Below, in pieces: positions 1 to 64,000 of a DNA stretch of 64,000 nt. The position numbers were made by a program, and so were the translations under genes. The notes beneath the pieces were generated by a model. The model had not been told where the DNA came from. It saw only the letters and a list, made by a program, of their open reading frames with translations, and ran no database searches. The stretch's first letter is position 1. Every line of letters starts with the position of its first letter. The DNA comes from a bacterium (GTDB lineage Bacteria > UBA4055), in the NCBI GenBank assembly GCA_029559475.1, contig JAKQBN010000021.1, forward strand, positions 1 to 64,000, read 5' to 3'.

Positions 1-196
1 GTTTCTTTGATTTGTCGTAAGACTCATAGCCAAGATGACTTGTCATTTCTTCTTCAAGCATTATCTCGATCATTTCTTTGCTTAGATTTGTAAGAATCGT
101 ACGCAGATCTTGAGGTGTTTTTGCCTGCGCTCTTTTTATCAGCTTCTGCAATACATCTTTTTGTTCCAGTTCTTCGGGTGTTAATTTCTTTTTCAT
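1..196 (-). CDS. IS256-family (mutator) transposase, N-terminal part, cut by window edge
   Basis: Reading leftwards from the ATG at 196 there are 65 open codons to the window edge. An AGGAGA ribosome site sits 7 bases upstream. The segment EEEMTSHLGYESYD at about residues 47-60 is the hallmark N-terminal motif of IS256/mutator transposases, just before the catalytic DDE domain, which lies outside the window. Integrity of the element cannot be judged because only the 5' end is visible. Confidence 0.85.
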   Translation of the reverse strand, partial: MKKKLTPEELEQKDVLQKLIKRAQAKTPQDLRTILTNLSKEMIEIMLEEEMTSHLGYESYDKSKK

Positions 197-234
197 AGAC
201 CTGTTCTCCTTTTTCTTGAAATTTAATTCCAACA

Positions 235-262
235 GGCCATTTACACAAAATTATTTACACTC
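235..262. mobile_element. probable terminal inverted repeat of the IS256-family element
   Basis: Read outward-in on the minus strand, the 28 bases start GAGTGTAAATAATTTTGTG and end in TGGCC, an arrangement common at IS256-family ends. It lies 39-66 bases upstream of the transposase start, the expected place for the left terminus. The partner repeat and the target duplication lie outside the window, so the exact end is approximate. Confidence 0.6.
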
Positions 263-348
263 TTTAACTTGGGATTTAAATTCGGCGCAGAAATAAAAGA
301 AACATGTTCCAAACACAAATATTATAAACTAGTGAATGAGGTATGGTT

Positions 349-642
349 ATGAATATTTTTGAACATACAAACAATTACGATTCCCTAAAATCCGAATACG
401 GATTGAAAGAATTTATTTTTCTTACTTCTTCAGGTTATAGGCATTTTTTTGTTCTCGGTAAAGATTTGAATGATGCTGAAAATAATTTCATGCGGATAGA
501 CGAATTAAAAAGAAACGGTTTCACTATTGACGATTTACCGATAAGACTTGAATATGATGTATCAAAGTGTAAGGATTGGAGCATGGATGATTTCTCTGAG
601 AATAATGAAAATAAAGTTTATGCTAAAGTCTTGCATTCATAA
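349..642 (+). CDS. hypothetical protein of integron-like cassette 1
   Basis: A 97-residue acidic, soluble protein with no family I recognise. GAGG at 338-341 is too close to an ATG at 343 but well spaced (7 bases) for the ATG at 349, so I chose the latter. It has no signal peptide or membrane segment. The attC-like site 697-765 follows, so it is probably the cargo of the first visible cassette. The upstream boundary of that cassette is missing: the IS256 end lies at about 262 and no preceding attC site is seen between. Confidence 0.6.
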   Translation: MNIFEHTNNYDSLKSEYGLKEFIFLTSSGYRHFFVLGKDLNDAENNFMRIDELKRNGFTIDDLPIRLEYDVSKCKDWSMDDFSENNENKVYAKVLHS

Positions 643-696
643 TACACTTAAACACCAAAACCTGCTTTTTGTACTCAAGAATTTAAAACCACCAAT

Positions 697-765
697 GTAT
701 AACATTGGCTATATGTCGCGGCGAGGGGAAGTTATTTGCCGCGCTTATAGCCATGACCGTTGTGG
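697..765 (+). repeat. attC-like integron recombination site 1
   Basis: About 69 bases beginning ...ATAAC and ending GTTGTGG. The arms GGCTATA (707-713) and TATAGCC (746-752), and inside them CGCGGC (717-722) and GCCGCG (738-743), form an imperfect hairpin. Unpaired bases are unequal on the two sides (3 against 2), giving an extrahelical base as in attC sites. The sequence after GTT (759-767, GTTGTGGGA) is the exact complement of 2144-2152 at the start of site 2, as expected when recombination occurs between G and TT. Confidence 0.8.
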
Positions 766-811
766 GAAATAGTAATTAAAATTCTTGTAGGGTTTATTGA
801 GCTTCTTTTCT

Positions 812-838
812 AATTGTGCCACCGCTCGTGGCACAATT
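812..838 (-). terminator. hairpin just after the YhcG-family gene
   Basis: A perfect 11-bp stem (AATTGTGCCAC at 812-822 with GTGGCACAATT at 828-838) around a 5-base loop lies directly past the stop of the minus-strand nuclease gene. No clear T-run follows on either strand, so it may be a weak terminator or a transcript-stabilising hairpin. Confidence 0.45.
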
Positions 839-1912
839 TCATTTCTGTATAATATTTCTATTCTCAGGTTCGCTTGAAATGTAACCGAGTCTTTTTATAA
901 TCTCCTCTTCCGACGGTAGAAATTTGGCGATTTCTTTAGGTATTTGTTTAAGTTTTCTAAATTTATTGTAGGTGGAAACCCCTATTGGCTGCTTTTGAGA
1001 TCCGAGCAAGTACTCGACTACCATTCTGTCTTTATCTCTGCAAATAAGTATTCCGATGGTCTGATTCTGATCTTTTTTTCTGATCGTTTCGTTAGCCGCT
1101 AGTAAATACATCTGCAATTGACCGAGATCTTTAGGGTCAAATTCTCTGGCTTTAAGCTCAACGACTACATAACAGTTGAGATCAAGATTAAAAAACAGAA
1201 GGTCAATAAAATACTCTTTTTCTCTGTATTCGATCCGAAACTGCCTGCCCACAAACGCAAAACTGCCTCCCATATCGCTTAAAAAGTCCACAATATTTTT
1301 CACTATACTGTTTTCAAGTTCTTTTTCAGCTATCGGCTGATCGGGATTTATTATCTCAATAGCATAATCGTCGATGAATTCCCATGCAGTTCTTGCTTTT
1401 AGGTCAGATGGGACTGTTTCCGAAAAATTATTCTGAACTAGAAGTTTATTTTGATAATAATGTTCAGAAATTTTCTCGACAAGATCGCTTTTCGACCATC
1501 CCATCTTAGCCGTATTTTTCACATAAAATTCACGCTCCTGTTCGTTCTTGCATTTCTCAAGTATTATATAATTTTGTGCCCAACCTATTTCTGCCACCGG
1601 CGGTGGCATAATTTCTTTACCGGCATATGTATCATAAAATGACCTCATCCGCCATATGTTTCTCGATGAAAATCCTCGGACTCCAGGGAAATTATTTTGC
1701 AGGTCTTTTGATAGCCTTTCTACCGTAGAGTCTCCCCATGATTCACTTTTGATCTTATCACTTACGGTTTTACCTATGAACCAATAGAGCAATACGGTTT
1801 CTTTGTTAACCCTCTTCAACATCGATAATCTGGCTTTGTTAATCCTTTTGATTATAGATTTCAGCGTCGAATCGTAGTCTGCAGAGATTATTTCACTTTT
1901 CTTTGTAGTCAT
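839..1912 (-). CDS. YhcG/DUF1016-family PD-(D/E)XK nuclease domain protein (cassette 2)
   Basis: A 357-residue protein with the two-part layout of the YhcG family: an N-terminal helical DUF1016 domain (about 1-165; WFIGKTVSD and RNIWRMRSFY motifs) and a C-terminal PD-(D/E)XK nuclease-like domain (about 195-335) with IDLLFFN and VVVELKAREF supplying the D...ExK core. Relatives often accompany restriction-modification or other defence genes; the exact role is unknown. The ATG at 1912 is preferred over an upstream TTG because AAGGA lies 7 bases before it. The gene is the only cargo of a cassette bounded by attC sites 1 and 2 and is oriented against the array, with its own promoter at 1953-1981. 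Confidence 0.85.
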   Translation of the reverse strand: MTTKKSEIISADYDSTLKSIIKRINKARLSMLKRVNKETVLLYWFIGKTVSDKIKSESWGDSTVERLSKDLQNNFPGVRGFSSRNIWRMRSFYDTYAGKEIMPPPVAEIGWAQNYIILEKCKNEQEREFYVKNTAKMGWSKSDLVEKISEHYYQNKLLVQNNFSETVPSDLKARTAWEFIDDYAIEIINPDQPIAEKELENSIVKNIVDFLSDMGGSFAFVGRQFRIEYREKEYFIDLLFFNLDLNCYVVVELKAREFDPKDLGQLQMYLLAANETIRKKDQNQTIGILICRDKDRMVVEYLLGSQKQPIGVSTYNKFRKLKQIPKEIAKFLPSEEEIIKRLGYISSEPENRNIIQK

Positions 1913-1952
1913 TTCAGAATCCTTAATCAATACTTAGATTTTATCTCAGAGA

Positions 1953-1981
1953 AATTTAACCCTTGTACATTGAAATATCAA
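1953..1981 (-). promoter_or_regulatory. predicted sigma-70-type promoter of the YhcG-family gene
   Basis: On the minus strand TTGATA (1981-1976) and TAAATT (1958-1953) are separated by 17 bases, about 40 bases before the chosen start. The rest of the 1913-2246 gap holds two small hairpins (about 2019-2034 and 2033-2043) and attC site 2, and no other gene. Confidence 0.5.
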
Positions 1982-2145
1982 ATTAATATGGTTACATTTC
2001 TGGAACCAGCGGCGCGAGAATTGAAATTCTCCAACCATTGGATGGAGAAATAATGAGCGATTATAACGAACGTAGCTATCCTCACTTGGAGATTGGCCGT
2101 ATATGAGTGCTCAATAAACCTGATGAGTGGCTAATTACTACTGTC

Positions 2146-2216
2146 CCACAACATTGGCTACATGACACTGACTGGTTTTTACGACTTGTGGGTGCTTTTA
2201 GCCATGACCGTTATCA
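2146..2216 (+). repeat. attC-like integron recombination site 2
   Basis: About 71 bases from CCCACAAC to GTTATCA, with outer arms GGCTA (2156-2160) and TAGCC (2199-2203). The central part is nearly identical to site 3 (shared ACATGACACTGACTGGTT). Its left box complements the bases after site 1; its right box GTTATCACT (2210-2218) is the exact complement of 3241-3249 at the start of site 3. Cassette 2 therefore spans about 760-2210. Confidence 0.82.
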
Positions 2217-2246
2217 CTAATCGCAACTTAAATATAGGAGAGAGAA

Positions 2247-3185
2247 ATGAAGGTGAAAAAAGTAGTTGTAGTAGTAATGTTCTTCTTAACTGTAGTCCTA
2301 TTTTCTGAAAACAGGCCAAGGGTAGCAATCCTTGATTTCAAAGCTACTGGTGTTTCGTCGGAACATGCTGAAATTGTAACTGAGATATTTCGATCAAAAG
2401 TAATTACCAGTAGTGTTTTTGATGTTCTTGAGAGAAAGAATCTTGAAAATATAATGATGGAGAATAGCCTCGCCCTTTCAGGCTTAGTAGAAAAACCGGC
2501 TGAGATCGGAAAATTATTAGGTGCCGAATATTTAATAACCGGTTCTTTTATGAAAATGGGGAATAAGTTATTAGTTACAGTAAATCTTATCAATGCAGAA
2601 TCTGGAAAAATTATCGGTTCATCTGAAATGACTATTGACAACATGGATTCAGTATATGATTCGCTCACCGTCCTCACTACTGATCTAATAAAATCTTCAT
2701 TAGGTCTAAACAAGTTCACTTTCAGCACGGAAACTGAAGGCTTGTCTGTAGAATTTGCGGCAAACTATCTTACTGATTCTGCAGGTGACGGGGTAGGTTT
2801 TACTTTCGGTATTTCTAATGGAAGAGGTAATTTTTGGTCAGGTTACTCAACAACATGGAATTTTACTTCGATCAAAGGCAATAATAATGACTTCGGATCT
2901 GAGAAGAAAATAATTGGTTGTTTTGGTGCCGGTAATTTCATTTTTGGTAATAAAGTTGAAAAGCTAGCCTTGTTATTAGGTATTGGAGCCGGTTACGATT
3001 TCCAGGGAGGTATTTTAGCTATACCTTCAATAGGAGGCTATTACAAAAACATCTATTTGAAATATTCTCAGCCACTTGTTATTGATCCTTCAGGTGATAA
3101 CTCTATCCAAAACTACAATATGATCGAGATCGGTTATTCTTACTTCATGGGTAGCTTTGGCAAAGGTGTTGTTAATTTTAAATAG
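2247..3185 (+). CDS. secreted CsgG-domain protein with C-terminal barrel-like region (cassette 3)
   Basis: 312 residues. An N-terminal signal peptide (about 1-21) is followed by a CsgG/FlgO-like fold at about 23-150: RVAILDFKATGVS, the VFDVLERKNLENI helix and GAEYLITGSF are typical of this family, which builds outer-membrane secretion channels or periplasmic complexes. Residues 160-312 alternate aromatic and glycine-rich strands like an outer-membrane barrel. AGGAGAG precedes the ATG. It is the sole cargo of the cassette between attC sites 2 and 3, in array orientation. Its partner is unknown; curli-type neighbours are absent. Confidence 0.75.
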   Translation: MKVKKVVVVVMFFLTVVLFSENRPRVAILDFKATGVSSEHAEIVTEIFRSKVITSSVFDVLERKNLENIMMENSLALSGLVEKPAEIGKLLGAEYLITGSFMKMGNKLLVTVNLINAESGKIIGSSEMTIDNMDSVYDSLTVLTTDLIKSSLGLNKFTFSTETEGLSVEFAANYLTDSAGDGVGFTFGISNGRGNFWSGYSTTWNFTSIKGNNNDFGSEKKIIGCFGAGNFIFGNKVEKLALLLGIGAGYDFQGGILAIPSIGGYYKNIYLKYSQPLVIDPSGDNSIQNYNMIEIGYSYFMGSFGKGVVNFK

Positions 3186-3242
3186 TTTATGTTTTTATTA
3201 CTGTGTAATAGAAATAGTAATTTTTTAGTAAGTTGCGACAAG

Positions 3243-3315
3243 TGATAACATTGACTACATGACACTGACTGGTTCATTGTGACTTGTGGGGTGCTTTTAG
3301 CCATGACCGTTACAG
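3243..3315 (+). repeat. attC-like integron recombination site 3, last in the array
   Basis: About 73 bases from TGATAAC to GTTACAG, nearly identical to site 2 in its centre and ending in the same TTTTAGCCATGACCGTT. The left box (3241-3249) complements the bases after site 2. No complement of its own post-GTT sequence (ACAGGAA) is seen downstream as part of another hairpin, so this looks like the distal end of the array. Confidence 0.8.
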
Positions 3316-3466
3316 GAATTATTTTTAATAAGGAATGTTATTTTTCGTCATTTAAGGTCCGAATACCTGTTGCCTGAACCGTCCGAATTATCTTTTTACT
3401 AAATCTATACCTCGAGGATCATAATAACTTTGACTGTATTGAAAAACGGGCTACCTAAAAAAAGGG

Positions 3467-3739
3467 GTGAAAGCTGTTTTGCTAGAAATTGATATTTCTT
3501 ATGAAAAGGTTCTTCTATCTGATTTTCAGGCTTGGCATTATGTTCTTAACGGGTGGACTCTTAAAGATCATGAAAACGAAGACATTGATATGGAAAAAAG
3601 CTGGGAAAGAATATTTGATCTTGAATTTCTTAAAAGGCACCCTGACTGGGGACGATCTGAGAAACTTGATATTCAGGGTGTAACAGGTAAAATAGTTTTA
3701 AGTGAAATGAAGTCTGTAAAAGAATTTATATGCAAATAG
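3467..3739 (+). pseudogene. DUF3841 family, C-terminal fragment
   Basis: The 90-residue reading frame matches the C-terminal third of DUF3841 proteins: a leucine/isoleucine strand, then LLSDFQAWHYVLNGW and KSWERIFDLEFL, both characteristic. The usual N-terminal hundred or so residues are missing; the frame is closed by a stop at 3440-3442 and the only start is a GTG at 3467 without a convincing ribosome site. I read it as a remnant, though translation from GTG is possible. The family's function is unknown. Confidence 0.65.
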
Positions 3740-3757
3740 ATACTCCTCTACTTAACT

Positions 3758-3791
3758 TATCCGTATACTTTAGTTATATCATATACGGATA
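3758..3791. promoter_or_regulatory. palindromic operator, probably toxin-antitoxin autoregulation
   Basis: Perfect 10-bp inverted repeat, TATCCGTATA (3758-3767) and TATACGGATA (3782-3791), 17 bases before the ATG of the antitoxin-PIN fusion. This is the position and form of sites bound by ribbon-helix-helix antitoxins that repress their own operons. Confidence 0.6.
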
Positions 3792-3808
3792 CAAACAAGG
3801 GGGTATAA

Positions 3809-4231
3809 ATGAATCCAAACCTTACACTTCTTCTCGACGATGATGTGATCAGGAAAGCAAAAGACTATTCAAAATCTAATGAAACAAGCCTGTCAAAACT
3901 CGTTGAAGAAAAAAAAGTTCATGCCTCAGTATCTGCCCTTCATTTTTCAAATCTGTTTTATATAATCAGAAAGGTTAAAGGAAGTGAATCTGCAAAATCT
4001 GTTTTACGTAAGTTAAAAATTCTTGTTAATATTTTACCGGTCGACGAAAAGGTAATTGAGCTCGCTCTTGAGTCAAATTTTTCTGATTTCGAAGATGCAA
4101 TTCAGTATTATGCCTGCCTTGATAATAAAATTGATGTAATAATTACCCGGAATAAAGACGTTTTCAGGCGCGGTAAATTGCCTGTAATGACTGCAGAAGA
4201 ATTGTTAGCTGTTTTGAAGTTGAAGCGTTAA
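3809..4231 (+). pseudogene. chimeric remnant: antitoxin N-terminus fused in frame to a truncated PIN-domain toxin
   Basis: Residues 1-33 (NLTLLLDDDVIRKAKDYSKS and TSLSKLVEE) match the N-terminus of small ribbon-helix-helix antitoxins. From about residue 34 the chain continues as the C-terminal three quarters of a PIN domain: SALHFSNLFYIIRK, FEDAIQYYAC and DVIITRNKDVF carry the later acidic residues. The PIN start with its first catalytic aspartate (normally LIDTNVI) is missing, as is the antitoxin tail. An internal deletion joining the two genes of a toxin-antitoxin pair explains this. AAGGGGG lies before the ATG. Nuclease activity is unlikely; DNA binding to the adjacent palindrome is possible. 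Confidence 0.7.
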
Positions 4232-4328
4232 GAAGATTTTCACAAGGAGTCATATTTCCGGCATCTATGGGCCCGAATGGCCTTGATCTTCACGTATTTA
4301 CATGATCTCCGTGAGTGTTTTGCACATT

Positions 4329-4359
4329 AAAAAAGGCAGCTCAAATGAACCGCCCTTTA
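4329..4359 (-). terminator. rho-independent terminator of the envelope operon
   Basis: On the minus strand AAAGGGCGG pairs with GCTGCCTTT around a short loop and runs into TTTTTT, 21 bases past the stop of the LPP20-like lipoprotein gene. The stem has one bulge. Confidence 0.65.
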
Positions 4360-4379
4360 TGAATACCTGAAATCCGAAT

Positions 4380-5576
4380 TTATTTTTTTACCGGGAAAAT
4401 ATCGATCCTGTCGCCCCTGTTCTTATAATCGAACTCGCCGCCGTAAACATTTTCTTCGAGCTGAGTGCCGATCGAATTGATGTATTCGTCGAACGTAACC
4501 GTGATCCAGACATTATATTCTTCGTAGGATATCTTCTTCATTTCTTTCGCTTTTGAACCTACGATGTCGTTTAAGACCTGCTTGAACTCCCTGCCCTGCG
4601 GTAATCCCGAGAACATCAGAACGTACATCTTGCCCTTGTCGAGCTGCTCTTTCCAGTATCCTTTGACCTGATTCATAATTAGAGGCATCAGCTTCTTAAT
4701 GGACTGATCGATGTTAGCGTCGTAGGCAGTATTGTTCCCCCATATCTCATCTGAATATCCGTTTTGAACACCGAGAAGTTTGGCTGTCGATGCGTTGAAT
4801 ATTTTCGCCGTGGATTTAGCCTTCTTTTTGCCGTTGCCGAGATCTTCAAGCATTATTCCGACCGTAACATATATATCAGCTTTCAATTTTTTGGCGAGAA
4901 GCTCAGCCATATCTGCATCCTGATTCAGAGCTACCTGCTTCATGCTCATATCGTCCTCGATCATAGCGTTCAGTTGATCAAGCTCGTAAACGTTGTATCT
5001 GTTTATAGTAAAATACTGGTTGATCTGATTTATCGCCTGCTCGGTGTATCTTTTGTCGTATGGGACTCCTTTGGGCTGATAGAAAACGACTATCGACGGA
5101 TTGCCGATCTGTGCGAGAAGTATCCCGAGTGCTTCAAGGTCATTTAAGAGTATGTCCTTTGTCACAGCAGCCTTAATTTTTACAACGAAGCTGCCGTCAG
5201 ATTCTTTGTACTGATCGACCACGCTGTATGACTTCACGAATCCCTCACTTTTCGAAAGTATCTGATCCTTCACTGTCATATAGTTCTGAACTTCCTGCTC
5301 GGATATCAGGTATGTTCCGATAGCTGTCGAGATCGCGTTCCTCTGCGCGTCAGCAATCGCCTTATCCCTGTCCGCGCCCATTCCCTGAACTTCGACCTCG
5401 GTAATATTATGATCGTGGGAATACTGGCTGATCTGATTGCCTACCGACACTTTATTTTCGGGCTGAACTTCCTGTTTAGCTGCGGAAGGTGTTTCCTTTA
5501 CGGCGGGTTTAGTCGGCGCGCATGCTGAGATAGCGGTTATTATAATGGACAGAATGAAAATTTTAATAAGCTTCAT
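4380..5576 (-). CDS. lipoprotein with LPP20-like domain, possibly DUF6175 family
   Basis: 398 residues. A signal peptide ends in a lipobox (AISAC, Cys19), then a Pro/Glu-rich linker. EVEVQGMGADRDKAIADAQ at about 60-78 is the signature of LPP20-type domains. The middle (NPSIVVFYQPKGVPYDKR, about 157-174) and the C-terminus (FDYKNRGDRIDIFP) resemble DUF6175-like proteins, a match I hold loosely. It is a clear tandem paralogue of the next gene upstream, sharing most of its sequence, but this copy is lipidated and the other has a plain signal peptide. Last gene of an operon with 5589-6701 and 6721-8220. Likely a periplasm-facing lipoprotein; function unknown. Confidence 0.7.
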   Translation of the reverse strand: MKLIKIFILSIIITAISACAPTKPAVKETPSAAKQEVQPENKVSVGNQISQYSHDHNITEVEVQGMGADRDKAIADAQRNAISTAIGTYLISEQEVQNYMTVKDQILSKSEGFVKSYSVVDQYKESDGSFVVKIKAAVTKDILLNDLEALGILLAQIGNPSIVVFYQPKGVPYDKRYTEQAINQINQYFTINRYNVYELDQLNAMIEDDMSMKQVALNQDADMAELLAKKLKADIYVTVGIMLEDLGNGKKKAKSTAKIFNASTAKLLGVQNGYSDEIWGNNTAYDANIDQSIKKLMPLIMNQVKGYWKEQLDKGKMYVLMFSGLPQGREFKQVLNDIVGSKAKEMKKISYEEYNVWITVTFDEYINSIGTQLEENVYGGEFDYKNRGDRIDIFPVKK

Positions 5577-5588
5577 ATCGGCTCCTTT

Positions 5589-6701
5589 TTATTTCACCGG
5601 GAAAATGTCTATACGGTCGCCCCTGTTCTTGTAATCAAATTCTTTACCGTAAATACCTTCGATAGCATCGCCGATAGAATTTATATAAGTATCTATATCG
5701 GTATTGATCCATACCTGATATTCGCTTCCTGCAGTAACGACCTTAACTTCTTTCGCACCGTTCTGAAGAGCTGCCTGAACGGCCGATTTTACCTTTCTTC
5801 CTTCGGGTAGCTTCGAAAATAGCAGCACGAACTGCTTGCCCTTGTCGACCTGCTCTTTCCAGTATCCTTTTACCTGGTTCATAATAAGCGGCATCAGCTT
5901 GGTGCACGCCTGATCTATATTCGCGTCGTAAGCCGTCGTATTCCCGAATATCTCATCTGAATACCCGTTCTGAACGCCAAGAAGTTTCGCCGTCGACGCG
6001 TTGAATATCTTGGCCGTAGCTTTGGCTTTCTTTTTACCGTTGCCGACATCTTCCAGTATCAGCGCTACAGTAACGTAAATGTCCGCCTTTAATTTTTTAG
6101 CCAGTATCTGGGCCATATCCGCATCTTCACCGAGGGCTACCTGCTTCATGCTCATATCATCCTCGATCATCGCTTCAAGCTGATCAAGATCGTAAACATT
6201 ATACCTGTAGGTTGTAAAATACTGGTTGATCTGATTTATGGCCTGCTCCGTGAACCTCTGATCGTAAGGTACTCCTTTCGGAGCGTAGAAAACGACCATT
6301 GACGGATTTCCCAATTGCGACATCAGAATACCAAGAGCTTCAAGATCATTGAGCACGATATCTTTCGTAACTGCCGCTTTTATCGTTACCGTCCAAAGTC
6401 CGTCAGGTCCTTTTGATTTATCCTTAACTTCGAACGATTTTACGAATCCTTCGCTTTTTGCGAGAACCTGATCCTTAACGGTCATGTAATTCTGCATTTC
6501 CTGCTCGGAAGTTAGATATGTACCGATTGCCGTAGCTATCGCGTTCCTTTTAGCGTCCGCTATTGCGGCCTGCATGTTCATTCCCATACCCTGAGCTTCG
6601 ACTTCCGTTATGGTGTGATCCTGCATATAAGCGCTTGTCTGGCCGTAAACCAGTGTTCCCGCCAGAAATATCATTGCAGCTAAAACAGCTTTTATTTTCA
6701 T
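5589..6701 (-). CDS. exported LPP20-like protein, paralogue of the downstream lipoprotein
   Basis: 370 residues with a cleavable signal peptide (cleavage probably after VYG at 20) and no lipobox. It contains the same EVEAQGMGMNMQAAIADAK motif, the central NPSMVVFYAPKGVPYDQR segment and the terminal RGDRIDIFPVK as its neighbour, so the two arose by duplication. Twelve bases separate the genes and GGAG precedes the ATG. Having one soluble and one membrane-anchored copy suggests a two-part periplasmic complex, perhaps with the barrel protein encoded upstream; that is inference. Confidence 0.7.
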   Translation of the reverse strand: MKIKAVLAAMIFLAGTLVYGQTSAYMQDHTITEVEAQGMGMNMQAAIADAKRNAIATAIGTYLTSEQEMQNYMTVKDQVLAKSEGFVKSFEVKDKSKGPDGLWTVTIKAAVTKDIVLNDLEALGILMSQLGNPSMVVFYAPKGVPYDQRFTEQAINQINQYFTTYRYNVYDLDQLEAMIEDDMSMKQVALGEDADMAQILAKKLKADIYVTVALILEDVGNGKKKAKATAKIFNASTAKLLGVQNGYSDEIFGNTTAYDANIDQACTKLMPLIMNQVKGYWKEQVDKGKQFVLLFSKLPEGRKVKSAVQAALQNGAKEVKVVTAGSEYQVWINTDIDTYINSIGDAIEGIYGKEFDYKNRGDRIDIFPVK

Positions 6702-6720
6702 AAATTCTCCGTTTGATTAT

Positions 6721-8220
6721 TTACAGTGTATAACCTATACCGGCTTTAATTACAAGACCGTTCGGCAAAAGCCAGCCATCCTCTCCTACCTTTTCATCAT
6801 TCTCGTCATAAAGTTCACTATAGAATCTGTAGCCTGTTCCGATATCAAGAATAAGATTTTTATTGATGAGGTAGTTTATGCCTGATCTTGCTCTGAATCC
6901 GAAGGAATAGAAATCTCCGTCCTGTCCGGTTGCATCATTTTTTAGGCTTAAACCCATATAACCGAAATCCGCTCCAATATACCACCCGAGCTGTCTTTTA
7001 AAATACTTCTTCGTAAGACCGATCTCTGCTATGCCTGTTGTAGTTTCGGTATCTTCAACACCGATCTTACCCGGCTGGGCAAAGAGAAGATCACCGGAAA
7101 TGTTCATATACAGTTCCTCCATGTGAATGAACTGGTCAAGGTTGTATTCGATGCTCATGCCTATGAACGGGCTCATGTTGGTATCATTTTCTTTCAGAGT
7201 TGTTTCAGAATCATCCCAGTATTTAAAAGCGCACTCTCCCCCTGTAAGAAATATAGTGAGATTTACCAGTGGATACTCGTAGAACTGGTCGTACTCGTTA
7301 AAGAGGTCAGCCTCTTTTGTCCCTTTCTGCTGATTTACGATCATCAGCTGTGCTGCGGACTGATTTTCATAAACCCTTCTTACTTTAAGAAATCCCGTCT
7401 CTATGTATTTCTCTTTTCCTGAAGCGTCTTTCTGCTTATAGCCGACAGTATATGAGTCGCCCATGTGAACGCCTACGTTCTTACCGAAATTGAACGATAT
7501 TTCGTCTTTTTTCAGAACTACTTTTTCAGCAAGCGCTTTTATTTTGAACATATCAACTTTTTTCACTTCTTTTTCCATAAACAGGATCATTCCGTTAGCC
7601 GCTGATTTTACAGCTTCGGCCCTTTTATCCTTTTTCTTATCGTTCAGTGCAAGGTCGAACAGATTACTGAAAGCGCTTGATCCTGTAGCTCTGACAGTCG
7701 TTTCAAGCTTCGGTTCCCATACAGGAGCTTCCGGAGTTCCCGCATTGACCGCTGAATAGATATCTATAGCCACTCCGATATTAGCGGTAAAATCATCACC
7801 GGTCTTATTCTTCGTCAGCGCATAATTTTCAAGTCTGGGAAAAAATATATACGCTCCATTGATGATCTTGTCAACGTTCTCGCCCGTAACGAAATTCGAA
7901 CCGTAATACTCGTTCTTTATGTCCCACTGCTTAGCCGCTCTTTCCTCGATCTTTGTTATGGTGTATTCCTTGATGATCTTGAAAAGTTCGGCAGGATCTG
8001 TAACGCCCGCCGGTATAGGATTGTAATCGAATCTTCCCAGATTCACGAATTTGTCGTAGATCTTCTGATAGATCATATCGACATCCTGCTGAGGAACCGA
8101 CATCGCTGAAGATGTTACATCCATTTTAAAGATCGAGATGGACTTTCTGTCATATTCTTCGAGCGCAGCGCTCAGCGTGAAGATCATCACAACCATCATT
8201 AGTGCTGTTATTTTTTTCAT
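6721..8220 (-). CDS. exported protein with C-terminal outer-membrane barrel-like region
   Basis: 499 residues with a signal peptide (about 1-18). Residues 20-250 form a soluble domain (KSISIFKMDVTSSAMSVPQ opening, like proteins of the CsgG/LPP20 envelope group) and residues 310-499 show alternating aromatic strands (IGMSIEYNL, GWYIGADFGYMGLSL, final IKAGIGYTL) typical of an outer-membrane barrel. First gene of the three-gene operon; GGGGAG lies upstream. No family name recognised. Confidence 0.65.
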   Translation of the reverse strand: MKKITALMMVVMIFTLSAALEEYDRKSISIFKMDVTSSAMSVPQQDVDMIYQKIYDKFVNLGRFDYNPIPAGVTDPAELFKIIKEYTITKIEERAAKQWDIKNEYYGSNFVTGENVDKIINGAYIFFPRLENYALTKNKTGDDFTANIGVAIDIYSAVNAGTPEAPVWEPKLETTVRATGSSAFSNLFDLALNDKKKDKRAEAVKSAANGMILFMEKEVKKVDMFKIKALAEKVVLKKDEISFNFGKNVGVHMGDSYTVGYKQKDASGKEKYIETGFLKVRRVYENQSAAQLMIVNQQKGTKEADLFNEYDQFYEYPLVNLTIFLTGGECAFKYWDDSETTLKENDTNMSPFIGMSIEYNLDQFIHMEELYMNISGDLLFAQPGKIGVEDTETTTGIAEIGLTKKYFKRQLGWYIGADFGYMGLSLKNDATGQDGDFYSFGFRARSGINYLINKNLILDIGTGYRFYSELYDENDEKVGEDGWLLPNGLVIKAGIGYTL

Positions 8221-8237
8221 ACCGGGCTCTCCCCTTA

Positions 8238-8267
8238 TTATTAAATTTATTCGTTCATTTCAATCAA
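8238..8267 (-). promoter_or_regulatory. predicted promoter of the 8220-4380 operon
   Basis: Minus strand TTGATT (8267-8262), 18-base spacer, TAATAA (8243-8238), just upstream of the first gene. Spacing is slightly long. Confidence 0.35.
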
Positions 8268-8308
8268 CAAGCTTAAAATAATGAAAATTCAAAGCGTTGG
8301 CAATATAA

Positions 8309-9790
8309 TTAATAATTTATTCGCACATTATATATTCTGACATCATAATCATTAAAAAGTTCTACGCCGTCAAAGAAATATTTCATACCGTAATAGGAAT
8401 TTTCATCGAAACTTTTAACTTTGCCGGTGTTTATCCCCGCCGACCCATAAGATATACTGAAGAGACCGCTGAATGTATAATCGAAATTCTGATAGAGATG
8501 AGAATAATATACAGCTAAAGTATCCGATGACTCTGCACTGACTTCTACCTTGAAATCCTTTATATACTTCCCGTTCTTTTTTTCAGCTTTGTAATAATTT
8601 GAAATAGCTTTAAAATCCTCAAACCTTCTATTAGACTTTATACTGAAACTGAAATCTGCGGATTTATCTGTTTTATTTTTCAAAATTATGAATTTGGCGT
8701 AATCGCCTCCGAAATATTTGGGAAGCATCGGAACGAATTTTTCGTTTATGCCTATATTTTCTGTGGTTACGTCTTTTTTCAGGTTCAGATCGTAAAAAAA
8801 GTATTCCGGAGAATGTTTAAGCTGTTTGTAAACATTATTCCTATTGAATAACAGAAGCGTATCCCCGCAGCAGCCCGCAAAATAATCCCTTTCGATAAAT
8901 TCTTCTTCATTATCTGCATCGTATCCGCTGAAATAATTCGGCGGTCTTATTCCGGAAACAGACAGAAGGGTCTTCGCTATGTCAGTCAGGGCAGCTGGTG
9001 CTTCTGAATATGACTTTTTGAACCTGCTGCCGTAGAAGAAAGCGGGATAGTCTTTGTACGCGTAAGTTCTTTTCGAAGAAACAAACAGAAATACGGGATC
9101 GTATTTAAGCTTCTCTCGGATCCTGTCTACAGTACTGCCTATCTGATGATCGATGTCGGTATAGTAATTCTCATTCGTTCCGTATCCTGCGCTCAGATCA
9201 GCATAATAAAAAAAGGGGGTGTCAAGATCGGAGCTCAGATTATAGTAAAGATCCTCGAGAACCTTCTCCTTCGAGCCTGATATCAAACCTGCTGAGAAAT
9301 ATTTTCCGGCCTGGTTTCCCAGTAAGGAATCTGACGTAAAGAATTTCGTGACATATCCCGACCTGCTGTACTCTTGCGGAACAGAGCTGTTCCTTAGGCT
9401 GTCAGCAATAAGACTTTTCAAACTTCTGTAAGGTTCTTTTCCGTCATCAGCCTTGTATGGAGCCAGACATTCAAAAAAACTCTTCAGTGAAGTGATCCTG
9501 TCCGGAGATAGTGCGTGAGTCGAAGCGAAGATCCTTGAATTTGAATATATACGGAAAAGAATCGGAGATCTCAGCGAATCAGTTAAATACAGGCTGTCGA
9601 GATCTGGAATGTCAAAAATAATAACGCCTTTACCGCTGAATTTTATACTGGCAGCTATTGAAGCGCTGTCTAAAGTTGCCTCACGATAATTGATCTCCGG
9701 GGAAACATACTTCTCAAGGGTTTTCTCCCTTATAAAAAGATACCCCGCGGACAGAAGCAGAATAGAAAAAAGTATAATAAAATATTTCAT
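8309..9790 (-). CDS. membrane-anchored protein with degenerate sulfatase / alkaline-phosphatase fold
   Basis: 493 residues starting with a single membrane segment (about 3-19), the rest periplasmic. FASTHALSPDRITSLKSFF (about 89-107) resembles the place where sulfatases carry their active-site Cys/Ser, and LTDIAKTLLSVSGIRPP (about 270-286) resembles their C-terminal segment that precedes the end of the catalytic domain. The catalytic Cys/Ser and most metal-binding acidic residues are not evident, so it is probably inactive or of changed chemistry. The C-terminal 140 residues look like an added strand-rich domain. Follows the barrel gene 9797-10339 with a 6-base gap. Confidence 0.5.
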   Translation of the reverse strand: MKYFIILFSILLLSAGYLFIREKTLEKYVSPEINYREATLDSASIAASIKFSGKGVIIFDIPDLDSLYLTDSLRSPILFRIYSNSRIFASTHALSPDRITSLKSFFECLAPYKADDGKEPYRSLKSLIADSLRNSSVPQEYSRSGYVTKFFTSDSLLGNQAGKYFSAGLISGSKEKVLEDLYYNLSSDLDTPFFYYADLSAGYGTNENYYTDIDHQIGSTVDRIREKLKYDPVFLFVSSKRTYAYKDYPAFFYGSRFKKSYSEAPAALTDIAKTLLSVSGIRPPNYFSGYDADNEEEFIERDYFAGCCGDTLLLFNRNNVYKQLKHSPEYFFYDLNLKKDVTTENIGINEKFVPMLPKYFGGDYAKFIILKNKTDKSADFSFSIKSNRRFEDFKAISNYYKAEKKNGKYIKDFKVEVSAESSDTLAVYYSHLYQNFDYTFSGLFSISYGSAGINTGKVKSFDENSYYGMKYFFDGVELFNDYDVRIYNVRINY

Positions 9791-9796
9791 GCTCTA

Positions 9797-10339
9797 TCAG
9801 AACTGGTAAACTATGCCTAGAGAGTGCATCGGGAATATATCCTCGTCCACTCCCGTTTCCAAAGTCATTCTTCCGGTCATTGAATAATCGAATCCGAATC
9901 CGTTTTGAAAAATGTACTGCGCGGAGAACCTGAGCATCAGATGATTTATCCTGAATCCCTGCTCTATTCCGTTCAGATCTTCCACATCGTCGTTCGCAGA
10001 AAATCCTAAATCGCCGGTAAATATCCACGACCACGATCTCTTTGAAAATCTGTAGTTCAGCGCTCCAATTATCTCGGCCTTTTCCGAAAATGAATTTCCC
10101 GCATCAGTCTGACCGTATTCAAATGTGAATCCGAGCCTTTTAGTCAGTGTCCTCGAAAAGCTTATCCCGAATTTCTTCTGATCCTGAGGATAAAAACTAT
10201 AGCCTGTTCTGAATTTGTTAAATTTATAATCCCTGTACATAGACTGATCGACAGATGAAGTTTCCTCGAATAGATCGAACTCTCCCGCATACATCGCGAA
10301 TGAACTCAACAAGAACAATATGGTAATGACCGTTTTCAA
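9797..10339 (-). CDS. outer-membrane barrel-like protein
   Basis: 180 residues with a signal peptide (cleavage after MYAG, about 19). The remainder is strand-rich with recurring aromatic ends (GYSFYPQ, LGFTFEYGQ, WSWIFTGDLGFSA) and ends in GIVYQF, a terminal aromatic typical of barrels inserted by BamA. The start is TTG with AAGG close upstream, in line with an expression level tied to metK, 9 bases before it. Confidence 0.55.
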   Translation of the reverse strand: MKTVITILFLLSSFAMYAGEFDLFEETSSVDQSMYRDYKFNKFRTGYSFYPQDQKKFGISFSRTLTKRLGFTFEYGQTDAGNSFSEKAEIIGALNYRFSKRSWSWIFTGDLGFSANDDVEDLNGIEQGFRINHLMLRFSAQYIFQNGFGFDYSMTGRMTLETGVDEDIFPMHSLGIVYQF

Positions 10340-10348
10340 TCTGCCTTC

Positions 10349-11515
10349 CTATGAATGAAGTTTATCGACCATGTCAAGTTTTTCCCACGCAAAACCGTCC
10401 CTTCCGAAATGTCCGTAAGCTGCCGTTTTTTTGAACACCGGCTTTCTCAGTTCAAGCTTTTTAATTATCCCTTTCGGTGTCAGATCGAAATGCTTTCTTA
10501 TAAGTTTAACGATCTCTTCGCCTGATATCTTTCCTGTCCTGAAAGTCTCGGCCATTATTGAAACGGGCTCGGCAATTCCGATCGCATAAGCTAACTGTAT
10601 TTCCAGCTTCTGTGCGAATCCTGCAGCCACTAGATTCTTGGCTATGTATCTTGCCATGTATGCGGCCGATCTGTCTACTTTAGTGGAATCTTTACCGCTG
10701 AAAGCTCCACCTCCGTGTCTTGCGTATCCGCCGTAGGTATCAACAATGATCTTTCTGCCTGTGAGTCCCGTGTCTCCCATCGGCCCGCCGGTTACGAATC
10801 TGCCTGTCGGGTTGATATATATCTTATAATCGCCTTTAACAAGCTTCTTCGGGATCACGGGTTTTATAACTTTTTCTATAACTTCCTTTTCAATTTCCGC
10901 GTGCTCTTTCTTGAGCTGAGCCGCTGTGGGTTTTTCTCCGCCGAAAAGAGGATCATGCTGGGTCGAGATCACGACCGTATCGATCGAATCAGGTTTCCAG
11001 TCTTCATAATTTACTGTAACCTGAGACTTTCCGTCAGGCCTTAAAAATCCGATCGAACCATCTTTTCTGCATTTTGACAGCTGTTTAGTAAGTTTATGCG
11101 CCATTACTATCGGAAGAGGCATGAACTCGGGAGTTTCATCGCAGGCGAATCCGAACATCATTCCCTGATCACCGGCACCGTCCCTGTCTACGCCCATAGC
11201 GATATCCCCGCTCTGCTGATCTATCGTTGAGATCACGCCGCAGGTATTATAATCGAATCCTTTATATGAATGGTCGTATCCGATTTCCTTTATCGTATTC
11301 CTGACAAGACCGGGTATATCCACGTATGTCTTTGTGGTCATTTCACCGCCGACCACGACAAGACCTGTAGTTACAAATGTTTCTATTGCGACCCTGCTCG
11401 AAGGATCGTCTTTGAGTGCCGCATCGAGCACTGCATCCGAAATCTGATCAGCTATTTTATCGGGATGTCCTTCCGTTACCGATTCGCTTGAAAATAAAAA
11501 ATTGCCGTATTTCAT
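10349..11515 (-). CDS. metK: S-adenosylmethionine synthetase
   Basis: 388 residues, the usual length. It makes SAM from methionine and ATP in the cytoplasm. The N-terminal [16 protein letters not shown] and the C-terminal [19 protein letters not shown] carry the ATP- and metal-binding residues; [13 protein letters not shown] is the third conserved motif. The gap to the upstream gene is only 24 bases, leaving no room for a SAM riboswitch. The SAM made here is also the cofactor of the radical enzyme KamA in the lysine operon. Confidence 0.97.
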
Positions 11516-11539
11516 CGTGTTAACCCTTTTAAAAAGTTA

Positions 11540-12178
11540 TTAATTGAAGAAGAACCTTACGCCTAATCTTGAAAGTATTCCGCTCATGTCGTATTCTCTT
11601 TCTACCGTCATGCTGGTTCCGCCTATATCGTCCTCGTAATCATAGCTCGGTTTGGAATAATGATACGCAATTTCACCGAATACTTCGGATCTCTGGCCGA
11701 GATTATAGATAGCACCGCCGCCCAGCCTCCAGTTGAAATCGAAAGCAAGTTCAGACTCCTCACTTATGTCATCCTGATTATAAGTATTGTATGAAGCGTA
11801 CAGCATCTCCGCTCCCAAAGCTCCTGTCGCGAACCATTTAATTTTATCGTTGAAAGGGAATTTTGCAGTTACGGCCACCATAAGCGGAAAATCATATATT
11901 GTAGTCTTGCTTAATTTTACAAGATCATCAGCCGAAAGACCCGGAATTTCCTCATATTCGCCTTTCGCATCTTTGTCTTCAAATTCCTTTTTAAACCAGT
12001 CAAGGCTTAGAGAAACATCCAGATTCGTATCGATATGAAGCCCGTATTCAACACCGAGATCGAATCCTCCGTCGCAGGCCTGAGGAAAGAACATTCCAGC
12101 TTTGATCGAACCGATCTTCTGCTGACCGTAAAGCGTAAAAGCCGCAAATACGGCAGCGATTAAAAAATACTTTTTCAT
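11540..12178 (-). CDS. outer-membrane barrel protein
   Basis: 212 residues with a signal peptide (about 1-18, LYGQ cleavage). Eight or so amphipathic strands follow (SIKAGMFFPQ, GVEYGLHI, WRLGGGAIYNL, FGEIAYHYSKPS) and the chain ends in LGVRFFFN, a C-terminal aromatic barrel signal. GGAGG precedes the ATG. It heads a transcription unit that could continue into metK. Confidence 0.6.
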   Translation of the reverse strand: MKKYFLIAAVFAAFTLYGQQKIGSIKAGMFFPQACDGGFDLGVEYGLHIDTNLDVSLSLDWFKKEFEDKDAKGEYEEIPGLSADDLVKLSKTTIYDFPLMVAVTAKFPFNDKIKWFATGALGAEMLYASYNTYNQDDISEESELAFDFNWRLGGGAIYNLGQRSEVFGEIAYHYSKPSYDYEDDIGGTSMTVEREYDMSGILSRLGVRFFFN

Positions 12179-12202
12179 TGTAACCTCCTTATTACGATCG
12201 TA

Positions 12203-12230
12203 AATATAACAATTTTAAAGCGCAAGTCAA
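12203..12230 (-). promoter_or_regulatory. predicted promoter for the barrel gene and metK
   Basis: Minus strand TTGACT (12230-12225), 16-base spacer, TATATT (12208-12203), ending 24 bases before the ATG with a GGAGG site between. Confidence 0.55.
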
Positions 12231-12251
12231 AGCATTTTGCCTTTGTTTGAA

Positions 12252-12605
12252 CTATTTGTTTGCATCAAAGTTCGCTTCAGCGGAAACATATTCGATATTT
12301 TTGATCGCTGAAGGCTTTTTTACCGTTACCCACCCTGATCTAATAACGGGATAACTTTTTAAAAGATCAACGATTTTTTCCGCAAGTGTTTCAAGCAGGT
12401 AATACCTTTGCTCCTTCGCCGTTCTGATAATTTCCGCTACTATAGCCGAATAATCAGCAGCATACTCCAGTTTGTCCGTTCCGGCGGCTTTATCCGAATC
12501 ATAGTCGAACTCGATGTCTACAAGGATCCTCTGATGACTGTTCCTTTCGTGATGCTGAGTACCTATAACTGCCTGTATTTCGATCCCTTTTACTGTAATT
12601 TTCAT
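12252..12605 (-). CDS. folB: dihydroneopterin aldolase
   Basis: 117 residues, the family length. It cleaves or epimerises dihydroneopterin in folate/pterin synthesis. IEIQAVIGTQHHERNSHQ near the start corresponds to the conserved region with the catalytic glutamate, DYSAIVAEI and YLLETLAEKI to the central helices, and VTVKKPSAI near the end to the strand with the catalytic lysine. Third gene of a pteridine cluster after folE and the FolM-like reductase, 11 bases downstream. Confidence 0.9.
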   Translation of the reverse strand: MKITVKGIEIQAVIGTQHHERNSHQRILVDIEFDYDSDKAAGTDKLEYAADYSAIVAEIIRTAKEQRYYLLETLAEKIVDLLKSYPVIRSGWVTVKKPSAIKNIEYVSAEANFDANK

Positions 12606-12616
12606 AACTTTTCCGC

Positions 12617-13342
12617 TTATTTTAAACTTTCACCGCCATCAACGTAAATGATCTCGCCTGTGATGAAATCGTTTGAAATCAGGAATTTAACCGTGCTGAT
12701 AATATTATCCGTACTCCCCTTCTTTCCTAACGGTATTTTCGATTCGAGCCTTCTGACATATTCCTCGTCCTCCGATTTCCCGGGCAGAATAAGGCCGGGA
12801 CATATCCCATTTGAACGGATAGAAGGCGCGAATTCAAGCGCGGCGAACCTCGTTAATTCCAGTAGTGCCATTCTCGAAATTATATATGACGTGTATGTAT
12901 TCTGATACTTTGAAGTTTTTGTATCCATAAAATTGATAATATTGCCTACTCTGCAGTATCTTGCGAATTCTTTTGAAAGAAAGAACGGCGCTCTGTAATT
13001 AACGGCCGTCATCTCGTCAAAATCTGAGGGCGTTGTCTCTCTGATCTCTGATCTTTTAAAGACAGATGCCGAATTTACGAGCACGTTTAGATACGGATAT
13101 TCTGAAAATGCGGCTTTAACGAGCTCTGTAATAAAATGCACGTCCTTGAGATCGCCTTTGAATATTGAGCAGCTTCTTCCGGCCGATCTGACCGCCTTTT
13201 GGGTGGCTATGGCTTCTTTTTCAGAAGTGTTGTACTGGATCGCAATATCATAACCCGATTCCGCCAGAGATACAGCTATACCAGCTCCTATCCGCTTCGC
13301 TCCGCCGGTTATTAGCGCGGCTTTTTTTAACGAAGGATTCAT
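12617..13342 (-). CDS. folM: short-chain reductase, FolM/pteridine reductase type
   Basis: 241 residues of the short-chain dehydrogenase fold. TGGAKRIGAGIA (13-24) is the TGxxxRxG variant of the dinucleotide loop seen in pteridine reductases and FolM, which use NADPH to reduce dihydropterins. VLVNSASVF and the YTSYIISRMA segment follow; in the latter the usual YxxxK reads as YxxxxR or YIISR, so the catalytic lysine seems to be arginine. Its place between folE and folB supports a pterin substrate (dihydromonapterin or dihydrofolate). It may replace DHFR function, but that is not shown. Confidence 0.75.
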   Translation of the reverse strand: MNPSLKKAALITGGAKRIGAGIAVSLAESGYDIAIQYNTSEKEAIATQKAVRSAGRSCSIFKGDLKDVHFITELVKAAFSEYPYLNVLVNSASVFKRSEIRETTPSDFDEMTAVNYRAPFFLSKEFARYCRVGNIINFMDTKTSKYQNTYTSYIISRMALLELTRFAALEFAPSIRSNGICPGLILPGKSEDEEYVRRLESKIPLGKKGSTDNIISTVKFLISNDFITGEIIYVDGGESLK

Positions 13343-13346
13343 TTCT

Positions 13347-13913
13347 TTATTTCCTTATCAGACTTAAAAATTCTGATCTGGTCGCGCTGTCCTCTATGAA
13401 GCTACCCAGCATGCATGAGGTCGTCATAACCGAATTCTGCTTTTCAACGCCCCGCATCATCATACACAGATGCTGAGCTTCTATCACAACGCCGACTCCT
13501 TCCGCCGAAGTATATTTCATCACCGTTTCCGCTATCTGGCGCACAAGATTTTCCTGTATCTGCAGCCTTCTTGAATAAACATCTACTATCCTGGCGATCT
13601 TTGATAGGCCTAGAACTTTTCCGGATGGTATATACGCCACGTGGCATTTTCCGAAAAAGGGAAGCAGATGATGCTCGCAGAGAGAATAAAGTTCGATATT
13701 CTTTACGATCACCATATCGTCATTATCAGTCGAAAATACAGCGCCGTTGATAATTTTATCAATGTCCTCTTGATATCCTTTGGTCAAAAATGCGAATGCT
13801 TTCGCGGCTCTGTAGGGTGTCTTAACAAGACCTTCTCTTTTGCTGTCTTCACCCAGCTCTGATATAATCTTATCAAAAAGACCGTTCAGTTTTTTAATTT
13901 TTCCTTCTTCCAT
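13347..13913 (-). CDS. folE: GTP cyclohydrolase I
   Basis: 188 residues. It converts GTP to dihydroneopterin triphosphate, the first step of pterin synthesis. [18 protein letters not shown] carries zinc-binding Cys and His, and [12 protein letters not shown] the second zinc cysteine. I chose the ATG at 13913 since GGAGG sits 8 bases before it; a TTG 15 bases further upstream would overlap that site. folE-folM-folB are nearly contiguous (gaps 4 and 11 bases) and must be one operon. Confidence 0.96.
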
Positions 13914-13937
13914 ATTCAGTACCTCCAAATTGCGTTA

Positions 13938-13966
13938 AATATAACATATTTATCCGTTAAAGCCAA
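13938..13966 (-). promoter_or_regulatory. predicted promoter of folE-folM-folB
   Basis: Minus strand TTGGCT (13966-13961), 17-base spacer, TATATT (13943-13938), 24 bases before the folE ATG. Confidence 0.5.
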
Positions 13967-14054
13967 AATTATTATTTTATTTGTATTATTATGTTGTTTT
14001 AAGGATCGATCGTGTTTAAATTTCAGTTGAATACTTCAGAGGAGTATTAGTATT

Positions 14055-15029
14055 ATGAAAAAAAGCCTGACGGTAAATATTTTCTTTAAGGAAGTTCAGA
14101 ACGAGCTGAAGCTTAAACCTATGACAGACATATCGTTTTCCGAGTCCCGCATGATAGAGCGCCCCGGATTAAACAAACCGGGACTTGCCCTGACCGGGTA
14201 TTTCAAGGATTTCAGCTGGGCGTGCCTTCAGCTTCTGTCAGAAACCGAGATCAGCTTTATAAACGACCAGTTTAGCGATAAGAACACCAAAGACATTAAA
14301 AAGCTGTGCGATTTTCCCGTACCCGCCTTCATCATAATCAGCAGAAAGAAAATAGACCAGAAATTTTTAGATCTGTGCTCTGAAAAAAAGATCCCCGTTT
14401 TCAGGAGTACTAAAACTTTCAATGAACTTTTTGAAACGGTAAACAATTATCTCGACGATTATTTTGCGCCGTCTACACAGATACACGGCACACTTGTCGA
14501 TGTTTATGGTACTGGGCTTCTTATAATGGGAAGAAGCAGCATCGGAAAAAGCGAGATAGCTCTCGATCTGGTGGAAAGGGGACACAGACTTGTAGCCGAT
14601 GATGTTGTAACACTTCAGAAAAAAGATGACAACGTTCTGATGGGGAAAAGCGGCGGGGGATATACTCCTTTTATGGAAATAAGGGGTCTGGGCATACTGA
14701 ACGTCAAAGAGATATTTGGAACAAGAGCGATAAGGATGCAGAAAAGAGTCGAGCTTGTGATCCAGCTTGAAGACTGGAAAAAGGAAGTGGAATACGAAAG
14801 GCTCGGTATCGAGGACGATTCTATCAAGATCCTTGATGTAGATCTGCCCAGAATAAAACTTCCGATATTTCCCGGAAAGAACATAACCGTGATCGCGGAA
14901 ACTATTGCTCTTAACCTTCATCTCAAGGTTTACGGTTACAACGCTGGGAAAGAATTTAATAAACTGCTTCTCAAAAAAATGAAGAATCAGCAAAGGCTTA
15001 CGCAGTATTTAAAGAAAGATTATGAATAA
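14055..15029 (+). CDS. hprK: HPr kinase/phosphorylase
   Basis: 324 residues, family length. It phosphorylates and dephosphorylates a serine of the carrier HPr in response to metabolite levels. The N-terminal regulatory domain spans 1-135. HGTLVDVYGTG leads into the P-loop GRSSIGKSE (159-167), in which the usual second glycine is serine; the signature MEIRGLGILN is at 207-216. AGGAG lies upstream of the ATG. Its end overlaps the next gene, a mannose-type EIIA, by 8 bases. No PTS permease is in the window, so the pair may work in regulation rather than sugar uptake. Confidence 0.93.
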   Translation: MKKSLTVNIFFKEVQNELKLKPMTDISFSESRMIERPGLNKPGLALTGYFKDFSWACLQLLSETEISFINDQFSDKNTKDIKKLCDFPVPAFIIISRKKIDQKFLDLCSEKKIPVFRSTKTFNELFETVNNYLDDYFAPSTQIHGTLVDVYGTGLLIMGRSSIGKSEIALDLVERGHRLVADDVVTLQKKDDNVLMGKSGGGYTPFMEIRGLGILNVKEIFGTRAIRMQKRVELVIQLEDWKKEVEYERLGIEDDSIKILDVDLPRIKLPIFPGKNITVIAETIALNLHLKVYGYNAGKEFNKLLLKKMKNQQRLTQYLKKDYE

Positions 15030-15405
15030 CAAGATGCTCATAGTTACGCACGGTCTCCTCGGATCGGCACTGATCGATGTAGCAGGAAAAATAATCGGCG
15101 ACTTTGAAACAGGCTGCCTAACAGCCATATCGAACGAGAATCTGTCAACCACAGAACTGGCCGGCAGAATACGTTCGGCTACCGAATCAGATCCGGATTC
15201 ATTTTACATTCTAGCGACAGACTTTCCGGGCGGCAGCTGTTTTATAGCATCGAGAAAAGTAGCATCGGCCAGCGGAAGGATAATGTCAGTGTCCGGCCTG
15301 AACATTTCTATGATCTTATCATTTCTTACGAAAAGAGAACTTTATCCGGGAATGCAGCTCGTCGAAATAATTAAAACGGATGGTAACAGGGCGATCTTAT
15401 CATGA
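15022..15405 (+). CDS. PTS mannose-family EIIA domain protein
   Basis: 127 residues, a stand-alone EIIA of the mannose family. His10 (IVTHGLLG) is the expected phosphorylation site; DFPGGSCF (about 68-75) and GLNISMILSFL (about 93-103) match the other conserved segments. Eight-base overlap with hprK and ATGA overlap with the next gene indicate translational coupling. With no membrane components nearby, it is probably part of a regulatory phosphorelay as in other FCB bacteria with incomplete PTS. Confidence 0.85.
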   Translation: MNNKMLIVTHGLLGSALIDVAGKIIGDFETGCLTAISNENLSTTELAGRIRSATESDPDSFYILATDFPGGSCFIASRKVASASGRIMSVSGLNISMILSFLTKRELYPGMQLVEIIKTDGNRAILS

Positions 15406-16178
15406 AAATGCTTATCAACTCATTACTTATCTTTATTACAGCGGCCGTTATACCGCAGCAGTCTGTTCCTGAAAGCGCTTCAAAAAAGATCGAGTATCCT
15501 TTTAAAAATGCTGAACATCTTCATTTCGAGGTCAACTACGGGATAATGCTCGCAGGATATGCGACAATAGAAGTCCTTGAAGATATTAATTTCAAAGGAA
15601 GGGACTGCTTTATCTTCAAAACTACCGCGAAATCAAGACGGGCTTTCGACTGGATCTTTAAGGTCAGGGACTGGACCATGTCATACTTCGATAAAGAAAG
15701 AGTCCATTCACTCAAGTTTGAAAAACAGTTAAGAGAAGGAAGTTATGAAGTTGATATAGATATCGATTACGATCAGACTGAACACAAGGCTTATTATTTC
15801 CGAGAGAGAAAAGGCAAAAAAAATAAAAGCGCAGTTATAAACATACCTGAAAATGTAATGGACCCTCTTTCAGCTCTATTTTATGTCAGAACGAAAGATC
15901 TGAAGATCGGTGATGAGATAATAATACCGGCTACGGACAATAAAAAAGTTTATGATATAAAAGTCATCGTTCATAAAATAGAGACCGTTGAAGTACCTGC
16001 AGGAAAATTTAAATGTTTCGTTGTCGAGCCCGTGATGGCTGACGGCGGAATTTTTAAAAAAGACGGAAAAGTGATGGTATGGCTGACTGCAGACAAAAAG
16101 AAAATGCCGGTTAAAATGGAAACAAAAATTTATATAGGTTCTATCGTAGCTGAACTTGACTGGTTCGTTTCAAGGTGA
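15402..16178 (+). CDS. DUF3108-family exported protein
   Basis: 258 residues with a hydrophobic N-terminus (4-17) acting as signal peptide or anchor. LHFEVNYGIMLAGYATIEV near the start, IFKVRDWTMSYFD, DPLSALFYVR and a terminal lipocalin-like strand set match DUF3108, a periplasmic family of unknown function found in many Gram-negatives. Starts inside the stop of the EIIA gene (ATGA). Confidence 0.8.
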   Translation: MKMLINSLLIFITAAVIPQQSVPESASKKIEYPFKNAEHLHFEVNYGIMLAGYATIEVLEDINFKGRDCFIFKTTAKSRRAFDWIFKVRDWTMSYFDKERVHSLKFEKQLREGSYEVDIDIDYDQTEHKAYYFRERKGKKNKSAVINIPENVMDPLSALFYVRTKDLKIGDEIIIPATDNKKVYDIKVIVHKIETVEVPAGKFKCFVVEPVMADGGIFKKDGKVMVWLTADKKKMPVKMETKIYIGSIVAELDWFVSR

Positions 16179-16186
16179 GTTTATAG

Positions 16187-17230
16187 ATGCTGTTCACGGA
16201 AAATAAATACATCGGGATAATCCTGGTCATCCTGTTTTTACCTTTTACGATCATATACTGGATGGTCGTGACTGTTAGGCATTTTTTTTATGATATTGGA
16301 ATCTTAAAACCATATACGGCAGATATCTTTACGGTTTCTGTCGGGAACATCACTGCAGGCGGTACGGGTAAAACGCCGACGGTGATAGCGATAGTTAATG
16401 CATTGAAAAATAACGGTTTTAAACCATTTGTAGTAACTCGCGGTTACGGAAGAAAAAGCTCCGGCAGACTGATGATCGACGAAAAATCCACTGCTTCAGA
16501 ATCCGGCGACGAGCCTATTACCATATTCAGAAAAACAGGCGTACCTGTTGTTTGCGATAAAGACAGGTTGTCAGCCGTAAACAGTTTCGGAAATGGCTTT
16601 AACATCGCTGTTCTGGATGACGCTTTTCAGCATAGAAAAATTAGAAAGAACCTTGACATTGTCCTGATCGACGAGAGCAGATTTTTGGGATGCGGGCTGC
16701 TTCTGCCGTCCGGAATCTTACGGGACAACGTATCAAGATTATACAAATGCGATCTGATCGTACTCTCAAAAGTAAATGATATCCGCTCCGTTTCTGTGAA
16801 AGAAAAGATAACCCGTCTTAAAAAATACGGTAAAAATATTCTTGTTTCGAAAATGGAACCGTCAAAAATCTCAAACGGAACAAAAGAAGCTACGTTCGAT
16901 TCTATAAAAGATAAAAAAATATCACTTTTCTGCGGAATAGCAGACGCCCGGTCTTTTTTAGATCTGTTCAGACAGAATCAGGTGATCAGTAAAATAACAT
17001 TCAGTGATCACTATTTTTACACAGTCAGCGATTTTGAAGCTCTTAGGAAACTGAAAAAAGATTCGGACATGATCATAACCACGTATAAGGATTTTGTTAA
17101 ACTCCCGCCGGAGTTAGTACGTGAAACAGGTATTTATTATCTGGACATAGATCTGAGTTTTTACGATTCAGAGCTGAACAGTTTAGATATTGCCGGTTTT
17201 ATAAGAGGTTTTTTTGAAAGAGCAGAATAA
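16187..17230 (+). CDS. lpxK: tetraacyldisaccharide 4'-kinase
   Basis: 347 residues. It phosphorylates the lipid A disaccharide precursor at the inner membrane. One N-terminal membrane segment (10-31) precedes VGNITAGGTGKTPT, the P-loop, at about 53-66; VVTRGYGRKSSG and LDDAFQHRKIRK are further conserved motifs. Its presence shows the organism makes lipopolysaccharide. The 3' end overlaps the next gene by 17 bases. Confidence 0.95.
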   Translation: MLFTENKYIGIILVILFLPFTIIYWMVVTVRHFFYDIGILKPYTADIFTVSVGNITAGGTGKTPTVIAIVNALKNNGFKPFVVTRGYGRKSSGRLMIDEKSTASESGDEPITIFRKTGVPVVCDKDRLSAVNSFGNGFNIAVLDDAFQHRKIRKNLDIVLIDESRFLGCGLLLPSGILRDNVSRLYKCDLIVLSKVNDIRSVSVKEKITRLKKYGKNILVSKMEPSKISNGTKEATFDSIKDKKISLFCGIADARSFLDLFRQNQVISKITFSDHYFYTVSDFEALRKLKKDSDMIITTYKDFVKLPPELVRETGIYYLDIDLSFYDSELNSLDIAGFIRGFFERAE

Positions 17231-18464
17231 TAAATATCTGACCGATCTGATCGATAAATGTACGAACTGCGGCAACTGCAGGATCATCTGTCCTGCCTAT
17301 AAATACACGGGTGAGGAGATCTATTCCACCAGGGGAAGGATCAATCTGATCAAAGGTCTTGCGAACGAAGAGCTTCATCCTTCTTCCGAGATGAAAAACC
17401 TCCTGTCCGTTTGTCTTAACTGCAGACAGTGCCTGAGATACTGTCCGGCAGAAGTAGAATACTTCAGCATTATCAGATACGCGAAGAACAGGATCAGAAA
17501 CAGAAACTGGATGTTTGACATCATTACTTTTTTCACTGAAGGGCTTTTCTCGCATAAGCACGCTACATCAGAGATGTTCTTTTCAGCGACCGGGCTTTTC
17601 AGAAAATTGATATATAAAAATAACAAGCTTAATTTTATAGGCAGGTTCATGGGCAGATCCGCAAAATTACGCCCTGTAACAGACATCCCCTCTATTGCTA
17701 GAAGAAACTTTTTTGAAATGGGTATCCGTCATAAGCTAAATAACGGCAGAGACATTAGGACAGCTCTGTTCACAGGCTGCGGCGGCAAATATTTATATCC
17801 CGAAGCTGCCGACAGATTCGTGATGATCCTGAGGTCTAACGGTATTGAAACTCTTATCCCTAAAGAACAGGTCTGCTGCGGAAATCCCCTTTCGTATAAA
17901 GGACTTTTAAAAAAATCTGAAAATGTTCTTAAAAAAAATGCTGAAGTCTATAATCAGCTCATTGGATTGAACTGCATAGTCAGTTTATGTTCTGATGCCG
18001 TGATCGCTTTTAAAGAAAGATCCGATTCGGGTAAAGAACCAAAATTCCGTTTTCCTGTATTGAACTGGCTCGATTTTCTTTTGCAGAATAAAATTCAGGT
18101 GATCCCCGAATATGAGAATTCAATAATTTTCCATTCATGCCCCAAATGCGGCGATTTTAAGGTTTATGAAAATTTCATAAAAAATATCTATTCGGATTAT
18201 ACAAAAATACCTGAATTTACTCATGATTACTGCGGGAGCACGGAGCTTCTTGACAGGTCGAATCCGGGACTTAGAGATCAGATAACAAGAGATTTCTGCG
18301 AAATGAACGGCATCAAAGGTTACTCTTACATAGCATGCTCTTCATTTGAATGCGTTGACCATCTTAACGCGTATTTTCTAAGAAATCAATTGAGTGTAAA
18401 AGCTATCCATTTTGTTCAGGCTTTGAGACCTGCCCCCGTTAACGATACTAGTGCGGGAACATAG
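17214..18464 (+). CDS. glycolate-oxidase/heterodisulfide-reductase-type Fe-S protein
   Basis: 416 residues. Two ferredoxin-like 4Fe-4S motifs (Cys16, 19, 22, 26 and Cys67, 70, 73, 77) are followed by two CCG (DUF224) domains: TGCGGKYLYPE with VCCGNPLS, and FHSCPKCG with DYCGS. This is the GlcF/LutA/HdrD layout: an electron carrier subunit for flavin-linked oxidation of a 2-hydroxyacid or similar. No flavoprotein partner is next to it. Start is TTG at 17214 with AGAGG 6 bases before it, inside lpxK. Its 3' end overlaps the converging gene by 17 bases. Confidence 0.8.
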   Translation: MKEQNNKYLTDLIDKCTNCGNCRIICPAYKYTGEEIYSTRGRINLIKGLANEELHPSSEMKNLLSVCLNCRQCLRYCPAEVEYFSIIRYAKNRIRNRNWMFDIITFFTEGLFSHKHATSEMFFSATGLFRKLIYKNNKLNFIGRFMGRSAKLRPVTDIPSIARRNFFEMGIRHKLNNGRDIRTALFTGCGGKYLYPEAADRFVMILRSNGIETLIPKEQVCCGNPLSYKGLLKKSENVLKKNAEVYNQLIGLNCIVSLCSDAVIAFKERSDSGKEPKFRFPVLNWLDFLLQNKIQVIPEYENSIIFHSCPKCGDFKVYENFIKNIYSDYTKIPEFTHDYCGSTELLDRSNPGLRDQITRDFCEMNGIKGYSYIACSSFECVDHLNAYFLRNQLSVKAIHFVQALRPAPVNDTSAGT

Positions 18465-19596
18465 CTATAAAAACACCCGCTGCAATTGCCGATCCTATAA
18501 CACCGGCCACATTCGGACCCATTGCGTGAGCAAGAATAAAGTTCGACTTGTCTATTTCCTGAGCGTAATTATGGACTACCCGTGCTGAATCTGGTACTGC
18601 GGAAACGCCTGCCGCTCCTATAAGCGGATTTATCTTTTCCTTTAAAAACAGGTTCATGAATTTGGCGAACAGTAACCCTCCCATTGTAGCAAGACAGAAT
18701 GATGCCAGTCCGAGGAAGAATATGAGAAGTGATTCTTTTGTAACGAAAGTCGATGCCTGTGTGCTAGCGCCTACGGAAAAAGAAAGAATGATAGTCGCGG
18801 TATCCAGAACAGCATTACCGGCGGTTTTAGCAAGTCTTTCTGTAACGCAGCTTTCTTTTAAAAGATTACCGAGCATCAGCATTCCGACTAGGGTGATCGA
18901 TCCGGGCGCGATCAGAGCAGCCACCATAAAAGTGATTATCGGAAATAATATCTTTTCTCTTTTAGATACTTTTCTCGGTGTTTTCATCCTGATCAGAGCT
19001 TCTTTTTTTGTAATAAGAAGCTTCATGAAAGGCGGCTGAATTACTGGAACAAGAGCCATATAAGAATATGCCGCGATGGCGATCGGACCGAGAAGTTTCG
19101 GCGCGAGTATGGATGAAAGAAATATTGAGGTAGGGCCGTCCGCACCGCCGATAATGCCGATAGAAGCCGATTCATAATAGTTGAAACCCAGAGTAAGTGC
19201 TACAATAAAAGTCAGAAAAATGCCTATTTGTGCGGCAGCTCCGAGAAGAAGGTATTTCGGGTTCGAAATTAGAGCGGAGAAATCGGTCAGCGCTCCTATT
19301 CCGAGAAAGATCAGAGGCGGGAATATCCCCGAAGTTACTCCCCAGTAGAACAGGCTGAAAACGCTGTTCTGCGGATTGCCTGTCGCCAAACTGTCGTAAA
19401 CGCCGACCGGAAGACCTGCCATATACGGCATGTTACCTACGATAACGCCGAAACCTATGGGAAGAAGAAGAAGCGGCTCGTAATTTTTGGCGATAGCCAG
19501 ATAAATAGCCAGCGCACCCACTATAATCATTATCACATTATCAAAACTGAGAGAAGCGAAACCAGTGTTTTCAAGGAGCTGTATTAAGGTATTCAT
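18448..19596 (-). CDS. Na+-translocating decarboxylase, beta (membrane) subunit
   Basis: 382 residues with about ten membrane segments, the OadB/MmdB/GcdB family. It couples removal of CO2 from carboxybiotin to Na+ export. The family motifs SASIGIIGGADGPTSIFL (about 146-163) with the Na+-site aspartate and GNLLKESCVTERL (about 246) are intact, as is the C-terminal helix region with NAVLDTATI. Last gene of the mmdA-like, gamma, biotin carrier, beta cluster. Confidence 0.93.
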   Translation of the reverse strand: MNTLIQLLENTGFASLSFDNVIMIIVGALAIYLAIAKNYEPLLLLPIGFGVIVGNMPYMAGLPVGVYDSLATGNPQNSVFSLFYWGVTSGIFPPLIFLGIGALTDFSALISNPKYLLLGAAAQIGIFLTFIVALTLGFNYYESASIGIIGGADGPTSIFLSSILAPKLLGPIAIAAYSYMALVPVIQPPFMKLLITKKEALIRMKTPRKVSKREKILFPIITFMVAALIAPGSITLVGMLMLGNLLKESCVTERLAKTAGNAVLDTATIILSFSVGASTQASTFVTKESLLIFFLGLASFCLATMGGLLFAKFMNLFLKEKINPLIGAAGVSAVPDSARVVHNYAQEIDKSNFILAHAMGPNVAGVIGSAIAAGVFIAMFPH

Positions 19597-19613
19597 TTTT
19601 TTTTCTTATAGTT

Positions 19614-20057
19614 TTATTCAATAACGGCCAGTATATCACCTTCGGAAATATTGTCGCCGTTCTTTACGTTTATCATTTTTATCTTTCCGTCTCTAGTGGC
19701 GTTGATATCGTTTTCCATTTTCATCGCTTCCATAATCATGATCTTTTGACCGGATTTTACAGTATCACCGGTTTTCACCAGAACATTGAGTATCAGACCG
19801 GGAAGCGGCGCGAGAACTTCATGACTGCCTGAACCTGATCCGGACGAGACCTGTACGCTTTGGGACTGTGAAGGAGCCGCAGCAGCTGCAGAAACACCTG
19901 ATTTCTGAACAGTCTCGATCTTTAATTCTTCACCCAGATCTTTAAGTCCGACATTATATTTTCTCCCATCAACGGATATCACTGCTTTATGAGCATTGAA
20001 TTCCTCTATACCTACAGTATATTCTTTGCCGCTGATATCGAGCTTTAATTCCTTCAT
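19614..20057 (-). CDS. biotin carboxyl carrier protein of the Na+ decarboxylase
   Basis: 147 residues. The N-terminal 50 residues form a small domain typical of decarboxylase carriers, an Ala/Ser/Gly-rich linker spans about 55-78, and the biotinyl domain fills the C-terminal 70 residues with EAMKMEND (biotin on Lys113). It shuttles carboxyl groups between the carboxyltransferase and the membrane beta subunit. Confidence 0.92.
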   Translation of the reverse strand: MKELKLDISGKEYTVGIEEFNAHKAVISVDGRKYNVGLKDLGEELKIETVQKSGVSAAAAAPSQSQSVQVSSGSGSGSHEVLAPLPGLILNVLVKTGDTVKSGQKIMIMEAMKMENDINATRDGKIKMINVKNGDNISEGDILAVIE

Positions 20058-20075
20058 TTTACTATCCTTTAAATT

Positions 20076-20696
20076 TTATCTTAAACCAAGTTTATTGACC
20101 GATCTCCAGACGCTTTTATCATTCTGTTTGAACGTCAGACGCGACATCGAATTAGTAAGGTAAAGTTTTTTATATAGCTCAACTGCTGTAGCTATAGCAA
20201 CAATGTGATCTTCAGGTATTTCTTCTTCTGCTATCTTGATTTCAGAGTCGATTTTTACCGGCTCAAAAGCCGGAGCAGATTTTTTTACGGTTTTGTCTTT
20301 AAAAAAGAAATTGAATATATGAATTACGATAAGTATCATGATCAGGCCTACAAATACCACGAGCATACCGCTCAGTGTGATCGTCCATCCGTTCAAACCT
20401 GACGAAAACTCCTTGCTGATATTATCTATTCCGTACTCTCTTTCTTTCTTTTCAACTTTCCCTCTTCTTACTTCTTCAAGAGTTTTCAAAAATAGCTTCG
20501 GGTTTGTGAGGTTGCTGTTCTGGATTGTTTTGAAGACGGCTATCTTGAATTCTTCGTCCGTATAATTGTTGAATATTATACTGTCGCTCACAGACTGATC
20601 CTGAACCTGTTCTGATCCTGTTATGCTCTGATCTTCCTGAGAGAACAGGCCGGCCGACATAACCGCGAAAATTATAATGTATATAAATCTTGCCAT
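20076..20696 (-). CDS. OadG-like gamma subunit of the Na+ decarboxylase
   Basis: 206 residues: signal peptide (ARFIYIIIFAVMSAGLF), an extracytoplasmic stretch, one membrane helix (WTITLSGMLVVFVGLIMILI at about 104-123), and a charged cytoplasmic tail with VAIATAVELYKKL. This is a long OadG form; the gamma subunit holds the complex together. The ATG at 20696 is preferred over one at 20726 because AGGAT precedes it and the signal peptide then starts at residue 2. Confidence 0.75.
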   Translation of the reverse strand: MARFIYIIIFAVMSAGLFSQEDQSITGSEQVQDQSVSDSIIFNNYTDEEFKIAVFKTIQNSNLTNPKLFLKTLEEVRRGKVEKKEREYGIDNISKEFSSGLNGWTITLSGMLVVFVGLIMILIVIHIFNFFFKDKTVKKSAPAFEPVKIDSEIKIAEEEIPEDHIVAIATAVELYKKLYLTNSMSRLTFKQNDKSVWRSVNKLGLR

Positions 20697-20726
20697 ACTG
20701 ATCCTTTGATTTACCAGCGTTTTCAT

Positions 20727-22277
20727 TTACAGAGGTATATTTCCGTGTTTCTTTGGCGGATTCGTTTCCCTTTTATTTTTGAGCATTTCGAGAGCTTTTA
20801 TTATTTTAAATCTAGTGACTTCAGGTTCGATCACGCCGTCGATAAATCCCTTGTCGGTGGCTACATACGGATTTGCGAATCTTTCTTTATATTCTTCTAC
20901 TTTCTGTTTTAGGACAGCTTCGGGATCCGCAGCTTCGGAGATCTCTTTGGCGAACACGATCTTGCTTGCGCCTTCTGCTCCCATTACGGCTATTTCAGCT
21001 GAAGGCCATGCATATATAATGTCGCCTCTAAGCTGTTTTGAGTTCATTACACAGTATGCGCCGCCGTAGGCTTTTCTTGTGATAACGGTTATCTTCGGTA
21101 CCGTAGCTTCGCCATAAGCATAAAGGAGTTTAGCGCCGTGATCTATTACCCCTGCGAATTCCTGTGCGGTACCGGGTAAAAATCCGGGAACGTCTTCAAA
21201 AGTTATAATAGGGATGTTGAAAGCATCGCAGAACCTTACGAACCTTGCGCCTTTTACTGATGAATTGCTGTCGAGAACTCCGGCCATTACTTTAGGCTGA
21301 TTGGCGACTATTCCGACGCTTTTGCCGTTGAGCCTTGAGAATCCGACAAGAATGTTCTGCGCCCAGTCTTTCTGAACTTCAAAGAAAACCCCGTTATCGA
21401 CGACTTTCTGTATGATGTCCTTCATGTCGTAAGGCTTGTTCGGATTGTCTGGAATTATCGTGTTAAGATCCCTGCAGAGTCTTGACGGATCGTCCGAGCA
21501 GGCTTCTGTAGGTGATTCTTCAGTATTATTCTGCGGAATGTAGCTGACAAGCGTTCTTATCCCTTCGAAAAGTTCCTGCTCGTTATCGCAAGTAAAATGG
21601 GTAACGCCGCTTTTCTTTCCGTGAACGTCAGCTCCTCCGAGTTCTTCATCTGTAACTTTTTCATGGGTTACTTCCTCGACCACTTTCGGTCCGGTAAGGA
21701 ACATATAAGATGTTTTTCTGGCCATGAATATAAAATCCGTTAGAGCAGGAGAATAAACAGCGCCTCCTGCACATGGCCCGACGATCGCGCTTATCTGAGG
21801 TATAACTCCTGAATATAAAATGTTTTTGATAAATATGTGGGTATAGCCTGCAAGAGCATCGACTCCTTCCTGTATCCTTGCTCCTCCCGAATCGTTGATG
21901 CCGATAACGGGTGCGCCGACTTTTGCTGCCATTTCCATTATTTTGGCGACTTTTTCACCTACTGTCTTCGATAATGTTCCGCCGATCACAGTAAAATCGA
22001 ACGAGTAAACGAAAACAAGCCTTCCGTGGATCGTTCCGTAGCCGGTTATCATTCCGTCGCCGTAGAATTTCTTTTTCTCCATTCCGAACTCTGTACAGGA
22101 ATGTGTACGCAATTTGTCGATCTCTTCGAAACTGTCCTTGTCGAGAAGAATGTTGACCCTTTCTCTCGCTGTCAGTTTGCCTTTTGCGTGCTGTTTTTCT
22201 ATGGCTTTGATACCGCCGCCGAGTTCAGCCTGTTCGTTTTTTGTCTTCAGATCAAGTAAATCTCTTTCATTGCTCAT
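20727..22277 (-). CDS. mmdA: acyl-CoA carboxyltransferase subunit (methylmalonyl-CoA decarboxylase alpha / propionyl-CoA carboxylase beta)
   Basis: 516 residues, two crotonase-like carboxyltransferase halves. GINDSGGARIQEGVDAL and GPCAGGAVYSPAL mark the first acyl-CoA site; FEDVPGFLPGTAQE and RKAYGGAYCVM the second. Together with the biotin carrier and the Na+ pump subunits it should form methylmalonyl-CoA decarboxylase, making propionyl-CoA and a Na+ gradient (propionate formation), though operation in the carboxylating direction cannot be excluded. GGAG precedes the ATG. No methylmalonyl-CoA mutase is in the window. Confidence 0.9.
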   Translation of the reverse strand: MSNERDLLDLKTKNEQAELGGGIKAIEKQHAKGKLTARERVNILLDKDSFEEIDKLRTHSCTEFGMEKKKFYGDGMITGYGTIHGRLVFVYSFDFTVIGGTLSKTVGEKVAKIMEMAAKVGAPVIGINDSGGARIQEGVDALAGYTHIFIKNILYSGVIPQISAIVGPCAGGAVYSPALTDFIFMARKTSYMFLTGPKVVEEVTHEKVTDEELGGADVHGKKSGVTHFTCDNEQELFEGIRTLVSYIPQNNTEESPTEACSDDPSRLCRDLNTIIPDNPNKPYDMKDIIQKVVDNGVFFEVQKDWAQNILVGFSRLNGKSVGIVANQPKVMAGVLDSNSSVKGARFVRFCDAFNIPIITFEDVPGFLPGTAQEFAGVIDHGAKLLYAYGEATVPKITVITRKAYGGAYCVMNSKQLRGDIIYAWPSAEIAVMGAEGASKIVFAKEISEAADPEAVLKQKVEEYKERFANPYVATDKGFIDGVIEPEVTRFKIIKALEMLKNKRETNPPKKHGNIPL

Positions 22278-22313
22278 ATGATTAACTCCATGCTTTTCAT
22301 TACAAGAGACGCA

Positions 22314-22342
22314 AATATATTTACGATATTTTGTTTTAACAA
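22314..22342 (-). promoter_or_regulatory. predicted promoter of the Na+ decarboxylase operon
   Basis: Minus strand TTGTTA (22342-22337), 17-base spacer, TATATT (22319-22314), 37 bases before the ATG. Confidence 0.5.
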
Positions 22343-22432
22343 GATTTTTTTTATCTAATTTTAATTAAAAAAATCATTACGTTGTTGTTTTTTTCCCTTT
22401 CTTAGCTTAAATTCAGAAAAAAATGAAACGGT

Positions 22433-24385
22433 ATGTATTTCGAGAACGTTCAATACCTTTATCTTCTTCCGCTGACAGCACTTCCTCTGATCATCTATCT
22501 GATATTCAGAAAAAAACCTAAAAAAATGATATTCAGCTCGCTCTTTCTGCTTAAAGACATAACTCAGAAAGCTAACAGAAGAACCCGGTTGAAGGACATT
22601 CTACTGCTTATCCTGCGAACGCTTCTTCTGCTTGCGCTCATAATGATCTTCGCATCGCCTTTTGTTGGGGACAGAACCGGTTTTGACATTTCAAAAAGAA
22701 CTGTCGCGGCAGTTTTTTTCGACACGAGCTCATCGATGGCGGATGTTTTTGACGGGGAAACAAAAGCGGAGAATTCTAGAAATCTGCTTATCAGAACCAT
22801 AATCGGTCTTCCTGAAAATTCGACCGTCCATATCCTGACATCGGATCCGGAAGAAAGATTCAAAGGAAATACAGAAGATGCCGTCAGATATCTTAACTCC
22901 GTTGAGATATACGGAAAGAACAGGAATATGTCGGATATAACCGCTTTTGCAGATTCGCTTTTTGTAAGTGAGAACGGAAATAATCAGATACTCCTTGCGG
23001 TTACCGACGGATATCTTCCTTTTTCAGAAACCTCTGAAAGTAAGACCGGATATTTAAAAAAAGCTGTAATCTATGAAAATTCAGAAAGCGTTGAAGATAT
23101 TTCAATTGATTCCGTTCAGATCTCAGAAAGAAAATTCATTTTTTTGAATTTATCCTCAAAAAAAACAGGAACTGCAGTGCTTGACCTGTTCCAAGACGGA
23201 AAGAAAATATATTCCCGTGAGATGGTTTTTGAAAATGCCGGTCCGGTTAAAATCAGGATCGAACTCAGCGAAACTCTCAATTCCGGTGCCAATCTGTCGG
23301 CTGTGATAAGGGACGAAAAAGGCAATAAGCTTAATGACACCTATAATTTCGTTATTCCGCCCATGACAAAAAAGAAAATGCTGATCTTAAGTGATGAAAA
23401 TAGTTTTGAAGTATTAAGAAGCGTCAAAGCTCTTCTCAGAACAGGCGAGGATTCATTATTTATTCCCGATATAAAAGATCCTAAATTATTAAACTCGGTT
23501 AAATTCAGTGATTACAGCATGATCTTTTTTTTGGAGATGTCTTTCATAAATCCTTTTACTGTATCAGGTCTGAAAAATTATATTTCGAACGGAGGATCGG
23601 CTTACTTCGTTGCGTCTGACAAGCTGAACCTCAACGATTATAATACGGGGCTTATACCGTCCCTCGAATTTCCGGAGATTAAGGGGTATGAAAAAAAGGA
23701 GGATTCTTTCGCGGGTATAAATCTTTCAAATACAGCTCATCCGGTATTCAGCAATGTATTTACCGATGGTTTTTCAAGAGTCGGAAGCGTCGAGATATAT
23801 CAGTATTATAAGCTGTCCCGCAAAGCCGGATGGGAGAATATCATTATTTCCGGGAATGACCCTGTTCTGATAGAAAAAAAACTTGGCCGGGGACGAATTT
23901 TCTTCCTGGCCTGCGGTCTCGATAAAAGCAGTTCCAACATAATGTCGAACGGAATATCGGTACCTCTGCTGCTTAATTCATTTATATATCTTGCCGGGTC
24001 GGAAATTGACAGATCGGATTCAAAGACAGTCGGAGATCAGATCATTTCAGATGACTTTTTTTATGCTGTGGAACAGGCTAAAGCACTTGACAGGAACAAA
24101 GACGAGCTGATAAAAAGATTCATATTAAAAAAACCGGGATTTTATAAGATCTACAGCGGGGACGGTGCCTATGAAAAGACGGCATCTGTGAATTATGAGA
24201 GGGAAGATTATACTGACAACAGTCAGCTCTTAAAGGACAGATTCTCAACAATAGTACTTTCCGACCGCACATCTGATGATCCTGTTCTAATCTCATTTGA
24301 AAACAAAGATCTGAAGATCTTCTTTCTGATCTCGCTAGCTTTGATTGTTTGTGCGGAGATATTGATAGTGAGGTTTATGAAATGA
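22433..24385 (+). CDS. BatA-type membrane protein with von Willebrand A domain
   Basis: 650 residues. The first 80 residues match the BatA/aerotolerance N-terminus (LYLLPLTALPLIIYLIF, then a second helix ILRTLLLLALIMIFASPF). A vWA-like domain follows with a MIDAS-type DTSSSM at about 101-106. The middle 340-540 is a class I glutamine-amidotransferase-like fold seen in these proteins (FFLEMSFINPFTV, GRGRIFFLACGLDKSS), and one membrane helix closes the chain. Such proteins sit in the inner membrane and face the periplasm; function is unclear. Its stop overlaps the next start (ATGA). Confidence 0.75.
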   Translation: MYFENVQYLYLLPLTALPLIIYLIFRKKPKKMIFSSLFLLKDITQKANRRTRLKDILLLILRTLLLLALIMIFASPFVGDRTGFDISKRTVAAVFFDTSSSMADVFDGETKAENSRNLLIRTIIGLPENSTVHILTSDPEERFKGNTEDAVRYLNSVEIYGKNRNMSDITAFADSLFVSENGNNQILLAVTDGYLPFSETSESKTGYLKKAVIYENSESVEDISIDSVQISERKFIFLNLSSKKTGTAVLDLFQDGKKIYSREMVFENAGPVKIRIELSETLNSGANLSAVIRDEKGNKLNDTYNFVIPPMTKKKMLILSDENSFEVLRSVKALLRTGEDSLFIPDIKDPKLLNSVKFSDYSMIFFLEMSFINPFTVSGLKNYISNGGSAYFVASDKLNLNDYNTGLIPSLEFPEIKGYEKKEDSFAGINLSNTAHPVFSNVFTDGFSRVGSVEIYQYYKLSRKAGWENIIISGNDPVLIEKKLGRGRIFFLACGLDKSSSNIMSNGISVPLLLNSFIYLAGSEIDRSDSKTVGDQIISDDFFYAVEQAKALDRNKDELIKRFILKKPGFYKIYSGDGAYEKTASVNYEREDYTDNSQLLKDRFSTIVLSDRTSDDPVLISFENKDLKIFFLISLALIVCAEILIVRFMK

Positions 24386-25140
24386 TAGTCGCAAAAAATC
24401 TGTCCATAGCTATTGACGGTCAGAAAATAATTGACTCGGTAAGCTTTTCGGTTAAAAAAGGGGAATACATATCTGTTATTGGACCCAACGGCGCCGGAAA
24501 AAGCACGCTTCTTAAATCGTTATGCCGGATAACCGGTGCAACAACGGGTGATATCTCAATATTCGGGAAAAACATCTCCTGGTACTCACAGAAAGACCTA
24601 GCTAAAAAAATAACTTATATCGGTCAGCTTGAGCCGAACGAATTTACAGTTGATGAATTCATTCTTTTCAGCAGATATCCATATTTTTCGGCATTTACAG
24701 GTATAAGCAGAGAAGACAGGGAGATAGCTAAGGAGAGCATGAAGGTCACAATGACTTTACAGTTCGCTAAAAGAAAAATAAATGAGCTGAGCTCAGGGGA
24801 AAGACAGAGGGTAGCTATCGCTTCGGCTCTTGCCCAGGATACTGAGATAATTCTTTTTGACGAACCGGTCACTCATCTCGATCCATATTTCGACGATCAG
24901 ATAAGCTCGCTCATCTTCGATATCCACAAAAAACGAGAAATTTCGGTTATTATTGTGACTCACAATCTGAATGACGCCCTAAAATATTCCGACAGAATAA
25001 TAGCGCTAAAGAACGGGCATATCGAATTTGTTAAAAACTCGAATGAGGTTGATTCGGATGATATCAGCAGCCTGTTCGGCATAAAATTCACGACATTAAA
25101 CAATCCCGGTGACGGAAAACCTGTGCTGGTAAGACTATGA
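24382..25140 (+). CDS. ABC transporter ATPase, FecE/BtuD type
   Basis: 252 residues. Walker A GPNGAGKST (35-43), signature LSSGERQRVAIA, Walker B IILFDEPVTHLDP and the switch histidine (IVTHNLND) are all intact. The ATG at 24382 overlaps the previous stop and has GAGG 8 bases upstream, so the open frame further upstream is not used. Energises the permease encoded next for uptake of an iron chelate or cobalamin. No substrate-binding protein gene lies nearby. Confidence 0.92.
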   Translation: MIVAKNLSIAIDGQKIIDSVSFSVKKGEYISVIGPNGAGKSTLLKSLCRITGATTGDISIFGKNISWYSQKDLAKKITYIGQLEPNEFTVDEFILFSRYPYFSAFTGISREDREIAKESMKVTMTLQFAKRKINELSSGERQRVAIASALAQDTEIILFDEPVTHLDPYFDDQISSLIFDIHKKREISVIIVTHNLNDALKYSDRIIALKNGHIEFVKNSNEVDSDDISSLFGIKFTTLNNPGDGKPVLVRL

Positions 25141-26102
25141 GATCAAAAAGAAAGAATTTTATGATACTTAGTGCAGTTCTGGCGGTTTCGTTCGTTCTGA
25201 ATATCGCGTTAGGTTCTGACATAGCTTCGGTTTTCAGCGTTTTTTCATCGGACATTTTCGAAGACATCATTTTTAAAATCAGGCTGCCGAGAGCTCTTAT
25301 GGCGGTGCTTGCGGGCGGAACTTTTGCTTTGTGCGGAGCTGTTTTTCAGTCGCTGTTCAGAAACCCGATAGCTTCTCCATTCACTCTCGGAACGGCAAGC
25401 GGAGCTTCATTCGGAGTTACAGTACTTATTTCATTTATTCCGCTCACGGGTTTTCTCGGAATGTCTTTAATATCATTATCCGCATTCATTGGGTCACTAT
25501 TGTCAGTAGCTATCGTTTATGCCGCTTCATTGAGATCCGGAAAATTCAATCCGAACTCTATGATCCTGACCGGGGTCGTTATAAATTTCTTCTTCTCCGG
25601 CCTGATACTTTTCATTCAGTACCTGACCGATCAGGCAAATGCGGTAAGGATTACGCTCTGGACAATGGGCGGACTTGATATTGTAGGAATGAACTCAGTC
25701 CTTTTCGCATTTTTAGTATTTGCTGCCGGATTTCTGATAATATACAGGTTCAGAGACGATCTTAACCTTCTTTTTATAGGTGAGGAGATCTCTGTTTCCA
25801 GAGGCGTGAATATTAAAAGATCGAGAAAATACCTTTTCGTCGTTTCGTCTTTAATGATAAGCACGATAGTATCTTTTACAGGGCCGATAGGCTTCATAGG
25901 AATTATCGCGCCGCATATAGCATCAAATTACTTCGGAAGGAACTACAGAATACTGCTGCCTGCTTCGCTTATGACAGGATCCGTTATTCTTCTTGTCTGC
26001 GATCTGATATCAAGAACAGTTCTGTGGCCGGTCGAAATTCCGGTCGGTATAATTACCGCTCTGATCGGAGCTGCATTTTTCGTGCGGATAATCTCGAAAT
26101 GA
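25137..26102 (+). CDS. FecCD-family ABC permease (iron siderophore / cobalamin type)
   Basis: 321 residues and about nine membrane helices. RLPRALMAVLAGGTFALCGAV, QSLFRNPIASPFTLGTASGA and GPIGFIGIIAPHI are signature segments of BtuC/FecCD permeases. Starts within the stop of the ATPase gene. Cobalamin is a reasonable guess because the organism needs it for KamDE, but haem or siderophore uptake fits equally. Confidence 0.9.
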   Translation: MRSKRKNFMILSAVLAVSFVLNIALGSDIASVFSVFSSDIFEDIIFKIRLPRALMAVLAGGTFALCGAVFQSLFRNPIASPFTLGTASGASFGVTVLISFIPLTGFLGMSLISLSAFIGSLLSVAIVYAASLRSGKFNPNSMILTGVVINFFFSGLILFIQYLTDQANAVRITLWTMGGLDIVGMNSVLFAFLVFAAGFLIIYRFRDDLNLLFIGEEISVSRGVNIKRSRKYLFVVSSLMISTIVSFTGPIGFIGIIAPHIASNYFGRNYRILLPASLMTGSVILLVCDLISRTVLWPVEIPVGIITALIGAAFFVRIISK

Positions 26103-26107
26103 TTTAT

Positions 26108-26136
26108 TTGACATAAGGATATCTTTTATTTATTAT
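26108..26136 (+). promoter_or_regulatory. predicted promoter of the YD-repeat-like lipoprotein gene
   Basis: TTGACA (26108-26113), 17-base spacer, TATTAT (26131-26136), a near-consensus sigma-70-type promoter 41 bases before the ATG. Confidence 0.65.
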
Positions 26137-26177
26137 ACACTGTGTATGAATCTGTTTAATTTCTTGGGGGAGTTGTT

Positions 26178-27281
26178 ATGAAAAAAAATATCATTTCGTT
26201 CATTGCGCTGGTTTTGGCGTTGATTGCAATCATATCCTGCTCAAAAAATGAAGAACAGGTCAAGCCGGCAGAAACATCTGTTCCAGAACCTGTTATGATT
26301 GTCATCGACACGATGAAAGTCGATTCTCTTATAGCCGACACATGCGAGATCGACACTTTTATTTTCAGCGAATCAATGTTAGATTCTTTTAGCATTGATA
26401 CATCTAATGTACTGCCTTCTGTACCGGCCGAATCCTTCACAACCGACCTTAGCTCTCTAGGTCTCAGGGGAAGCGTTAGATCAGTTTCCGAGATATCCTA
26501 CAAAGCGGAGGATAAATTCGGTGAAATACACAAGGGATTAAAAACAGGAAAAAGCACCATAATAATTTTTGAACCTACGGGAATGATCAGAGAGGAGCAG
26601 AATTTCGGCAGCGACGGAAAAATTCTTAGCTCAAAGAGGAATATTTACGACAACAGCGGAAATAAAATCGAAAATATTTTTGATGCCGAAGGAAAACTTG
26701 ACAACTCGAAGAAGATCAGCTATGATAATAAGGGATGCATCATTGAAGAGACTGTATATAATTCTTTGGGAATACTTGAAAGTAAGTACAAATATAAATA
26801 CTCGGGCGGAAAACTGACTGAAGCGTGCGAATACAATTCAGACGGCAGTGTTTCAAGGGTCGAACTATACGCTTATGACGAGAACGGAAATAAAACCGAA
26901 GAGAATTTTTACAATTCGGAAAGCGAACTGACAGACAGTCACAAGTTCGTTTATGAAAAAGATCCCGCAGGAAATCTTACTGTGAAAGATTATTATAAAA
27001 TTGACGGAGTCGAGAATATTTCATGGGAAAAATTCGATGTTAACGTGAAAAGAACTGAACAGGGTTCAGGGATTAAAGATGATCCTAAAGCCGTTATAAC
27101 ACAGTTTAAATACGATGAAGCGGGAAATATTATTGAAGAAACCTGCAATAATCCCGAACAGATTATAAAATACACTTATGAATACGACAAGACAGGCAAC
27201 TGGATTAAAAGGGTTAGTTTTGAAAAGAAAGTAGGTATACCTCAGGTCCTTACAGAAAGAACTATCCTTTATTTTGAATAA
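26178..27281 (+). CDS. lipoprotein with YD/RHS-like repeats
   Basis: 367 residues. The signal peptide ends in lipobox IISC (Cys21). After an acidic linker (about 25-85), residues 95-365 consist of degenerate 20-25 residue repeats of the YD type: YDNSGNKIENIFDAEGKL, YDENGNKTEENFYNSES, YDEAGNIIEETCNNPE. Such repeats form long strand-rich surface structures. GGGGGAG precedes the ATG. Monocistronic by its own promoter. No toxin domain is attached. Confidence 0.7.
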   Translation: MKKNIISFIALVLALIAIISCSKNEEQVKPAETSVPEPVMIVIDTMKVDSLIADTCEIDTFIFSESMLDSFSIDTSNVLPSVPAESFTTDLSSLGLRGSVRSVSEISYKAEDKFGEIHKGLKTGKSTIIIFEPTGMIREEQNFGSDGKILSSKRNIYDNSGNKIENIFDAEGKLDNSKKISYDNKGCIIEETVYNSLGILESKYKYKYSGGKLTEACEYNSDGSVSRVELYAYDENGNKTEENFYNSESELTDSHKFVYEKDPAGNLTVKDYYKIDGVENISWEKFDVNVKRTEQGSGIKDDPKAVITQFKYDEAGNIIEETCNNPEQIIKYTYEYDKTGNWIKRVSFEKKVGIPQVLTERTILYFE

Positions 27282-27306
27282 ACTTTTCTAAAGATTGTGC
27301 TTTTTT

Positions 27307-27334
27307 TTGACAGTTTATTTTTGTATTATATTAA
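27307..27334 (+). promoter_or_regulatory. predicted promoter of the zinc-ribbon gene
   Basis: TTGACA (27307-27312), 16-base spacer, TATTAA (27329-27334), 56 bases before the ATG. Confidence 0.45.
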
Positions 27335-27390
27335 TATGACCGGATATTTTAATAAATATCTAACGCCAAAATCAAAGAAGGAGTCTTATC

Positions 27391-27612
27391 ATGATGAAAG
27401 ACAAGGTAAGGATCAAGTGCGCCTCGTGCGGCGCGGACATCGGAGAGCTTCATAAATCTCCCGAAAAAAAGTACATGGGCTGCGGAAGCTGCGGTAAAAG
27501 AACTCTTGTAACGATAAACAAGGACGGATCGGTCATTACCAAAATATACGAAGAAAAGCATTTGGAACATCACAGCACAGAGAACGCTGTAAAAAGCTCT
27601 TTAAAAAAATAG
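27391..27612 (+). CDS. small zinc-ribbon protein
   Basis: 73 residues. CASCGADIGE and CGSCGKRTLV give two CxxC knuckles (Cys11, 14 and about 31, 34) of a one-zinc ribbon, followed by a basic/histidine-bearing tail. Adjacent ATGs at 27391 and 27394 cannot be separated; GGAG lies upstream. It has its own promoter and a strong terminator. Function unknown; nucleic acid or protein binding is usual for such ribbons. Confidence 0.7.
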   Translation: MMKDKVRIKCASCGADIGELHKSPEKKYMGCGSCGKRTLVTINKDGSVITKIYEEKHLEHHSTENAVKSSLKK

Positions 27613-27634
27613 CATCAGTTATTAATTATTCGGC

Positions 27635-27662
27635 AAAAAGGGCTGCGGACGCAGCCCTTTTT
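27635..27662. terminator. strong rho-independent terminator
   Basis: GGGCTGC and GCAGCCC form a perfect stem with loop GGAC, flanked by A5 and T5, 22 bases after the zinc-ribbon gene. Symmetric flanks let it act in both directions. Confidence 0.9.
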
Positions 27663-27667
27663 GTTTG

Positions 27668-27696
27668 TTGACATTAACGATTAAAAAATATATATT
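27668..27696 (+). promoter_or_regulatory. predicted promoter of lepA-lepB
   Basis: TTGACA (27668-27673), 17-base spacer, TATATT (27691-27696), immediately after the terminator and 29 bases before the lepA ATG. Confidence 0.75.
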
Positions 27697-27725
27697 TCGC
27701 GCGGAAATTATAAAAAAGAGACAAG

Positions 27726-29522
27726 ATGAAAGACCATATACGAAATTTCTGCATAATAGCGCACATTGATCACGGCAAATCAACTCTTGCCGACAGGCTT
27801 CTAGAACAGACGGGAACTCTAACCAGCCGCGAAATGAGAAACCAGACCCTCGACAACATGGATCTCGAGCAGGAGCGCGGTATTACGATCAAGTCACACG
27901 CCGTAACGATGAATTATACAGCAAAAGACGGCAGAACATACATTCTTAACCTTATTGATACTCCCGGGCACGTTGACTTTACTTATGAGGTTTCAAGAAG
28001 CATCGCGGCATGCGAAGGAGCGATCCTGGTAGTTGACGCTTCTCAGGGAGTTGAAGCTCAGACGCTTTCCAATCTTTATCTTGCGATGGGGCATGATCTC
28101 GAGATCATTCCGGTCATAAACAAGATAGATCTTCCTGCAGCCCAGCCTGAACACGTGGCTAAGCAGGTCAAAGATCTTATCGGATGCGTAGATTCTGAAA
28201 TAGTTTACACTTCCGCAAAAACAGGAGTAGGAATAGACGATCTCTTGGAAAAGATCATTGCCGTTATCCCACCGCCCAAAGGAAAAGACGAACAGCCCCT
28301 ACAGGCTCTGATCTTCGACTCAATGTATGATCAGTTCAGGGGCGCAGTCGCATATATCAAGCTCGTAAACGGCACAATCAGGCAGGGCGATAAAATTAAA
28401 ATGTTCAATCAGGACATGCCTTTCGAGGTCGAAGAGATCGGCATCTTAAAGCTGGACAGGTTCAAACGCAACCAACTGTCGGCAGGCGAGGTCGGATATC
28501 TTATCACAGGAACAAAGAATGCCAGGGACATTAAGGTCGGCGATACTGTTACATACGCAAAGAACGGGGCGGAGCTTCCCCTTCCCGGGTATCAGGATAT
28601 TAAACCTATGGTCTATTCAGGCGTGTTCCCTGTCAGTACTGAAGATTACGACGATCTGAAAGATTCGCTCGAGAAATTGAAGCTCAACGACTCGTCTCTT
28701 GTATATACTCCTGAAAGTTCTACAGCGCTGGGATTCGGATTCAGGGTCGGCTATCTCGGGCTTCTTCACATGGAGATAATCCACGAAAGACTAGAGCGCG
28801 AATACGATATGTCAGTAATAAATACATTCCCTAACGTTACATATAATGTTTATCTGACATCAGGCGAAATGGAAGTCGTGAACAATCCTAAAGACTTCGA
28901 CATGAGTAAAAACATTCAGAGAGTCGAAGAACCTTTCATCAAAGCTCAGATAATTACTCTGACCGAGCATATCGGGCCGATCATGAAGCTTTCTCTGGAA
29001 AGGAGAGGCATTTACATAGGCACGGATTACATCGATGAGACCAGAGTAGTTCTAAAATATAATTTTCCGCTTTCTGAAGTGATATTTGATTTCTTTGATA
29101 AGCTGAAATCAATTTCCAGAGGCTACGCATCTTTCGATTACGAGATCGCCGGATATCAGCCGACAGAAATGGTACGACTTGATATTCTATTGAACGGTGA
29201 GAAAGTCGATGCCCTTGCCGCAATAATACATAAAGATAAAGCATATCACTACGGCGAGAACATCTGCCGAAAACTGAAAGACATCATTCCCCGCCAGATG
29301 TTCGACTGCGCTATACAGGCCGCTATCGGTTCGAGGATAATTTCAAGATCAACAGTTAAGGCTTTAAGAAAAGACGTACTCGCAAAATGCTACGGAGGAG
29401 ATATCTCAAGGAAAAGAAAGCTTCTCGAAAAACAGAAGAAAGGCAAGAAGAAAATGAAGCAGATAGGATCGGTCGAACTGCCCCAGGAAGCATTTTTAGC
29501 TCTTTTAAAGGTGGATGAATAA
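27726..29522 (+). CDS. lepA: elongation factor 4 (back-translocating ribosomal GTPase)
   Basis: 598 residues, the family length. GTPase motifs [17 protein letters not shown] and NKIDLP are intact, switch I includes QERGITIK, and the LepA-specific C-terminal domain ([38 protein letters not shown]) is complete. Acts on stalled ribosomes. Overlaps lepB by 8 bases, a pairing common in bacteria. Confidence 0.98.
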
Positions 29523-30144
29523 GTCAAAATACATAATATTTATCTTTATCCTGCTTGCTATTCTCATAAGCAAGGCTGTAGTTTTCGATTTTTACAAAGT
29601 AACATCAGCATCAATGTCAGAAACCCTGCTTCCGGGAGATTTCATACTGATAAACAGGCTCGTATTCGGAACACATACGCCGAACAGAATAAATGTCCCC
29701 TTCATTAATTACAGTTTTTCAATACCATCTGCAAAAATTCCTCCCCTCAGGCATATCAGGCAGGGTGATATTGTGGTCATACGCAAAAACAATCATCCCG
29801 AATGCGAGAACGATCTTGTGAAAAGAGTAGCCGCTGTCGAAGGTCAGTCGATAACTATGATCGATGATAACATTTTTGTGGACGGAATTCTCGCTTATGA
29901 CCCTGAATATGCTCAGAACGACACTACAGAAATAGAGATCAAAGACGGCTCTTTCTACGATACATTTGTAGTGCCTGAAGAAAAACTATTCGTGCTTGGA
30001 GATAATTATCTGACAAGCTATGATTCGAGAGATTTCGGATATGTTGACACTAATGAGATCATCGGCAAAGCCGTTATAGTTTACGCATCAAAGGATATTG
30101 ACGGCAGTTTCAGATGGAAAAGATTTTTTAAGTATCTGGAATAA
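29515..30144 (+). CDS. lepB: signal peptidase I
   Basis: 209 residues with one N-terminal membrane helix (6-24). The catalytic serine lies in [12 protein letters not shown] (Ser33) and the general-base lysine in [11 protein letters not shown] (Lys103); [14 protein letters not shown] is the conserved box E. Cleaves signal peptides such as those of the many exported proteins in this window. Overlaps lepA, so translation is likely coupled. Confidence 0.95.
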
Positions 30145-30146
30145 TA

Positions 30147-30995
30147 TTATTTTCTTGTCTTTATCTCTAAAACCTGCTCATCAAATTCAGCAGCTTTTGA
30201 GCTTTTTCCTTCTTTTTTTGTGATCTTGATCCCTCTGGTTTTCACGCCTGTGTCTTCAGGTTTTTCTCCGACAGTATATACAGAACCCGCATTCTCGACC
30301 TTCACATCTCCAAGCTCGCCTGTGCTTGCATAAACTATTATTTTCTCTGAACCGAAGGGCGGGCTGACGGTCAGATCGTACTGATCTTTTCCCGACGGAA
30401 GCGAATAGACCGTTCCACCTTCGAAGTAGTTGTCTTTTCTGAACGGATTAGGCAGTATTTGAACCTGAGTACCGTCGTTCTGAACATATACCACCCTTGC
30501 AAAGAAAGGCTTGTTGCCTTTCATGAATAAACTTATCTTTTCGCCTTCTTTATAGTCCGTTTTATCCTTATCTGTCCATAATCTGACGGCAAGTGGAGCT
30601 GTCGGAGATTCTGCCATTTCAGCTTTTTTCGGGCTGTCTTTGATCTCTTTCGGTGTTACTTCGACCTTTAAAGTGATCTTATAGCTTTCGCCCATTGTAT
30701 CGTCCTTTATCCACTCACCCTTAAGTTCTTCCAGAACTTTAACTACAGCTTGCGAAAACGCATCTACAAGATCTTTTTCCATCACATAATCTCTTATCGT
30801 AGTCTCAGAGGATATGAATGTGCTCGCGTTCTCGCTTGCATTTCGAAGTGCGTTAGCCTTAGCTTCGCTCATGGTATCTTTTCTTGTCTTGTCGTCGCCC
30901 ATGCTAGCTGTTCCGGTTGCCTCTATAACCACAGACTGAACGGCGAACAAGCCTGTAACTAAGATCAAAAGTGTTGTAAGAAAATAGTTTTTCAT
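30147..30995 (-). CDS. exported protein with LPP20-like and DUF4384 domains
   Basis: 282 residues with a signal peptide (1-18). Residues 22-115 (EATGTASMGD, SEAKANALRNASENASTFI) form an LPP20-like domain related to the tandem genes at 4380-6701. Residues 130-235 are DUF4384 (PLAVRLWTDKDKTDYKEGE, ARVVYVQNDGTQVQILPNP, YFEGGTVYSLPSG), a carbohydrate- or surface-associated beta domain often found on periplasmic kinases and caspases. Converges on lepB with a 2-base gap. Confidence 0.75.
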   Translation of the reverse strand: MKNYFLTTLLILVTGLFAVQSVVIEATGTASMGDDKTRKDTMSEAKANALRNASENASTFISSETTIRDYVMEKDLVDAFSQAVVKVLEELKGEWIKDDTMGESYKITLKVEVTPKEIKDSPKKAEMAESPTAPLAVRLWTDKDKTDYKEGEKISLFMKGNKPFFARVVYVQNDGTQVQILPNPFRKDNYFEGGTVYSLPSGKDQYDLTVSPPFGSEKIIVYASTGELGDVKVENAGSVYTVGEKPEDTGVKTRGIKITKKEGKSSKAAEFDEQVLEIKTRK

Positions 30996-31084
30996 TTTTT
31001 CACTCCGTTTAAATTACGTCAATTTAATAAGACATTAAGTTATGTGCAAATATTTTCAATTATTCCACTTCTCTCTATAAATTT

Positions 31085-32275
31085 TCAGATCATGCATGAA
31101 GGTACAACACTGATACCTTTATATTTCATTTTCTGCTTACCTCCGTAAATAAGTAAAGCATCTTTTGCGTCTCCTCCGGATAAATTTATAAAATAATGCA
31201 GTCCGTCAAGAAAACTGCTGCTGAATGTTTCTCCGGATTTTATTTCGACTGGGATAAGCTTCTGACCATCTTCGATTATCATATCCACTTCGTGCCCTGT
31301 TGAATCCCTCCAGAAATAAAGAGATGGAAGTTCTTTTCTGTTGTATGCAGATTTGATGAACTCTGATATACAGTAGCTTTCAAAAATGCTTCCTCTGTAT
31401 GGAGATAACCTTATATCTTCAGGTTTTTTAATCCCGAGAAGGTAACATAAAAGTCCTGAATCGTAAAAATACAGTTTTGGGCTTTTAATAATTCTTTTTG
31501 AATAATTCTTATGATATGGGTTCAGCCTGAAAGTTATAAAACTTGTTTCAAGAATAGAAAGCCACCTCTGAGCCGTCATATTGCTTATGCCGCAATCTGC
31601 AGCGAGTGAGGATAAATTCAAAAGCTGACCGACCCTTCCCGCACACAATTTAACAAAATCAGTGAACAGGTTAATATCTCCAACATTTATAATTGACCTT
31701 ACATCCCTCTGGACATATAACTGAAAATAATCACTCAGCCATTCCTGCGGCTCAAGGCCTTTATCGTGTATTCTCGGGTAGAATCCTGTATATATTGACT
31801 GATAAATATCAAATTTATCATTGAGTGATCTGCTTTCTATATCATTCGCATCTAATACTAACGGTTTGCCCCCTTCAAGTTCTCTCTTTGTAAAAGGCAT
31901 CAGGTAGAAAATGCTCGCTCTGCCTGCCAATGACTGCGATATACTTTCCAGCAGGAGAAAATTCTGAGAACCGGACAGTATGAACATCCCATTTTTTTTC
32001 TCTTGATCGACTATACCCTGAATGTATGAAAATAGATCGGGAACTCTCTGGGCTTCGTCAATTATCACGCCATTTCTGTATTGAGACAAAAATCCTCTCG
32101 GGTCGTCATACGCGTATTTTCTGCTGTCGGGATCTTCAAGGCTAATATAATCGAAATCGGGGAAAACATATTTCAGCAGCGTAGTCTTGCCTGACTGCCG
32201 CGGACCCGTCAAAGTAATTACGGGATACTTCTTTACTGCATCTCTAAGTTTCTGTTCTAAAGCTCTTTTTATCAT
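31085..32275 (-). CDS. AAA_14/DUF4143 ATPase
   Basis: 396 residues. AAA domain with Walker A GPRQSGKTTLL (24-34) and Walker B GVIIDEAQRVPDL, sensor SGSQNFLL, then the DUF4143 C-terminal domain with DSTGHEVDMIIEDGQKLIPV and EIKSGETF, which resembles a PD-(D/E)XK fold. Widespread in bacteria and archaea, biological role unknown. A second member is at 34120-35343 on the other strand. It has its own promoter. Confidence 0.88.
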   Translation of the reverse strand: MIKRALEQKLRDAVKKYPVITLTGPRQSGKTTLLKYVFPDFDYISLEDPDSRKYAYDDPRGFLSQYRNGVIIDEAQRVPDLFSYIQGIVDQEKKNGMFILSGSQNFLLLESISQSLAGRASIFYLMPFTKRELEGGKPLVLDANDIESRSLNDKFDIYQSIYTGFYPRIHDKGLEPQEWLSDYFQLYVQRDVRSIINVGDINLFTDFVKLCAGRVGQLLNLSSLAADCGISNMTAQRWLSILETSFITFRLNPYHKNYSKRIIKSPKLYFYDSGLLCYLLGIKKPEDIRLSPYRGSIFESYCISEFIKSAYNRKELPSLYFWRDSTGHEVDMIIEDGQKLIPVEIKSGETFSSSFLDGLHYFINLSGGDAKDALLIYGGKQKMKYKGISVVPSCMI

Positions 32276-32314
32276 TTCTTCACTTTGTTTTTGCAGATTT
32301 AACTTTTATTGTTA

Positions 32315-32343
32315 AATTTACAAAACTATGATCAATTAGTCAA
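32315..32343 (-). promoter_or_regulatory. predicted promoter of the first DUF4143 ATPase gene
   Basis: Minus strand TTGACT (32343-32338), 17-base spacer, TAAATT (32320-32315), 39 bases before the ATG. Confidence 0.5.
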
Positions 32344-32437
32344 GGCATTTCTCATTTCCCTGTCACCCGAGCCGTATTTTCAGGATTCCAGCTCGTTTTC
32401 TTTTTGCACAATGCTGTATAGGATTAACCGAATGTAA

Positions 32438-33910
32438 CTATGGAACACTAACTACACGAAATCCGTAGGTATAACCTATGAAATTGGGGTTGTTATTTCC
32501 TCTAAATGTAATGCGGCAGTACGCAGGATAGTGATTCCAACTACCGCTACGTAAAACGCGCGAAGCACCCGAACTAGGTCCTGTAGGATTATTGCTTGGA
32601 CTGTTGTTGTAATAGTCACTGTAAAACCAGTCAGAACACCACTCCCAAACATTGCCTGTCATGTCGAAAATACCAAGCTCGTTGGGTTGTTTGCCTCCGA
32701 CAGCTTTGGTCGAACCACCAGAATTTAAACTGTACCAGGCTACATCGTTTAAATTATCAGAACCGCTATATGTATAATTCCTGCTTTTATTCCCACCTCT
32801 TGCTGCAAACTCCCATTCAGCTTCGGTCGGCAACCTGTATTCTACTCCTTCTTTTTGGCTCAACTTTTTGCAGTATTCTACTGCATCGCTCCACGAAACT
32901 TGTTCCACCGGCAAATTCTCACCTTTAAAATTACTCGGATTTTTACCCATTACTGCCTGATATTGAGCTTGAGTAACTTCGGTTTTTCCTATATAAAAAT
33001 CCCCTACGGTTACGCTATGTATGGGTTTTTCGTCGTTATTCTCGTTACTGCCCATCTGAAATGTGCCACCCTGCACAAAGATCATGTTGCCGCTATCCCT
33101 TTCTATTTCAGACTCAAGATATTGAGGAGTTATTTTCTGAGGCTTCGTGTTTATCGTCATCGGAGCAGCTGAAACTAATGCTCCTGAAAAGCTTACCGTT
33201 GTCTCAAGGCTGGAAGTTTCCCATGGTACCTGAGTACCGCCCGAAATCTGTTTAACATTACGGCGCACTTCCTTAAACGCTTCTTCAACCGGAAGTCCTT
33301 CATTTTTTATAGCTTTCAGCAGTTCCTGAGTATATAACCCGTTTCGCCCTGTGCCGTCTGAAGCTGTCTTCCCCGGGCTTGTGGAATATGCGATCAATGT
33401 CCCGCCCGGAGACTTTCCAACTACAGCAAGACCTTTGCTGACAGAGCGGGAAGATGAAGCAAAAGGGTTATCGCGGCAGGCATCGAGAATAATTATATTC
33501 GTATTGTTGGAATATGCTTCGCACTTTGACAATAGTCGGTCAATATCCATACAATCAAATTCAATGTCAGTTTCGTCATTGATCGTTTTCCCTGTCGGAA
33601 CGAGATAGTTTTTTCCGTTCAGCTGAATACCGTGGCCGGAATAATAAAACACAAAAAGCCCCTGATTAGACATTTTTCCGGTAAAGTCATTAACAGCGCT
33701 TACCATTCCTTTTACGTCATTCACATTATTCTTTAATGTAACCTGAAATCCAAGTGATTTGAGTGTGTTGGCCATATCCTGTGAATCATTAAGGGAATTT
33801 CTCAACGGCGATACGGCATAATCCTTATTGCCAATGACGAGAGCGTATTTCCCGGAGGCAAAGACTAACCCCGTTAAGATTAGAAGTAAAAATATTAGTT
33901 TTGGTTTCAT
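32438..33910 (-). CDS. exported caspase-like (peptidase C14) and FGE-sulfatase domain fusion
   Basis: 490 residues with a signal peptide (1-18). Residues 20-242 are a caspase/metacaspase p20-like domain with catalytic His93 (YYSGHG) and Cys145 (LDACRDNPF). Residues 275-490 are a formylglycine-generating-enzyme-like domain: MIFVQGGTFQMGS, RLPTEAEWEFAARGG, GNVWEWCSDWF and the closing SGSWNHYPAYCR...GFRVV. In such fusions the second domain usually serves as a C-type-lectin-like binding module rather than an oxidase. Both active residues of the protease are present. GGAG precedes the ATG. Flanked by two DUF4143 ATPases, with no obvious substrate gene. Confidence 0.9.
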   Translation of the reverse strand: MKPKLIFLLLILTGLVFASGKYALVIGNKDYAVSPLRNSLNDSQDMANTLKSLGFQVTLKNNVNDVKGMVSAVNDFTGKMSNQGLFVFYYSGHGIQLNGKNYLVPTGKTINDETDIEFDCMDIDRLLSKCEAYSNNTNIIILDACRDNPFASSSRSVSKGLAVVGKSPGGTLIAYSTSPGKTASDGTGRNGLYTQELLKAIKNEGLPVEEAFKEVRRNVKQISGGTQVPWETSSLETTVSFSGALVSAAPMTINTKPQKITPQYLESEIERDSGNMIFVQGGTFQMGSNENNDEKPIHSVTVGDFYIGKTEVTQAQYQAVMGKNPSNFKGENLPVEQVSWSDAVEYCKKLSQKEGVEYRLPTEAEWEFAARGGNKSRNYTYSGSDNLNDVAWYSLNSGGSTKAVGGKQPNELGIFDMTGNVWEWCSDWFYSDYYNNSPSNNPTGPSSGASRVLRSGSWNHYPAYCRITFRGNNNPNFIGYTYGFRVVSVP

Positions 33911-33946
33911 TTGCCAATCTCCGGTACTTACATCATAATTCTGTTC

Positions 33947-33975
33947 AATATACTAAATTTTTCTTTCAATGTAAA
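33947..33975 (-). promoter_or_regulatory. predicted promoter of the caspase-FGE gene
   Basis: Minus strand TTTACA (33975-33970), 17-base spacer, TATATT (33952-33947), 37 bases before the ATG. Confidence 0.55.
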
Positions 33976-34069
33976 CATTCCAATAAAATAATCCGCGCGG
34001 ATTTTACTGACTTCAAACATTTATTCCGGCTATTTTGCAGCGTCGTCGCGAATTAACCGATGTTTTTTC

Positions 34070-34098
34070 TTGCAATTACGATTAAAATATGTTATATT
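34070..34098 (+). promoter_or_regulatory. predicted promoter of the second DUF4143 ATPase gene
   Basis: TTGCAA (34070-34075), 17-base spacer, TATATT (34093-34098). Transcription from about 34105 would exclude the ATG at 34060 and supports the start at 34120. Confidence 0.55.
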
Positions 34099-34119
34099 TA
34101 TAAAAAAATGGAGCTGGTA

Positions 34120-35343
34120 ATGTACACAAAAAGAACTCTAGAAAATTATATTGATAAGGCTACAAATCAGTTTCCCGCTTTGCTTTTAATTGGCGCTAGG
34201 CAGGTTGGCAAAACTACTTTACTGAAACATTTGAGCACTGATAAACGGACTTACATAACATTAGATGATCCCGATATTTTAAATCTGGCAAAGAACGATC
34301 CTGCCTTATTTTTTAAAAGATTCCCGCCCCCTTTACTAATTGATGAAATTCAATACGCACCCGAATTACTGCCTTATATTAAAATCCTGATTGACAGTAA
34401 CAGGCAATCAGGAACTTTCTGGCTGACCGGATCTCAACAGTTTCATCTTATGAAAGGCGTTTCAGAGTCATTGGCAGGAAGAGTAGGGATAATCAATCTG
34501 TTAGGATTATCAAAGCACGAAATCATGAATAAAAAACAGAATTACAATTCTTTTTTACCTACTCTTGATGAAATTGGGAAAAGAGACATAATCAACAAAA
34601 AGATAAGCCTGAAAGAATTATATCAACTCATCTGGAGAGGTTCTTATCCCGCTTTATACAATTCCGGTAATATTGATAAAGAATTATTTTACAGTTCTTA
34701 TATTCAGACATACATACAAAGGGATGTAAGAGACCTTGCCAAAGTCGGAGATGAAACTGCATTCTTGAGATTTATTAAAGCTACAGCCGCCAGAACAGGA
34801 GGTTTATTAAATATGTCCGATCTTGCCAGAGACGCAGATATTGCTCCTAATACTGCAAAATCATGGCTGTCAATCCTTAAAACAAGCGGAATTATTTACC
34901 TTCTCGAGCCTTATTATACAAATGTTTCAAAACGGCTTGTAAAATCTCCCAAATTATATTTTCTGGACACAGGACTTTGTAGCTACCTTACAGGCTGGTC
35001 GAGTCCTGAAACACTTGAATTGGGAGCAATGAGCGGGGCAATGCTTGAAACTTGGATCTTAATTGAAATATTAAAAAGTTATTGGCATAATGGAAAAAAT
35101 GGCAGTTTTTACTATTACAGAGATAAGGATTCAAATGAAATAGACCTGCTGATTGAAATTGACGGTACAATTTATCCCATTGAGTTCAAGAAAACAGCTT
35201 CTCCAAGAAAAGAACACATTAAACATTTTCATCTCCTACAGAAACTAAATATGCCTATCGGATCAGGCGGGGTAATATGCCTGTGCGACAACTATCTTCC
35301 TTTAGAAGAAAATATCTGGTCTATACCGGTGAGTTTAATATAA
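34120..35343 (+). CDS. AAA_14/DUF4143 ATPase, second copy
   Basis: 407 residues. Walker A GARQVGKTTLLKH (about 24-36), Walker B PPLLIDEIQYAPELL, sensor TGSQQFHLM, DUF4143 tail with DSNEIDLLIEIDGTIYPI and EFKKTA. Same architecture as 31085-32275 but clearly diverged, so not a recent duplicate. GGAG lies 6 bases before the ATG at 34120. Converges with the lysine operon, whose last gene ends 30 bases away. Confidence 0.87.
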   Translation: MYTKRTLENYIDKATNQFPALLLIGARQVGKTTLLKHLSTDKRTYITLDDPDILNLAKNDPALFFKRFPPPLLIDEIQYAPELLPYIKILIDSNRQSGTFWLTGSQQFHLMKGVSESLAGRVGIINLLGLSKHEIMNKKQNYNSFLPTLDEIGKRDIINKKISLKELYQLIWRGSYPALYNSGNIDKELFYSSYIQTYIQRDVRDLAKVGDETAFLRFIKATAARTGGLLNMSDLARDADIAPNTAKSWLSILKTSGIIYLLEPYYTNVSKRLVKSPKLYFLDTGLCSYLTGWSSPETLELGAMSGAMLETWILIEILKSYWHNGKNGSFYYYRDKDSNEIDLLIEIDGTIYPIEFKKTASPRKEHIKHFHLLQKLNMPIGSGGVICLCDNYLPLEENIWSIPVSLI

Positions 35344-35373
35344 ACTTACCGTAATGCAAATTATAACAATCCC

Positions 35374-36159
35374 CTACTTCTTCATCTTCTTCGCGATCTC
35401 GGTGACGGCGAATGAAGCTACATCATCGGCGTACTTGCCCGGTCCGAATCCCGCGTCATACCCCAGTTCCTTAGCAAGCTCGTGAGAAATTCTCGGTCCG
35501 CCTGCGACAAGGATGACTTTTTCCCTGAGTCCTTCAGCTTCGAGAAGCTCGACAAGCTCTGTCAGGTTTTGTATATGAACATTCTTCTGAGTTACGGTTT
35601 GAGATACAAGCAGGACATCAGCCTTGAGTTCTTTCGCTTTAGCGATAAAATCCTCATTGGCTACCTGGCTTCCGAGATTATAGGCTTCGATCATTTCATA
35701 TCTTTCAAGCCCGTAATGTCCCGCATAGCCTTTCATGTTCATGATGGCGTCGATCCCTACTGTATGAGCGTCGGTTCCTGTGCTTGCGCCTATAATGACT
35801 ATCTTTCTACCTATATTTTCTTTTATAAAATCATTCGTCTGATGCATATCCATTACTTCCGTCTCAACTACATGAACTTTAATGTTAGTCACATCGACAG
35901 AATGAACCGTATTGCCGTAAACGACAAAGAATGTAAATTCCTTATCGAGCGCTTTAGCATACGCTACATTAGGCTCTTCGAATCCCATTTTTTTGGCAAG
36001 CTGTTTGGCCGCTTCTTCGGCTTTGGGATCATTGGGCAGGGGAAGCGTGAATGACAACTGGACTTTTCCGTCGTTCATTGTGTCGCCGTAAGGTTTTATC
36101 TTTGTCAGATCCAGAGTCTTATCGAATTCCTTTTTATCCATTGAATATAACCCGCTCAT
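35374..36159 (-). CDS. kamE: lysine 5,6-aminomutase, beta (B12-binding) subunit
   Basis: 261 residues. The cobalamin motif DAHTVGID (DxHxxG) lies at about 127-134 and the Rossmann B12 fold ends in VILVAGGPRISHELAKELG. With KamD it moves the terminal amino group of L-beta-lysine to C5, giving 3,5-diaminohexanoate, using adenosylcobalamin and PLP. Start overlaps the kamD stop (ATGA), as expected for subunits made in equal amounts. Last gene of the operon; no clear terminator hairpin is seen after it. Confidence 0.96.
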   Translation of the reverse strand: MSGLYSMDKKEFDKTLDLTKIKPYGDTMNDGKVQLSFTLPLPNDPKAEEAAKQLAKKMGFEEPNVAYAKALDKEFTFFVVYGNTVHSVDVTNIKVHVVETEVMDMHQTNDFIKENIGRKIVIIGASTGTDAHTVGIDAIMNMKGYAGHYGLERYEMIEAYNLGSQVANEDFIAKAKELKADVLLVSQTVTQKNVHIQNLTELVELLEAEGLREKVILVAGGPRISHELAKELGYDAGFGPGKYADDVASFAVTEIAKKMKK

Positions 36160-37712
36160 TTTGTACCTCCCAGCATAAGTTCTTCAAACGGATTGAAGTA
36201 ATTTTTATCCTTTTCGACAAGGCCGTCAAGCCCTTTTCCGCCGTTGACGGGCCGTTTTACTCCCGCGAATTTTCCCATTTCGAGGGTTTTGAACAACCCG
36301 AGATGTTCGATCTCTTCAAGCATTCTGTCGGCTTCTCTTAATACTTCATCAGCTCTTTTTTCAATTATCCCGCCTTTTTTAAAACTGATCTCCTCGCCTA
36401 AGTCTTCCATGTTGTTAAATATGTAGGCGGCATTTTCGATCGCGAGATATCTGTCGGACATGAACGGCGTGTGGATAGCTTCTGTGAGCATACCGAGAAG
36501 ATGTATTTTCTGGCCTGTCATTATAGTGACCATATTGAACAGCGCGTCCTGCACGTGACCGCGGAAAATGTTCCCCGTCATGAATTTTGTCGGCGGCATA
36601 TATTTTAAAGGAGCTTTCGGGAATATCTCTCTCGCCATCTGCGCCTGTGCAAGCTCGTATAAAAATCCGTTCTTCATTGTCGGTTCCATCTCGAAAGCAT
36701 GTCCTAAGCCCATCTGTTCTTCCTTCAGTCCTGCTATTACGGCGAACTGTTCGTTGATGAACTGCGATGCCAGTACGGTATGCGCAGATTCATAGGCGTC
36801 GTCTGTGGTCAGATAATTGTCTTCGCCCGTGTTGATGATGACTCCGGCGAATCCGTTGATCATTCTTGAAAAATACTGATCGACCATGGTTCTCTGCATG
36901 TTTATGTCTCTGAATAAAATCCCGTAAAGCGCGTCGTTGAGCATGACATCGAGCCTTTCCAAAGCGCCCATTGCAGCTATCTCCGGCATGCAGAGCCCTG
37001 AACAGTAGTTGCATAGCCTTATATATCTTCCTAGTTCAGCTCCTGCGTCGTCGAGCGCTTTTCTCATCAGCCTGAAATTTTCCTGAGTTGCGTAAGTTCC
37101 GCCGAATCCTTCGGTCGTTGCCCCGAAAGGCACATAGTCAAGTAAGCTCTGGCCTGTCGTTCTGATCACGGCGATCACATCCGCGCCCTGCTTTGCTGCT
37201 GCTACCGCCTGAGTGATATCCTCATAAATGTTTCCTGTCGCTACTATCACATACAGATAAGGTCCCTTTTTATCGCCGTATTTTTCAAGATATTTATCTC
37301 TCTGTTCGCGGTTCGATTTGATCCTTTCGACAGTCTTTTTGGCTATAGTGGAAATAGTGTTCTTTATTTCGAACATGTTTCCCATTGGAAGCGCAACGAG
37401 ATCAAGCCCGCCTTTGGCGACCATCTCTGCGATCTCCTGAGCTGTCATCTTCTTTTGAAGAATAGCATTACCCAGATATACTGCCGCGCCTGTCGTAAGT
37501 CCGCCTTTATCTTTGATATGATCGACAATGATATTCGGGTACGGAATACCCATTTCATCCGCGCCGTCAACGCCTAAGAGCCTCAATATCGCCCTTTCGA
37601 CCGTAACGCTTGTATGTTTCTCAATAAAACCGTGCGTAGTTTCGGCGATCCTTTTTGCGGTCTGCCGCGCGTGTTCCGCCGTTTTAAAATCAAGATTTAA
37701 TTTACTTTCCAC
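36156..37712 (-). CDS. kamD: lysine 5,6-aminomutase, alpha subunit
   Basis: 518 residues, family length, a TIM-barrel subunit that binds PLP and substrate. LDFKTAEHARQTAKRIAE opens the chain as in known KamD; VIRTTGQSLLDYVPFGATT and CNYCSGLCMPEIAAMGA are conserved internal segments. Overlaps kamC by 11 bases and kamE by 4. Confidence 0.96.
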   Translation of the reverse strand: MESKLNLDFKTAEHARQTAKRIAETTHGFIEKHTSVTVERAILRLLGVDGADEMGIPYPNIIVDHIKDKGGLTTGAAVYLGNAILQKKMTAQEIAEMVAKGGLDLVALPMGNMFEIKNTISTIAKKTVERIKSNREQRDKYLEKYGDKKGPYLYVIVATGNIYEDITQAVAAAKQGADVIAVIRTTGQSLLDYVPFGATTEGFGGTYATQENFRLMRKALDDAGAELGRYIRLCNYCSGLCMPEIAAMGALERLDVMLNDALYGILFRDINMQRTMVDQYFSRMINGFAGVIINTGEDNYLTTDDAYESAHTVLASQFINEQFAVIAGLKEEQMGLGHAFEMEPTMKNGFLYELAQAQMAREIFPKAPLKYMPPTKFMTGNIFRGHVQDALFNMVTIMTGQKIHLLGMLTEAIHTPFMSDRYLAIENAAYIFNNMEDLGEEISFKKGGIIEKRADEVLREADRMLEEIEHLGLFKTLEMGKFAGVKRPVNGGKGLDGLVEKDKNYFNPFEELMLGGTK

Positions 37713-39171
37713 TTTTATCCTCCAGAATTCTTTGTGCTCTATTTAAAATTTTTTCTTCAAATCCGAGCATCCGGGCAACTCTTACCGCCTCTTTGGAAAC
37801 TTCGCTTTTCCAGCTTGTTCTTTCGAGCCTGTAATCCATATGTTTCTGTATCGCGCCGAATGTTTTTGTGCTTATCTGATCCGATATTTCAGATATATCG
37901 GCTCTGCTTAAGCCTATTACCTGATAGTGCGTCATTCTTTCATCCAAAACACCGTCGAAATGCGTCGTCATTAATGATATAGTCTGAAAGCCGGTGAGAT
38001 ATTCAAAGAACGATCTTACCAGCGCTCTGCCTTCATGCGGATTTGTGCCTTTCGCGAATTCATCAAGCGCGAAAAATCCGTTGTGATCCTTCATCAGTTC
38101 TAAAATCTCTTTGACGATCACGATCTCAGCGCCGAATGTGCTGAGGCCGCCCGATACTGACTGCATATCGTCTGAGAGAAAGAATACGAAGTCTAGGTGC
38201 GGTATTTCAGCTTTTTTTGCGAATACATAGAATCCGCATAATCCGAGATAAACATTGAGCGTTATCGTTGCCAAACTGACGCTTTTACCGCCCATATTCG
38301 CGCCTGTGATGACATTCGTACCATTTGACAGCTCGATCGAAACGGGAACGAATTCATGCTTGTTCTGGATCAGTCTGTCCCTGACTTCGGGATTGATCGC
38401 GTCAAAAATGCTTATGACAGATCCTGAAGTGATCTCCGGCATTACGCACGAATTTTCATGAGCAAGCATAGCTTTTGCCATTACAAAATCTATCTGCCCT
38501 ACTACCTCGGCTGAATCCTTCAGCTTCTCGTGGCTGATACGCAGTTTTTCGGTCAGGGTTTTCTTTATTTTGTCTTCTTCTTTCTGTTCTTTTATGACCG
38601 TCTGAAATCTTTTGTCTCGGAGAGCCGATATTTTCCCTTCGGCTGTTTCCTTGAGAAGTTCAGTTTCAAGCTTCAGTTTCTCATGCCTGATCTCTTTTAG
38701 TTTCTCTGAATATGTATCGTATATCTTGAAAGAACCCAAGATTATTCCGTCAGGATTTAACAGCTTTAATTCAGCTGTCATCTCCGGTATCTGCATCCGT
38801 CCGATCTTGATTTTATGTTTTTTTATTGCTGTTCTTAATTTTTCGCATGATATTATAAATGATTTGATCTCAAATAATTCGACTTCATCCAACACATCGT
38901 CTGTAGTATGAAGCTTCCTGATAGTATTTTTTATGTCTCTGAATGTATGTAAAGCGTGTAATATTTCGTTCTTAAAATTCCTATCCTTTTTGAGGATATC
39001 AATGAATGTTCCGACATTCTCAAGTTCTTCCAGCAGCCTTGCATGAGCTGATTTAGGGTAAATACCCGTTTTTTTCTTCAGAGCTGTTCCGTACGGGCTT
39101 AGCGTGTTCAGCTTTGAGAGGACATAATTAAAGCCGATTCTTTCGAGATCTTCGTTACGCATTAGCTTCAT
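37702..39171 (-). CDS. kamC: MutS-like ATPase, lysine 5,6-aminomutase reactivase component
   Basis: 489 residues. A MutS-type core and ATPase without the N-terminal mismatch-binding domain: Walker A TGANMGGKSVSLAT (about 294-307) and Walker B FFALDEFAKGTNPHEGR. In lysine fermenters this gene always sits with kamB between kamA and kamD and is annotated as the ATPase that reactivates the B12 aminomutase, which inactivates in turnover. GGAGG precedes the ATG; overlaps kamB by 17 bases. Confidence 0.9.
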   Translation of the reverse strand: MKLMRNEDLERIGFNYVLSKLNTLSPYGTALKKKTGIYPKSAHARLLEELENVGTFIDILKKDRNFKNEILHALHTFRDIKNTIRKLHTTDDVLDEVELFEIKSFIISCEKLRTAIKKHKIKIGRMQIPEMTAELKLLNPDGIILGSFKIYDTYSEKLKEIRHEKLKLETELLKETAEGKISALRDKRFQTVIKEQKEEDKIKKTLTEKLRISHEKLKDSAEVVGQIDFVMAKAMLAHENSCVMPEITSGSVISIFDAINPEVRDRLIQNKHEFVPVSIELSNGTNVITGANMGGKSVSLATITLNVYLGLCGFYVFAKKAEIPHLDFVFFLSDDMQSVSGGLSTFGAEIVIVKEILELMKDHNGFFALDEFAKGTNPHEGRALVRSFFEYLTGFQTISLMTTHFDGVLDERMTHYQVIGLSRADISEISDQISTKTFGAIQKHMDYRLERTSWKSEVSKEAVRVARMLGFEEKILNRAQRILEDKSGK

Positions 39172-40210
39172 ACTGATCTCCTCCTACTACATCAATGACC
39201 GATGTCTTTGTTTTTTTTCCGAGAGCTTTGACGAATTCACTTTTATTGAAGCTGTGTCCCTGCGGCGAGTGCGGATTGGCTGTAATGAATGGCACTGATA
39301 TAGTATTTACCGCTCTTATACCGATCCCGAGTTTTTTTAGAAGCCCCATCAGATCGGGCTTGATGAACAGCTTAGTTCCGTCATGAACTATGATCTGAAC
39401 TTTCTTTATATCGGTTTTGCTTCTGTCTATATTTTTTATCAGGCTTTCCACACTGCTGTCGAGAACCGCTCCGTTTATAAATATTCTGTTTGCGGCGTCT
39501 GAAATACTCCTGCCTGCATCAGCGAAGGAATTCGTGCAGCTTTTATAAACCTTTTTTCCTTCTGTGTTGAATACAACTATCTTGGTTTCGCTGTCCGTCT
39601 TTTTTACAGCTTTGAGAATTATCTTGTCCTGAAGCTGTTCTAACTTTAGTTTATTGAGTAGGTTTCCGGTAATCTCTATAACAGCTGTCATGTCAGGCGA
39701 TACAGAAGCTCCCGCGCTTATGATAACGCAGTCCGATACCATAGGTACGGCATGGCTTTTTCTCGACAATGCGCCGTCAACAAGTATTTTAGTTGCTCCG
39801 TATCTTTTCATTTTATCTATCACTATTCTGCTCTGCATGGCCGTCGAAGGGCCGGATATCTCAATATATCCCGCACTGTGAGCCTTAATTATAATTACTT
39901 CGCCGATGGGTGTGTTGATGTCGGTCACATCTAATATTTCCTTAGTCACATCGCAGGATCTTAGAAGATTTCTCGCAGTAGCGAAAATTGTGCCTTTGGG
40001 AACGAATATTCTCGGCTTAGGAGTGTTCGTTACCTGATCGGTCTCTTCGCCGTCAATTCCAATTGATGTAAGTCCGAAAGTGACTTCGCTTTGAAAAACG
40101 CTGATCACTTTATTCAGAGCGGTAGTCTTGCCGGAATTCTTGTCAATTCCGGCAAATGAGACTACTTTATACTCTTTTAGAAACCTTTTTATGAAGGTTT
40201 CAGCGTTCAC
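39155..40210 (-). CDS. kamB: lysine 5,6-aminomutase reactivase subunit
   Basis: 351 residues from a GTG at 40210. The open frame extends further upstream inside kamA, but the GTG has GGAG 8 bases before it and overlaps the kamA stop by 11 bases, and starting there puts the P-loop-like [10 protein letters not shown] at 21-30. The family accompanies KamC. The central domain ([17 protein letters not shown]) resembles other ATPase or chaperone-like folds; the biochemical role is inferred from gene neighbourhood in lysine fermenters. Confidence 0.85.
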
Positions 40211-41468
40211 GCCATTTGCTCCGCTTAACTCTTTCAGGCTGTTCGCCTTCAAGCGAAATATGCTCGCTCGATAATCCGGCAACGCCTTCAAGCTTGACTT
40301 TCTTTTTTCCAGTGCAGACATCGCATCTGCAGCCCGGAGTATAGCTTCCCGGTTCTTCATAGCTTGTAACTACACCTTCAAAATTCCTGAGTACGATTTT
40401 TTTATAACCCTGAGATATCATATAGTCAGGCATAACGGGAATCTTTCCGCCGCCGCCAGGCGCATCCACAACATAAGTGGGCACGCAGAAACCTGATGTA
40501 TGTCCTCTGAGTCCTTCTATTATCTGTATTCCGACCGAGACCGGAGTCCTGAAATGCGAAAGTCCGAGTGAAAGGTCGCACTGATAAATATAGTACGGTC
40601 TTACTCTCATTTTTACCAGTCCGTGAACCAGGTCGCGCATCACATGAACGCAGTCATTTATCCCTCTTAAGAGGACTGACTGGTTACCTAAAGGAACACC
40701 TGCGTCAGCAAGCATATTGCAGGCTCTTTTTGAGTCTTCAGTGATCTCGTCGGGATGGTTAAAATGCGTATTGATCCAGACCGGATGATATTTTTTTATC
40801 ATGCTGCAGAACTCGGGTGTTATCCTCTGAGGCATAACAACAGGCGTTCTCGTTCCGATCCTGATGATCTCTACATGCGGTATCGCCCTCAGCTTTTTAA
40901 GTATCTTCTCTATCTTGTCGTCAGAGAATAGAAGCGGATCTCCTCCTGATAAAAGAACATCTCTTACCTGCGGAGTATTTTTGATGTATTCTATAGCGTT
41001 GTCTATCTGTGCGGAAGGCAGCGGCATATCGTTCTGACCCGCGAACCTTCTTCTTGTACAGTGTCTGCAGTACATCGAGCACTGGTCAGTAATTAAAAGG
41101 AGCACCCTGTCAGGATATCTGTGGGTAAGTCCCGGAACCGGTGAATCGCCGTCTTCATGTAAAGGATCGACCAGATCAGCGGGTGATCTGTAAAGCTCAT
41201 TTACAATCGGCACAGCCTGTTTTCTTACCGGACAATCCGGATTGTTCTTGTCTATCAGAGAGAGATAGTACGGCGTTATAGCCATTCTTAAGGTCTCAAG
41301 GCATTTATTTATCCCGTCCTCTTCTTCTTTAGTAAGCTTAACGACTTTCTTCAGCTCATCCACGTTCTGTATCCTGTTGCGCAATTGCCATGTCCAGTCG
41401 TTCCACTGTTCATCTGTCGCATCCTTCCAATATGATCTTCCTATCCTTTTCTTATTCGCATCAGCCAT
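40200..41468 (-). CDS. kamA: lysine 2,3-aminomutase (radical SAM)
   Basis: 422 residues. Converts L-lysine to L-beta-lysine using a 4Fe-4S cluster, SAM and PLP. The radical SAM motif is [11 protein letters not shown] (about 131-141); [17 protein letters not shown] carries the PLP lysine; [10 protein letters not shown] and the C-terminal zinc cysteines (PGCRCDVC) are typical. The first committed step of the pathway, encoded in the middle of the operon. Confidence 0.97.
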
Positions 41469-41501
41469 TTTAATTCTCCTTTTTAGGCATAAGCCGATGA
41501 T

Positions 41502-42563
41502 TTATGCGTACATTTCTTCAAAAAGCTTCTTGATAGCCTTGCTTTCTCTTAATATCTGGATAGATATTTCAGCGTGTCCTTTGGAATATCCGTTGCCGAT
41601 TATCATATTGACATCTTTTCCGATACCCTCAGCTCCGAGCGCTGCTTTTGTAAAGCTGGTAGCCATTGAGAAGAAATAAACTGTTCCGCCGTCTTTTGCA
41701 GCTAGAATTGACGACATTTCAGTATTTTCGATATTTACGCAGTTGATAACGATATCTGCAAGCTGGCCGTCTGTATGTTTCATGACTATGTTATATATTT
41801 CAAGAGCATCGGTCGCGTTTCCTGTAACGAAAACATCTCCGTAACCGAGTTTTCTTGCTCTTTCAGTAGATTTGTCGCTTCCGCCTATGCAGATAACTTT
41901 TCCTGTAACTCCCGCTCTTTTCTGTGCTTCATACAGACATAGAAGGCCTGATTTTCCGCCGCCGCCGATAACCACAACTGTATCGCCCGGTTTTACAAGC
42001 TTGGCGGTCTGAGCCGGAGCTCCTGCCACGTCGAGAACTGACAGAGCTAAAGTTTCTGACAGGTCTTTAGGAAGTTTTGCGTATATTCCGCTTTCAAAAA
42101 GAATTGCCTGACCTTTAATGTCAACCTGATCGATGTCCGGTCTTACTGCGAGGATCTCTTTTATTACGAGCGGAGTGAGAGAAAGCGATACTAAAGTCGC
42201 GATCTTGTCGCCGGGTTTAAGGTCGTGCGGATATTTCGGTCCTACTTCCTTAACTGTTCCGATCAGCATTCCGCCTGAACCTGTTACGGGATTTTTATGT
42301 TTTCCGGCTTTTGCTACGATGCCTTTCATAATCTTTTTGATCTCTTCGACATTGCCTTTAGCCTGTTTTTCGATCTGCGTGAAACTTGCAGAGTCAACAT
42401 TCAATGTTTTTACATCGATAAGCACTTCATTGTCATAGATCTCCATTGTGTTGTCGATCTTGTCTGCGGGCTGAGGAAGAACACCTTTGGGTGATATAAC
42501 TCTGTGTGTTCCGTACTTGCATCCTTTTTTAAAGGTCCCTTTCTTTACTGCTTTTTTTTCCAT
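41502..42563 (-). CDS. kdd: L-erythro-3,5-diaminohexanoate dehydrogenase
   Basis: 353 residues of the medium-chain dehydrogenase-like fold. CKYGTHRVISPKGVLPQPA near the N-terminus is a strongly conserved Kdd segment, VVVIGGGGKSGLLCLYEA the dinucleotide loop. Oxidatively deaminates 3,5-diaminohexanoate to 5-amino-3-oxohexanoate with NAD+, releasing ammonia. Lies between kamA and the CoA-transferase genes. Confidence 0.95.
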   Translation of the reverse strand: MEKKAVKKGTFKKGCKYGTHRVISPKGVLPQPADKIDNTMEIYDNEVLIDVKTLNVDSASFTQIEKQAKGNVEEIKKIMKGIVAKAGKHKNPVTGSGGMLIGTVKEVGPKYPHDLKPGDKIATLVSLSLTPLVIKEILAVRPDIDQVDIKGQAILFESGIYAKLPKDLSETLALSVLDVAGAPAQTAKLVKPGDTVVVIGGGGKSGLLCLYEAQKRAGVTGKVICIGGSDKSTERARKLGYGDVFVTGNATDALEIYNIVMKHTDGQLADIVINCVNIENTEMSSILAAKDGGTVYFFSMATSFTKAALGAEGIGKDVNMIIGNGYSKGHAEISIQILRESKAIKKLFEEMYA

Positions 42564-42588
42564 TTTTTTCTCCGTTTTATTTGAATTG

Positions 42589-43254
42589 TTATATTCCCAT
42601 CGTTTTCAAGTCTTTGTGAATGATCAGATCTGCATCCGTAAGTGATATGACTTCGTTGACGGTCGTGTCTTTATTTATCTCTTTTAAGACAAGTCCTTCG
42701 GGAGTAACTTCCATCACCGCAAGCTCGGTCACTATCAGATTTACTTCATGTTTCGCAGTAAGCGGAAGTGTACATTTCTTGAGTATCTTTGACCGGCCTT
42801 TTTCTGTATGAAGTGAAGCTACAATAACCTTCTTTGCGCCGGTAACGAGATCCATCGCTCCGCCCATTCCGGGAACTTTTTTACCGGGTATAACCCAGTT
42901 GGCTATATTTCCTTCCTGATCAACTTCAAGCGTGCCGAGGACTGTTATATCCACATGCCCGCCTCTGATGAGCGCGAACGACATCGAACTGTCGAAAAAA
43001 GCTCCGCCGGGAAGTACTGTCACAGGCTGACCGCCCGCGTTTGTGATATCCATGTTCTCTTTGCCTTTTTCAGGTACGGGACCCATCATCACCATCCCGT
43101 TCTCTGACTGGAATGTTACAGTTATATTTTCAGGAACATAATTAGCCACCATCGTAGGAAGACCTATGCCGAGATTGACCAGCTGTCCGTCCCTAAGCTC
43201 TTTCGCTATTCTTTTAGCTATGATCGTTTTTGCAAGTTCTATATCAGTGATCAT
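42589..43254 (-). CDS. atoA: acetoacetate CoA-transferase, beta subunit
   Basis: 221 residues, family I CoA-transferase beta subunit. The catalytic glutamate is in [12 protein letters not shown] (Glu51) and [11 protein letters not shown] and [11 protein letters not shown] are present (the latter as GMGGAMDLV). Together with the alpha subunit it should activate acetoacetate made by Kce to acetoacetyl-CoA. Start overlaps the alpha stop by 4 bases. The CoA donor (acetyl-CoA, butyryl-CoA or other) cannot be read from sequence. Confidence 0.92.
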
Positions 43255-43907
43255 TTCTTTTCCTCCTTAACGATATACCTTACCAGAACACCCAGTGTCA
43301 TTACATCCTCGGGTTTTATCTGTCCCCGTTCGACAAGTTCTTCAGTCTCTACGATAACAGTGTCTGCTGCAAGCGCCATCAGAGGATTGAAATTTCTTGT
43401 TGTTCCCTTGTAATATATATTTCCGTCGGTATCGGTAATACTCCCTCTCAGCATGGCAAAATCAGCTCTCATAGGCATTTCAAGCAGGTATTCTTTTCCG
43501 TCAATAGTCATTTTCTGCTTTCCGGTCTCAACTGAAGTGCCTACTCCGGTCGGCGTCAGAAATCCTCCGATCCCTGAGCCTTCAGCTCTTATCTGCTCCG
43601 CCAACGTTCCCTGCGGAACAAGCAGTACTTCAAGCGTTCCTTCGTTCATCTGTTTTCCGGCTTCGGGATTAAGTCCTATGTGCGAAGTAATAAGCTTCTT
43701 AACCTGTTTGTTCACAATGAGCTTTCCTATGCCTCTGTCGGGAAAACCTGCGTCATTACAGATCAGGGTAAGATCCTTGACATTCATCTCAAGGAGCAGA
43801 TCAACAAGCCCCTGGGGAGTTCCGCAGGCCATGAATCCGCCGAACATGATGCTGATTCCATCCTTTAAAAGATGTCTTAATTCGTTTTTATCTACAACTT
43901 TTTTCAT
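43251..43907 (-). CDS. atoD: acetoacetate CoA-transferase, alpha subunit
   Basis: 218 residues, CoA-transferase alpha subunit with the glycine-rich segment [19 protein letters not shown] and [26 protein letters not shown]. Translationally coupled to atoA. Its position directly after kce fits a role in recapturing acetoacetate as the CoA ester. Confidence 0.92.
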
Positions 43908-43919
43908 GATTATGATCCT

Positions 43920-44738
43920 CTATTTTAATCCGAGAATTATTCTGGCTTCCGCTGGAGTTGCTATCTCCCTGCCGAGTTCTTTCGCCAGTCTGACCACTTT
44001 AGCTACGAGCTCGCCGTTAGACTGAGCTACAACGCCCTTTGAAAGATAAATGTTATCTTCAAAACCGACTCTTACATGCCCGCCCATAACGATCGACATG
44101 GCGGCGCAGTTGAATTCGTGTCTGCCGATACCTGATGCCGTGAATGTGCTTCCCGGAGGAATGCTTCCTGCAAGATAAACGATATCTCTCGCTTCAGCTG
44201 AAATGGCACATGATGTGCCCATAACGAAGTTAAAGTGCATTGGCGATTTTATATGACCTTCTTTGTTCAGCCTTACCGCAGTATCTATCATTCCCTTATC
44301 GAATACCTCGATCTCGGGCTTTATATTTGATTCGATCATTCTTTTTGAGAATACTTTGATCGTGTTCTCAGTGTTCGTGAAGATTTCATCACCGCCGAAA
44401 TTTACGGTTCCGCAGTCAAGCGTGGCCATTTCCGGTTTCAGCTGTAAAGGCTGCATTCTTTCTTCGTCCGTCATTCCGACAGCTCCGCCTGTTGAAGGCT
44501 GAATTATAACATCCGGACATTCTTTTCTGATGGCGTCGATGCATTCTTTGAATCTGGCAGCATCCTGGGTAGGAGTGCCGTCATCGTACCTGACGTGAAG
44601 GTGAATGACCGCAGCGCCCGCATCAACGGCCGATTTGGCTTCCCTTACGATCTCATGAACAGTGTAGGGAACGCTGGGATTACGCTCTTTCGTAACTTCC
44701 GCGCCGCATATCGCCGCAGTAATAATTAATTTTTCCAT
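43920..44738 (-). CDS. kce: 3-keto-5-aminohexanoate cleavage enzyme
   Basis: 272 residues, BKACE/DUF849 family. AAVIHLHVRYDDG carries two zinc histidines (about 46 and 48) and VMGGHVRVGFEDNIYL the third ligand region with a glutamate. Condenses acetyl-CoA with 5-amino-3-oxohexanoate and splits it to acetoacetate and 3-aminobutyryl-CoA. PSTGGAVGMTDEERM is the conserved substrate loop. The surrounding lysine operon makes this assignment among BKACE members secure. Confidence 0.95.
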   Translation of the reverse strand: MEKLIITAAICGAEVTKERNPSVPYTVHEIVREAKSAVDAGAAVIHLHVRYDDGTPTQDAARFKECIDAIRKECPDVIIQPSTGGAVGMTDEERMQPLQLKPEMATLDCGTVNFGGDEIFTNTENTIKVFSKRMIESNIKPEIEVFDKGMIDTAVRLNKEGHIKSPMHFNFVMGTSCAISAEARDIVYLAGSIPPGSTFTASGIGRHEFNCAAMSIVMGGHVRVGFEDNIYLSKGVVAQSNGELVAKVVRLAKELGREIATPAEARIILGLK

Positions 44739-44755
44739 ATTGCGACTCCCGGTGT

Positions 44756-46009
44756 CTAGTAATTTTTATGCTTTACATAATCAAGCGATTCTGCGACCAT
44801 GTCAACGGTATGTTTCAGATCTGCTTCAGTATGCCTGTGGCAGATATATCCGTGATGGAAAGGCTGCATGAATACGCCCCTTCTTATGAGCTGAGAAAAG
44901 AAATCAGTTCTTCTAGCTTTATATTTTTTATACACATCTTTTTCAAAAGTTATGAACTGCATAACCGGGATTCCGGATAATTCGGCTCCGATATCGGCAG
45001 CATCGCATACTTTCTTCAGATCAGCGTTGAACTTCTCGCCTTTCTTCCAGAGTTTTCCGAGAACATCGTCCCTTTCCATGATCTCAAGGGTCTTTAATGC
45101 CGCGGCCATCGGAATCGTGTTCGGGAAGAATGTTGAAGATACGAATACTTCTTTCTTTATCTTTGACATGAATTCTGTTTTACCTACGACTGCGCTTAAT
45201 GCGTAACCGTTCGCAAGTGCTTTTCCGAATGTGCTTAGATCTGGAGTGACTCCGTAGAGCTTCTGCGCTCCGCCTAATGAAAGTCTGAAACCGGTTCTGA
45301 TCTCGTCGAATATTAGAACAGTGCCGTATTTGTCTGCCAAAGCTCTTACGCCTTCAAGGAATCCTTTTTTAGGAGACTGAAGCTGTTCGCCAAGAGGGTG
45401 CCCGAAAGGAGTTACGATAATAGCAGCCGTGTCGTTTCCATGCTCTTTCATCAGAGCTTCAAGCTCATCTAAGTCGTTATAATGAAATTCGAGTGTGTCC
45501 TCATAAAGTTTTTTCGGAACGCCGCCTTTTACTTCCACGCACCAGTCATCCCAGCCGTGATATCCGCATCTGATCACTTTTGTTCTGTTGGTATATCCTC
45601 TTGCAACTCTAACCGCTAAAGTAGTAGCGTCCGATCCTGTTTTTACAAAAACCGTCATTTCGGCGCACGGAATTAGTTCTCTTAATTTTTTTGCGAGTAC
45701 ATTCTGAAGAGGCTGAGTAAGTGAAAAGCAGTTGCCGTATTCTCTGATCTGCTTGATCGCAGCTTCATCAACTTCTTCTTCCCTGTAACCTAAAATGATC
45801 GGTCCGTAAGCGCATAGATAGTCTATATATTCGTTCCCGTCTATATCCTGAACCCTGCATCCTTTTCCTTTTTCAAAGTAAATAGGATACTCGCCTTCCA
45901 CGAAATTGTAAGGTCTTCTGATACCGAGAACTCCGCCCGGTGTAAAGCCCTGGGCCATTTCAAATTCGGCCATGCTTTTTGTTAAATTCAGATGAGGTGC
46001 TTCTTTCAT
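44756..46009 (-). CDS. kat: 3-aminobutyryl-CoA aminotransferase (acyl-CoA beta-transaminase)
   Basis: 417 residues, class III PLP enzyme close to glutamate-1-semialdehyde aminomutase in layout: CGYHGWDDWCVE, IFDEIRTGFRLSLGG and the PLP lysine in TFGKALANGYALS. The usual lysine pathway next uses Kal, a small ammonia lyase, which is absent here. The known alternative in Cloacimonas-type organisms is Kat, which transfers the amino group of 3-aminobutyryl-CoA to 2-oxoglutarate, giving acetoacetyl-CoA for the adjacent thiolase. Position between kce and thiolase fits this exactly. Substrate is inferred from context. Confidence 0.85.
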   Translation of the reverse strand: MKEAPHLNLTKSMAEFEMAQGFTPGGVLGIRRPYNFVEGEYPIYFEKGKGCRVQDIDGNEYIDYLCAYGPIILGYREEEVDEAAIKQIREYGNCFSLTQPLQNVLAKKLRELIPCAEMTVFVKTGSDATTLAVRVARGYTNRTKVIRCGYHGWDDWCVEVKGGVPKKLYEDTLEFHYNDLDELEALMKEHGNDTAAIIVTPFGHPLGEQLQSPKKGFLEGVRALADKYGTVLIFDEIRTGFRLSLGGAQKLYGVTPDLSTFGKALANGYALSAVVGKTEFMSKIKKEVFVSSTFFPNTIPMAAALKTLEIMERDDVLGKLWKKGEKFNADLKKVCDAADIGAELSGIPVMQFITFEKDVYKKYKARRTDFFSQLIRRGVFMQPFHHGYICHRHTEADLKHTVDMVAESLDYVKHKNY

Positions 46010-46035
46010 AGCTGTACTCCGTGATATTTTAAATT

Positions 46036-47220
46036 TTATAATTCAGTGTTTTCAACAAGCATGGCTATACCCATTCCGGCGCCTATGCAGAGCGATGCTA
46101 TTCCGTATCTTTTTTTCTGTTTTTTCAGTTCGTGAAGCAGCGTGACAAGTATCCTTGCTCCTGACGCGCCGATAGGATGTCCTATAGCGATCGCACCGCC
46201 GTTCACATTTATCTTTTCAGCCGGAATACCAAGCTCTTTAGTAACTGCCGCGGCCTGAGATGCAAACGCTTCGTTAAGCTCGAATAGATCAATGTCTTCG
46301 ATCTTCATATTCTGATCTTTTAAAAGTTTTCTGACGGCAAATAAAGGTCCCATTCCCATGATGTCAGGTCTTAATCCGACAAGCGCAAATCCCTTGATAT
46401 ACGCAAAAGGTTTTACTCCGAGCTCTTTTGCTTTGTCTTCAGACATTACTATCATGGCTGCAGCACCGTCATTGATCCCTGATGCATTGCCTGCGGTTAC
46501 AGAACCGTCCGGTTTGAAGGCCGGCCTTAGCTGACCCAGTTTTTCAACGGTGGTCGCTTCTCTGATATATTCGTCGTTGGCAAAAACGATCTCTTCCTTT
46601 TTTACTTTGATCGTGATCGGAATGATCTCTTCATCGAACTTGCCTTCAACTCTTGCTTTACCGGCTTTCTGCTGGCTTTTTGCTGAAAGTTCATCCTGTT
46701 CTGCTCTTGATATATTAAATTCTTTAGCTACATTTTCTGCTGTGATCCCCATGTGATAGTTATTGATAGGGCAGGTCAGTCCGTCATATACCATCGCGTC
46801 AATGACTTCTCCATTGCCCATTCTGTATCCCGTTCTTGCGCCTTTCAGGTAATACGGCGCATTGGACATACTTTCCATACCACCGGCCAGAGCTACTTCG
46901 CACTGTCCTGAAATGATTGAACTGAAAGCAAGACCTACAGCGTGCAGACCTGATCCGCAAACCGTATTTACCGTAGAAGCTGGTACTTCGACAGGTATTC
47001 CGGCTTTTATAGCAGCCTGTCTCGCGGGATTCTGACCGTTACCGGCCTGAAGAACGTTCCCGAGATAAACTTCCTGTATTTCAGACGCTTTAATGCCTGA
47101 TCTTTCTATAACGCCTTTAACTATTCTTGCGCCTATTTCAACAGCGGGTAAAGAGGAAAGCGATCCGCCGAAAGAACCGACTCCTGATCTGTAAGGACTT
47201 ACTATAACTATTTTTTTCAT
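46036..47220 (-). CDS. atoB: acetyl-CoA acetyltransferase (thiolase)
   Basis: 394 residues. Active-site cysteines in [12 protein letters not shown] (about Cys88) and [11 protein letters not shown] near the end, histidine in [16 protein letters not shown]. Splits acetoacetyl-CoA from both branches of the pathway into acetyl-CoA. The ATG at 47220 is preferred over a GTG 12 bases upstream since the GTGGTGG stretch there serves as ribosome site. First gene of the eleven-gene lysine operon. Confidence 0.95.
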
Positions 47221-47258
47221 TTTTACCACCACTTTTTAGTTAATTTAACGGGGTAATA

Positions 47259-47287
47259 TATATAATATATTTAATAATTTAAGTCAA
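47259..47287 (-). promoter_or_regulatory. predicted promoter of the lysine fermentation operon
   Basis: Minus strand TTGACT (47287-47282), 17-base spacer, TATATA (47264-47259), 38 bases before the atoB ATG. Confidence 0.6.
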
Positions 47288-47349
47288 ATATATTTGTTAT
47301 TCAAAATAATCGCCCGTTTTAACGCCTCCCGATTTTAAAAATCACTTTT

Positions 47350-47365
47350 TGTGACCCGTGTCACT
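47350..47365. promoter_or_regulatory. CRP/FNR-like binding site between the lysine operon and the PAS sensor gene
   Basis: TGTGACCCGTGTCACT matches TGTGA-N6-TCACA at nine of ten key positions. It lies about 105 bases upstream of the predicted lysine-operon transcript start and about 46 bases upstream of a weaker predicted start (TTTCAG at 47369, TGATAA at 47392) for the divergent PAS gene. No regulator gene of this family is in the window. Confidence 0.45.
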
Positions 47366-47426
47366 TTATTTCAGTAATATTTATCGTATTTTGATAATAC
47401 GTAAAAAAGCAAAGTTGAGGTAAGTT

Positions 47427-48140
47427 ATGAACTGGTCAGGCACAAGTAGTTTTATTATCAGTATCGCATTAGTATCAATAATTCTTAATGTAATTTTCGT
47501 ATTAAAATTCCGCTTATTCAACCGGTTGAGTTACGACCGGGATGAAAAAAATAAGATACTTGTTGAGAGCGAAAAGAAGTATAAAACCCTGGTTGAATCT
47601 CTGATAGAAGGTATCGGGATCGTTGACGGGAACGAATGTTTTACTTTCGCAAATAAGGCAGGCTGCGAGATCTTTGGATGCTGTGAATCAGGGCTTGTTG
47701 GAAAGAACCTTAAAGAGTTCACTTCTCCGAATCAGTTCGATTATGTCCTAAATAAAACTATGATTCGAAAATCAGGCACAACAGATATATACGAGCTTGA
47801 CATTGTCGGATGCGATAAAATTAAAAGAACCATACTTGTTAAAAGTTCACCGATCATTGATGAAGATGGTAATTACAAAGGGGCATTCGGGCTGTTCACC
47901 GATATTACCGAACACAAGAAAAATGAAGAGAAACGCGATATGATAATCAGAGAATTAGAGACTAAAATAACGGGCAGCGAGAACCTCGCCAATGGAATTC
48001 TGCCAGTCTGCGCTTCATGCCACAAGATCCGGGATAAAGAAAACAAATGGCATGAGATCGTCGATTATTTTGCTGTCAGAACAAAAATGAAATTCAGCCA
48101 TTCTATATGTCCTGAGTGCAAAAAAGAACTTTACAGATAG
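47427..48140 (+). CDS. membrane-anchored PAS-domain protein with C-terminal cysteine-rich motif
   Basis: 237 residues. One membrane helix (about 9-30), a short linker coil, a PAS domain (about 48-165: SLIEGIGIVDGNECFTFAN ... GLFTDITEHKK), a second short coil, and the C-terminal LPVCASCHKIRDKENKWHE ... SHSICPECKKELY motif, with two CxxC pairs that could bind zinc or sense redox. This tail is common on PAS and receiver proteins in anaerobes. It lacks a kinase, cyclase or DNA-binding domain, so how it signals is unclear. GAGG precedes the ATG. Divergent from the lysine operon. Confidence 0.75.
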   Translation: MNWSGTSSFIISIALVSIILNVIFVLKFRLFNRLSYDRDEKNKILVESEKKYKTLVESLIEGIGIVDGNECFTFANKAGCEIFGCCESGLVGKNLKEFTSPNQFDYVLNKTMIRKSGTTDIYELDIVGCDKIKRTILVKSSPIIDEDGNYKGAFGLFTDITEHKKNEEKRDMIIRELETKITGSENLANGILPVCASCHKIRDKENKWHEIVDYFAVRTKMKFSHSICPECKKELYR

Positions 48141-48141
48141 T

Positions 48142-50697
48142 TTACTTAAGGATAATCATTTTCTTGCTTTGGACAGTTGTGCCGTCAACACTTAGCTTGT
48201 AGAAATAGATTCCGCTTGTCAGATCGTTTCCCATTAATTTTGCTTCGTGAACACCTTTATTCTGCTTCATATCCACTAAACTCGAAACTTCCCTGCCTGC
48301 GATGTCAAAAACCGTCAGCTTTACCTGAGCGTCATTTGAAAGTGAATATTTTATTGTAGTCTCAGGATTGAATGGGTTCGGGTAGTTCTGATAAAGTTCG
48401 GTTTCTGAAGGAGTTACATTGTCCTCTATTGAAGTCGGATGTTTTGAAAGCATTACAGCCATATCCAACGCTCCTGTAACGCCTCTTGCCACAACCCCTG
48501 TCCATGGCCGGCCGGTCTCGATGATGTAATAATTGTCCGGAATTCCGTTCATATCGTATTTGATATACTGATAGTACCCGATATTCATTACAAGCGCTAT
48601 CTGGCCTGAAATTTTATCGTATGAAGTGACAGTTTTTTCGAACCTTCCCTCCATGGGTGAAATGTGAGTACCGAGATCGGCCAGAAGTTCAGATGTTATC
48701 TGTCCATCCTGAAAGCGGTAAATGGCGCAGTCAAATTCGCCGGGCACATCGTTAAAACCGTAAGGATCCTGCTCCAGGTTGACCGATATTTTATTGGCAT
48801 AGAACTCCGTAGTCCCAAGGTCATAGACCGCAGCGATTCTCAGTTCAATTGTACCTCTGTTGAAAATATTATAATACGGTTCATCAGAATAGTAGTAGAA
48901 CCAGTTCGGCACATCCTGATCGTAGATCTTTACATTGATTTCATCTGAAGAAGTCAGACCTCCGCTGTATGCGGTCGCTTTAATTTTATACTGTCCGAGG
49001 TCGGTCAGACCGAAATTCTTGTCATAAGTATAAGGGGCTGTGTCGTCGGAAAATGCAAGCTCGCCGTTTACATAAAATTCGACTTTGTCAAGGTCACCGC
49101 TCAACGCTGATGCATCGGCACCGAAACTTACGCTGCCGTACGGTACATAATCCCCGTTCTTAAATTGTGAAAATTTGCATAGCGGAGGATACTGTGTTCC
49201 TGAAAGATCAACATAAAAGCTGATCGTTTCTCCGCTTGAACTTATATTGTAGATATTTAAGCCTGATTCATTACCGCTGCTGTTGTAAGCCGCCGGATCT
49301 GTAAAGTCGTTTATTTCTGTTCGTTCGACATCTGCTGAAAGAAAGGCATTGCAGGTATTGCCGTTTGTAGTCAAAGAACCGCCTTCCCTGAAAACGAACA
49401 GTTCGTCGGGAGGCCCGTCTGCGTTGCCCTGATACTGATATAGCTCATTTACTTTATAAACGACCAGACCGCTCCCCGGAATATATTTTTCAAATGTGTT
49501 GTCTATCCTTTTTCGGTATTCAATGACATAAGAGTCATTGCTGCCTGAGTCAGGCTTTATCATATAGCAGTTATTGGTTGAAGATGTTAAAGGATTAAGC
49601 GTATATTGTCCGCTTGTTGATATTTGAGGTATAGATGAGATCCAGTTCCCGTAATATCTTTTCATGTAAGCGGACATATGCCCGAAGCCGGATTCCATGA
49701 TATCCCAGGGTCCTGCAGGCGTCATACCGTCAAAATTATAATGATAAAGATCGGGAGCACCGACGGCGTGGAACATTTCGTGTGATAAAGTTCTTACAGT
49801 GTTCTGGTTCTCAGGCTGTAATGTGTAAGTCCAGACATATTTATCGTTGATCATAACATTATAGCTGTAAAGTGCCCATTTGTGCGCCCACAACAACTCG
49901 GCCCATGCAGTATGAGGTCCTCTGATAATAAAGCAGATATTATCAACATAGTCGTCACGATCGACATCCAGATTGATGCTGGTGGGTATCTGACTCGCTA
50001 CGGATTCTATCGCATCCTTTAATAGTTCATGCTCTCTCTCCGCCTGATCAGTATATCCGTCCGGATTAAGAATTGCATCGTAAGGCATATAGTAAGACCT
50101 CGGATGGGGAGCGGTATAAGATAGTGAAACACTGTCGGCGCAGACAGGGTAATGAGTTGTGCTTATAGTAAATTTGTTGTAGCTTGTTTCAAGAAAATAA
50201 TTTTTAAGCGATTCGATACCTGTTCCCGTACCATTGAACCTCTGATCGAAAACGGATCTCGGCTGTTCGAACTCATCCTGATCTGAGAACTTTATATAGA
50301 TCGTTATATTATTCATTGAGCCTACCGAAGGCGCTTTTATTCCCTTATCTGCTTTCCCGTTAAATTTTTCTACCCTCCGCCTGTATTCTTCTGCCGAAAT
50401 ATTGATATTCTTATCAAGTGAGTTTATATTTTTAGGCTCTACTTTGCCTGCTTTAAATGATGTCGGCACAAATTTGCCGTTCTCCATATCTGCATAATAG
50501 AAATACCGGTCAGCTCCCTGGATAATTTTATATCCTTCGGCATTATGAAGGTAGTTATAAAATTCATCTCCTGAAGAAAAAATATTGAGTTTTGTGCCGT
50601 CAGGCTGGTAAACCGTAGTTTCAAGATCCTTAAAATACGCCCCGAATAAAGAAACTGATATAAGAACAACTGTACATATTAACGATCGTATATTCAC
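48142..50697 (-). CDS. secreted M6-family metalloprotease with type IX sorting domain
   Basis: 851 residues. Signal peptide (about 1-20), a propeptide region, and an InhA/M6 protease domain with zinc motif HEMFHAVGAPD (His306, Glu307, His310, Asp315). A beta domain around 530-590 (FYVNGELAFSDDTAPY) is Ig-like. The last 75 residues are a Por-secretion C-terminal domain: NYPNPFNPETTIKYSL, VFDIAGREV, GIYFYKLSVDG, KKMIILK. Start is GTG with GGAGG upstream. It is probably exported to degrade protein, feeding the amino-acid fermentation genes next to it. Confidence 0.9.
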   Translation of the reverse strand: MNIRSLICTVVLISVSLFGAYFKDLETTVYQPDGTKLNIFSSGDEFYNYLHNAEGYKIIQGADRYFYYADMENGKFVPTSFKAGKVEPKNINSLDKNINISAEEYRRRVEKFNGKADKGIKAPSVGSMNNITIYIKFSDQDEFEQPRSVFDQRFNGTGTGIESLKNYFLETSYNKFTISTTHYPVCADSVSLSYTAPHPRSYYMPYDAILNPDGYTDQAEREHELLKDAIESVASQIPTSINLDVDRDDYVDNICFIIRGPHTAWAELLWAHKWALYSYNVMINDKYVWTYTLQPENQNTVRTLSHEMFHAVGAPDLYHYNFDGMTPAGPWDIMESGFGHMSAYMKRYYGNWISSIPQISTSGQYTLNPLTSSTNNCYMIKPDSGSNDSYVIEYRKRIDNTFEKYIPGSGLVVYKVNELYQYQGNADGPPDELFVFREGGSLTTNGNTCNAFLSADVERTEINDFTDPAAYNSSGNESGLNIYNISSSGETISFYVDLSGTQYPPLCKFSQFKNGDYVPYGSVSFGADASALSGDLDKVEFYVNGELAFSDDTAPYTYDKNFGLTDLGQYKIKATAYSGGLTSSDEINVKIYDQDVPNWFYYYSDEPYYNIFNRGTIELRIAAVYDLGTTEFYANKISVNLEQDPYGFNDVPGEFDCAIYRFQDGQITSELLADLGTHISPMEGRFEKTVTSYDKISGQIALVMNIGYYQYIKYDMNGIPDNYYIIETGRPWTGVVARGVTGALDMAVMLSKHPTSIEDNVTPSETELYQNYPNPFNPETTIKYSLSNDAQVKLTVFDIAGREVSSLVDMKQNKGVHEAKLMGNDLTSGIYFYKLSVDGTTVQSKKMIILK

Positions 50698-50713
50698 TAT
50701 AACCTCCGGTTTT

Positions 50714-53700
50714 TTACTTTAACAGCATCATCTTTCTGCTTTGGACGGTTTTGCCGTCAACGCTTAGCCTGTAGAAATATAATCCGCTCGTCAGATTTCC
50801 GCCATTGAATTTATACTCATGATTTCCCGCCTGCTTAGTTTCAGCCAACCCAGCGACTTCCCTTCCTGCGATATCAAAAATCGTCAGCTTTACATGAGCG
50901 TCTTTTGAAAGAGAATACCTGATTGTAGTCTCCGGATTGAACGGGTTCGGGTAGTTCTGGTAAAGTTCGGTATTTTCAGGGTGAGTTTCATCTTCGATAC
51001 CGTAATCAAATGAGCCGAATACAGTTCTGAAATGCCAGTTATCTAAAGGCAGATTTGCCCAGTCCCAACCGGTTCCGTTCCAAGTGCCAGTGTAAGACCT
51101 GCCGTAAGCTGTCTGACCAGAAACATCTGTAGATTCCATTGTAGTGTAAACTGAACCATAAGGTGAAGAAAAACCTACAAAAAAATCTTTCTGAAATGTC
51201 AAAGAATATGATCTTAGGTCGATTCTGGTCATTGCTGTAGGATTTGATGCCGTAGCTTCCGGAGTAATATCAATTGGAGAAATTAATTCTATTCCGGGAA
51301 ATCCTTCAATACTACTCCAAATATGAACTTGCATATTATCAGACAGATGGCTATGATCAGCATAATTTCTTATTAATAAAAACTCCAGTTTTGCAATTGC
51401 CCATTGATAATACGGATCCACAGTAACTCTTTGCGCCAGAGCTCCATTATCAACTACTTCTTCATAATAATCAACTATTCCGGAATCATAAATTCTATGC
51501 TCGCCGGCAATGTAAGAAAAAGCACCTTCCTGATTCACAAGATGATCTTCTGATGCGTCTTTTGCATAAATAGTATAATCGATCTGGCTGCCTGATTCGT
51601 AAAATGGAATAATGAATTCCCAAAAACTGCCGGATGTGTTTTCTGCAGTCACTGAATATAAGATACCTTCGTCAACAGTATATTCCACCCAGACTGAATC
51701 AATTCCGTTCAAGTCATATACTTCAGCATAACTATTATAGACAATTAAAGGGCCTTCATAAAATTCCGGTCCGTGATGTACAATGTATGGAGGATCATTT
51801 AGTTTATTGTACACGCTGAACTCAATATCATCAATATTCATGCCGTTTACTCCATAACCGCTGTCACTGGAGAAAATCCATCGGAATTTTATCTGATCAT
51901 ACCCTATATACATGCCAAGACTTATATTTTCCTCATGCCAGCCTACTTCTTCTCCCGTCCATGTTTTATGTCTGTTCCATGTAGCCCCGTTATCAGAACT
52001 GACTTCGAAATACATATAATCAAATTCCTGCTCGATGCTATATTTGCACCAGAATTTTATGTTCGCGCTGGTATATCCCGCTGATAAATCCATTGAGTAT
52101 GCCCATGTTGCCGATGATTGATTGTTAGCAGAATATACGGAATCGGGGCTTTCAGTTAATGAATGAGAAGCCGAAGTGTACGCGCCTGTTTCAAGCCCCC
52201 AGTCACCTGTTAATACCCAATTGCCTGTCCCTGATTCAAAATCATCGGACATTACTATTTGCCCGTCAAACCATTTTACCGTAAAATCCGCTGTAGTTGC
52301 GCCGTTACCGGCAGTATCGGTTATGGTAATATTCGCTTTCCCGTTTAGAACCTGCTCTGTCTCTGCCGGAATAATGCCTGTATAAATATATTTATGAATT
52401 TTTTCTGGCGTCATAACAAATTCATATTGTGTTGTCCAGTTATCTTTACTGTAATGACCGATACAGGAGGCAATATCTGATTCATCAAAAAATGTTATTT
52501 TAAGGTTTATAGGACAATTTATAAATGTTTCATTTCCTGTAATAATAGGCGGAGGAGGCGGTACTGTATCTTTAACGAATTTTATTTCAAAATCAGTTGT
52601 AGTATTTATTAATCCTCCTATATCGGTCAGATCAAAATATATTGTTCCCGTAGCCTCAACGGACATTGAAGGAACCGAACCTGTCCATGTTTCCATACCT
52701 TTGGCTTTGCTGAACACAACATCCCCCGTATTGCCGCCGATGTTATAATGTCCGGTGATGCTTGCGATGCCGGAAATGTCAGACGCAACCATCGTTAAGT
52801 CCATCGGATTGTTTACGTAAGCTCCGATGACAGGTAGCAGTGCGGGGTTTCCAGCTAAAGATACCGGGTCGGGTGCTGAATAATCATAAATAACTTCTAC
52901 GTTGTCAATATGCCAGTCATCTGCAAAATTTCCCTGATAATGGAATCCGATGTAAATCTCCTGACCTTTATAATCTGAAAGATTAATTACATTATGCTCC
53001 CATACGCTGCAGTCAATGTTTAACGGATCTTCAGCCGGGTAGCCTGTATACAATTCAGTCCAGTTGACTTTATCGGTTGATACTGATACACTGTGATAAA
53101 CGTTGTATGAAATATAATTCACCTGCTGCATGAATGATAATATTGAAAAACTTTCAGCCGGAATAGTGATTTTTGGAGTAATCAGCCAGTCATCCTGTTC
53201 ATCTTCGACACAATCATGAAAAGCCTGACCGCCGTCCCAAATTGAATTCATATCATGTACGTTACTATTTGGTATCCCAAGCATAAAACCACCACCTTCG
53301 ACTGCAGGATAGTTATTCACTATAGTCCAGTTTAAAGGAGGAAAATCAGTTTTACCAAAATAGTTTATATCGAATTTCTCAGAAAGAAGAGGATTGTCGC
53401 GTGACCATGTTACATCATAATTATCGGATACGATGCTATTGGCAGCTTCATCTGTTATATTAAACCTAGTCATAGCTAAAGTTCCGTCAGACTGCCCTGG
53501 AATAGTTCCTGAACAATAATATGTGCCCTTTGTTGCAGTCATCGGATATGTATTCCATGTAGCACCGTTATCAAGAGAATATTCCCCTTCAGCAGCGGCT
53601 ATCGGACTGACACCTTGTAGTTTTACTGTAATCTCAGCGTCATAATTCTGAAAATTCTCAAGTCCCTTAACTCCTCTCACAACTAGTGGAAGAGGAGGTG

Positions 53701-54265
53701 CGTCATATGGAGTCAAATAAAAATCTATTGCCCACTCGTAGCTTTCACCTTCGACAACGAACGGAGTCCATTCTCCAAATTCGTCTTTGTAATAACTGCG
53801 TTTTATATTTGTTACATCAGATGATACGAGTCTCGGTTTCCCTTCTCCCAAAGGTGTAACTGAAATCCAGAAATCGTCTTTCATTACAAGCGGAGTATTA
53901 GGAAACTGCATATTGTAATAGTCAAATGACGATGTATCAGGTGTCTCCATTTCCCAGAGCAGCGTGGTACCATCTTTATCATAAACTCTGTACTTGTAAA
54001 GATAACCTACGTCATAAAGATAAGAATCAATGGCTATTAGATTGATCGGGTATTCTAATCCGAAATCATTTACATTCACAAACACACCCATTTCAGGATA
54101 ATTCCAGATGTACTCATAACTGTGGCAATAACTATAGCCCAGTGTGTCCCATCTTTCATTATGTTTCATTTTTAAATCGTTTACTTTTTCTTTACTAGAA
54201 TACCAGTCAGACGCAAAAGCGCTTACAGAAAGAAGAATTATAATCACTGAAATAAACTTTTTCAT
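50714..54265 (-). CDS. large secreted protein with choice-of-anchor/MAM-like domains and type IX sorting domain
   Basis: 1183 residues. Signal peptide (1-18). Two lectin-like domains of the cleaved-adhesin/choice-of-anchor-J kind: one around 330-470 (DWLITPKITIPAESFSILSF ... GQEIYIGFHYQGNF ... DDWHIDNVEVIYD) and one around 680-840 (GNWVLTGDWGLETGAYTSAS ... NGMNIDDIEFSV), separated by Ig-like repeats. Ends in a Por-type C-terminal domain of the FDIAGREV subtype, like the M6 protease. Paralogue of the next gene along the whole body. Likely a surface adhesin or substrate binder. Confidence 0.85.
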   Translation of the reverse strand: MKKFISVIIILLSVSAFASDWYSSKEKVNDLKMKHNERWDTLGYSYCHSYEYIWNYPEMGVFVNVNDFGLEYPINLIAIDSYLYDVGYLYKYRVYDKDGTTLLWEMETPDTSSFDYYNMQFPNTPLVMKDDFWISVTPLGEGKPRLVSSDVTNIKRSYYKDEFGEWTPFVVEGESYEWAIDFYLTPYDAPPLPLVVRGVKGLENFQNYDAEITVKLQGVSPIAAAEGEYSLDNGATWNTYPMTATKGTYYCSGTIPGQSDGTLAMTRFNITDEAANSIVSDNYDVTWSRDNPLLSEKFDINYFGKTDFPPLNWTIVNNYPAVEGGGFMLGIPNSNVHDMNSIWDGGQAFHDCVEDEQDDWLITPKITIPAESFSILSFMQQVNYISYNVYHSVSVSTDKVNWTELYTGYPAEDPLNIDCSVWEHNVINLSDYKGQEIYIGFHYQGNFADDWHIDNVEVIYDYSAPDPVSLAGNPALLPVIGAYVNNPMDLTMVASDISGIASITGHYNIGGNTGDVVFSKAKGMETWTGSVPSMSVEATGTIYFDLTDIGGLINTTTDFEIKFVKDTVPPPPPIITGNETFINCPINLKITFFDESDIASCIGHYSKDNWTTQYEFVMTPEKIHKYIYTGIIPAETEQVLNGKANITITDTAGNGATTADFTVKWFDGQIVMSDDFESGTGNWVLTGDWGLETGAYTSASHSLTESPDSVYSANNQSSATWAYSMDLSAGYTSANIKFWCKYSIEQEFDYMYFEVSSDNGATWNRHKTWTGEEVGWHEENISLGMYIGYDQIKFRWIFSSDSGYGVNGMNIDDIEFSVYNKLNDPPYIVHHGPEFYEGPLIVYNSYAEVYDLNGIDSVWVEYTVDEGILYSVTAENTSGSFWEFIIPFYESGSQIDYTIYAKDASEDHLVNQEGAFSYIAGEHRIYDSGIVDYYEEVVDNGALAQRVTVDPYYQWAIAKLEFLLIRNYADHSHLSDNMQVHIWSSIEGFPGIELISPIDITPEATASNPTAMTRIDLRSYSLTFQKDFFVGFSSPYGSVYTTMESTDVSGQTAYGRSYTGTWNGTGWDWANLPLDNWHFRTVFGSFDYGIEDETHPENTELYQNYPNPFNPETTIRYSLSKDAHVKLTIFDIAGREVAGLAETKQAGNHEYKFNGGNLTSGLYFYRLSVDGKTVQSRKMMLLK

Positions 54266-54274
54266 AAGATCTCC

Positions 54275-57200
54275 CTACTTTAACATCATCATTTTTTTAC
54301 TTTGAACTAGCTTTCCGTTGACACTTAATCTGTAGAAATAAATTCCTGAATTCAGTCCGTCTCCGTTGAAATTCACCGAATGATTTCCAGCCGTTTTCAT
54401 TTCGTTTACAAGCCTATTCACAAGCTCACCCTTAGTATTGAAAACCGACAACGTGACCTGCCCTTCGCTCTTTAGCGAATATTTTATAGTCGTCTCCGGA
54501 TTGAACGGGTTCGGATAGTTCTGGTGAAGTTCTGTATTTTCAGGAAGAGTCTCATCTTCGATCCCGTCCAAAGGATACGTGATTGCTCTGATCTGATAAT
54601 TAAATTCAGGTTCCAGTGACCAGGTCCACTCCGTACCATTCCATATTCCCGAAGATGATCTTTCGTAAGCAGTAGTACCTGCTTCGATAGGTGATTCTAT
54701 TAGGGAATAAACTTTCCCGTAAGGCGAAGATATCCCTACCCATATATCACCCGATGCCCAGAAACCTAAATCTCGTAGATCACATATTGTAAATGCTGAA
54801 TTATCTGACAGTGTTGCTGCAGGCGTAACATCAAAAGGAGGAATCAGTTCGGGACCGGGAGAGCCATAATTATCAGACCACACATGAACCTGCATATCAT
54901 CGGATAAATGGCCTGCATCGGCATAATTTCTTATCAGAATACTCAGTAAATAAGCATAAATATATGGATCTTCATTCATTGTAATTTTTACAGCCATCGC
55001 ATTATTGTTCTCAAGCAACTTGTAATAACTTGCAATTCCGGAATCATATGCCTTATAAATTCCCTGAATATAAGAATATGTTTTGGTATAGCTTTCAAGA
55101 TGGTCTTCCGATGCGTCACTCGCTTTGATCACATAATCTATCCGTGAACCTGCCGGATACTGAGGGATCGTGAATTCCCATATATTCTCAGATGTGTAAA
55201 CCGGAAGCAAGGTTTCCAGCTGCAGACTGTCGACAGTATATTCCACCCAGACAGAATCAATACCGTCCATGTCATATACAGTAGCCGTGCTTGTGTACTC
55301 ATTTAGCGTACCTTCATAGAACTCAGGCCCATCATGAATTATAACAGGGTGATCATTCGGATTATAATATACGCTTACAGTAACGTCATCAATATTCATA
55401 CCGTTTACTTCGTAACCGCTGTCACTTACAAAAAACCATCTGAATTTAACCTGATTACTTCCGGTATACATGCTAAGATCAATTGTTTCTTCGTGCCAGT
55501 CGACACCCTCTCCCGTCCATGTCTTATGCCTGTTCCAAGTCGATCCGTTATCGTCGCTGACTTCAAAATACATATAATCAAATTCTTGTTCAATATCGTA
55601 TTTGCACCAAAATCTTATGTTAGCACTACTGCTTCCGTAAGGATAATGACCGGATAGATCAATAGAGTTTGCAACAGTTGCAGATGACGAATTATTCGCT
55701 GTATAAACAGAATCCGGACTTTCAGTTAATGAATGCGATGCCGATGTGTACGCGCTTGTTTCAAGCCCCCAGTCGCCAGTTAAGATCCAGTTGTATGTCC
55801 CTGATTCAAAGTTATCATACAGTGTGATCGCACCGTCGAACCATTTGACGGTGTATTCAGAAGAAATAGTACTGTTTCCTGCGGTATCCGTAATAGTAAA
55901 TTTTACTATACCGTTAAGTACCTGTTCAGTTTCGGCAGGTATAGTTCCTAAATAAGTATATTCGTGAATTTTAGACGGGATCAGATCAAAATCGTATTGT
56001 GTAATCCAGTTGTCTTTGCTGTAATGACCTTTAACCTGAGCAATCGCGGACTCGTCTTTGAAAGAAAGTTCAAGATTCATAGGAAGATCAATGAAAGCCT
56101 GTCTCCCGCTGCAGTAATTGATTATAGGTCCGTCGGTATCATTAACGAATTCTATGCTGTAGTTCGAAGTAGTTGCTGTAAGCCCGCCTATATCGGTCAG
56201 ATCGAAATAAATGGTCCCGGTAACTGCCGCAGCCATAGAAGGGATAGTCCCAGTCCATGTTTCATCGCCTTTTGATCTTGTAAAAATGACGTCTCCCGTC
56301 TCAGCTCCGAAAGCATAGTGTCCAATTACGCTTGCAACTCCTGAAACATCGGAAACAGCCAGAATAAGTTCCATCGGATTGTTTACGTAGGCTCCGACAA
56401 CAGGTAAAAGTGCCGGATTTGCGCTTATTGATACAACTTCAGGAGCCGAACTGTCGTAAATTACCTCTACGTCGTCGATATGCCATTCAGAAGCAAAATA
56501 CCCTTTATAATTAAAACCTATGTAAATATCCTGACCTTTATAGGCTGACAGATTGAGAACAGTAGTCTCTAGAATGCTGAGGTCCCCTGTCGGATCTGAA
56601 GGATCTGCGGTAGGTGCACCGGTATAAATTTCAGTCCAGTTGACAAGGTCTGTAGTAACAGATACTCCGTGATATACCATGTAAGACATCCAGCTCACTC
56701 TCTGAGTAAATGAAAGAACCGTTAAATTATCGGAAGGAACCGAGATTTTAGGAGAGATCAACCAGTCATCCTGATCGCCGTCTATATAATTGTGGAAAGC
56801 CTGTTTACCGTCCCAGATCAATAAACTGTCAAAAACAGTTTCATAAAAAATTCCGTGAATGAATCCGCCGTCCGTTACTTCAGGATATGCGTTCTCGAGT
56901 GCCCATCCTGCAGGCGGGAATGTTTCGCCTTCGAATTTTTCGGAGATCAGTGGAATGTCCTGAGACCATAATATCGGATATTCTACAGATGTAGAGCTGT
57001 TTGCCAAAGTATCTTCTGCGTAAATCCTTACTAATCCGGTTGTTCCGTGCGGTTGCCCGGGAATAATACCGGTATAATTGTAATTAGTCTTAGAAACCGG
57101 TTCCATTAAAAAATCAAACCAGCCGGCTCCAATATTGTATTGTCCTGTAACCACATTCATAGCTGATTGCTCTTGTATCGTAGATGATATTATCATTGGA

Positions 57201-57829
57201 ACATTTTTAAATGCTGTAGTGCCTGTTAACTCTCTTACTATCGGTGGAAATATATCAGTTCCTGCATAAGGACTTAATGAAAAGTCAATTACCCATTCGT
57301 AATTGTCGGCATTATCAGTAAATGGCGTCCAGTTTCCGACTTCATCTTTGTAAAAACTGTGTCCGCTCATTGTAGTATAAGATGAAACCAGACGCGGATT
57401 GTTGCCCTCTAGAGGAACAACAACTATCCAAAAATCATCTCTCATTACCATCGGAGTATCGAATATGTGGATGTTGTAAAAATCTACCCTAGCTGTATCA
57501 GGTTCTTCCAATTCCCACAGAAGCGTAGTTCCATCCTTGTCATAGATTTTGTAGCTGTAAGCATAACCCGGATCATACAAATAAGAGTTTATAGCGTGTA
57601 AATTTATCGGGTATTCAAGACCGAAATCATTTACATTTAAGAAAGTAGCTCTTTCGGCATTTATTGAGAAAACATGAACTGGACCCGAGACGTATGAATA
57701 CCACAGTGTATCCTTTGAATCTCTAAGAGTTTTACCAGCATCGTTCAGCATTTCTTTGTTCGAGTACCAGTCAACAGCAAATGAATTCACGGTTAATATT
57801 ACCAGCAGAAATGTAAAAATCTTTTTCAT
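54275..57829 (-). CDS. large secreted paralogue with choice-of-anchor/MAM-like domains and type IX sorting domain
   Basis: 1184 residues. Same order as its neighbour: signal peptide, two cleaved-adhesin-like domains (WLISPKISVPSDNLTVLSF ... EWHIDDVEVIYD; NWILTGDWGLETSAYTSAS ... NGMNIDDVTVSV), Ig-like repeats and a Por-type C-terminal domain. The sorting domain, however, is of the VFNTKGELV subtype shared with 57845-59329, not that of its paralogue. The ATG at 57829 is preferred over an upstream TTG because GGAGAG lies just before it. Confidence 0.85.
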   Translation of the reverse strand: MKKIFTFLLVILTVNSFAVDWYSNKEMLNDAGKTLRDSKDTLWYSYVSGPVHVFSINAERATFLNVNDFGLEYPINLHAINSYLYDPGYAYSYKIYDKDGTTLLWELEEPDTARVDFYNIHIFDTPMVMRDDFWIVVVPLEGNNPRLVSSYTTMSGHSFYKDEVGNWTPFTDNADNYEWVIDFSLSPYAGTDIFPPIVRELTGTTAFKNVPMIISSTIQEQSAMNVVTGQYNIGAGWFDFLMEPVSKTNYNYTGIIPGQPHGTTGLVRIYAEDTLANSSTSVEYPILWSQDIPLISEKFEGETFPPAGWALENAYPEVTDGGFIHGIFYETVFDSLLIWDGKQAFHNYIDGDQDDWLISPKISVPSDNLTVLSFTQRVSWMSYMVYHGVSVTTDLVNWTEIYTGAPTADPSDPTGDLSILETTVLNLSAYKGQDIYIGFNYKGYFASEWHIDDVEVIYDSSAPEVVSISANPALLPVVGAYVNNPMELILAVSDVSGVASVIGHYAFGAETGDVIFTRSKGDETWTGTIPSMAAAVTGTIYFDLTDIGGLTATTSNYSIEFVNDTDGPIINYCSGRQAFIDLPMNLELSFKDESAIAQVKGHYSKDNWITQYDFDLIPSKIHEYTYLGTIPAETEQVLNGIVKFTITDTAGNSTISSEYTVKWFDGAITLYDNFESGTYNWILTGDWGLETSAYTSASHSLTESPDSVYTANNSSSATVANSIDLSGHYPYGSSSANIRFWCKYDIEQEFDYMYFEVSDDNGSTWNRHKTWTGEGVDWHEETIDLSMYTGSNQVKFRWFFVSDSGYEVNGMNIDDVTVSVYYNPNDHPVIIHDGPEFYEGTLNEYTSTATVYDMDGIDSVWVEYTVDSLQLETLLPVYTSENIWEFTIPQYPAGSRIDYVIKASDASEDHLESYTKTYSYIQGIYKAYDSGIASYYKLLENNNAMAVKITMNEDPYIYAYLLSILIRNYADAGHLSDDMQVHVWSDNYGSPGPELIPPFDVTPAATLSDNSAFTICDLRDLGFWASGDIWVGISSPYGKVYSLIESPIEAGTTAYERSSSGIWNGTEWTWSLEPEFNYQIRAITYPLDGIEDETLPENTELHQNYPNPFNPETTIKYSLKSEGQVTLSVFNTKGELVNRLVNEMKTAGNHSVNFNGDGLNSGIYFYRLSVNGKLVQSKKMMMLK

Positions 57830-57844
57830 TTTACTCTCCAACTT

Positions 57845-59329
57845 TTACTTTAACATCAGCATTCGTTTAGAATTAACGCATTTCCTGTCCACACTGAGCT
57901 TATAAAAATAAATCCCTGAATTCAACCCTTCACCGTTAAAATTTACCGTATGATTTCCAGCCGTTTTCTTTTCGTTGACAAGGTTACGGACAAGCTCGCC
58001 CTTCGTGTTGAAAACCGACAGCGTGACCATCCCTTCGCATTTTAGTGAATAGCTGATCTCAGTTGACGGATTGAATGGGTTAGGGTAGTTTTGGTATAGC
58101 TCGGTTGAGGAAGGAATGGCGGAATCTTCTATACCTGTAGGTATATCAACTTTTTGTATAATTATATTGTTATCGTTTACACCGGCTGATATAAATCCAT
58201 TTTCAATAGGTCTGATGACTCCGGTATTGATGAAGGTATGCGTCCAAATTTCCTGCAACTCTGTTCCCGTGTATATTATTTTTGTAATATCAGTACTGTT
58301 TACAATTTGGAAGACATATTCATTTTCTCCTACCCGATAGATCCATTCAATTTTATTTTCATAGGGACCTGAAATACATTCAGTTTCGCCGTTTGTATCA
58401 AGCTTTATCAGAAAATTTTCATTTTCATCAGTAAAATTATTATTATTTAAGTCCTTCCAGACACTGTATATGCAGCCTCCGTCCGACGTTGCTGAAATTC
58501 TTCTAATTTCATTCTCAGTATGGGTTGCTGGATGATAGTATCCATAGTAATATTTCTGCCAGAGAATATTCTGATTCTCATCGAATTTTGTTATGTAATT
58601 GTATTCATCTTTGAGATACATTCCGCTAATCGAACCTGCAATTAATACATCACCATTTGCTGACTCGTCAAAATCATTGATATAAAAGTAATAGATGAAT
58701 CTCTCAATATTGTCTACAAAAAGTGTATCCGGAAAATCGATATCTTTTTTTTCTACGATAACCTGATTATTTGTATTTAGTAGCATGTCGTATCCGTAAC
58801 TGCATTTAAAACAACTGTCGTAGTAATACAATTTCGATATTGTTTTATGGTAAAAAGAGTTTTTCATCTCCCTAAAGTAGTAATAAACAGACGGAAATGG
58901 ATCATCATACTCTACCGTATCACATTCATTATTTTTAAAATACATCTGCCATGCATCGCACAATTGACTGTCTGCATCACCTGAAACATGATTACCGATC
59001 AATGTTAGACTTGAATCTGCGTATCCGACTCCTATTGTACCGTCATTAAATAACATTCCGAGATTTTCAGAAGTAAGCATATTTCCATTCTGATCCAATT
59101 TTATAAGTTTTGTATCAGGAACGGATATGAGTGAATCTGAGCCTGCAAGCCATACACTATGGTTCGGCCCATTCGTGTAACACGCAACCATTATATCTCC
59201 GGTAGGAGCGATATCCACTCCTACCGGTCCTTCATCGGCAGTTTCAAATGGTATAGCTCTTTCCCACATTATAGTTTGGGCATTAAGGATACTGATTAAA
59301 ATGATCGCAAAAGAAAATACTCTCCTCAT
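57845..59329 (-). CDS. secreted protein with type IX sorting domain
   Basis: 494 residues from the ATG at 59329 (GAGG six bases before it). Signal peptide (1-16), then repeats with alternating GDIMVACYTNG / GGCIYSVWKDLNNNN / GDVLIAGSISG segments suggestive of a beta propeller of about 50-residue blades (SBBP-like), and a C-terminal Por domain (FNPSTEISYSL, VFNTKGELV, SGIYFYKLSV). No catalytic motif seen. First of the four-gene block of exported proteins. Confidence 0.75.
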   Translation of the reverse strand: MRRVFSFAIILISILNAQTIMWERAIPFETADEGPVGVDIAPTGDIMVACYTNGPNHSVWLAGSDSLISVPDTKLIKLDQNGNMLTSENLGMLFNDGTIGVGYADSSLTLIGNHVSGDADSQLCDAWQMYFKNNECDTVEYDDPFPSVYYYFREMKNSFYHKTISKLYYYDSCFKCSYGYDMLLNTNNQVIVEKKDIDFPDTLFVDNIERFIYYFYINDFDESANGDVLIAGSISGMYLKDEYNYITKFDENQNILWQKYYYGYYHPATHTENEIRRISATSDGGCIYSVWKDLNNNNFTDENENFLIKLDTNGETECISGPYENKIEWIYRVGENEYVFQIVNSTDITKIIYTGTELQEIWTHTFINTGVIRPIENGFISAGVNDNNIIIQKVDIPTGIEDSAIPSSTELYQNYPNPFNPSTEISYSLKCEGMVTLSVFNTKGELVRNLVNEKKTAGNHTVNFNGEGLNSGIYFYKLSVDRKCVNSKRMLMLK

Positions 59330-59370
59330 ATCGCACCTCATACTGGTTATTCTTAATCAAAACTATAAAT

Positions 59371-59398
59371 AATATACCAAAATTTGCTGTTAAAGCAA
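59371..59398 (-). promoter_or_regulatory. predicted promoter of the secreted-protein block
   Basis: Minus strand TTGCTT (59398-59393), 16-base spacer, TATATT (59376-59371), 42 bases before the ATG at 59329. Gaps between the four secreted-protein genes are 15, 9 and 16 bases, so one transcript is likely. Confidence 0.4.
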
Positions 59399-59436
59399 CA
59401 GAATTTAAAATAATATTTATTATGATTTGTAAGATA

Positions 59437-60225
59437 TTATAGCTTTATAAGATACTCTTCATACTCGGAATAAATTTCAAATCCGACAGCTTTGTATGCT
59501 CTGACAGCAGGAGCGTTTGATGCTTTGACATTTAGACCGAGAACATCAACGGTTTTGAGCAGGTCTTTGCACAGGGTTGAAGTGAGGATCTTGCATATAG
59601 ATCTGCCTCTGTGCGTGATCGCAGTTGAAATACTGCCTACAGCTGCGACTTTGTATTGAGGCGAATAGACATGAATTCCCGCGATCCCGACTAGCACACT
59701 TTTATCAAAACAGCCGTAGAACTTTCCTGTTTCAAGCATTCTAGGATCAAACCAGTTATCGGGGTAGTTTATTTCATAAAATGTCGTGATCTCAGACAGA
59801 TCAGTTTTTGTTACGATCCTGACCTGAAATCCCGGATTATTTATTTCATTTGGAGCTTTTTTAAGAACCATTCTGTAATGGAGTCCGTATTCTTTACAGA
59901 TCTTATCCTTGCCTATCACATCGATCAGGCCCGGTGAAAAGTGAGCATTGAACTCCTTAGGCAGCAGAGGTTTTATGCCTTCGATAAGCGCTATTGTTTC
60001 ATCCCTGTCCGTATCTGTGAAGCTGATTATAGTCGGCGGGTTCATGCCTATGTAATTCAGTATGAGCGCGGATATTGAACCGTCAGCTATCTTTGCATAC
60101 CATATCGTGTGCGGAAAATAAAAATCGTCAAGATCACCTATAGAATACACATGAAGGGCGGGATTTCTGTTCAGGTATGAAAAAATCTCAGCCTTGTCAT
60201 GTAGCGTGATTATTTTTGAAGCCAT
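59437..60225 (-). CDS. GNAT-family acetyltransferase
   Basis: 262 residues. The C-terminal half carries the GNAT fold: AAVGSISTAITHRGRSICKIL is the acetyl-CoA loop (Q/RxxGxG/A-like, here RGRSIC) and GLNVKASNAPAVRAYKAVGF the closing helix and strand. The N-terminal half is a diverged second GNAT-like domain. Substrate unknown. Follows the MFS gene with 2 bases between. Confidence 0.85.
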   Translation of the reverse strand: MASKIITLHDKAEIFSYLNRNPALHVYSIGDLDDFYFPHTIWYAKIADGSISALILNYIGMNPPTIISFTDTDRDETIALIEGIKPLLPKEFNAHFSPGLIDVIGKDKICKEYGLHYRMVLKKAPNEINNPGFQVRIVTKTDLSEITTFYEINYPDNWFDPRMLETGKFYGCFDKSVLVGIAGIHVYSPQYKVAAVGSISTAITHRGRSICKILTSTLCKDLLKTVDVLGLNVKASNAPAVRAYKAVGFEIYSEYEEYLIKL

Positions 60226-60227
60226 TT

Positions 60228-61397
60228 CTAATCGCTCCTTGCCCTGTACTTAAGCGTGAAGATGATCATGAGAACCGCGGCTGTTAAGGCCATTGCCCCG
60301 CCGAAATAGAATGGCGCGTTTGAATTTACATTGTCGTATAAATAGCCTGCGATAACGCTGGCCGGAAGAAGTGTGATGCCTATAATAGCGTGATATATGC
60401 CGAATCCTGTTCCTTTCATATCCTTTGATACTATATCGGATAAAAGCGATTTCTGGCTTCCATCTGCAAAAGCACTGTATAGTCCGTAAAGGACGAAAAG
60501 AGCTATGAAAATACTAGCGTTGTTAAACCTGCCGAAAAGAAAATATACAGCGGAATAGATCAGATATCCGGTAATGATCATCACTGTGCGGCCTTTTTTA
60601 TCGGACAGCTTTCCGATAGGTATGGCAAAAATCACTGATACGGTATTGAAGATCATGTAAATAAAAGGCACATAAGCTTTTTCGATCCCTGTATCTGCTG
60701 TTTTTACGAGAAGCAGCGCATCGGTTGAGTTACCGAGCGAGAATACAAAAATTATAGCAAGGTAGAACCAGAATTTTGCCGGAAGTTCTCTGACAGAAAC
60801 TTTTCTTCTCTCATCAGAGCCGTTGTGAGCTTCTCTGATCATGAATATGATTATCAGCACTCCGATCACGGCCGGGATCGCCGACAGCACGAATACCGTA
60901 GCATAATTACCGGGTAGAAAATACAGAACGGCGAAAGCTCCCAGAGGTCCTAATATCGCGCCCGAGTTATCCATAGCCTTATGGAATCCGAAATTCCTGC
61001 CGGTCTTTTCCTTTCCTACAGAACCGCTGATAAGGCTGTCCCTTGGCGCTGTCCTCACTCCTTTTCCGATCCGTTCGATAAATCTCAGCCAGAGAATGTG
61101 TACCGGCCTTCCGGCGAGGGCGTAAACGGGAGTAATAATAGCCGTAAGCCCGTAGCCGAATATCATGAACGGTTTATTTTTGCCTATCTTATCGCTCCAC
61201 AGCCCCGATAAAGCCTTTAAAAGAGATGCTGTGCTTTCGGCAATCCCCTCTATAAGCGCGATCTTTGTCTTTGTAGCGCCGATCGACATCAAGAACATCG
61301 GCATCACGCTGTAAACCATCTTGGTGGATGTATCAGTAAAAAAACTGGTAAGACCTGTGTAGAACACGTTCTTTTCCAGCCCGAAATATTTTTTCAT
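60228..61397 (-). CDS. major facilitator superfamily transporter
   Basis: 389 residues and about eleven to twelve membrane segments. The inter-helix motif GLWSDKIGKNKP (about 67-78) and its second-half equivalent GKLSDKKGRTV mark the MFS fold; RFIERIGKGVRTAPRDSLI is typical of a group of uncharacterised drug- or metabolite-exporters. Substrate unknown. Probably cotranscribed with the GNAT gene and the M42 peptidase upstream (10-base gap). Confidence 0.9.
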   Translation of the reverse strand: MKKYFGLEKNVFYTGLTSFFTDTSTKMVYSVMPMFLMSIGATKTKIALIEGIAESTASLLKALSGLWSDKIGKNKPFMIFGYGLTAIITPVYALAGRPVHILWLRFIERIGKGVRTAPRDSLISGSVGKEKTGRNFGFHKAMDNSGAILGPLGAFAVLYFLPGNYATVFVLSAIPAVIGVLIIIFMIREAHNGSDERRKVSVRELPAKFWFYLAIIFVFSLGNSTDALLLVKTADTGIEKAYVPFIYMIFNTVSVIFAIPIGKLSDKKGRTVMIITGYLIYSAVYFLFGRFNNASIFIALFVLYGLYSAFADGSQKSLLSDIVSKDMKGTGFGIYHAIIGITLLPASVIAGYLYDNVNSNAPFYFGGAMALTAAVLMIIFTLKYRARSD

Positions 61398-61407
61398 AAA
61401 ATTTTCT

Positions 61408-62445
61408 CTATTTTGAAAGTATGTATCTTATCGTTAGTTCTGTCGTAGCATCCAGTGAATCCCTGTGAACTCTCTCGTATGAATGCGAAGCATCTACTCC
61501 CGGTCCGAAAAGCGCATGTTTTGCGTCTATACCTGTTCTTAAAGCTGCCGCGGCATCACTTCCGTACATCGGATATATATCTACTTTATAAGGTATTTTG
61601 TTCTTTTCTGCAATACCGACGATCTTTTTTCTCAGTTCATAATCGAAAGGTCCAGATGAATCCTTTGCGCATATAGATACTGTAAATTCATCAGAAGTCT
61701 GTCCGTATCCCAAAGCTCCCATATCGACAGCTACTATCTCGAAGCAGTTCTGAGGAAGTTTCGAAACTGTCCCGTTTCCGACTTCTTCAGCTACCGAAAT
61801 ATAGAACCATGTTTCGTATTCCGGTACTTCTTTAGACCTGTTAAAATAATCTATAGCGCTTAATAAAGCCGCCACACCCGCCTTGTCGTCAAGATGCCTT
61901 GATTTAATAAAACCGGATTTGGTAACTTCCACTCTCGGATCGAAATAGCAGTAATCTCCCACGCTTATTCCGAGCTTTTTTACATCATCGGCTGACTTAA
62001 CCTTTTCATCAAGCCTGATGCTGATATTGTCGAAATTCCTTTCCTCCTTAGAAAGTGTCGCGTTCACATGCGCTGAAGGATTGTTGTGAACAACGGTACC
62101 CCTGTACCTTTTTCCTGCGGCAGTCTCGATAGTAACATATTCGCCTTCGATGCTGTAGGGATATACTCCTCCGACAGGCACTATGAACACTCTACCGTCG
62201 CCTCCTGTTTTCTTGACCATTGCGCCTAAAGTGTCGACGTGAGCTGTCATAAGCCTTACTTTACTATTATCCTTTCCTTTCAGTTTGACAATAAGACCGC
62301 CTTTATTTGTCTTTTCAGCTTTGACCTTGAATTCTTTGAGCTTCTTTTCCATAAGAGCGACTATCTTTCCGCAGTTTCCCGAAATCCCCTCTGTGTTCAA
62401 AAGTTCCGGAAGAACTTTCCATGCATAATCTTTTGCTTTCTTCAT
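61408..62445 (-). CDS. M42-family aminopeptidase
   Basis: 345 residues. Metal ligands and catalytic residues are visible: AHVDTLGAMV, RHLDDKAGVAAL (bridging aspartate), VAEEVGNG (catalytic and metal glutamates), VAVDMGALG and GVDASHSYERVH (last histidine). Cytoplasmic cobalt/zinc aminopeptidase of the tetrahedral type, degrading peptides to amino acids. Fits an amino-acid-fermenting life. Confidence 0.93.
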   Translation of the reverse strand: MKKAKDYAWKVLPELLNTEGISGNCGKIVALMEKKLKEFKVKAEKTNKGGLIVKLKGKDNSKVRLMTAHVDTLGAMVKKTGGDGRVFIVPVGGVYPYSIEGEYVTIETAAGKRYRGTVVHNNPSAHVNATLSKEERNFDNISIRLDEKVKSADDVKKLGISVGDYCYFDPRVEVTKSGFIKSRHLDDKAGVAALLSAIDYFNRSKEVPEYETWFYISVAEEVGNGTVSKLPQNCFEIVAVDMGALGYGQTSDEFTVSICAKDSSGPFDYELRKKIVGIAEKNKIPYKVDIYPMYGSDAAAALRTGIDAKHALFGPGVDASHSYERVHRDSLDATTELTIRYILSK

Positions 62446-62470
62446 TGATATATCTCCGTATTAATAAATT

Positions 62471-63826
62471 TTATCCGATTACTTTAACGCATAAAGCAGC
62501 AAGAAATCCTATTAAAGTCGAAAGTCCGGCTATCGTGCTTCCGCCGTGCTCATATGCCTCGGGAAGCATTGTGTTGGCTATCATCGTAAGCATAGCACCG
62601 GCAGCCATTCCTTCTATCCCCGAGATAAAGTAACGGAGATATCCTTCGGGGTTGCATGGAAAAACGACTGCGCTGATAAGTGCGCCGACCCCTGTCATTA
62701 TGCATAATGACATCCACATCCAGAATATTTTCTTAAATCCCGATCCCTGCCTCTGCATCGTAACTGCGCTCGACATTGCCTCGGGAAGATTGGCTAGAAA
62801 AACACCAGCGATAAAAGCCAAACTCATCGCTTTATTCTCTGAAGCGGCGGCAACAGTAAGCATTCCTATAACCAATGATTCCGGGATGCCGTCCAATGCT
62901 ATTCCAAGCCATATTGCAAGAGCAGCGCCCCCGTGCTCTTTGACTTCGTCTTCAAGATCTTTTTTTGTAACAGGCAGTGAAAGTCTGTTAAGATTTTTCT
63001 GCGCTTTTATCTGCCATTTTAGCGATTCCGCTTTAAATGATTCGTCCTTTTCAGACATATCCTGCAACCTTTCGGTGATTATCTCCGCGCTTGCGTCCTG
63101 AAGAGCGAGAGAATATTTGAGCATATTCTGATAATCGCTTTTTTCCAGAACGTAAACCTGAACGCTGCTGCTGGTGGCTCTTACGTCCGCAGTTCTTGTG
63201 CAGTCGGATATGAGAGCTATTTCGCCAAAAGTATCTCCCGCACCCATTTTCGCGACTACTGTAGGTCCGTTTCCGGTGTCTCTGATCACGTCGACATTCC
63301 CTTCGATGATGAAAAAAAGTTCCTGCCCGTCGTTCCCCTGAGTGATTATAAGATCGCCCTTCTTATACGACCTCGTTTTTATTACCTGCATTAATTGCGA
63401 TATTTCTTCCGGAGGCATAAGATGAAGGAATTTGATGGTGCTCAGACTTTTTATCATCTTTTTTGCGCTTTTATTCTTTTTTAACTGGATATGCCTCTTA
63501 AAGAGCGAAGCTTTACGCAAAAAGGCTCCTTTGCTGTTCAGTATCCTGTTGAGCATTTCAAAGATCAGTCCGCCCATTATTGCTCCGCCCATAGTCGAAA
63601 TGATAATAAGATTATCGTGTCCTTCATGCGATAAATGGAGTGAATGGGCGAACAGCTCTATGGTTAGAGCGAATAATAAAGCTCCTCCTCCGAAAGCCAT
63701 CAGGGAAGAAGTTACTTTCTGCGTAGGTTTAGCCCATAACCCTATAACTGCACCGACTGGAAGTGAGACCGCGCTTACCAGACCCCAGATTCCCGCCATC
63801 ATGGCTATGTATGCCGCTGTACTCAT
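62471..63826 (-). CDS. ZIP-like membrane protein with inserted cyclic-nucleotide-binding domain
   Basis: 451 residues. Three membrane helices (about 5-30, 38-60, 76-95) are followed by a cytoplasmic CNB domain (about 135-250: GDLIITQGNDGQELFFIIEG, GDTFGEIALISDCTRTADVRA carries the phosphate-binding cassette), a helical linker, and about five more helices (300-451). The motif ALDGIPESLVIG matches the ZIP-transporter metal-site helix HNxPEG, but the histidine is missing, so metal transport is doubtful. GGAG precedes the ATG. Follows a YciI-family gene by 11 bases. Confidence 0.7.
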   Translation of the reverse strand: MSTAAYIAMMAGIWGLVSAVSLPVGAVIGLWAKPTQKVTSSLMAFGGGALLFALTIELFAHSLHLSHEGHDNLIIISTMGGAIMGGLIFEMLNRILNSKGAFLRKASLFKRHIQLKKNKSAKKMIKSLSTIKFLHLMPPEEISQLMQVIKTRSYKKGDLIITQGNDGQELFFIIEGNVDVIRDTGNGPTVVAKMGAGDTFGEIALISDCTRTADVRATSSSVQVYVLEKSDYQNMLKYSLALQDASAEIITERLQDMSEKDESFKAESLKWQIKAQKNLNRLSLPVTKKDLEDEVKEHGGAALAIWLGIALDGIPESLVIGMLTVAAASENKAMSLAFIAGVFLANLPEAMSSAVTMQRQGSGFKKIFWMWMSLCIMTGVGALISAVVFPCNPEGYLRYFISGIEGMAAGAMLTMIANTMLPEAYEHGGSTIAGLSTLIGFLAALCVKVIG

Positions 63827-63837
63827 GATATCTCCTT

Positions 63838-64000
63838 TTAATGTCCCAGCCTTACTACTTCAACTGTCTCACCCTGTTTCAGCGCAGGACAGCCTTTAGC
63901 TATTGTAATAGCTTCCGCGTCGCTTTTTGCATGAATAATATAAAAACCCGACAGCTGATTATCCGTTCCCGTAAAAGGATCTTGTGTCATCTTTATACTT
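63838..64000 (-). CDS. YciI-family protein, C-terminal part, cut by window edge
   Basis: 54 codons including the stop enter from the right edge. The protein ends SGFYIIHAKSDAEAITIAKG, then CPALKQGETVEVVRLGH, matching the C-terminal half of YciI-related proteins (small ferredoxin-like-fold enzymes, role mostly unknown). Too short for the ORF lengths usually reported, but open throughout and well matched. Confidence 0.75.
   Translation of the reverse strand, partial: SIKMTQDPFTGTDNQLSGFYIIHAKSDAEAITIAKGCPALKQGETVEVVRLGH

Follow-up and report, generated by a model that had tools for sequence, protein, structure and literature searches.

An attC-type cassette array in a Candidatus Delongbacteria genome, with tyrosine recombinases lacking the IntI insertion as its probable enzymes

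Cassette capture has been said to require I2, an insertion of the integron integrase IntI, and I2 together with single-strand recombination to be exclusive to IntI (PMC7790495). In Riemerella anatipestifer, a unit made up of a 27 bp 5' UTR, the aph(3')-IVb gene and a 140 bp attC-like hairpin integrates as one piece without homology, and no recombinase was identified in that study (PMC13148043). We found no description of an I2-less integron in the open-access literature. Here we analysed a window of 64,000 nucleotides (the whole stretch of DNA under study) at the start of contig C79 in a 2.28 Mb assembly (G000) of Candidatus Delongbacteria (Delongiibacteriota; NCBI: Candidatus Delongiibacteriota).

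Three hairpin-forming attC-like repeats were found where the first-pass annotation had placed them, and the window contained no integrase, as it had also noted (Table 1). Each site began with AACATTG(G/A)CTA and finished with TAGCCATGACCGTT. Sites 2 and 3, described as nearly identical in their core, had one core in common, and the variable part of site 1 differed. The right half of the core occurred in the window at the three sites and at one chance-like match (0.12 expected); for the left half, 0 matches were expected by chance. The claim that the bases after a site exactly complement the start of the next held over 9 nt both times, for GTTGTGGGA (759-767) with TCCCACAAC (2144-2152) and for GTTATCACT (2210-2218) with AGTGATAAC (3241-3249). 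When the fixed GTT/AAC was left aside, the two pairs matched at 12 free positions (chance about 6e-8), and pairing ran beyond 9 nt in both cassettes, imperfectly over 44 nt in cassette 1 and over 21 nt with 2 mismatches in cassette 2. A search of G000 for intI and more sites, which the annotation had proposed, gave no IntI above the TIGR02249 cut-off and one further site (G000:C25:45049-45109), an exact second copy of the site 1 core with different flanks, for a genome total of four copies. We regard the window repeats as almost certainly a cassette array of the attC type.

The sequence CTATGGGNCCGAANGNCCTTGATC occurred twice in the genome, at 4265-4288 and at G000:C25:45150-45173, each time behind an array, and is a 3' boundary common to two integron loci. 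This 24-nt core was located by search, and its extension to the GTT at 4227 was made by eye. An earlier reading of the CTATGGG..CCGAA stretch behind the array as a genome-wide repeat was dropped, since there were just two copies, both after arrays. Upstream, no 5' edge was found for the partial cassette preceding site 1. The contig begins inside an ORF (2-232, minus strand) resembling the N-terminus of an IS256-type transposase; a Pfam search of this 77-aa piece gave no match. Judged by that resemblance, it may have caused the contig break ahead of the array. A single ORF at 3809-4231 (plus strand) joins the start of DUF6364 (residues 1-34) to a PIN domain (20-117), and looks as if an antitoxin had been fused to its toxin via a deletion.

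Table 1. Features of the array in the window and the I2-less recombinase genes of the same genome
Feature	Position	Strand	Remark
ORF of partial cassette preceding site 1	343..642	+	no known family
attC-like site 1 (AAC-core-GTT)	701..761	+	end of truncated upstream cassette
Cassette 1 (GTT...AAC)	759..2152	+	ends complementary; homologues in G008:C13, G011:C39
Cassette 1 start arm (R box + outer stem)	759..803	+	pairs with 2109-2152
Cassette 1 ORF: DUF1016_N + YhcG_C PDDEXK nuclease protein	839..1930	-	PF17761, PF06250; directed against the array
Cassette 1 end arm	2109..2152	+	pairs with 759-803
attC-like site 2	2150..2212	+	
Cassette 2 (GTT...AAC)	2210..3249	+	
Cassette 2 start arm	2210..2230	+	pairs with 3229-3249, 19/21
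Cassette 2 ORF: CsgG-like N-terminal domain protein	2247..3185	+	PF03783; array direction
Cassette 2 end arm	3229..3249	+	
attC-like site 3	3247..3311	+	last site of the array
Array 3' flank	4227..4288	+	otherwise found only 3' of the lone G000:C25 site
I2-less recombinase gene	G000:C80:62799-63605		
I2-less recombinase gene	G000:C44:69168-69974		

We searched the phylum with the site pattern AACATTGR-N30..60-YCATGACCGTT, which gave 70 sites in 11 of 13 genomes; the reversed control gave 0. No Rfam family matched the window sites, and the pattern had no match in viral contigs. Among 66 distinct cores the L box covaried, with CG in 39 and AT in 17 at one pair and AT in 49 and TA in 12 at the next. 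The cassettes had a median length of about 1.2 kb, and their longest ORF ran with the array in 28 cases and against it in 6. Two contigs from one sampling place, L035 and L030 (filed as Bacilli and Ca. ainarchaeum), also carried Delongbacteria-type sites, four of them on L035, by either misbinning or transfer.

The complementarity of cassette ends extended across the phylum. The R box matched the cassette's own end at 7 or more of 8 positions in 32 of 34 cassettes, compared with 13% of mispaired ends, and R box and outer stem were both matched in 31 of 34 cassettes, compared with 1.9% of mispaired ends. R-box positions 4-8 were 88-100% Watson-Crick in the 34 distinct cassettes, with 2-4 pair types each. 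The classical R-box consensus RYYYAAC / GTTRRRY was absent; only GTT/AAC was fixed, and positions 4-8 varied freely. That the sites are ordinary repeats, such as REP or terminator hairpins, resembling attC by chance has next to no probability: they are indeed intergenic hairpins, but complementarity specific to each cassette in 31 of 34 units, when just 1.9% of mispaired ends show it, does not fit such repeats, nor do four genome copies where hundreds would be expected. Repeats spread over the genome without complementarity to their neighbours, which the annotation had named as an observation against an array, were not found.

The cassette ends had a common layout in which 8 paired nt are separated by a 3-nt internal loop from a second stem, the outer stem, specific to each cassette. 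By a fixed measure, the outer stem scored 8.3/9 in the 34 cassettes, compared with 4.4 in mispaired ends, 4.0 in a canonical set and 4.2 by chance. The canonical set comprised 13 cassettes of IntI integrons, drawn from class 1 plasmids, from chromosomal arrays and from the G007 IntI array, and entered as 26 rows for both readings of each. Mean folding energy was -20.6 kcal/mol for the reconstructed circle and -9.8 kcal/mol for the integrated site, and the circle folded better in 33 of 33 cases. The integrated site folds weakly because its R' and R'' derive from different cassettes, and the outer stem forms solely within one cassette and therefore in a circle or a tandem copy. In a look for extrahelical bases of the kind that set strand choice, the sites showed an asymmetric spacer and, following the L box, a mismatch. 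The complementary arms may be kept by selection on the circle or by template-switch correction of quasi-palindromes. At a lone site in G007 (L070, 11946-12009; contig G007:C49), about 45 nt of one arm pair with the other arm of the same site, which resembles a never-separated cassette junction or a repeated cassette.

Comparison of cassettes between genomes placed their edges at the same bases. A 1097-bp cassette was common to G011 and G009, with 92% identity over exactly its full length. Cassette 1 of the window was 77% identical to a cassette of G008:C13, with homology beginning at the same GTT, and 81% identical to one of G011:C39, with homology stopping at the same AAC. Core identity tracked the upstream body (0.785) rather than the downstream body (0.69; background 0.68), with exceptions, as expected if the unit is a body plus its 3' core, joined at GTT. 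Free exchange of bodies and cores, in the style of TIR elements, was dropped because of this tracking. The cassettes at L122 (5909-5973) and L126 (G009:C166:7760-7821) have bodies that are 92% identical, yet their hairpin cores differ clearly (75%), so a core is at times exchanged for another. It is very unlikely that the units are transposon-like TIR elements moved by a transposase with the hairpins as passive spacers. Although inverted repeats as long as 44 nt make up the cassette ends, the repeat sequence differs from unit to unit and no common transposase is encoded; the units lie head to tail via a conserved hairpin in a single orientation per array, the core follows the upstream body, and a recombinase-attI junction precedes arrays.

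Two tyrosine recombinases of 278-281 aa were found in G000 that lack the IntI insertion of about 40 residues (I2). The I2-less recombinases scored 209-215 bits against TIGR02249, for which the cut-off is 265. The distance from GKGxKDR to HxLRH was 58-60 aa in the I2-less recombinases, 65-66 aa in the host Xer proteins and 99-102 aa in IntI. Their alignment to a solved IntI structure (2a3v) breaks at the place of I2, whereas the alignment to XerA does not, and the catalytic residues are intact. In a phylogenetic tree, 27 IntI formed one clade (100/99) without the I2-less recombinases, with the insertion columns kept or removed. The integron cassette array proposed in the annotation stood as an attC-type array (neighbour complementarity, hairpins, covarying boxes and cassette edges) and not as a canonical integron, for there is no IntI and the recombinases at the head of such arrays lack its insertion. 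We did not file the locus as an IntI integron because the characters of IntI were tested for and were absent; its sequences describe what appears to be an integron-like system outside IntI.

The order recombinase, attI, cassette was observed at G000:C80, G003:C51, G010:C146, G011:C16, G012:C23 and G012:C110. Downstream of the gene, G003, G010, G011 and G012 have a palindromic stretch whose last bases are (C/G)AC, and then GTT and 5 nt, mostly with AAT or CAAT next, a cassette start as in the arrays. The sequence of G000:C80 stops exactly at ...CCGCACGTT. The 32 nt before the GTT were 64% identical on average, compared with 38% for the 32 nt after it. The first cassette was closed by a matching attC in G011:C16, in G098:C55 and in the complete genome G272; the closing site of G011:C16 is of the window family (R 8/8, outer 9/9). 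Several observations count against this association. Contigs C80 and C44 of G000 end directly behind the recombinase gene, and the platforms are therefore not physically joined to the window array; within the sequence examined, no closing attC was found for the first unit of G012:C23, G010:C146 or G003:C51; and in the drafts G006, G008, G009 and G002, sites were present and an I2-less recombinase was not detected.

These platforms bear on whether the window is a classical CALIN, in which a true IntI, since lost or left unassembled, moved ordinary attC sites and the I2-less recombinase is a bystander. The window has at least two sites within 4 kb and no IntI nearby, two features of a CALIN, whose definition further calls for sites scored by the IntegronFinder attC model. 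The assembly is 92% complete, and true IntI occurs in the phylum, in G007 and G004, each of which also has window-family sites. However, in six genomes with an I2-less gene this gene directly precedes an attI-type junction and IntI is missing, and the complete genome G272 likewise combines an array with the absence of IntI; no IntI exceeded the cut-off in G000, G011, G012, G272, G340 or G056. Moreover, the outer stem accompanies I2-less platforms and is absent from IntI cassettes, and a different array of its own lies 5' of the G007 IntI. We consider the classical CALIN unlikely, and the I2-less recombinase is probably the enzyme of such arrays.

Relatives of the recombinase were found in other lineages at 45-53% identity. 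In G098:C55 and in the one-contig genome G272, the recombinase, attI, an outer-stem cassette and a hairpin lie in order, with different core sequences; apart from the I2-less gene, G272 has just two Xer-like genes. On a Rufibacter tibetensis plasmid, an I2-less recombinase (distance 58) heads a run of genes that share one direction and have attC-like stretches between them; on inspection 5 of 7 units had clear complementary ends. On the other side, some relatives precede an IS91-type transposase gene instead, and the recombinase group is therefore not uniform; L185, L186 and L190, first counted as platforms, were set apart as IS91-linked. The N-terminal extension of L191, L179 and L176 gave a weak HARP-like match (E 0.0014-0.034, below the Pfam cut-off); HARP domains bind forked DNA. 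Four contigs classed as viral (L223-L226) encode I2-less recombinase relatives with 44-48% identity.

From the observed anatomy, complementarity, covariation, gene-attI-cassette order, missing insertion and exact cassette junctions between genera, we propose that the array would work like an IntI integron. Each cassette would consist of GTT-body-AAC and the following hairpin core. The I2-less recombinase would join cassettes between C and GTT, either in the attC-like hairpins or in an attI that lies immediately 3' of the recombinase gene. Folded single-strand hairpins are reasonably likely to be the substrate, most likely as the folded strand of the excised circle, in which a cassette-unique duplex R box, an unpaired spacer, the L box and, past a 3-nt internal loop, the outer stem would be present. 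The recombinase would bind the R and L duplexes of this strand and cleave between C and GTT; the cleaved strand would then be joined to attI or another site, and replication would resolve the single join, as it does in integrons. We infer that the outer stem takes over part of the I2 role; it may keep the hairpin from opening or, as a substitute for I2, position the enzyme.

The same organization was observed around resistance genes. A recombinase annotated as 'xerD' or TnpF upstream of tet(X3) on Acinetobacter plasmids is of the I2-less type; it shares 58% identity with the Delongbacteria recombinase across 237 residues and is N-truncated. The stretch preceding tet(X3) ends with TATACGCCATTTGGCGTATAGCCACTT and, across the junction, GTTATGTGCC. 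Similarity began at the tet(X3) GTT in Empedobacter, Myroides, Bacteroides thetaiotaomicron, Riemerella and Sphingobacterium, except that one B. fragilis record aligned 8 nt earlier with 96% identity. Upstream of this GTT the sequence varied between genera, comprising several hairpin ends or attI, and beyond the 3' hairpin it varied as well, again from GTT on. With edges exactly at GTT in several genera, tet(X) appears by alignment to be a cassette. In B. thetaiotaomicron, aadS, ere(D) and tet(X2) were consecutive cassettes with 10-bp complementary ends (L263, 838-4708). A catB gene in L265 (2477-3318) was likewise a cassette with complementary ends.

We lean towards the view that these loci belong to a second, widespread kind of integron with an integrase that has lost I2 or never possessed it. 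This integron would recombine folded hairpins stabilised by an outer stem, would escape IntI-based searches and would be the native platform for Bacteroidota resistance cassettes such as tet(X), ere(D), aadS and catB. IntI-based searches would label such arrays CALIN or overlook them. Arrays headed by an I2-less gene, in a complete genome without IntI, would make folded attC recognition and the origin of integrons from Xer-like enzymes directly testable. An overlooked integron type would explain the movement of the tigecycline-resistance gene tet(X), and the tet(X) junctions suggest a concrete route out of Bacteroidota for this last-resort tetracycline-inactivating gene, in which ISCR2 took along the cassette and a broken platform. 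For Riemerella, where homology-free capture of resistance genes lacks an explanation, these junctions likewise point to a mechanism.

Compared with IntI integrons (TIGR02249; class 1 and chromosomal), the system described here has in common attI, cassettes, hairpin attC with R and L boxes, the join at (C)|GTT, a cassette made of a body and a 3' core, and mostly one coding direction. It differs in its recombinase, which falls outside the IntI clade and has no IntI insertion; in its R boxes, which keep just GTT/AAC; in a second, outer stem; and in the position of attI, 3' of the recombinase gene. The window alone, with three sites and no integrase, is like a CALIN, whereas the genome has recombinase-attI platforms that IntI-specific searches do not count. 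In Treponema integrons the integrase is likewise transcribed towards attI and the cassettes, but that enzyme was treated as a true IntI (PMC3607928) and the enzyme here has no insertion. Unlike in Xer/dif (pdif), there is no 28-bp site of two conserved 11-bp arms, and the arm on the cassette side varies with each cassette. The ISCR2-xerD-tet(X)-res unit of Acinetobacter plasmids (PMC7530245) shares the 58% relative and the same attI palindrome before GTT, but the N-terminus of its recombinase is incomplete and tet(X3) has a cut 3' attC; the unit is therefore a fossil of the system. Finally, the aph(3')-IVb capture in R. anatipestifer is alike in that a gene and an attC-like hairpin were integrated as one piece (PMC13148043), and by this analogy we infer that it may be linked to the I2-less system.
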